From IMG/VR virus record IMGVR_UViG_3300048588_000220, positions 1 through 26,757 of that record: DNA of 26,757 nucleotides. The stretch is one strand, 5' to 3'. The notes under the pieces are model-generated. The model had not been told where the DNA came from. It was given only the letters and a program-made list of their open reading frames with translations, and ran no database searches. The position numbers and the translations under genes were made by a program. Source of the stretch: a virus. This document shows positions 1-26,757 of the stretch, piece by piece. Positions within the stretch are counted from its first letter, which is position 1; each line of letters begins with the position of its first letter.

Positions 1-1
1 C

Positions 2-68
<67 letters not shown>

Positions 69-87
69 GCGGCGGGGTCAAGCAGTG

Positions 88-109
88 GCGGCCGTTAATT
101 GTTGGCCGC
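88..109 (-). terminator. short GC hairpin at the 3' end of the minus-strand gene
   Basis: GCGGCC at 88-93 and GGCCGC at 104-109 form a 6-bp perfect stem around a 10-nt AT-rich loop. The stop codon of the minus-strand gene (95-97) lies in the loop. There is no clear U tract after it, so a terminator role is only suggested by position. The sequence beyond it is the suspect poly-C end. Confidence 0.3.
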
Positions 110-337
110 GGCGGCCGCTCGGTGCGCGTTTACCAGAGTGGTAAAGTTTTCGGCGCTCAGAGATTTGATAGTGAGATGCAAGGCCAGCTTACGGAATGGC
201 CAAAATTCTTTGGGCAGTTGGGATTCTGTGGCGAAGTGTTTCAGCCAGTGGAGCGCGGCGGATTCTTCGCACGTCAGAGCAACCGGGATTCTTCGCATGG
301 CACGAAGGCCGCCCGGTTTCTTTGGATAGTTCATCAT
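95..337 (-). CDS. hypothetical 80-aa protein
   Basis: I do not recognise this small protein. The start is one of two adjacent ATG codons (337 or 334 on the minus strand), preceded by a GAGGA ribosome-binding site at good spacing, which supports this start over the longer upstream extension. The N terminus is basic (YPKKPGGLRAMRR). The middle and C-terminal parts look helical with aromatic residues (LHWLKHF, KEFWPFRKLALHL), and the protein ends in an alanine run. No signal peptide or membrane segment is visible. It is transcribed away from the phage structural genes and could be a host gene or a small phage regulatory-region gene. The gene itself is fairly likely; its function is unknown. Confidence 0.55.
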   Translation of the reverse strand: MMNYPKKPGGLRAMRRIPVALTCEESAALHWLKHFATESQLPKEFWPFRKLALHLTIKSLSAENFTTLVNAHRAAAAANN

Positions 338-507
338 CAAATTCCTCAGCCCTACTTGACGCGGGAATGTGAATCGCGCGAGAACGCGAATCAGTCGACA
401 GGATGTTGACTGGATGGTTCGGAGATCAGCCCTCGGCAGGGACGCCGGGGGTCTCTCTTCGCCTGGCACGCTGCCAATCACCCGCCCCGCTGGTCGGAGT
501 CTATCAG
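338..507. promoter_or_regulatory. divergent intergenic region before the structural operon
   Basis: This 170-bp stretch separates the minus-strand gene from the first gene of the rightward operon, so it should hold promoters for both. TTGAC occurs at about 356-360 and 405-409, but neither is followed by a convincing -10 box at 17 bp. It also contains the first copy of an 18-bp exact repeat (368-385), whose other copy lies in front of the capsid gene. No open frame here looks coding. Confidence 0.35.
368..385 (+). repeat. 18-bp exact direct repeat, copy 1
   Basis: TGTGAATCGCGCGAGAAC occurs here and, identically and in the same orientation, at 8158-8175. Its core TCGCGCGA is palindromic. Both copies lie in non-coding DNA, this one about 120 bp before the first gene of the operon and the other about 260 bp before the major capsid gene. 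The shared position upstream of transcription-unit starts suggests a promoter element or operator. Confidence 0.5.
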
Positions 508-834
508 ATGAACGCTGCCAGACTGCAGTTGATCATTCGCACAATTTTGGGCGTTTTGGCGGCTGGATCTGTGCCGGCGCTCGAGGTTGCTGGGTACCAG
601 GACGGAGCCACAACGACTGTCGGCGTTGACGGCGGGACTGTCCGTTATCTGGTCGGGGGCGTAATTGCTCTGATCGCCGTTTTTTATCCCCAGATTACAA
701 CGATCTGGGCATCCATCACGAACAATCCCCGGCTTGATGCGCTCGAAAAACGGGTTGCAGATCTGGAAAAACCGGACCAATCGGCAAAACCGGCCGTACC
801 AACGCCCGCAAAATCGGTGAAACCGGAGGCGTGA
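508..834 (+). CDS. small membrane protein with C-terminal coiled coil (holin-like topology)
   Basis: This 108-aa protein has a hydrophobic N-terminal segment (about residues 5-28), a short polar linker with GATTTVGVDGG, and a second hydrophobic segment (about 46-68, YLVGGVIALIAVFYPQI). A short heptad-like stretch (LDALEKRVADLEKP) and a Lys/Pro/Ala tail follow. The ATG at 508 is chosen because GGAG lies just upstream and the translation before it looks non-coding. Two membrane segments plus a charged tail match many phage holins, and the first gene of a phage operon can encode one, but there is no family signature. It could equally be another small inner-membrane phage protein. The stop overlaps the next start as ATGA. 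Confidence 0.55.
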   Translation: MNAARLQLIIRTILGVLAAGSVPALEVAGYQDGATTTVGVDGGTVRYLVGGVIALIAVFYPQITTIWASITNNPRLDALEKRVADLEKPDQSAKPAVPTPAKSVKPEA

Positions 835-1301
835 TGAGCCGTTATCAGCTCACAATTCGCACGCCGAACGGCAAAAGATGGCGGATTCGCCCCGTTTCCG
901 GCGAGGAATTCCGCGAAATCAGCCGCGAAATCCTGCTGCAGGCCAGCGATCGAATCAAAAACCTCGATCTGTTGTCACTCTGGCCAGACAAAACGATTGA
1001 TCGCTGGAAGAAATTCGCGGCCGATGGTTTTGACTCGCTCATTCGGTCCGTCGGACATGCGATTGAGACCGGAGACCACAAGATTCTGCGTTCCGGCCGT
1101 GGCCTCCTGGCCAGCGTTTCGGAATGGATGAAGTCATTCGGTTGGAAGGAATTGGAATGGTCATTGATCGCAAAACGGCTGGTCAAAATCGTTATCAGTC
1201 TTGGGCTGGCTTATCTGAGGACTCAATTCCCTGTCATCGACTCGAGAAACTCAGTCGCCGCGTTGGACGTCATGGAATCGCTGCTCTTGCAACGGGCCTG
1301 A
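834..1301 (+). CDS. hypothetical phage-region protein, 155 aa
   Basis: I do not recognise this protein. The ATG at 834 overlaps the stop of the previous gene, a typical coupled start; a GTG three bases earlier is the only close alternative. The N terminus is basic and beta-like (YQLTIRTPNGKRWRIRPV). The rest is mostly amphipathic helix with Trp residues (SLWPDKTIDRWKKFA, SEWMKSFGWKELEW) and a hydrophobic stretch near residues 120-135. Third-position GC is clearly higher in this frame than in the overlapping frame by hand count (about 60% against low 40s between 1157 and 1300), which supports it as the coding frame. It sits between a membrane protein and other small genes. Confidence 0.5.
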   Translation: MSRYQLTIRTPNGKRWRIRPVSGEEFREISREILLQASDRIKNLDLLSLWPDKTIDRWKKFAADGFDSLIRSVGHAIETGDHKILRSGRGLLASVSEWMKSFGWKELEWSLIAKRLVKIVISLGLAYLRTQFPVIDSRNSVAALDVMESLLLQRA

Positions 1302-1627
1302 TCGCGCTGCGGCTGGCTGCTTTGTCGATTGTGCTGGTCATCATCGGCTGTATCACGATCGAACGCATCGAAGACACCGACGGAGACGGTCTTAATGAAT
1401 CAACAAAACTCCGGTTTCCGAATATTCGACCCCGATCAGACCGAGGACGAAGCGGCTCAGTTCCGACACTCGACCCTTTACCGATCGACGATGATGAATC
1501 AGACATCGAGTCACAGTCAGAACCAGATTCCAAACCAGAACGCCCAACAGAAAGACCCGTCTGGCGATCTTCCGGAGACGCAAGCAAATCCCCTCGCGCA
1601 CTCGGTCCGAGCCCTTTCGAAGATTGA
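1298..1627 (+). CDS. possible overlapping membrane or lipoprotein ORF
   Basis: An open frame runs here with a strong hydrophobic segment (LIALRLAALSIVLVIIGC), then a calcium-binding-like DTDGDG motif and a long acidic, Pro/Ser-rich tail. IIGC could be a lipobox. Against it: there is no ATG or GTG near the hydrophobic segment (CTG at 1298 or TTG at 1322 would be needed), no ribosome-binding site, and the 3' half overlaps a gene whose frame has the better codon pattern. An Rz/Rz1-type overlapping spanin arrangement is conceivable, but the overlapping partner lacks the membrane anchor expected of an i-spanin. Without this ORF, 1302-1394 would be non-coding. Confidence 0.22.
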   Translation: MIALRLAALSIVLVIIGCITIERIEDTDGDGLNESTKLRFPNIRPRSDRGRSGSVPTLDPLPIDDDESDIESQSEPDSKPERPTERPVWRSSGDASKSPRALGPSPFED

Positions 1628-1727
1628 GGCCGCTTTGGATCTTCACCGGCAGCACACAGACGCCATTGAGCGTGCTTCCCGACTGATCCTGGAGGCTCTC
1701 GGAATCAATCCGGATGATCACACTTGA
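1395..1727 (+). CDS. hypothetical soluble protein, 110 aa
   Basis: I do not recognise this protein. The ATG at 1395 has GGAG about 10 bases upstream. The N-terminal two thirds are polar and rich in Gln, Asn, Ser and acidic residues, which suggests disorder. The C-terminal third is a likely helix (SKIEAALDLHRQHTDAIER). No signal peptide or membrane segment is visible. Codon third positions are G/C-rich by hand count, better than in the competing overlapping frame. The last 14 bases overlap the start of the next gene. Confidence 0.5.
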   Translation: MNQQNSGFRIFDPDQTEDEAAQFRHSTLYRSTMMNQTSSHSQNQIPNQNAQQKDPSGDLPETQANPLAHSVRALSKIEAALDLHRQHTDAIERASRLILEALGINPDDHT

Positions 1728-2286
1728 AGAACTCACAATCAGGCTTCTGGCGTTCCAACGGACTTCGTTTGTCGGGCTTCGCGCCGTCCATGAGCCTGAC
1801 TGGTCAATCACTTCAAAACGAAATCCATTCATCGGGCGAGTCCTCAAGCTCAGCCGAGCCAACGGCGCTATCAACTGGCGATATGCAAAGGCCGTCAACC
1901 GACAACGCAAGCGCGAAGACAAGCCGGACGACTTTCATGCGGTGGAACGGACCTGGGGGAACCTGATCAAGTATTCGCCGCTGGTCATTCACTTCGACGA
2001 TGGGCCGCGGTTCTATCTCGAAATGAAACGCGAACGCGTTGAACGTTGGTACTTCGACAGCGAAACGCTCGAACTGATCGACGAATCTGAAATCCTGCCG
2101 TACCTGACGAAACGAGCCAAATCACGTCAAAAACTTAATCGCGAAGTGGTCCTGAGAGATTACCGACTGGACCACATCGCGGAACTCACAATCGACGGGG
2201 AAACGCATGCAATCGATCCCTGTTGGTGGAAGCTGAAAGCGTTGCGGTTCGCGTTCGCGAAACCCGACCAGAAAGGAAAAGCCTGA
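1714..2286 (+). CDS. phage-associated hypothetical protein, 190 aa
   Basis: The protein reads as well-folded alpha/beta with conserved-looking blocks: ITSKRNPFIGRVLKLSRANG, INWRYAKAVNRQRKRE, ERTWGNLIKYSPLVIH and RFYLEMKRERVERWYFD. From memory, this order (an NPF..V.K...NG block, N-x-x-Y--AVN-Q, then W-G with a PLV-H strand) resembles an uncharacterised family seen in many phage genomes, and I know of no assigned activity. I cannot confirm the match without a search. The start overlaps the previous gene and the stop overlaps the next start (ATGA), so it belongs to the operon. There is no membrane segment or signal peptide, so a cytoplasmic role is expected. Confidence 0.65.
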   Translation: MITLEELTIRLLAFQRTSFVGLRAVHEPDWSITSKRNPFIGRVLKLSRANGAINWRYAKAVNRQRKREDKPDDFHAVERTWGNLIKYSPLVIHFDDGPRFYLEMKRERVERWYFDSETLELIDESEILPYLTKRAKSRQKLNREVVLRDYRLDHIAELTIDGETHAIDPCWWKLKALRFAFAKPDQKGKA

Positions 2287-2858
2287 TGAACGGAATCATG
2301 AGACGCCCCGGCCTGCTGTGGATGTTACTCGGAGCTGGCTGCTGTGGATGTTTGCAGGCTCCGCCGGAACCTGAACTGCTGCCTGAGCCGGATCCAGCCT
2401 TTACCATGATTGAAGATCTGCCGGACTTCGACCAAACCGCCCAGAAAAATACAATCGTCCCGCTCATGGCGAAGGATGACACGCCGGCCGTTTCACAGAC
2501 GACCATGAAGCCAGTCACAACCGAGCAACGTCGCAGCGGCTTCACGGGAGCGATCGTCTACACGAAATCCGACTGCCCGCCGTGCCGCAATCTCGTGACT
2601 GATCTGCAGTATCTCGCTGCCAATCACGGTTGGACGCTTTCGGAGCGCGAACTGTCGACGATCACGCCCACGGCGGCGATTGACTGGGTCATCGTGCACG
2701 GTCAAAACGCGGAAGCGTTTCCGATGGTCGAGTTCTATCGCGACGGCGAATTCATCGGCGAATCGCGTGGCTATTCGCTCGCCCGCAATTTCGCCGACAG
2801 ACGTGAACCGCTCATGAACCTTATCCGATCGCATCCCCGCTACACGGCGGCCCGCTGA
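2286..2858 (+). CDS. lipoprotein with thioredoxin-like CPPC domain
   Basis: The N terminus is a short basic-hydrophobic signal (RRPGLLWMLLGAGC) ending in a Cys-rich stretch that fits a lipobox, with cleavage before Cys19 or a neighbour. A Pro/Glu-rich linker runs to about residue 85. The C-terminal half looks like a thioredoxin or glutaredoxin fold: strand GAIVYTKSD, then Cys97-Pro-Pro-Cys100, helix, and a late AFPMVEFYRDGEFIGESRGY segment that resembles the cis-Pro strand and following hairpin. It should be anchored on the outside of a membrane and act in thiol-disulfide exchange, with unknown substrate. It may instead bind a metal. The start at 2286 overlaps the previous stop; an in-frame ATG at 2298 is an alternative. 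It sits directly before the packaging genes, which is unusual. Confidence 0.75.
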   Translation: MNGIMRRPGLLWMLLGAGCCGCLQAPPEPELLPEPDPAFTMIEDLPDFDQTAQKNTIVPLMAKDDTPAVSQTTMKPVTTEQRRSGFTGAIVYTKSDCPPCRNLVTDLQYLAANHGWTLSERELSTITPTAAIDWVIVHGQNAEAFPMVEFYRDGEFIGESRGYSLARNFADRREPLMNLIRSHPRYTAAR

Positions 2859-3178
2859 TGCAATTCCAGCGGCGGGCACAGTTCCGGCAGGTGCGAAACG
2901 AGCCTGCCCGCGAAAACTCCAGCGCTCGAGGTTACGGCCGACGGTGGCAGAAGTATTCTCAAGCTCGCCTGTTCGCCAACCCGCTTTGCGTTGTCTGCGG
3001 GCGAGCTGCTCAGGCAACGGACCATATCCAGCCGGTCACCGGTCCGATGGATCGGCTGTTCTGGGATCCGAAGAATCATCAAAGTCTCTGCTGGAACTGT
3101 CACAGCCGAAAGACTGCGACGGAAACGAACGGGGAGGCGCTGAAGAATGGCAGCACGCGGCCGAAAACGATCGATTGA
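2858..3178 (+). CDS. HNH endonuclease
   Basis: A compact HNH nuclease of 106 aa. The zinc-binding pair Cys44-x-x-Cys47 is followed by Asp55-His56 (TDHIQPV), Asn73-His74 (PKNHQSL), then Cys78-x-x-Cys81-His82. This is the order of the Cys-containing HNH family, in which DH supplies the general base. Such nucleases next to terminase genes in HK97-type phages are known to aid DNA packaging by cutting together with the terminase, and the position just upstream of the small terminase fits that role. The gene starts on the stop of the lipoprotein gene and overlaps the next gene by 32 bases in another frame. Confidence 0.88.
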   Translation: MQFQRRAQFRQVRNEPARENSSARGYGRRWQKYSQARLFANPLCVVCGRAAQATDHIQPVTGPMDRLFWDPKNHQSLCWNCHSRKTATETNGEALKNGSTRPKTID

Positions 3179-3704
3179 GGCAAAGACGCCACCAGGTCCG
3201 AAACCGCCGAAACCGGATTCGCTGTCGTGGATGGGTCAAGAAATCTGGGACCGGTACAGCGACACGCTGAACGCTCTCGGAATCCTCGAAGTCCTGGACG
3301 CGATCGCATTCGGTCTACTCTGCGATTCAATCGCCACGCTGCAGGACATGCGAGACCAATTGCAGCCCGGGGATTTCGTGAACGTCTGCGGAGAGAACGG
3401 GGCACTGCAAGCGAATCCGCTGGTCACGATGATTGCTCAGCAGACGAAAGGCGTTCTGGCACTGGCTGCTGAATTCGGAATGACTCCACGCGGGCGAATC
3501 AATCTCACAGGCTCACTGAGCTGCAATCCTGACGCCGGCGCCGTGAACCCGATGGAAGCTCTGCTGAAGGAAGTGACGGGATCCAGCGCCCCGCAATCCG
3601 GAGTTCCTGCAGCATCTCCGAAAACGGAGTCCCGAGCAGCTTCGAAGGTTCCCAAAAAGGGAACCAAAGGCAAGGCCGCGAAGAAGGGGCCGAAACGAAA
3701 ATGA
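3147..3704 (+). CDS. terminase small subunit, P27-like
   Basis: The 185-aa protein has a basic, Pro-rich N terminus, then a helix with W-x-x-Y (EIWDRYSDTLNALGIL), a helical core, and the C-terminal signature ANPLVTMIAQQTKGVLALAA followed by EFGMTPRGR. The ANPL...AAEFG-TP pattern is characteristic of the P27-type small terminase family. It should bind the packaging site and load the large terminase. A Lys/Ala/Pro-rich tail (about residues 155-185) is probably disordered. Order HNH, TerS, TerL, portal is the usual HK97-like packaging block. Confidence 0.85.
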   Translation: MAARGRKRSIEAKTPPGPKPPKPDSLSWMGQEIWDRYSDTLNALGILEVLDAIAFGLLCDSIATLQDMRDQLQPGDFVNVCGENGALQANPLVTMIAQQTKGVLALAAEFGMTPRGRINLTGSLSCNPDAGAVNPMEALLKEVTGSSAPQSGVPAASPKTESRAASKVPKKGTKGKAAKKGPKRK

Positions 3705-3712
3705 GATAACCA

Positions 3713-5386
3713 GTGGACGTTCTGAGAACGCTCAACGATTACTGCGATGATGTTATCAGCGGTCGCAGAGTCACAGGCCAGTTGCAACGCGCGGCTGTGG
3801 TACGGTTCCAGAAAGATCTGAAGCGATCGCAAGAGCCAGGCTGTAAGTTTTATTTCGACGAACGCAAAGCGGCGATTGCGATCAAGTTTATCGGGCTGCT
3901 GCAGCACACAACCGGCGACTTCGCAAAGAAGCCGTTTCTGTTAGAACCGTGGCAGGCGTTTATCATTGGAAATCTGTTTGGCTGGAGATGGAAAAATACC
4001 GGTCTCCGCAGATTCAGAACCGCTCATATCGAAATCGGGAGAAAAAACGGAAAGACTGCACTGGCAGCGGCAATCGCTCTGCTGTGCCTGATCATGGACG
4101 GCGAAGGGCGGCCGGAAGTTTACGCGGTCGCCACCAAACGAGCACAGTCGAAGCTGAGCTGGCAGGAAGCGGACCGATTCCGAAGCGGCAACGCCTGGCT
4201 CTCGGAACAGATCAGATCCACGCCCTCAAAGTACATCATGACGGGGCCGGACGAATCCGTTTTCGTCGCTCTCGGTGGCGACGGCGGCGGCGATGACGGA
4301 CTGAACCCGAGCTGCGTCATCTTCGACGAACTGCATGAATGGAAACTGGAAGGACACCTGAAGCTCTGGGACAAAATGCGAACGGGTTCCAGCACTCGCC
4401 CGCATCCTTTGTTCATCACGATCACCACCGCAGGCGACACGAAAAGTTATCTCTGGAAGTCTGAAAGGAAATACGCTGAAGCCGTTGCACGCGGCGAACA
4501 GATCGACGACACGCTGTTCAGTTTCGTCTGCTGTCTCGACCCAGACGACGATATTTTCGACCCCGACAACTGGGTGAAGGGAAACCCGGGACTTGACACG
4601 ATCAAGAAACGAAAGGACATCGAAGAACTTGCCACAAAGGCACGCATTGACCCGACGGCAGAACGACAACTCAAGCGGTATCACTGCAACCTGATGGTTG
4701 AGCCAACGGCTCAGGGAATCAGCGCAGCCGCATGGTCGAAGGGAGCAAAACCGCTTCCGGATTTGACAGGACACATCTGTTTCGGAGCTGTCGACATCGG
4801 AACCAGAGACGACCTGGCGGCGTTCTGGTTGACGTTCCCGCCGCTGAATCTTTTGACCGGAATTTATTACACACTGGGCTGGGCGTTCAGTCCGCTGAAC
4901 GGCGTCCGGGACGTCACACAAGGCGAGTGGCAAAAGTGGCGAGACACCGGGCAACTGATCACCACGCCCGGTAATGAAACCAGCTTTGAGGACATTCACA
5001 AAATCATTGATCAGGCTCGAAAGAAGTACAAACTGAAGGCGATCGCATTGGACCCACACAACGCCACTCAGTTTGGTCAGGATCTGGAACGCAAAGGAAT
5101 TGAGGTTGTCGGCCATGGTCAAAAAGGCATTCACTACAATGAGCCGCTTCGATCGCTCAAATCCGCTTGCAATGAGGGGCGACTGATACACGGAGACAAC
5201 GGCCTGCTGACGTGGGCGATTGAAAATATGGTGGTCAGTCTTCAGGGCGGACTGATGAGACCGGCGAAGGAACACAGCAGAGACAAGATTGACCCTGCCG
5301 TTGCGATGATCATGAGTTATTCAATCGCCACGCTGGGCACTGGTAAGAAACAAGACAAGGGAGAGGCGCGAGTCAGATACTTATGA
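3713..5386 (+). CDS. terminase large subunit
   Basis: This is the packaging motor and nuclease, 557 aa, near the usual family length. A Walker A variant (GRKNGKT, residues 109-115) and Walker B with catalytic Glu (VIFDE, 202-206) mark the N-terminal ATPase, and ITITTAG at about 235-241 fits the coupling motif. The C-terminal RNase H-like nuclease has Asp361 in AVDIG, Asp447 in ALDPHN and Asp527 in KIDPAVA as likely metal ligands. The start is GTG at 3713, preceded by a weak GAGAT. The gene begins 8 bases after the small terminase and overlaps the portal gene by 4 bases. The overall pattern is the HK97/YmfN-like terminase type, usually linked to cos-type ends, though I cannot see a cos site. 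Confidence 0.95.
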   Translation: MDVLRTLNDYCDDVISGRRVTGQLQRAAVVRFQKDLKRSQEPGCKFYFDERKAAIAIKFIGLLQHTTGDFAKKPFLLEPWQAFIIGNLFGWRWKNTGLRRFRTAHIEIGRKNGKTALAAAIALLCLIMDGEGRPEVYAVATKRAQSKLSWQEADRFRSGNAWLSEQIRSTPSKYIMTGPDESVFVALGGDGGGDDGLNPSCVIFDELHEWKLEGHLKLWDKMRTGSSTRPHPLFITITTAGDTKSYLWKSERKYAEAVARGEQIDDTLFSFVCCLDPDDDIFDPDNWVKGNPGLDTIKKRKDIEELATKARIDPTAERQLKRYHCNLMVEPTAQGISAAAWSKGAKPLPDLTGHICFGAVDIGTRDDLAAFWLTFPPLNLLTGIYYTLGWAFSPLNGVRDVTQGEWQKWRDTGQLITTPGNETSFEDIHKIIDQARKKYKLKAIALDPHNATQFGQDLERKGIEVVGHGQKGIHYNEPLRSLKSACNEGRLIHGDNGLLTWAIENMVVSLQGGLMRPAKEHSRDKIDPAVAMIMSYSIATLGTGKKQDKGEARVRYL

Positions 5387-7098
5387 TCACAAACACACTT
5401 CGCAGAATGTTCGATTCCACGAAAAGCATCGCCCGGCGTTCGCTGGCGTCGATCTTTGGAATTACTGAAGGCGTTCTGTCTGCAATCGGACGCGTCGGCA
5501 TTCGCGGCGGGCTTGTCCTGGCAGCTTCCGGCGTCATGGTGTCCGCTGAATCGGCAATGCTGGTCAGCGCCTACAAACGCGGCGTTGAACTGCTGGCGCA
5601 CCACGTCGCGAAAACTCCGTACTGCGTGAAACGCGGTTGCGAGATGGACACCAGCCATCCGGCAAGCCCGGTCATCCGTTGGTGGGCTCGTCATCACCAA
5701 ATGAGCGCGTTTGAGTTTCGCCGGACCATGATGGTGATCGCTCTGACGCGTGGAAATTCTTACGCGTACATCGTCCGACGTGCCGGCGTCGTCACAGAAC
5801 TGCTGTTGCTGGACAGTCAGCAGGTTCAACCGGAAGTCATTCGCGGCAAACTGGTGTATCGAGTCTCCGGCCGTGACAAGTTCGTCAGTCCCTCGGACAT
5901 GATGCACATCAAGGGACTCGGCTTCAACGGTTACGAGGGACTGGACCCGATCCGATACTACGCAAAGGAAGTTCTGGGGCTTGCGATCGCCACCCAGAAC
6001 TACGCCGCGAAGTATTACGAAAACGGAGGCACGCCCAGCGCTTACCTGAAATCCGAAGTCCCTCTGACGGATGATCAATTCAACCGGCTCAAGGGCGAGG
6101 CCGGACCGCTGAAGCGATCCGTTGACAATCCGCATGAACTCCCAATCCTCGAACAAACCGATATCAAAAGCGTCGGCCTGACTGCTGAGCAAACTCAGCT
6201 TCTTGGCGCTCGCAAAGATATCATCCTGGACATCGCCAATTTGCTCGGCATTCCGCCGCACAAATTGGGACTGGCGATTTCCACCAGTTACGGTTCACTC
6301 GAAGAAGAGAACGACGCGTTTCGTGATGACGCCCTTGACCCGTGGCTGGTTCAGTTCGAAATGGAATACCGCAAGCTGCTGACCGAAGACGAACAGCAGG
6401 GTGAGACTCACACGGTTGCGGCTGATCGTTCGGACTTCTCGCGAATGAAGTCAGCCGATCAGGCTCAATACCTGAAAGACATGACCGGCGGCTCTGCTGT
6501 GATGACGGTGAACGAAGCCCGCGCACGTCTCGGACTTCCACCGGTCCAAGGTGGCGACGTTCTGATGAGACCGCTCAACATGGCAGCCGCGGGCGAAGAT
6601 CCTGAAGAACCTGCGGACGATTCCCAGGCCTCCGAAACCGAGCAAACGGACACCGAGGCCTCTGACGCTGAAATCGGAGACGTTGCCGACGGTGAAGAAT
6701 CCGACGTCGAAACTGAAACTGACGACGCGGCCGAATCACGATCACGAATTCACGCGGCCAAACTGCGGGCGCTCGAGGACGTCTTCAACCGCATGACAAA
6801 GCGACTGACCACGGCGGCGGGCAAGATCAAGCGGCCGGAACAGTTGGTGGAATTCCGCAGCCGGCTGGACACGGATCATTTGCAGGTCATCACGGCCGCA
6901 TTGTCTCCGATCGTGCCATTGTGCGGAGGCACCGAGGCCGGACCGTTCGCCCTGGAACTCGTCACAGCATTCCGCAGCCGTCTCGATTCACTGGAAAACG
7001 CTCCGGACCTTCACGCGGCGGTTGAATCACTCGGGGAAACCTTTGTCCAGGACGCTGGCCAGTTCGCCAGCGAAGCACTCAGAAAGATGGTGGCATGA
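5383..7098 (+). CDS. portal protein, HK97 type
   Basis: The portal forms the dodecameric ring at the head vertex through which DNA passes. Family hallmarks include AYKRGVELLAHHVAKTPYCV, the RGNSYAYIVR strand, MMHIKGLGFNGYEGLDPI, the GGTPSAYLKS strand and LLGIPPHKLGL. The body (about residues 45-400) matches the family. It is extended by an acidic linker (about 403-447, rich in Asp, Glu, Ser and Thr) and a helical C-terminal region of about 120 residues, so at 571 aa it is longer than typical HK97 portals. An N-terminal hydrophobic stretch is also present. It starts on the terminase stop and overlaps the next gene by 4 bases. Confidence 0.93.
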   Translation: MITNTLRRMFDSTKSIARRSLASIFGITEGVLSAIGRVGIRGGLVLAASGVMVSAESAMLVSAYKRGVELLAHHVAKTPYCVKRGCEMDTSHPASPVIRWWARHHQMSAFEFRRTMMVIALTRGNSYAYIVRRAGVVTELLLLDSQQVQPEVIRGKLVYRVSGRDKFVSPSDMMHIKGLGFNGYEGLDPIRYYAKEVLGLAIATQNYAAKYYENGGTPSAYLKSEVPLTDDQFNRLKGEAGPLKRSVDNPHELPILEQTDIKSVGLTAEQTQLLGARKDIILDIANLLGIPPHKLGLAISTSYGSLEEENDAFRDDALDPWLVQFEMEYRKLLTEDEQQGETHTVAADRSDFSRMKSADQAQYLKDMTGGSAVMTVNEARARLGLPPVQGGDVLMRPLNMAAAGEDPEEPADDSQASETEQTDTEASDAEIGDVADGEESDVETETDDAAESRSRIHAAKLRALEDVFNRMTKRLTTAAGKIKRPEQLVEFRSRLDTDHLQVITAALSPIVPLCGGTEAGPFALELVTAFRSRLDSLENAPDLHAAVESLGETFVQDAGQFASEALRKMVA

Positions 7099-7328
7099 TG
7101 AGTACGAACGCAATCGTCACAGTTTTGATTATTCCAGCCGCTGTGGCATTGGTGGGGGCGATTAAGGCTCTCTGGTCTCTCATTTCGAAGTTCCTCGAAA
7201 AGCTGAACGCGGATCTTGATGAATGCAAAGAAGACCGCGTGAAGCTGTTCGGAAAATGCGATGAGCTGCAGGGACAGTTGCTCGATGTCACTCGCGAAGT
7301 TCGAGACATCAAACGCGGTCAGGCATAA
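7095..7328 (+). CDS. small membrane protein with coiled coil
   Basis: A 77-aa protein with one N-terminal membrane segment (about residues 5-30, IVTVLIIPAAVALVGAI) followed by a likely coiled coil rich in Asp, Glu, Lys and Leu (FLEKLNADLDECKEDRVKLF and CDELQGQLLDVTREVRD). Two ATG codons open the gene, the first overlapping the portal stop. The layout resembles small phage membrane proteins such as XhlA-like or holin-accessory proteins, but I see no firm signature. A small gene between portal and protease is common in phages and is often of unknown role. Confidence 0.6.
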   Translation: MMSTNAIVTVLIIPAAVALVGAIKALWSLISKFLEKLNADLDECKEDRVKLFGKCDELQGQLLDVTREVRDIKRGQA

Positions 7329-7366
7329 CGCTGTAAACTCGTTTAACGTTCACACATTAGAGGCAT

Positions 7367-7385
7367 CATCTCGCGGAGCGAGATG
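7367..7385 (+). promoter_or_regulatory. 8-bp perfect hairpin before the prohead protease gene
   Basis: CATCTCGC (7367-7374) and GCGAGATG (7378-7385) pair perfectly around a 3-nt GGA loop. It lies 17 bases before the protease start, just upstream of its AGAGG ribosome-binding site. No U run follows, so it is more likely to affect mRNA stability or translation, or to be a protein-binding site, than to terminate transcription. Confidence 0.45.
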
Positions 7386-7402
7386 GCTACAGAGGCACAG
7401 AA

Positions 7403-8089
7403 ATGAAATCACTGAATTACAGATACAACCCTTCCGACGTCGCAGCTCGGAGCGTTGAAGGTTCCGCCGAACTTCCGCCGATCACCGGATTGGCGGCCGT
7501 TTATTTTGACCCTGCGAACATGGACGGCACGGAATACCGCATCCGGCACGATCTGGTCGAACGCATTCCGGCCGGTCTTCTGGATGAACACGTTGGCGAA
7601 GATCGGGAAATTCTCGGACTGCGCGACCATGATGAAAACCTGTTTCTTGGGCGCCGAAGCTCGAAGACTCTGCGAACGCAGATCACATCGCGCGGGCTCG
7701 AGTACGAGATTCAAACGCCGAACACGCAGGAAGGCCGCGACACGCTCGAGCTCATTCACAGACGCGACATTTCCGGCAGCTCGTTTTCCATGCTCCGGGC
7801 GAAGGCTCGATTGAGCTACGAAAAGCGAAGTTCCGGATCTGTCTACATCCGGACCATCACGCGGATGGATGCCATCCATGATCTGGGGCCGGTGCTTTAT
7901 CCGGCATACACCGGCACGTCTGCCAACATCGGCGCCCGATCCTGCGGACTGACAAACCTGAAACGCTCCGCCGGTCCGCCCGCGGAAATCGCAGAACTCG
8001 AAGCCGAACTTCGCGACTTCATCAATTCGAACTGGCTGCAGTCTGAGGCGGAACTTCGCCTGCGTCAGTTGGAGATTGCGCGGGCATGA
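7403..8089 (+). CDS. prohead maturation protease, HK97 family (U35/S78-like)
   Basis: This protease removes scaffold segments from the capsid protein during head maturation. The family motifs are present: His76 in GLRDHDENLFLGR, and the serine motif DISGSSFSM (Ser127 most likely the nucleophile, Ser125 the alternative) after an RRD turn. The late DLGPVLYPAY matches the conserved substrate-strand segment near the end of the domain. The 228-aa length is usual. The gene has its own AGAGG site and is separated from the upstream gene by a 74-bp gap containing a hairpin. It precedes the major capsid gene, as expected. A C-terminal helical tail (about 190-228) lies outside the catalytic core. Confidence 0.9.
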   Translation: MKSLNYRYNPSDVAARSVEGSAELPPITGLAAVYFDPANMDGTEYRIRHDLVERIPAGLLDEHVGEDREILGLRDHDENLFLGRRSSKTLRTQITSRGLEYEIQTPNTQEGRDTLELIHRRDISGSSFSMLRAKARLSYEKRSSGSVYIRTITRMDAIHDLGPVLYPAYTGTSANIGARSCGLTNLKRSAGPPAEIAELEAELRDFINSNWLQSEAELRLRQLEIARA

Positions 8090-8436
8090 TTTTGCGAATC
8101 TCAAACCGGGAGTATTCGGTTTCCTTAAAAATCTTCGGACGCCTCTTGCATCCGTTTTGTGAATCGCGCGAGAACCCTGACTTACGCAGACCGATTGCAG
8201 TGCTCGCGAGTCAGGCCCTGTCCTGACACCGCAAACAGCAATCGACGTAGACCCCGAAAACAGCAGTCACCCGCGCTGCTGAGTGAACCCACCGGGCTCC
8301 AATGCACGGCAGGGCGATCGTAATGGCTTCGGAGTTACGACGCAAACGCGTTGTTCGGAAGGAGAGCCGAACAGCCAACAGAATCCGCCGTGCTCAATCG
8401 CGAGCACACTTTTTTACCACGGAAGGTATTGCAGAC
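8090..8436 (+). promoter_or_regulatory. capsid gene leader, rich in inverted repeats
   Basis: This 347-bp gap is the longest non-coding stretch in the operon. It holds copy 2 of the 18-bp repeat (8158-8175). Next, CCTGACT at 8176-8182 can pair with AGTCAGG at 8209-8215. Part of that right arm (8210-8215) can instead pair with CCTGAC at 8222-8227, so the two hairpins exclude each other. CAGCAG (8261-8266) and CTGCTG (8276-8281) form another 6-bp stem. An in-frame ATG at 8302 would extend the capsid by 45 basic residues, but no ribosome-binding site supports it. The gap probably carries a promoter and a structured 5' leader for the capsid message. Confidence 0.45.
8158..8175 (+). repeat. 18-bp exact direct repeat, copy 2
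   Basis: Identical to 368-385 and in the same orientation, in the leader of the major capsid gene. The match ends cleanly on both sides: GAA precedes copy 1 and TTT precedes this copy, and GCG follows copy 1 while CCT follows here. See copy 1 for the interpretation as a shared promoter or operator element. Confidence 0.5.
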
Positions 8437-9858
8437 ATGGTCAACCCGACAAAGCAGGCCAAAGAACGCTGGATGGAATCGCTCAAGGAACTCGAAAAGC
8501 GACACGCAGCGTTTGCGTCTGACACCACCAACGAACAGGCGAAAGTTGCGTTCGACGAACAGAACAAAAAGGTGGTCGAACTCAAAGCCGAGTACGCTCG
8601 ATTCGCCGACTACGAAGCCCGCATTGCTGAAGGAAAGCTGGACGATTCCAGCAACCCGGACTTCAAGACCGAAGAAGAATTGGCCGGAATGACGGACGTC
8701 GAAAGACGATCGGACAAGGTCAATCCGCTGCTGAATCCAGACGCCAAAGGCTACCGTCTGAGCCGCGTCATTGACGCCATGGCTCTGGGACGCCAGTTGT
8801 CGGGCGTCGAAGCTGAAGTGTCCGGCGAACTGCAGAAACGCTGCACCGCTCTGGGCCGCGAAAACCGAACCAACGCCCTGTCGATTCCGCTCACTCTGCG
8901 GGCTCAGGTGGGTCAGTTCGAACAGTTCGGCCGCGAGCTCGGACTGTCTCCGAAGGAAATGCGAGCGTTGAACGCAGCCACCACCGGTGACACCGCGATT
9001 CCGACGATCCTTTCCGGCAGCATCATCGAAATGCTGCGAAACAAGGTGATTCTGAATCAGGCCGGGGCCACAATCCTGTCCGGTATCACCGGCGTGTTCG
9101 ACATTCCGAAACAGGACGCTCAGCCGTCCGTGTCGATCGGTGGCGAATCGCTTAACCCCAACGAATCGTCCGCGCAGATCTCGGCAAAGGTCACGTTCAC
9201 GCCGAAAACCATCGCCGGAAAGTCTCAGGTGACCCGTCGATTCATGGCTCAGGCAATGGCCAGCTTGGACGCGGAAAACTTCCTGCGAATGATGCTCGTC
9301 GAACAGATCCGCCTCGGTATCGACCTCGAAGGCTTGACCGGCCCGGGATCGTCAAACCGTTGTACCGGTCTTTTGGAGAATGACGACGTCACGACAATCG
9401 CACTCGGCACCAACGGCGGAGCTCCGACGTTCGCCAAGTTGGTTGCCATGGAAACCGCTGTCGAAGATCTGAACGCTTCAACCGACGGAAACACGATGGC
9501 TTACATCACGAACGCTCGCGGCAAGGGCACGCTGAAGACCACTCTGAAAGCCAGCTCCGCCGGTTCGACGATGCTTTGGGAAAACGACGAAATCAACGGC
9601 TACCGCGCGTTGATGACGAATCAGATTCCAAAGGATTACACGAAGGGAACGACGGAAGATTCCTGTTCTGGAATCGTGTTCGGCGACTTCGCACATCTCG
9701 TCATTGCTCTGTGGACTGGTCTCGACATCCTTGTCGACCCGTACACGAACGGCGGAGCCGGAGCGACGAACATTTACGCTCATCAGGACTTCGACATTCA
9801 AGTCCGACGCGCGGAAGCGTTCAGTAAGATCGTGGACATGGTCACCACAGCGTTCTGA
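8437..9858 (+). CDS. major capsid protein, HK97 fold
   Basis: The main head shell subunit, 473 aa. The ATG at 8437 follows GGAAGG at 8421-8426. The first ~100 residues are charged and helical (KQAKERWMESLKELEKRHAA), typical of the delta/scaffold domain that the upstream protease removes. The rest matches the HK97 fold: ATTGDTAIPTILSGSIIEML at the start of the mature part, the E-loop region, KVTFTPKTIAGKSQVTRRFM in the spine helix and P domain, and the C-terminal YAHQDFDIQVRRAEAFSKIV strand and turn. A 13-bp hairpin follows the stop. Codon use is strongly G/C-ending, in keeping with high expression. Confidence 0.95.
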   Translation: MVNPTKQAKERWMESLKELEKRHAAFASDTTNEQAKVAFDEQNKKVVELKAEYARFADYEARIAEGKLDDSSNPDFKTEEELAGMTDVERRSDKVNPLLNPDAKGYRLSRVIDAMALGRQLSGVEAEVSGELQKRCTALGRENRTNALSIPLTLRAQVGQFEQFGRELGLSPKEMRALNAATTGDTAIPTILSGSIIEMLRNKVILNQAGATILSGITGVFDIPKQDAQPSVSIGGESLNPNESSAQISAKVTFTPKTIAGKSQVTRRFMAQAMASLDAENFLRMMLVEQIRLGIDLEGLTGPGSSNRCTGLLENDDVTTIALGTNGGAPTFAKLVAMETAVEDLNASTDGNTMAYITNARGKGTLKTTLKASSAGSTMLWENDEINGYRALMTNQIPKDYTKGTTEDSCSGIVFGDFAHLVIALWTGLDILVDPYTNGGAGATNIYAHQDFDIQVRRAEAFSKIVDMVTTAF

Positions 9859-9882
9859 TTGCTCGCCAGTCAATGGAACACT

Positions 9883-9913
9883 CAAGCCCGGTCTGTTTTA
9901 CAGGCCGGGCTTG
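9883..9913 (+). terminator. 13-bp hairpin after the capsid gene
   Basis: CAAGCCCGG (9883-9891) pairs with CCGGGCTTG (9905-9913). The stem continues through a T-G wobble and CTG/CAG to a 5-nt TTTTA loop, for 13 pairs in total. It begins 25 bases after the capsid stop. There is no U run downstream, so it may act as a partial terminator or as a 3' stabiliser that raises capsid mRNA relative to downstream genes. Confidence 0.6.
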
Positions 9914-9957
9914 CAGGCGTAGAAGCCAACTGTTTCCACATCTCACGGAATCGATCA

Positions 9958-10410
9958 ATGTCCGATGAAAAGCAAATCATTCTGAAAGTCGACGTCAAGC
10001 CGGGCCTGAACCTTGGACGTCAATGGATTCCAGCCGGAAAGACTGTAAACGTCCCAAAGTCTCGGGCTGAATCACTGATTAAGTCGAAGAAGTGCAGCGA
10101 ACAGCCTGACGGAACAGCCGTTGATTTTCCGGCGCCATATGCTCCGCAGTCTCCAGCGTCTGCAAAAAAATCCGCAGAAGCGTTTAAGGAGTCGCTGAAC
10201 AGTGACGCCAGCGCCCTGGCCGATTGGCCTGCTTACATGCAGCTCAACAAGGGCGGCCTGACTTCTGTTGAAGGTTTGCGAGCGTACCTTGAAGCCAATC
10301 CCAACGATTGGGACACGAAACTTGAACTGACGGCAGAAGACAAGGCGGCCGTTCTCGCTCAGCTCAAGAAAACGGAAAAGCCAAAGGCCCCACCGAAGGG
10401 CAAAGAATAA
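9958..10410 (+). CDS. hypothetical head-region protein, 150 aa
   Basis: I do not recognise this protein. The N terminus looks like a small beta domain (QIILKVDVKPGLNLGRQWIP, then AGKTVNVPKSRAESLI), reminiscent of short proteins that follow the capsid gene in other phages. A Pro/Ala/Ser linker leads to a possible helical domain (LRAYLEANPNDWDTKLELTA) and a Lys/Pro-rich end. The start at 9958 is the first ATG after the capsid hairpin. It lies between the capsid and head-tail connector genes and is flanked on both sides by hairpins, so it may be expressed at its own level. A head decoration or joining role is possible but unproven. Confidence 0.6.
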   Translation: MSDEKQIILKVDVKPGLNLGRQWIPAGKTVNVPKSRAESLIKSKKCSEQPDGTAVDFPAPYAPQSPASAKKSAEAFKESLNSDASALADWPAYMQLNKGGLTSVEGLRAYLEANPNDWDTKLELTAEDKAAVLAQLKKTEKPKAPPKGKE

Positions 10411-10473
10411 CCTCAGCGGCTCGCAGATTGCCTCTTGCCGTGAGATGAAGTGAGAGACCTGCAGCCGCTGAGG
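10411..10473 (+). terminator. long-armed inverted repeat after the 150-aa head protein gene
   Basis: CCTCAGCGGCT (10411-10421) pairs perfectly with AGCCGCTGAGG (10463-10473). The stem extends inward by GCAG/CTGC past a single bulged C. The left arm starts immediately after the stop codon, and TTTGCT follows the right arm. The position fits a transcription terminator or a 3' processing structure. The loop is about 30 nt, longer than in most intrinsic terminators. Confidence 0.55.
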
Positions 10474-10488
10474 TTTGCTCAGTGTAGT

Positions 10489-10507
10489 TCGATCGGTCTC
10501 CGATCGA
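10489..10507 (+). promoter_or_regulatory. 8-bp perfect palindromic hairpin before the head-tail connector gene
   Basis: TCGATCGG (10489-10496) and CCGATCGA (10500-10507) flank a 3-nt TCT spacer. It lies 16 bases after the preceding inverted repeat and 48 bases before the proposed GTG start of the connector gene. It could be an operator, an RNA hairpin or part of a tandem terminator. Confidence 0.4.
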
Positions 10508-10555
10508 CAAGGCTGCACACGATCAAACAGAACAGACGTTTTCAAGGTTCACGCT

Positions 10556-11131
10556 GTGCAGAGATCGCTTTCAATTTCTGAAGTCGGTGAACCTCCGATG
10601 AGTGTCGAACAGGCGAAGGCTTATCTTCGCGTTCTGCACTCAGACGATGACGATCAAATCCGTGAACTTATTCTCGAAGCGTATGGCATCGTCGAAGCTC
10701 GAACCGGTCGAATGATTCGGACCTGTTCCGCAGTGCTGACAATGTCAAAGTTTCCAGACAACGGCGGTCAGCTTGTGCTGCCGCGTCCACCGCTGACATC
10801 GGTCGAATCGGTCAAGTATTACAGTAAAGCCGGAACACTCACCACACTGGCGAACGTTCTGGCTCACGAGGTTTTCGTTCCCGGGCTTCTGGCCAAGCCA
10901 ATCGCTCTCAGCGACTGGCCTGAAACCTACGAACGATTGGACGCAGTTCAGATCACATACACGGGCGGAGGATCGGAACCGGAACAGCTCCGGGCCGCCG
11001 TCCGAATCTTGCTTGATCTGGCCTACAACGAGCACGAACCAACCAAGGCCGCACAAATGGAACGCCGTGTTGACGGCATTTTGCACGGCTACACAATCCG
11101 AGATCCGCGGCTGTTCGGAATCACGACATGA
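10556..11131 (+). CDS. head-tail connector protein, gp6-like
   Basis: The N terminus PPMSVEQAKAYLRVLHSDDD followed by DQIRELILEAYGIVEARTGR is the typical pattern of HK97 gp6-like connector proteins (often read as PVSLEEAK-HLRV....L..LI..A...VE..TGR). These form the ring beneath the portal. The middle has LPRPPLTSVESVKYYSKAGT, also typical. GTG at 10556, with AAGG upstream, is preferred over ATG at 10598 because the family usually carries about a dozen residues before the PP motif. The C terminus is helical (EQLRAAVRILLDLAYNEHEP), as in relatives. The stop overlaps the next start. Confidence 0.82.
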   Translation: MQRSLSISEVGEPPMSVEQAKAYLRVLHSDDDDQIRELILEAYGIVEARTGRMIRTCSAVLTMSKFPDNGGQLVLPRPPLTSVESVKYYSKAGTLTTLANVLAHEVFVPGLLAKPIALSDWPETYERLDAVQITYTGGGSEPEQLRAAVRILLDLAYNEHEPTKAAQMERRVDGILHGYTIRDPRLFGITT

Positions 11132-11478
11132 CATCCAGCCGGCGTTACACGGAACGCGTTACGTTTGAGGTGCGAAACGAATCCGCCCCCAAAACGACGT
11201 GGGAGCGCAAACTCTATCGGCGGGCGGAAATCGTCACAGAAACCCAAACGCTGAACCTTCCAATCGACAAAGAACTGTCGGCACTTGATCCACAGAAAAC
11301 GCGAATCGTCTGGCATTCGAACACCGGCGACATCGTACTGAACCTGAGATCTAAACAACCGATTGCCGGGCGCCGGCCGGAACTCAGATTCACGTTCCAC
11401 ACAGAAATCTTTGAACTGGACGGACAACCGGCGAGCCTGATGACACTCGACGGTGACGAGGCGATTTTTGAAACATGA
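11128..11478 (+). CDS. probable head closure / head-tail adaptor protein
   Basis: This 116-aa, mostly beta-strand protein follows the connector gene with a 4-base overlap, where HK97-like phages encode the head completion or stopper protein. Segments such as YTERVTFEVRNESAP, RRAEIVTETQTLNLP, TGDIVLNLRSKQPIAG and ELRFTFHTEIFELDGQP are consistent with the small SH3-like barrel of that class. The sequence is not close enough to a family I know for a firm call, so the assignment is mainly from gene order, size and strand pattern. Confidence 0.6.
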   Translation: MTSSRRYTERVTFEVRNESAPKTTWERKLYRRAEIVTETQTLNLPIDKELSALDPQKTRIVWHSNTGDIVLNLRSKQPIAGRRPELRFTFHTEIFELDGQPASLMTLDGDEAIFET

Positions 11479-11777
11479 CACTCGAAGAATTTGCCGAGCA
11501 TCTTGAACGCGAAACGGAAATCGCAGTCCGCGAAGCCGTTGAGTTGGCTGCTCAGCAGATTCAAGATCTGACACCGTCACAGATGATACAAACCCGGGCC
11601 GCAGTCTTCTCGCGGTCAAACAAGTTGAATGGAATCGTTGGGCTCCGTTTTCGTCGGCAATACGACGCGGCGGGAACCAACACACAGAAACGACTTCGAC
11701 GGCAATGGTTGACCATTCTCCCGCTGATTCGAAAACGGTTTATTGAACGACTCAATGACGCTCTGAAAGGAATTTGA
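11475..11777 (+). CDS. probable neck / tail completion protein (gp10-like position)
   Basis: A 100-aa protein with a helical N-terminal half (EEFAEHLERETEIAVREAVE, then LAAQQIQDL) and a basic C-terminal half (KRLRRQWLTILPLIRKRF). The helical start resembles the opening of HK97 gp10-like neck proteins, and the gene lies between head closure and tail tube, where such a protein is encoded. It is shorter than usual (about 120-150 aa), and no diagnostic motif is visible. The start overlaps the previous gene; the stop is 1 base from the tail tube gene. Confidence 0.5.
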   Translation: MTLEEFAEHLERETEIAVREAVELAAQQIQDLTPSQMIQTRAAVFSRSNKLNGIVGLRFRRQYDAAGTNTQKRLRRQWLTILPLIRKRFIERLNDALKGI

Positions 11778-11778
11778 C

Positions 11779-12210
11779 ATGCCAGTCGAAGTCACCGCAC
11801 ATAAGGCCAAACTTTCGGGAATCAAGGCCACGATTTCGGGCACGCTCACAAAGGTCCGCGGCCTCGAAAACCTGAAACTGAACTACGGTGAAGGCCAGGT
11901 GATCGACATCGCGGACCTTGACGCCGACTCAGAGCTGCCAATTGCGGCCGGTCTGACCGGTGCTCAGTCGGCGACGTTCGACCTGTTTTTGGATCCACTC
12001 GGAGCCGTGCACCAGTTTCTGCAGGCTGCGAAGAACGATCAGGCTGAAGTTGTCGGCGCTGTCGTCCTGGGCGGCACTGGCGTCGAAACGTCCTGCAAAT
12101 ACATCGTGACCAAATGGGACGTTGACGCCGAAAAGGGCGGCGCCCTGAAGGCATCCGCGGAGATCAAGTTCACCGAACGACTGCTGCTGAACGAAGCCGA
12201 TCCGTCGTGA
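11779..12210 (+). CDS. major tail tube protein
   Basis: The 143-aa protein has the strand pattern of a tail tube subunit: GIKATISGTLTKVRGLENL, KLNYGEGQVIDIADLDADSE, TGAQSATFDLFLDPLGAVH, a helix around the middle, then KYIVTKWDVDAEKGGALKAS and AEIKFTERLL. The late strand with an aromatic residue followed by KASAEIKFTE resembles the final hairpin of tube proteins that stack as hexamers around the tape measure. Its place before the chaperone pair and tape measure gene supports the call. No Ig-like extension is present. An ATG directly follows the previous stop. Confidence 0.75.
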   Translation: MPVEVTAHKAKLSGIKATISGTLTKVRGLENLKLNYGEGQVIDIADLDADSELPIAAGLTGAQSATFDLFLDPLGAVHQFLQAAKNDQAEVVGAVVLGGTGVETSCKYIVTKWDVDAEKGGALKASAEIKFTERLLLNEADPS

Positions 12211-12278
12211 TATCACTTTCACCCGGTTGAGATTACTTTCGGTCTCAGCCACACGCTTCATCTCAATTAGGTATGCCC

Positions 12279-12869
12279 ATGAAAGCTATTCGCCGCAAGC
12301 CAGGAAAAATCGTCAACCCGCTGTTTTCGCAAGCTGACAAGCGAGTTGCAAAAGCTCAGGGAGTGCCCTACGAAACTCCTGAGTTTCTGACCGTACCAAA
12401 GGGCGAACTGGTGGACGATCCAGACTGCTGGATGCTTTGCCTGGGCAGCGATCCTGACTTGCAACCTGCGGACAAAGAATGCGCTGACGTCGTGCTGCGA
12501 AAGATGACCAGCACGGGCCGGGCTGCTTTCCTTGCCAACGTCCGCCGATTGGCTCAACCGGAAGTCCGCAAGCAGTTGTCAAAAGACGATCTGAAGTCTC
12601 TTGAACTGTGGCTCGAACTTTACGGCGATGAAATCCAATCGCCTCCCGACCTGTCGGCCGTTCAGGCCATCGCGGCCGGTTCTCCGTCGGTTGTCGCGCA
12701 GGTTCCCGCCTCCGCTCCGGCGGCCGCCGCAGTTGCTGCTGTGCCTGTTGTTGTGGAGGTTCCCGCGGCTCCGGAAGTCTCCGCAGCCGCTGAAGACGAA
12801 TCACTTTCCGTGGCCGATGAATCAGCCGACGAACCTGAAGAAGCAACCGAGCTTCCAGACGTCGCCTGA
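12279..12869 (+). CDS. hypothetical tail-region protein with Ala/Pro/Val-rich tail
   Basis: ATG at 12279 has AGG at a better distance than the ATG at 12273; both are in frame. The N-terminal ~125 residues look folded (KLxxR-type basic start, LVDDPDCWMLCLGSDPDLQP, then helical FLANVRRLAQPEVRKQLSKD and LKSLELWLELYGDE). The last ~65 residues are low complexity, rich in Ala, Val and Pro, ending in an acidic segment. I do not recognise the family. It lies between the tail tube and chaperone genes, so a tail role is possible, but it could be an accessory insertion. A 68-bp gap without clear signals precedes it. Confidence 0.6.
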   Translation: MKAIRRKPGKIVNPLFSQADKRVAKAQGVPYETPEFLTVPKGELVDDPDCWMLCLGSDPDLQPADKECADVVLRKMTSTGRAAFLANVRRLAQPEVRKQLSKDDLKSLELWLELYGDEIQSPPDLSAVQAIAAGSPSVVAQVPASAPAAAAVAAVPVVVEVPAAPEVSAAAEDESLSVADESADEPEEATELPDVA

Positions 12870-12922
12870 TTCTTTGACCGCTCTTGAATTCCCCGTTTCC
12901 GTTTCACAAAGGATTGTCACTC

Positions 12923-13348
12923 ATGCGATGGATCGCACTTCTGGCCACTCTGATGGCCCTCGTTTGTTGCAGCGTCTGCCTGACGCCCGACGCCCACGCT
13001 CAGCAATGTTTCAACGGACAATGTTTCGGGCCGCAAGTCCTGTACGCTCAGCCGATTTATCAGCCCGCCCCGATCATCATTGTTCAAAAGCCTGTGCAGC
13101 CTCGCACCGATTCGCCGCATCCGGATGGACACGTTCAGCCAGGAACGCCGCTGGAACAAACCGTCATCGTCACACACGATCCACGATTGAGCCAATGCGG
13201 CCCGCATGGATGTTACAGACCGCAGTTTGAGCCCCGGCCGTTTCACGGTCCCCCATGCCCGCCACCGCAACCCGGCTACTACCAGCACAGACGCACGGTT
13301 GGAATCGGTCTGAACCTGTCCTGGAACAGCAGACGCAGTTGGCAATGA
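12923..13348 (+). CDS. secreted Cys/Pro-rich small protein (possible moron)
   Basis: The N terminus is a clear Sec signal peptide: MRW, hydrophobic IALLATLMALVCCSVCL, then AHA-QQ as a likely cleavage site near residue 27. The mature part is rich in Pro, Gln, His and Cys and contains CFNGQCF and CGPHGCY, two C-x(2-3)-G-C-type pairs that could form disulfides or bind a metal. Short secreted proteins of this look occur widely in planctomycete genomes. The gene has its own AAGGA site and non-coding flanks of about 55 bp on both sides. It interrupts the tail gene order, which suggests an accessory gene acting in the host envelope rather than a virion part. Its function is unknown. Confidence 0.7.
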   Translation: MRWIALLATLMALVCCSVCLTPDAHAQQCFNGQCFGPQVLYAQPIYQPAPIIIVQKPVQPRTDSPHPDGHVQPGTPLEQTVIVTHDPRLSQCGPHGCYRPQFEPRPFHGPPCPPPQPGYYQHRRTVGIGLNLSWNSRRSWQ

Positions 13349-13405
13349 TCCACGCTTTGTGATCTGTTCGATTCATCTCATCTGCACAGTTTTGGAATTC
13401 ATCTC

Positions 13406-13798
13406 ATGAAGTTTTTCGACGTTGGAATGTTGGACGAAGGCCAGGCGGAAGATATTGAGAACTATCAGCTTCCTGACGACCCTTCCGTCACTGTTCGCAT
13501 TCGGTCCGTTTCGATGGCTCGAATGAAGTCTTATCAGAAGATGGCAGCCAAAGGCGGCGAAATCGAACGCCGAGCGATGGCCGATCTGATTGCTGATTCG
13601 CTGGTAAACACCAGCAACAAAACGTACATCGACGCGGACACGATCTTCAAGAAAGCCAACGGCCAGCGCACGCGGCGAATGATGGGCATCATCAAACTCA
13701 TCACTCATCACAACGGTGGTGACGATGAGGTCAAGCTGGCCGAGGAAGCCGACGAACAGGCGAAGGCCGTCGAAAAAAAATCCGTGCCGACAGAGTAA
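13406..13798 (+). CDS. tail assembly chaperone, gpG-like
   Basis: This 130-aa protein sits immediately before the tape measure gene, where phages encode the chaperone that coats the tape measure during tail assembly. It has a beta-rich N terminus with VRIRSVSMARMKSYQK, a helical middle (EIERRAMADLIADSLVN), and an acidic Ala/Glu-rich C terminus (EEADEQAKAVEKK) like other G-type proteins. A run of eight A residues near the 3' end forms an A-AAA-AAA slippery site in the reading frame, and a -1 shift there leads into a gpT-like extension. GGAA lies about 9 bases before the ATG. Confidence 0.82.
   Translation: MKFFDVGMLDEGQAEDIENYQLPDDPSVTVRIRSVSMARMKSYQKMAAKGGEIERRAMADLIADSLVNTSNKTYIDADTIFKKANGQRTRRMMGIIKLITHHNGGDDEVKLAEEADEQAKAVEKKSVPTE
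13774..13780 (+). other. -1 programmed frameshift site (A AAA AAA)
   Basis: In the zero frame the codons at 13775 and 13778 are both AAA, preceded by A, so the heptamer fits the X-XXY-YYZ rule exactly. After a -1 slip, reading resumes with ATC at 13780 and stays open to 14106. The resulting fusion would be about 233 aa. The zero frame stops at 13796-13798, 15 bases after the slippery run. Most long-tailed phages make G and GT proteins by this mechanism. I did not find an obvious downstream stimulatory structure. Confidence 0.85.
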
Positions 13799-14106
13799 AA
13801 CGGTTTCTGTTTCGACTCTGTCTGCATCTCGGTTATCCGCATCCGGATTACCTCGAAAAGTGGCTCAATCCTCGCCAGTTGCGTGAATGGCTCGCATGGT
13901 CAGAGATTGAGCCCTTTGGCGATCATCTCGCCGGACTCTTGAACCAGAACTCGATTTTCTGGCTTCGCTCCGCATGGCTCGGTGAACACTCTGGAAAGTT
14001 CGAAGACTTCCGTTTGCTTGACGACGAACCCGTCGATTCAAACACGGAAGGCGCCAGACTGATGAGCGAAATTCGCTCCGGCATTTTGAACGGGACGTTT
14101 GTCTAA
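13780..14106 (+). CDS. tail assembly chaperone T extension, made by -1 frameshift
   Basis: This frame has no convincing start of its own: the first ATG with a plausible context (13879) would remove conserved sequence. It is read by slipping from the gpG-like gene. The protein has LCLHLGYPHPDYLEKWLNPR and QLREWLAWSEIEPFGD, the typical GT pattern (LG-P-P--L---L---QL-EW-A---IEPFG). This pattern brings tail tube subunits to the tape measure-chaperone complex in lambda-like systems. An RLMSEIRSGILNGTFV end follows. The stop overlaps the start of the tape measure gene. About 108 residues are added to the first 125 of the upstream protein. Confidence 0.85.
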   Translation: MRADRVKRFLFRLCLHLGYPHPDYLEKWLNPRQLREWLAWSEIEPFGDHLAGLLNQNSIFWLRSAWLGEHSGKFEDFRLLDDEPVDSNTEGARLMSEIRSGILNGTFV

Positions 14107-17087
14107 TGGCTGGCTCGCTCGAAGATCTTAACTTCGCCGTCAACGCGCATGTTCGCGATGCGATGGATGATTTGAAGAAACTCGGGCGCCAGCTTGACGA
14201 AATCCTGAAGACGACCGACAACGTTGATTCCTCTTTCCGCGCCATGGGTGCAAGCATCGGTCTGCCCGCTAAGCAGGTTGAACTGTTGCTGCTGAGAATT
14301 CAGCCACTTGTCAACACGCTGGCAAAAGCCGACAAGCAAGCGCACGCGCTCGAAGAATCATTCACCCGCAAGCTGATGCAAAAAGCTCTGGAAGATCACA
14401 ACCGAAAGGTGATCACCCTGGCCGATGGCACTCAACGCGCTCGCTATGAAATGATTCGGCTTGCCGATGCTTCGCAGCAACTCCGCATTCCCACGCAGGC
14501 ACCACGCGCACCCGCTCAGCAGCAAGCCAGCGGCGGCGTGAACTTTGTGCGAATCACCACGGCGGCGGCTCAGATGGGAATGCTCGCTCGTGTATCGGCC
14601 ACGATGGCGAACGTGTCTAAGTCTGTCACCAGTGTGACGGAAGTTTCAAAAATCGCAGCGTCCTCAATGGATCGTTTCCGAATGGGTTTGGCGGCTCCGA
14701 AGGTCAACCCGGAAATGAACGTGATCAAAAGCGGAATCGACAAAGTCGGCGATGCTGCAGCGAACGGAATCAACAAGGTTCGTGAGATCGCAGACGCGGT
14801 TGCCAGCGACATTCCAGGAACCGTCGGTTCCGCTGTCGGAGCGATGGGCAAAGTGAATGTCGAACTCGACAAGACATCGGCGACGGTATCGAAGCACGTC
14901 AGCAAGATGCAGAGTTCTTCAAAGGGTCTGACGTTTCTCGGCAAGGTGTTTCCATTCCTCAAAACGCAAATCAATTCCGTTCAGGAACCTTTTGACAAGC
15001 TACGTTCAAAAGCCGAACAGGCCGCGAACAAACTCGATCAGGCGAACGCGGAAGTTTCAGCGACAGCGAACAAACTTCGGAACGCTCGGTTCGTCATGGA
15101 TGGAACGTTCCAGAGTCTCGGCGGCTCGGCTGATATGTTCGCACGGGCCGCGTTTCATGCGAACCTGCCAGTTCGATTGCTCAAACGCGAATGGGAAGGG
15201 GCCACGCGAGTCGTCCGAGCTGCGACGCACGTCTGGAACTTCGCGACACATCCGATTCACAAGGCCACGCTCGCCATCGGACACGCGCGGGCACAATACA
15301 ACGTGTTCCGTTCGTCGCTGCCACAACTGACCGGCGGTCTCCAACTGGGGACGCGATTGTTTCGGGCGTTCGCCCACGCAACGTACTTCACTGGACCGGC
15401 GGCAACCTTGGCGACGAAGGCAATCACGGGAGTAGCCAAAGGTCTTTGGGCTCTGACAAGCCCAGCGCGTGGAGCAACTGCCAGCATCGCCAAACTGACC
15501 GGCGTACAAAACACGTTCATTGGCAAGGCTCTTGGAATGTCCAAAGCAGGGAACGATGCAGCGGCATCACTTGCCAAGATGGACGCGGCGAGTGTCAAGG
15601 CATCGAAGAACGTTGGAGCATTCGGCAGCAAAGCCGGAATGATGAAGACAGCCGCGGCCGGGATGCTGGCGGGCATCGTCGCACTCGGAACGTCGACAGC
15701 TGTTGCCAGTGAAAAGAACGCTGCCATCTTCGGCACCATGCTTCACGACATGGAACAAGGCGCGGCAACAGTCAGATCGATTCAGGGAACGAAGGCGGCG
15801 AAGTTCTTTGACAATCAGGAACTGCTGGACTCTGGACGATTGCTCTACAAGGCCAACGTTAGCGCAGCCGATCTGGCTGGCAAAACGGATCAGTTCGCAA
15901 AAATCGCTGTCGGGGCGTCCGTCGATATTGGAATGCTCGCAGACCGTTACATGCAAGGATTCCAGCAAGGCTCTTTCGGCCTCGGTCAGATTAACGACAT
16001 GGCTCGCGAAGGCGTGGCCATCTACTCCGGTTTGACGGCGGCAACCGGTCTGAGCGGCGATGCACTTCAGAAGATGATTGCCGACGGCAAAATCGGTATG
16101 AAGGAAATGGACGCAGCGCTCGCAAGCCTGACCGAAGGTAACGGCATTTATGCCGGTTCTTTGGATGCCATGGCGACCACGACCGCCGGGAAGATGGCCA
16201 CGATCAAGAACAATGTGTCTCAGGCACTCGGGCAAGTCATGGGCGTGGCGTTGGAAATGCTCGCACCATTCGGCACAGCAATCGTGATGATGTCCGAACA
16301 GCTCTCCGGAGCGTTCACGGCGTTTCGCGGTCCGATCATTTACGGAGCAACGGCCGTTGCGTGGTTTTTCGGCAACTTCGTGAATATCGGGAAGTTCGCC
16401 CTGACTTCATTCGCCCTGTTCTTCGTGAGTGCCTTCAACGACTTTGCGTACTTCTTTACGACGAAGCTGCCAGCGTATCTCGGTTGGTTCAGTAACAACT
16501 GGACGCAGGTTTTCTACGACGCGGCAAACATCGTCGGAACAGTGTTTAAGAACATGGCCAAAAACATTTGGACCGTGATGAAGCAGGTTTGGGCATTCAT
16601 CAAATCGGGCGGACGGTCAGAACTGTCGTTTGCTTTTGTACCGTTGCTCGATGGCTTCAAAAAGACCGTTGCGGAAATTCCAAACATTCCGGAACGGGCG
16701 ATGACCCAATTGGAAAAAAATCTGACTCTGCAAACTCAGCAGATCGGTGGCGATCTTGCCAACAACTTCGATTCGATGCTTGCTGAAGCGCAGGCTAAAG
16801 TCAGCGCAGCAGCTCCAGTTCTTTCCGACAAAGCTGGAGGCGGAGCAACCGGCTCTGAAACCGGATCGACAGCAGCGGCCAGCGCAGCACGCAAGGCAGC
16901 CGAGAATCGTGCCATCGGCGTCCGCAGTGCTGAAGGGCAAAGCGTTATCGCACAGATGTCAAAGATCTTCGGCAAGAACGACAAAGAGAAGAAAGCGCAG
17001 GACGCTCAAATCCAACAGGCCAAAGACATCAAAGACATTGCGCGTGAAGTCCGACGCGGTAAACCTCTGATCGCGAAGGCGTTTTGA
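14106..17087 (+). CDS. tape measure protein
   Basis: This 993-aa protein sets tail length and is ejected with the DNA. The N-terminal ~500 residues are helical with repeated Ala, Lys and Gln (SLEDLNFAVNAHVRDAMDDL at the start). A hydrophobic stretch lies near 516-535 (AAGMLAGIVALGTSTAVA). The conserved tape-measure domain lies at about 535-720 (FGTMLHDMEQG, DQFAKIAVGASVDIGMLADR, FGLGQINDMAREGVAIYSGL, TTTAGKMATIKNNVSQALGQ). A strongly hydrophobic region at about 740-785 may insert in the host membrane. The C terminus is Ala/Lys-rich and helical. At about 0.15 nm per residue the tail would be near 150 nm long. Confidence 0.93.
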   Translation: MAGSLEDLNFAVNAHVRDAMDDLKKLGRQLDEILKTTDNVDSSFRAMGASIGLPAKQVELLLLRIQPLVNTLAKADKQAHALEESFTRKLMQKALEDHNRKVITLADGTQRARYEMIRLADASQQLRIPTQAPRAPAQQQASGGVNFVRITTAAAQMGMLARVSATMANVSKSVTSVTEVSKIAASSMDRFRMGLAAPKVNPEMNVIKSGIDKVGDAAANGINKVREIADAVASDIPGTVGSAVGAMGKVNVELDKTSATVSKHVSKMQSSSKGLTFLGKVFPFLKTQINSVQEPFDKLRSKAEQAANKLDQANAEVSATANKLRNARFVMDGTFQSLGGSADMFARAAFHANLPVRLLKREWEGATRVVRAATHVWNFATHPIHKATLAIGHARAQYNVFRSSLPQLTGGLQLGTRLFRAFAHATYFTGPAATLATKAITGVAKGLWALTSPARGATASIAKLTGVQNTFIGKALGMSKAGNDAAASLAKMDAASVKASKNVGAFGSKAGMMKTAAAGMLAGIVALGTSTAVASEKNAAIFGTMLHDMEQGAATVRSIQGTKAAKFFDNQELLDSGRLLYKANVSAADLAGKTDQFAKIAVGASVDIGMLADRYMQGFQQGSFGLGQINDMAREGVAIYSGLTAATGLSGDALQKMIADGKIGMKEMDAALASLTEGNGIYAGSLDAMATTTAGKMATIKNNVSQALGQVMGVALEMLAPFGTAIVMMSEQLSGAFTAFRGPIIYGATAVAWFFGNFVNIGKFALTSFALFFVSAFNDFAYFFTTKLPAYLGWFSNNWTQVFYDAANIVGTVFKNMAKNIWTVMKQVWAFIKSGGRSELSFAFVPLLDGFKKTVAEIPNIPERAMTQLEKNLTLQTQQIGGDLANNFDSMLAEAQAKVSAAAPVLSDKAGGGATGSETGSTAAASAARKAAENRAIGVRSAEGQSVIAQMSKIFGKNDKEKKAQDAQIQQAKDIKDIAREVRRGKPLIAKAF

Positions 17088-17089
17088 TT

Positions 17090-17992
17090 ATGGCGACAAT
17101 CACACACTTTCGCTGGCATGAATCTGAAGTCGAGGATCGACGCGACATCACCGCGAATTCGATTCGCGACAAGATCGTTCTACGCACGTCGGAACGTGTC
17201 ACCTGGACGCAGTTGCGTTTGATGCGTCCGGTCCCTCGGTTCGGCGAAGAGCATCCAAAGGAACCGGGGTTTTATCTCGATCACGTCAAGCCGACGCACA
17301 AAAGCAAACGCATCTGGGAACTCGAAACCGAGTACACACCGATCAAAGCTGGACAGCTTGACGCGGATCCACTCGCGCGGCCGGTGGAAATCACGTACAG
17401 CACATCTCTGATTGAAGAACCAACGCTCTTCGACAACAAAGGGCGGCCGATTGTCAACCGCGCTGGCGAGTTCATTCAGGGGATTGTTCGTCAGGTACCA
17501 CTGGTAGACTACAAGTTTGCGAAGAACTTGCCGTCTGATCCGAAATGGCTTCAGACGCATCTCGGAGCGATCAATTCCGATCCGGTCAAACTCCGCGGTC
17601 TGCTGTGGAAACCAAAGACGCTGCTTCTGGCATCCGTCGAAGGCGGAGCGTTCACTACCGAAAATCGAAAGAGCTTCACACCAATCAGCGGAAGTATTCT
17701 GGCAGATCCACGCGGATGGACTCAGGAAGTCTGGAACACCGGAACCGTCGAACTGAAGGAAGTCGAACGCGAGATCAAAGGCAAAAAGAAAAAGGTCTGG
17801 ATTCAGGTTCCAATCGTCGAGGGCGACCCGGCAGAGAACGTTAGCGAACCTGTTCCGCTCGATGAATTCGGCAAGCGGATTCAGGAAGCTCTGGAACCCA
17901 GCAAGGATGAACCGCTGAAGAAACAGCGACTGATCACGCTCAAGTTCGACGTTCAGCCGGAACTACCATTTTCGGAGCTGCCACTGAAATGA
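17090..17992 (+). CDS. unrecognised distal tail-region protein 1, 300 aa
   Basis: I do not recognise this protein. It directly follows the tape measure gene, where siphoviruses encode the distal tail (Dit-like) protein, and starts at ATG 17090 with GAAGG upstream. It is rich in Trp, Arg and beta-prone stretches (RDKIVLRTSERVTWTQLRLM, RPVEITYSTSLIEEPTLF, KLRGLLWKPKTLLLASVEGG) and has a Lys-rich patch (EIKGKKKKVWIQVPIVEGD) and a C-terminal strand (RLITLKFDVQPELPF). It has no signal peptide or membrane segment. The stop overlaps the next start. A structural role at the tail tip is inferred from position only. Confidence 0.6.
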   Translation: MATITHFRWHESEVEDRRDITANSIRDKIVLRTSERVTWTQLRLMRPVPRFGEEHPKEPGFYLDHVKPTHKSKRIWELETEYTPIKAGQLDADPLARPVEITYSTSLIEEPTLFDNKGRPIVNRAGEFIQGIVRQVPLVDYKFAKNLPSDPKWLQTHLGAINSDPVKLRGLLWKPKTLLLASVEGGAFTTENRKSFTPISGSILADPRGWTQEVWNTGTVELKEVEREIKGKKKKVWIQVPIVEGDPAENVSEPVPLDEFGKRIQEALEPSKDEPLKKQRLITLKFDVQPELPFSELPLK

Positions 17993-18714
17993 CGGAGCTT
18001 TACGGACTCACCGCGCAGCAACATTCCGAAGTCGGACGACTCGTCAAAGACTCGCGAATCACCGAACGCCCACAGACCGGCACGGCGACGAAGGACCGCA
18101 ACCGGTATCGTGGCATCGCTCGCGTGATGCTGTTGGATCCGGCGGAGATCCGGTATCAGCCGAAGACTCGGCGGACGTGTGCTCTGTTTCGCTATCAGCC
18201 TGACGGTCAGCAGATCACGGTTGAGTTTTCCGGCGATTCGCTGGAGGGCGATATCGTGCTGAAGATCGACAACCGGGAAGTCCATGTTGACTCTCAGGCA
18301 GACACCACTGAGCTGCGTGAAGCACTCGCCGGTGCTCTCTTCACTCTCACGGACATTCGAGCAACCGTGTTCCCTGGTCTCTGGGAATTCGATTTCAATT
18401 TTGGACGATTCGCGAACGCCGCTCCGACGCTCACTGCTGAACCGTACGAACCGCCACCAGACGAGGACGATGAACCCGTCTTCAGCGGCGAACTGACGAT
18501 CGTTCAGGAAGCATGGTGCTCTGCGACAGACAACGCGGACACGTACAAGACTGTCGAGACTGTCGACTGGATTCCATTTGCTCCGGATGCGGTGCGCTCC
18601 GGAGCGATCGGCGCGGCTCAATGGGACTTCGCGGCTGGCTGGCTTGTCCTCGCCTGGCAGTGTCGCGAGTGGAGCTTTGCCAGCTCCGATCCTTATGCCG
18701 GCGGAGGTGCGTGA
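17989..18714 (+). CDS. unrecognised distal tail-region protein 2, 241 aa
   Basis: I do not recognise this protein. It overlaps both neighbours by a few bases (ATGA at both ends). The N-terminal ~40 residues are charged and probably flexible. Residues ~40-140 are beta-rich (RYRGIARVMLLDPAEIRYQP, RTCALFRYQPDGQQITVEFS, GDIVLKIDNREVHVD). A Pro/Asp/Glu hinge (EPPPDEDDEPVF) at about 150-160 precedes a Trp-rich C-terminal part (AAQWDFAAGWLVLAWQCREW). Together with its neighbours it occupies the place of the tail-tip complex. Confidence 0.6.
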   Translation: MTELYGLTAQQHSEVGRLVKDSRITERPQTGTATKDRNRYRGIARVMLLDPAEIRYQPKTRRTCALFRYQPDGQQITVEFSGDSLEGDIVLKIDNREVHVDSQADTTELREALAGALFTLTDIRATVFPGLWEFDFNFGRFANAAPTLTAEPYEPPPDEDDEPVFSGELTIVQEAWCSATDNADTYKTVETVDWIPFAPDAVRSGAIGAAQWDFAAGWLVLAWQCREWSFASSDPYAGGGA

Positions 18715-19709
18715 TGTGCATCTCGTTTGGGAATCCCAGTGAACCATGTTGCGGCGGACGATATAGCGGAGTGATCGCCGCGGGCTCCGGGTTCACGTCG
18801 CCTGGTGTTTGGTCAATCGGCCAGGATGGTTACACGTCAATGCGGACCAATCGAGGCGGAAGAGGAGACGATCATTTTCGATTCCGTTTCACGGGTCGCC
18901 AGTCAGATGGCAGGCGGCTTGCAATTCTGGAAAACTTCGTGCCTCGAATGCCGCGCAGGCTTCTCCCGGTCGGGTTTCCTACGGTCGACATTGCGAACGC
19001 CCAAACGTTCGATTTTCTTGAAACGCGATTGCCTGCGCTCTATTTCAATCCGGTAGTTCGCGGGTCCGTGTTTGCGTCCGTATTGCCTGTCGTTCAAAGC
19101 AGAACACAACCAGAGAATTTCCACCGACGCATTGACGACAATATTGCGACGATCGTATCACTCAATAATGACATTGACGTCGATATCCCTGCGCTGATTT
19201 CCGCTTTTCACCTTCGCACGAAAACCGTAAGGTTTTTTTTCCCTGGTACCACTGCGTTTAGTGTCGCTGGCGATGCGTTGCAGATTGGTGCGGCGTTTTC
19301 GTCAATCATGCGGCGGTTCGGATCCGATGCGCTGTACGTGTTTTGCACGGCAGCGTTTACGCCTAACCCTGCTGTTTGGCCCGAGGAAAGTCCTCAGTTC
19401 GAGGAACTGCAAAAAATCGTTGAACCTTTCGTAGTGCCAATCGGCTTTCGAGTCGGCTTCCCGGACAATCCAGAGTTTGACAAAACAAAGCGAGTCACAC
19501 CGCAGAATTATCCGGTCCGCATGTCCGCCGGAAATGCAACGATCGGAGACAACTTCGTAAGCGCCTATTCGATCGACTCACTGGAGAACGAGTCAGGCAA
19601 CGCTTCCGCAGGATGGATTCATTACGGGAACGGACTGAGGGTTCGCTACACGATCACACATTCAAATGAATCACTCGCTCAAGGGCGAGATATCGCAAGG
19701 AACCTCTAA
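18714..19709 (+). CDS. unrecognised distal tail-region protein 3, 331 aa
   Basis: I do not recognise this protein. The start at 18714 overlaps the previous stop (ATGA). The first residues are unusual (MCISFGNPSEPCCGGRYSGV), with a Cys/Gly-rich opening but no signal peptide. The body alternates strands and loops (DHFRFRFTGRQSDG, SVFASVLPVVQSR, TIVSLNNDIDVDIPALISAF, DALYVFCTAAFTPNPAVWP), and the C terminus reads NGLRVRYTITHSNESLAQGR. An eight-T run at 19233-19240 encodes consecutive Phe codons. A tail-tip or hub role is inferred from its position between the tape measure and fibre genes. Confidence 0.6.
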   Translation: MCISFGNPSEPCCGGRYSGVIAAGSGFTSPGVWSIGQDGYTSMRTNRGGRGDDHFRFRFTGRQSDGRRLAILENFVPRMPRRLLPVGFPTVDIANAQTFDFLETRLPALYFNPVVRGSVFASVLPVVQSRTQPENFHRRIDDNIATIVSLNNDIDVDIPALISAFHLRTKTVRFFFPGTTAFSVAGDALQIGAAFSSIMRRFGSDALYVFCTAAFTPNPAVWPEESPQFEELQKIVEPFVVPIGFRVGFPDNPEFDKTKRVTPQNYPVRMSAGNATIGDNFVSAYSIDSLENESGNASAGWIHYGNGLRVRYTITHSNESLAQGRDIARNL

Positions 19710-19711
19710 GC

Positions 19712-21592
19712 ATGACACTCAAAATCTGGCGAGGCGACGCGCCTGCGGTTGCTCAGCAAACCCGGATCACTCCCAGCGGCGTTGAAATCGGCGACGTGTT
19801 CACGCTGACAATCAACGGCAAATCGATCAGCGTGACAGCGACGTCGGCGACAGCGGCGAGCGTCTGCAGTTTGCTCGCGGCGGCGATCGCAACGGCGGCC
19901 GGATCGATTCAGGAATTCGGCGAGTTCACTGTCACGAACGCTGGCAGCTCTCTGTTGCTGACCGCGTCAACAGCTGGCGTTCCGTTCGTGATTACTGGCA
20001 GCACGACGAACGGATCTGTGCTCGGCGTGAATGTCGCTACGACCACTGCCGGAGCGGAGCCCGGGGCGGCGGTCAACATGACGCAGACGTTCCGAATACC
20101 GCTGTCGGCGGATGGAGACTTTACAGTCATTATCGGAGGCGCAACGAGTACTGCTTTGGCTCATAACGCGAGCGCCGCAACAGTTGAAGCGGCGATTGAA
20201 TCGCTGTCGACGATCGGCAGTGGAAATGTCTCAGTCTCCAAAACGACTGATGCGAACGACAGTATTTTCGTGATGACATTTCGAGGAGCTTTGGCGGCAG
20301 CAACCGTGGCAACTGCAATCGTATCACTGGGTTCAGCAAAGCCGATCATTCGCACTACTCAGCAGGGGGCCGCGTCTGGTGCGGTCCAGAATGAAATTCA
20401 GACCATCGACACCGGCGACTACAGTGGAGCCGAACTATTCACGCTTACCTACAGCGGGCAGACAACCACGAACATAGCAGCGTCAGCAAGCGCTGCGACT
20501 TTGGAATCGCAGCTTGAGGCACTTAGTAACATCACATCTGTCACGGTGACGAAGTCAGGTCAGGTCTTCACTGTTCAGTTCAACGGAAGCGACGGAAACG
20601 CAAATCAGTCTCAGATGACAGCATCAAGCTATGACGCGGGGTATGCCGTCCATTCGATCGCTGTCAGCACGACGCCACCGAGTGGCAGCAGCTCCGGAAC
20701 GAATGAGGTCCAGACAATCACGCTCACCGGCAGTCCGACAGGCGGCACGTTCACACTGACATTTAACGGGCAGACCACGGCACCGATTGCATACAACGCC
20801 AGCGCGGCCACAGTCGACAGCGCTCTGGAAGCACTCAGCAACATTGGCAGCGGTGACGTTTCCGTCACTGGGTCCTCCGGAGGTCCATGGACGATCGATT
20901 TCGGCGCTGGTGCCTTCGAATACACCAACGTTCCACAGATCACAGGCGACGGGTCCAGCCTCACCGGTGGCAGCGGTCAGGCTATCCTCGTTTCCACCGA
21001 AGTCGCATCGGCGGGGCCGAACCATTGGGACACGGCGGCGAACTGGCTTCCGTCCGGAGTCCCCGCGAACGGTGACGACGTTCGTTTCGAGCTTGGAAAC
21101 GTCGATTGTCTCTACGGACTGAATCAGTCTGCGGTCACTCTCGACAGTCTGCACGTTTCCATGCGATACAGTGGCCAGATCGGATTGCCGCGACTCAATG
21201 GCGATTACCTGGAATATCGGCCAACCGAACTGGCGATCGGCGCAACGGAAATCCTGATCGGACACGGCGACGGCTCCGGACCGTCCAAAGTCGCGATCAA
21301 CACCGGCAGCGTCCAGACATCAGTCGAAGTGCGAGACTCCGGCGGATCGGCTGAAAGCGGTATCTCTGCGATCACATGGCGAGGCACGCACAGCAGCAAC
21401 CTGATTCAGATCTTCGGCGGCGAGGTCGGGTTCTGTCCATACTCCGATCAGTCCGCAAACGTCAACATCCTGATCCATCGCGGCGGCGAACTGGACGCAA
21501 AACACACGGCGTTTCTGACGTCGGTCTTGTTCACCAGCTCCGCGAACTTCTTCGACTGCACTCTGGACGGTGCACCACTGGAATCGTACTGA
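19712..21592 (+). CDS. tail fibre-like protein with internal beta repeats and C-terminal beta-helix-like region
   Basis: A 626-aa secondary-structure-rich protein. Three related units share an N/S-ASAAT-(3)-E/S-ALE-LSNIGSG pattern: residues 151-176 (NASAATVEAAIESL), 257-280 (SASAATLESQLEAL) and 361-386 (NASAATVDSALEAL). Each is preceded by a strand pair such as FTLTFNGQTT and followed by a VSVT strand; a degenerate copy may lie near 40-65. The C-terminal third begins with HWDTAANWLPSGVP, a motif common at the start of right-handed beta-helix domains, and continues with regular short strands. Such proteins are often trimeric fibres or spikes. AAGGA lies before the ATG. The stop overlaps the glycosyltransferase start. 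Confidence 0.7.
   Translation: MTLKIWRGDAPAVAQQTRITPSGVEIGDVFTLTINGKSISVTATSATAASVCSLLAAAIATAAGSIQEFGEFTVTNAGSSLLLTASTAGVPFVITGSTTNGSVLGVNVATTTAGAEPGAAVNMTQTFRIPLSADGDFTVIIGGATSTALAHNASAATVEAAIESLSTIGSGNVSVSKTTDANDSIFVMTFRGALAAATVATAIVSLGSAKPIIRTTQQGAASGAVQNEIQTIDTGDYSGAELFTLTYSGQTTTNIAASASAATLESQLEALSNITSVTVTKSGQVFTVQFNGSDGNANQSQMTASSYDAGYAVHSIAVSTTPPSGSSSGTNEVQTITLTGSPTGGTFTLTFNGQTTAPIAYNASAATVDSALEALSNIGSGDVSVTGSSGGPWTIDFGAGAFEYTNVPQITGDGSSLTGGSGQAILVSTEVASAGPNHWDTAANWLPSGVPANGDDVRFELGNVDCLYGLNQSAVTLDSLHVSMRYSGQIGLPRLNGDYLEYRPTELAIGATEILIGHGDGSGPSKVAINTGSVQTSVEVRDSGGSAESGISAITWRGTHSSNLIQIFGGEVGFCPYSDQSANVNILIHRGGELDAKHTAFLTSVLFTSSANFFDCTLDGAPLESY
20162..20869 (+). repeat. three protein-level repeats within the fibre-like gene
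   Basis: The three repeated segments lie at 20162-20239, 20480-20551 and 20792-20869, spaced about 315 bp apart (roughly 104-106 codons). DNA similarity is visible (for example AACGCGAGCGCCGCAACAGT against AACGCCAGCGCGGCCACAGT) but has diverged at third positions, so these are old duplications kept for protein structure, not recent copies. Confidence 0.75.
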
Positions 21593-22617
21593 TGATGTCT
21601 CGCGTTTCGAAAGTCGCTGAACTGCTTTGCGAGTTCCCTGAGATCGTCTCAGGGATCTCCGCAGGCGGACGCGCGTGGATTCGATCGCACAAAGCACAGA
21701 TCAGGACGGCGGCTCGGTCGGCTGGCGTTGCAATCGAAGCCGCGTTGCGATCGGACCTGCAGGCGTTCACCGACTCGCCGACTCTGTCCGTTCCGATCGT
21801 GCCACCCGATCAGCCAGTTGGCGTCGATGTCATCGTTCCGTTCTACGCAGGAGACGCGCAGTTCCTGGGCGAAGCATTGGCGAGCATCAACGCTCAACGC
21901 CACGCAATTGTGACCGCTCATCTGATTGCCGACGGCTGCGACTTCCCGGAGCTGCCACCCGCGGCCGATCATGTGACCGTCCGACGATACCAAACCCCCG
22001 GCGGCTGGGGACCGTATCGCATCACAAACGGCATCGTTGCGGGCGGCAACCTGCAGCACGAATTTCTGGCACTGCATGACGTGGATGATGTGATGCACGC
22101 GGATCGTCTGTGGCGTCAGATTGTCACGCTGCAAAGTATTTCGGGCGAAATGATCTCATCGGCGATGGAACAGTTCGTAGACGCTGGCAGTCTTCACAAT
22201 TCGCAACTGGTTTCACGGGTGAAAAATCGGCCTGTCCTGTATCCCGGGAGCGTCTACACGTCAGTCCCTTTGGGACATTCGATCAATTCCACGAGGACAA
22301 TGCGGCGTATATTATTTGGGCGTCTGAACGGCTTTGCGGACGATCGCTGCAGCATGGATTTTGACTTTTGCAACCGTGCCCGTTTTCTCGGCTGCAAAGT
22401 GATCGACGATCCAACAATTCTTTCCCGCAGACGGGTGCACGTCGCATCAATCACAAACGGTCAAATCCCCGACGGCAGCGAACTCCGCGAACGAATCAAT
22501 CAACGAGTGTACTCCGGAATCTCTGCAATGCAGCGTTCGCCAACCCTCGCCACCGCGCGAAGTCTGGGCGACTTAGATTCGGGGATCCAATTACGACCGA
22601 TCGGCGTTATAGTTTAA
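21592..22617 (+). CDS. family 2 (GT-A) glycosyltransferase
   Basis: Residues 1-75 form a helical and Pro-rich lead. The catalytic domain starts at VDVIVPFYAGD (78-88), the first strand of a GT2 fold, continues with EALASINAQRH and LIADGCDF, and has HDVDDV (162-167) followed by DRLWRQ as the DxD-type nucleotide-sugar and metal site. Further on, FADDRCSMDFDFCNRARFLG and RRRVHVASITN match the acceptor-side acidic segment and the late Arg/His motif of GT2 enzymes. It should transfer a sugar from a nucleotide-sugar donor; donor and acceptor are unknown. The start (ATG 21592) overlaps the fibre-like gene, so the two are likely co-translated and the neighbouring virion proteins are candidate acceptors. 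No membrane segment is visible. Confidence 0.85.
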   Translation: MMSRVSKVAELLCEFPEIVSGISAGGRAWIRSHKAQIRTAARSAGVAIEAALRSDLQAFTDSPTLSVPIVPPDQPVGVDVIVPFYAGDAQFLGEALASINAQRHAIVTAHLIADGCDFPELPPAADHVTVRRYQTPGGWGPYRITNGIVAGGNLQHEFLALHDVDDVMHADRLWRQIVTLQSISGEMISSAMEQFVDAGSLHNSQLVSRVKNRPVLYPGSVYTSVPLGHSINSTRTMRRILFGRLNGFADDRCSMDFDFCNRARFLGCKVIDDPTILSRRRVHVASITNGQIPDGSELRERINQRVYSGISAMQRSPTLATARSLGDLDSGIQLRPIGVIV

Positions 22618-22661
22618 GCATCGGACTTCGATTCCGCTGCTTCCAGATTTAGGGGATTTTC

Positions 22662-23183
22662 GTGAGTCGTGACCAGATTTTAGCGAGTGCGATTGAAGAC
22701 GTTTACGGCGGCAGTGCCGACACGTTTGTCGTCTGCGCTGGTGCTGGTCTGCCAGTGGCTCTCAAGACTGTTGCGGAAACCAAGACGCTATTGAGTCTTG
22801 GAAAAATGTCCGAGAAATCGACCTACACGATTCAAGTTGCGCTCAGCGGCAACGGCCAGAACATTGCGAGCGGCACAAAAAAGGGACTCTTCCGAGTGCC
22901 TTTTGCAGGCACGATCACAGGATTCGCAATCATCTGCGATCCAGCAAATGAGCCGTCCGCGTCTGCTGTCCAGTGCGATCTCAACACCGTCAATCTATCG
23001 ACAGGGGCACTCACAAGCGTGCTGTCTTCTGTGGCCTCAATCGCCACAGGGGCCAACGTGAGCACAGGTGGAGCAATATCGGGAACACCGTCCGTGGCTG
23101 CCGGGGATCTACTCGCAATTGATGTGGATCAGGGCAGTGATGGCAAAGAGTTGGTAGCGACAATTACAATCACGGCGACATAA
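22662..23183 (+). CDS. unrecognised fibre-block protein, 173 aa
   Basis: I do not recognise this protein. It starts with GTG at 22662 after a strong AGGGGA site. The first ~45 residues are mixed. From KSTYTIQVALSGNGQNIASG onward it is beta-rich with low-complexity Ser, Thr, Ala and Gly (KGLFRVPFAGTITGFAIICD, then GALTSVLSSVASIATGANVS) and ends in LVATITITAT. The later part resembles the jelly-roll-like C-terminal domain of some phage tail or head fibres (a VPFAGTI-GF strand followed by a long Ser/Ala loop and an L-IDVDQGSDGKEL strand). A receptor-contact or decoration role is possible. Confidence 0.62.
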   Translation: MSRDQILASAIEDVYGGSADTFVVCAGAGLPVALKTVAETKTLLSLGKMSEKSTYTIQVALSGNGQNIASGTKKGLFRVPFAGTITGFAIICDPANEPSASAVQCDLNTVNLSTGALTSVLSSVASIATGANVSTGGAISGTPSVAAGDLLAIDVDQGSDGKELVATITITAT

Positions 23184-23195
23184 GGAGCCCATGAA

Positions 23196-23768
23196 ATGGC
23201 AGTGAACGAAACAACCGGAATTGACCCAGTAGTTGATCGATTCGTTATCTGGCGACCATCCACGTCGCAATACACCAACATGAATGCCACATGGCCGCGA
23301 ACGGATGGCGGGCAGATCGTTGGTGCAAACCCAGATTTCGAGTATTACAAGAAGGTTGAGACTGCTCAGCCAGACGTGGACCATCGCTATACGGTCACGT
23401 CAGAGTTTGGCCGAACTCCGATTACTCCAACGCCTGCGGTTGGATTGCCACAGGGAACGTACTCTGCTCAGTATTCGCTCGTAAAACGCGAACTGCCGGA
23501 ACTGCTGGCCCAGATCGAAACCGAATACCAGCGGCAAGTCAGACTGCAGTTCCCAGAGACGGAAAACCCTTCGACGATTGTCAATGTCGGCGGAATTCTG
23601 ATCAAACAGCAATCCGGGGCGGTGCTCACTGAAGCGGAAACGACAACGCTTGCAACCTTCGTCTCAGTTCGCGACGCGATTGTCCAGCTTGCAGCGCGTC
23701 GGCAGGAGTTGATTGACGCAGCAACAGCCGATCAGGATTACGACATCACTGTTTGGCCGGTGCTGTGA
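23196..23768 (+). CDS. unrecognised fibre-block protein, 190 aa
   Basis: I do not recognise this protein. A strong AAGGAG lies about 8 bases before ATG 23196; the ATG at 23191 is in another frame and stops after four codons. The first half has aromatic-rich strands (RFVIWRPSTSQYTNMNATWP). The second half has a helix (LVKRELPELLAQIETEYQRQ), a VNVGGILIKQQSGAVLT hairpin, and a second helix with RDAIVQLAARRQELIDAA. The closing segment, with helices rich in Gln and Arg and a D-x-x-x-DYDITVWP end, may pack against another tail protein. The stop overlaps the next start. Confidence 0.62.
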   Translation: MAVNETTGIDPVVDRFVIWRPSTSQYTNMNATWPRTDGGQIVGANPDFEYYKKVETAQPDVDHRYTVTSEFGRTPITPTPAVGLPQGTYSAQYSLVKRELPELLAQIETEYQRQVRLQFPETENPSTIVNVGGILIKQQSGAVLTEAETTTLATFVSVRDAIVQLAARRQELIDAATADQDYDITVWPVL

Positions 23769-24700
23769 TGACGCCAAGCTTCGCAAAGCCACGGTCTGAG
23801 TTGCCGTGGCTGCCCTATCAGGAACAAGATCGAGTGATTATTAACGCTCACAATTTTGGCGGATCTTGGACGCCAGCACAGATCAGCACTTATCAATGGG
23901 TGCGAGCTGCTGATTCGTCCACGCTCTTTGACGCAATATCAGGCGGATCTGCGGTCGGTACAGATGGTGGAGTCGCACGGCTTGAAGACAAAAGCGGCAA
24001 CGGTCGGCATTACACTCAGTCGGCCAGCGGGGACCGACCTCTGCGAAAAATCGGCGTTCAGAATGGTCGTGACGTGCTACGTTTCAACGGCACAAGCGAT
24101 CGCATGAGCGTGCCGTCAAGCACTGGAATGTTCAACTTTTTACACTCCAGTCAAGGTGCGATTTTCTTTGCGGGTCGCGTTGGAAATTCATCGAATCCCA
24201 ATGCGCTGCTGCCGATCATGGGCAATGGTGGGGGATTTTCTGGCAGTCGCATCGGGATCACATTCCTTCTCGACGACCGCGTTTCGGTACCTGCAAATAA
24301 TAGACTTAGCCTAAGCGCTTTTAATAACAATGTAGGTGCAGCAGGTATCGGCACAGACAACACGCTGACACCAAACACCTTTCAGCAGTTTGCGACGATC
24401 CATGACATCGCCAACGGCACCACGTCCGCAAAGCTAACGCTGTACGTGAATGGCATCAACACCAGTTCGACTGTCACCAGCTCGACTGCAGGCACGTCCT
24501 CCAATGCGTCGAATAACTGGTTTTTGGGTGACTACGCGACGGGCAGCTTTTTTCTCGCTGGAGATGTCGGTGAGATTATTATTCTGAATTCAATTCCAAC
24601 AACGGACACGCGGCAGAAGATCGAGGGTTATCTTGCTCACCAGTGGGGCACGAACGGATTGCTCGACGGCTCACATCCTTACAAATCGGTGGCACCATGA
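23768..24700 (+). CDS. LamG/concanavalin-like lectin-domain protein, 310 aa
   Basis: The central and C-terminal regions have the pattern of a LamG-like jelly roll: VARLEDKSGNGRHYTQSASG, RDVLRFNGTSDRMSVPSSTG, QGAIFFAGRV, a middle strand KLTLYVNGINTSS, NWFLGDYATGSFFLAGDVGE, and the terminal IIILNSIPTTDTRQKIEGYL followed by AHQWG. The last element is typical of Laminin_G_3-like domains in bacterial and phage surface proteins. It probably binds a carbohydrate or other ligand at the host surface and may be the receptor-binding protein. It starts at ATG 23768, overlapping the previous stop, and its own stop overlaps the next start. Confidence 0.78.
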   Translation: MTPSFAKPRSELPWLPYQEQDRVIINAHNFGGSWTPAQISTYQWVRAADSSTLFDAISGGSAVGTDGGVARLEDKSGNGRHYTQSASGDRPLRKIGVQNGRDVLRFNGTSDRMSVPSSTGMFNFLHSSQGAIFFAGRVGNSSNPNALLPIMGNGGGFSGSRIGITFLLDDRVSVPANNRLSLSAFNNNVGAAGIGTDNTLTPNTFQQFATIHDIANGTTSAKLTLYVNGINTSSTVTSSTAGTSSNASNNWFLGDYATGSFFLAGDVGEIIILNSIPTTDTRQKIEGYLAHQWGTNGLLDGSHPYKSVAP

Positions 24701-25644
24701 CGACACACTCAGCAGTTCTCGCCGCACCATCAGGGCTTACGCTGACGGCGAAATTATTCACGCTGGCAGACCCTGATACGGTCTACAAAACAGCAGGCTC
24801 TGTGACGTATCGCACGAATGCCACAGCACAAGCGGTTGCGTCTTTTGCCGACGTCGCTGCTGGCGATTACACGATGATTTATTTCAGCGGATCGCGTGCC
24901 GTCGCGATCGGATATCGGACGTTCTCTGGCACTGACGGAGAGACTGCGACGGAGACACCAGTAGCAGTGGAACTGGACTCCTCTGTTACCGCTCAGCTGG
25001 ATGCGATCGAGGATAACACTGATGCTTCTGTAGGGTATCTCACGACGCTCGTAAATCGCATTACGTCGAACGCAGCCACCGGGCTCGCCAATCTGTTCGC
25101 GATGATTACCGGCTCCGGAGCATCCGCGAAGTTTACAGAACTTGCTCTCGAAAACGCTCCGGCCGGTGGAGCTGGCGAGGGCGGCGGTCTTACTGAAGCG
25201 CAAGACCAAACATTGACGGGCATTGCCGGAGCGGTGGCACGGCTGCGCGGTGCTGTGCTGAATTGGGTCGGGAATGTCGGGCCGGGCGGAGTTCTGGAGC
25301 TCACTATCGGAGACGATCACGAATCCGTCATCGAAAACGATTTGCCGATCCGAGTGAAAGACGCAGGCGGTCTGTTGTTCGATCGTCTGACGGCCGCCGG
25401 CACGACTCTTCAATGGTCCGCTGGCCAAGATACCACCGGCGGAATGATCACGGGGACCGTCGGCACACCGACACATGACGACGAAACTGAGATTACCACG
25501 ATCATCGTTCAGGTGCCGAACTGCAGCGCGACGGGAAACATTCTGGCGCCGTACAAGTGGCAACTGCAACGGACCGTCGGAGGAAAACGCGCGAGAGAAC
25601 TCAAAGGCACGCTGAATCTGATTCCGGATATGATCGGCGATTAA
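24697..25644 (+). CDS. tail protein with beta N-terminus and BppU-like C-terminal domain
   Basis: A 315-aa protein that starts on the stop of the LamG gene. The N-terminal ~90 residues look like a beta-sandwich (LTLTAKLFTLADPDTVYKTA, then VAAGDYTMIYFSGSRAVAIG). A helical, Ala/Gly-rich linker follows (TAQLDAIEDNTDASVGYLTT at about 105-125, and a GGAGEGGGL loop). The C-terminal ~110 residues (GVLELTIGDDHESVIENDLP, then IRVKDAGG, TEITTIIVQVP, APYKWQLQRTVGGKRARELK) resemble the Ig-like domain of phage upper-baseplate (BppU-type) proteins, which link fibres to the tail. That resemblance is from memory of the pattern only. It is the last gene of the rightward block. Confidence 0.6.
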   Translation: MTTHSAVLAAPSGLTLTAKLFTLADPDTVYKTAGSVTYRTNATAQAVASFADVAAGDYTMIYFSGSRAVAIGYRTFSGTDGETATETPVAVELDSSVTAQLDAIEDNTDASVGYLTTLVNRITSNAATGLANLFAMITGSGASAKFTELALENAPAGGAGEGGGLTEAQDQTLTGIAGAVARLRGAVLNWVGNVGPGGVLELTIGDDHESVIENDLPIRVKDAGGLLFDRLTAAGTTLQWSAGQDTTGGMITGTVGTPTHDDETEITTIIVQVPNCSATGNILAPYKWQLQRTVGGKRARELKGTLNLIPDMIGD

Positions 25645-25650
25645 CGTTCA

Positions 25651-25680
25651 GCGGCCGCTTCACGCCGGAGCTGCAGCCGC
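25651..25680. terminator. possible bidirectional terminator between convergent genes
   Basis: GCGGCCGC (25651-25658) and GCAGCCGC (25673-25680) form an imperfect 8-position stem with one mismatch around a 14-nt loop. It begins 6 bases after the stop of the last tail gene and lies 28 bases before the stop of the convergent integrase gene, so it is the natural place for a shared terminator. There is no strong T run on either side. Confidence 0.45.
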
Positions 25681-25708
25681 AAAGGCAATCCAAGATGCGT
25701 CACACCTT

Positions 25709-26716
25709 TCATGTCAGCAGCGTTTGCAACGGACTGATCGTTGCTGCGACTGATGACGTTGTCACATGCAGATAAATCTGAGTCGTGGCCAAATCTTTGT
25801 GCCCAAGCAGATCCTGAACGACTCTGATGTCTGTACCTGCTTGCAAAAGATGGGTTGCGAACGAATGCCGGAACGTGTGTGGGCTGATTCGTTTTGTGAG
25901 TTTCGCTGTCTCAGCGGCCTTAGAAATCTGCCGTCCGATGTTGCTTTCATCCTGATGATGCCTGCCCAGTCTTCCAGTATCCGGACAAGTGCTCAGGCTG
26001 TTTGACGCAAACAAAAAATACCATGCAAGTTGTTTCGCTGCTTTCGGTGATTTTCGTTCGAACGCTCTGGGTAAAGCGACACGAGCAATTCCATTCCTGG
26101 CGTCGGAAGTGTGCAGCCGTCGAACATGAGCAATTTGATTCTGCAAAGGCTCGATGAGAACGTTGGGAAGCGGTACAAGCCGACCAGCCTTTCCTTTTGT
26201 GTCCCAGAGCTGAATTCGCCCCAGATTGAAATCAATGTCTTTAACTCGCAACGTCAGGCACTCCTTCAACCGGAGCCCGCAACCGTACAACAACTGAGCC
26301 TGAAGCAGATGCACACCACGCAGATGTTCCAGCACTTTTTTAACTTCGTCGCGACTCATAACGACAGGAAGATACAACGACTTGCGAGCTCGGACTGCGT
26401 CAACGTTTCCGAGCGGAGACTTCAGAACGTAACGGTAAAGAAACAACAAGGCTGCAAGAGCCTGATTTTGAGTCGATGCCGACACTTTCCCGACGTTTGC
26501 CAACTTACTCAAAAACCGTTCTACAGCGTCCGTCGGATTATGAATCTCCTCAGGCCGAACCCACTCGCCGCGGTTTTCGATTCGGACGAATTTCAAAAAC
26601 TCCACAACATGCGACCAGTACGCATGAAAAGTCGAATCCGCACAATTCCGAGCGCGAACAGCCGCGCGAAAGTCATCAACGAGCATCTGATTTTCCCTGT
26701 AAAAATCAGCATCCAT
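25709..26716 (-). CDS. intI: integron-type tyrosine recombinase (IntI family)
   Basis: The 335-aa protein has an N-terminal core-binding domain (RNCADSTFHAYWSHVVEFLK, then VSASTQNQALAALLFLYRYV) and a catalytic domain with Arg149 in GCGLRLKECLTL, Lys174, His280-x-x-Arg283 in SPHTFRHSFATHLL, His306 in DLLGHKD and Tyr315 in TTQIYLHV. What separates it from phage XerD-like integrases is the extra segment between about 205 and 258 (VALPRAFERKSPKA, WYFLFASNSLS, GRLGRHHQDES), the motif specific to integron integrases. It should recombine attI and attC sites. It is convergent with the phage genes. ATG 26716 has no good ribosome-binding site, and only 41 bp upstream are visible. Confidence 0.9.
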   Translation of the reverse strand: MDADFYRENQMLVDDFRAAVRARNCADSTFHAYWSHVVEFLKFVRIENRGEWVRPEEIHNPTDAVERFLSKLANVGKVSASTQNQALAALLFLYRYVLKSPLGNVDAVRARKSLYLPVVMSRDEVKKVLEHLRGVHLLQAQLLYGCGLRLKECLTLRVKDIDFNLGRIQLWDTKGKAGRLVPLPNVLIEPLQNQIAHVRRLHTSDARNGIARVALPRAFERKSPKAAKQLAWYFLFASNSLSTCPDTGRLGRHHQDESNIGRQISKAAETAKLTKRISPHTFRHSFATHLLQAGTDIRVVQDLLGHKDLATTQIYLHVTTSSVAATISPLQTLLT

Positions 26717-26757
26717 GCCGGTTGTTTATTCTGCGCCCAGCAGAATCATCGTTAGGT
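26717..26757 (-). promoter_or_regulatory. candidate attI region with GTTRRRY core and inverted repeat
   Basis: On the side of the integrase start where an integron carries attI, GTTAGGT lies at 26751-26757 and fits the GTTRRRY core at which cassettes insert. Between it and the start codon, ATTCTGC (26728-26734) and GCAGAAT (26740-26746) form a perfect 7-bp inverted repeat around GCCCA. The integrase promoter and any operator must also lie in or beyond this stretch. The window stops at the last base of the core, so the neighbouring half of the site and any cassettes are not visible. Confidence 0.55.

Follow-up and report, generated by a model that had tools for sequence, protein, structure and literature searches.

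The virus record IMGVR_UViG_3300048588_000220, analysed over its whole length of 26,757 bases and called the window below, is probably the structural half of a tailed phage that carries its own integron, with the contig cut at a variable attI site. The integron integrase (IntI), its phage context, an attI-like core, a dyad and the exact end of the record were seen directly in the window, and its relatives showed cassettes that vary, attC sites, and integrons flanked on either side by phage genes. In the arrangement that we propose, intI would close the tail module and be transcribed back towards it, with attI just upstream and the core as the last seven bases. The IntI would insert cassettes into attI by joining their attC sites to it at G^TTAGGT, and viruses of one population would carry differing cassettes beside an identical attI; reads would then split at the core, the assembler would stop there, and cassettes, followed by the replication module, would lie beyond position 26757. 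For the phage of the window itself, we infer both the recombination at the core and the cassettes beyond 26757.

By its predicted gene content (terminase large subunit (TerL), portal, capsid, tape measure and tail), the window is a tailed-phage fragment (Table 1). The ORF list and profile searches gave a structural module of the ordinary tailed-phage type, all in one direction and closed at the right end of the window by intI, one convergent gene. The nearest phage by structural genes (L008) was without IntI. A search of viral contigs returned no relatives of the capsid protein, and in the host searches nothing above 36% identity to the TerL was found, either in 392 genomes from the phylum of a Planctomycetaceae MAG or in 387 genomes from the phylum of a Verrucomicrobia MAG. 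The record starts with about 65 C residues, together with one A and one G (positions 1-66); this stretch most likely arose as an artefact of sequencing or assembly, meaning that the left end of the window is not natural.

Table 1. Coordinates of the features in the window
Feature	Position	Strand	Basis or remark
HNH endonuclease	2858..3178	+	PF01844
Terminase large subunit	3713..5386	+	PF20441, PF03354
Portal protein, HK97	5383..7098	+	PF04860, TIGR01537
Prohead protease (S78)	7403..8089	+	PF04586
Major capsid protein, HK97 type	8302..9858	+	PF05065, TIGR01554
Tape measure protein	14106..17087	+	TIGR02675
Last structural-module ORF	24643..25644	+	Stop 64 bp from intI stop, convergent with intI
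intI, integron-type tyrosine recombinase	25709..26716	-	TIGR02249, PDB 2a3v, invariant residues
Perfect 7-bp inverted repeat, ATTCTGC-GCCCA-GCAGAAT	26728..26746		Candidate part of attI
GAAT-N4-GTTAGGT	26743..26757	+	Spacing as in GAATTNNN-GTTRGGY of phage attI sites; weak by itself
GTTAGGT, candidate attI core	26751..26757	+	Sequence, position, orientation; last window bases

The window IntI matched TIGR02249, the curated integron integrase model, with 366.8 bits against a cut-off of 265, and the IntI of PDB 2a3v with 5.9e-66 over nearly the whole length. The latter match covered the IntI-specific insertion, which is present in the window protein as AFERKSPKAAKQLAW...RHH. The catalytic residues are R149, K174, H280, R283, H306 and Y315, and in an alignment of five phage IntIs the catalytic residues, the Tyr included, were invariant. 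Judged on these features, the protein is a genuine integron integrase of the IntI family. An ATG at 26686 (residue 11), with AGGGAA just upstream, may be the true start of intI, which would give a leader of 71 bp instead of 41 bp; the TIGR02249 match starts at residue 13. No other recombinase was found in the ORF list of the window, the genome being incomplete.

Relatives of the window IntI were found with the alignment of the five phage IntIs, and the search yielded at least 80 viral loci, by which measure IntI is common in environmental phages. In the 50 records that were scanned, a tyrosine recombinase was present in all, and part of this set may be misclassified or may have other portals, because the PF04860 portal was found in only 13 of them. 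In a tree of 125 rows, for which the chromosomal IntI rows were picked by similarity to the window IntI, the latter fell among 34 virus-only rows (support 97/84). It formed a long branch, with identity of at most 47-48% to relatives among the matches listed, so that the tree places it among the viral rows without a firm sister. In two members of a 37-row virus-only IntI set (L158 and L174), an attC-like site was present near an attI core.

Upstream of intI, the window reads GGTTGTTT-ATTCTGC-GCCCA-GCAGAAT-CATC-GTTAGGT, after which the record ends. The original prediction stated that GTTAGGT fits GTTRRRY, lies on the correct side of intI and is preceded by a perfect 7-bp inverted repeat, and all of this can be read directly from the sequence. 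The heptamer sits 34 bp upstream of intI and is directed away from it, as in integrons, with the predicted crossover between G and TT; the repeat consists of a left arm (26728-26734), a spacer (26735-26739) and a right arm (26740-26746), and is separated from the heptamer by CATC (26747-26750). GTTRRRY alone is uninformative, since the window had 34 such sites against 38.6 expected, without enrichment. A correctly oriented GTTRRRY ending at the last base has a chance of about 34/53,500 = 6e-4 per position, and 0.6% of shuffles produced a perfect dyad, its arms 7 bases or longer, within the 45 bases before the core, both figures being post hoc. An attI profile of the best-studied phage clade, for which eight sites were used, gave the window 3.5 bits, which was not significant. 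No attC was found in the window; relaxed hits were dismissed as lying inside coding sequence and having non-consensus cores (such as GTTTGTC and GTTCTTT). The terminal 24-mer of the window had no match in viral contigs, nor was any contig continuing past 26757 found.

In many relatives, the region upstream of intI had the arrangement GTTA...dyad...GAATTNNN-GTTRGGY in the attI orientation, with the dyad centred 18 nt before the attI core. Over six pairs in 27 relatives, 60% of the pairings were Watson-Crick, in comparison to 44% with shuffled partners; none of 2,000 shuffles reached the observed pairing, in a calculation that ignored the kinship of the sequences, and neighbouring dyad centres gave 12-41%. 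The pairs changed on both sides (GC/CG and GC/AT). Since the place of the dyad is kept while its sequence covaries in these 27 relatives, the dyad would seem to serve attI through its structure or as paired arms, and not as a fixed repressor operator. The repeat of the window had been proposed as an integrase or repressor binding site, and on the evidence of the relatives it is likelier to be part of attI, the repressor role being the one that the covariation disfavours. Its centre lies about 13.5 nt before the core, against 18 nt in the relatives, and is thus about 4 nt out of register.

The proposal that cassette variation at the crossover made the contig stop was supported via the relatives, in which near-identical contigs part at GTT, other records end at the core, and the DNA directly past the core holds attC sites. 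L147 and L151, which are contigs of the same phage, were 99.93% identical over the 4,084 bp that start at the attI core and take in intI; this identity ended inside the core, after GTT (...GAATTTAAGTT, followed by AGCC in L147 and GTGC in L151). Beyond the core, L147 had three attC sites and L151 had one convincing site and one weak relaxed hit, the convincing sites being of one family (GCATAAC...GTTGTGC or GTTATGC). The cassettes after the core differed between the two contigs, and past the last convincing attC they had a cassette in common again. DNA identity also ended shortly beyond the core G in five related pairs (L114/L126, L138/L147, L132/L145, L117/L145 and L100/L101), the distances being 2 bases in three pairs and 3 and 5 bases in the other two, and L119 and L121 likewise diverged at the attI core. 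Of the original suggestion of a cassette array just outside the window, the intI, the attI-like position and orientation and the reason for the stop were supported, the last by analogy with the relatives; no attC or cassette of the window's own phage came to light. The cassettes after the attI core of L121, L132, L147 and L151 shared a GTCAAA start (GTTGTGC-GTCAAA), and ten candidate cassette ORFs were given no function by a Pfam search.

Contigs broken at the core were found as well. Two records of the same portal-bearing phage from two metagenomes (L124 and L125), 100% identical over 11 kb, start at GTTAGG and GTTAGGC, respectively, and a record of another locus (L160) starts at GTT; these ends are not gene-boundary trims. 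The far end of the L125 record held an attC of 60 bp, in which the canonical extra base lay on the side where it belongs, and then 31 more bases.

Several of the viral loci had an integron inside a phage genome. In G035 and G027, a phage primase/helicase followed the array on the attI side, and the opposite side held a portal and a phage integrase, together with tail and tape-measure genes in G035. Read in reverse, G035 runs TerL, portal, tape measure, tail, integrase, ParB-like gene, intI, attI, cassettes and primase, and the order in the window (TerL, portal, capsid, tape measure, tail, intI, attI, stop) matches that of the relatives up to attI. The phage genes of the window are on the intI 3' side only, whereas those of G035 and G027 are on both sides.

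These genomes bear on an alternative that we regard as unlikely, in which the phage uses IntI as its own integrase for lysogeny and the site is an attP that recombines with attC or attI of a host integron, so that the contig ends where the flanks of free and integrated forms differ. No other recombinase was found in the window, as this alternative would have it, but the window is incomplete and the absence of a second integrase is therefore weak evidence. In G020, an attC on one side and an attI core on the other would fit a prophage in a cassette array, and a prophage with attC sites at its flanks has been reported from V. anguillarum (PMC9892861). However, a second phage-type integrase is present near intI in G020 (serine, directly after intI) and in G027 and G035 (tyrosine), so IntI is not the sole integrase there, which favours a cassette platform over a lysogeny enzyme; moreover, the array lies within the phage genome in G027 and G035. 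Further integrases were also found elsewhere in G003, a record of 37,967 bases (L192 and L193 together, and the same contig as the Desulfobulbaceae MAG locus L058). It has intI inside and two other tyrosine recombinases, three in all, and because of its 127-bp end repeat it is probably a circular phage genome. A second tyrosine recombinase about 2-5 kb 3' of intI was also noticed in G016, G025-G029, G032, G036 and G039, and this intI-int neighbourhood recurs in many records.

It is still less probable that a chromosomal integron of the host is the source of intI and that a prophage ends by chance beside the intI 3' end. Prophages often end after tail genes, and three IMG/VR records (G043, G047 and G015) have the stop codon of intI as their exact end, as though cut there. 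This is opposed by the position of the window IntI with the 34 virus-only rows despite the similarity-chosen chromosomal set (with the caveat of the long branch), by the phage genes flanking the integron on both sides in G035 and G027, and by intI inside the probably circular genome of G003. Contig ends can be accidental, which counts against reading this end as a stop at attI; that GTTAGGT ends the record by an assembly accident, without a working attI, is nevertheless very improbable, as the seven-base motif common in the window, the weak profile score and the other assembly damage in the record (the poly-C start) have to be set against the chance of about 6e-4 for such an oriented end, beside a true intI and a rare dyad, and against the same end in L124 and L125, and nearly in L160.

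The reading of the window as part of a phage with its own integron can be compared with known systems. Integrons in phage genomes were described by Qi et al. 2023 for the Vibrio phages Va_90-11-286_p16 and Va_PF430-3_p42, P1 L-II and the Shewanella prophage M16-3 (PMC9892861), where intI and attI/attC likewise lie within a temperate phage genome. Most of those integrons are pieces of chromosomal or class 1 integrons already known, whereas the window IntI is at most 47-48% identical among the matches listed and groups with viral rows only; in the two relatives examined in full, the integron lies between the integrase/tail modules and the replication module. Sedentary chromosomal integrons (PDB 2a3v) have in common with the phage-borne ones the IntI fold with the additional domain, a divergent attI (a candidate site in the window), the GTTRRRY core and, in the window's relatives, the attC cassettes; the phage-carried ones differ in their short or variable arrays, and in the window no array was seen. 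The virus Rctr41k (KX853513) and the IMG/VR phages L002 and L003 are also tailed phages encoding IntI-type recombinases, but no attC was found near their intI, and in Rctr41k and L003 intI is in an operon, overlapping or abutting the preceding gene. The same setting within a forward operon was noticed for L002, L003, L018 (Rctr41k), L106 and L122, where there was no room for attI and no attC nearby.

Neither IntI lineages confined to viruses nor a turnover of cassettes among near-identical phages turned up in the open literature, which we covered incompletely, and IntI clades made up of viruses only, whose integrons occupy similar places in the genome, look new. Integrons are regarded as bacterial gene-capture platforms, and on our analysis these phages appear to gather genes as bacterial integrons do. 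We would tentatively suggest, short of an even chance, that tailed phages own long-standing integron lineages, as indicated by virus-only IntI clades, a similar position and arrays turning over in near-identical viruses. If true, this would mean a dedicated gene-capture device in phages instead of host integrons picked up occasionally, and such phages could carry, swap and spread cassettes among hosts, a route across species barriers. Exact breakpoints in public viral contigs, i.e. contigs ending at G^TT upstream of intI, would be its simple signature.

We also noticed a 730-bp block, 83% identical between two different phages and at differing distances from intI (-865..-136 relative to intI in L004 and -1854..-1125 in L114). 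An ORF in it, identified by eye, resembles a PAPS reductase, and in L004 the block has its edge near the possible attI core.
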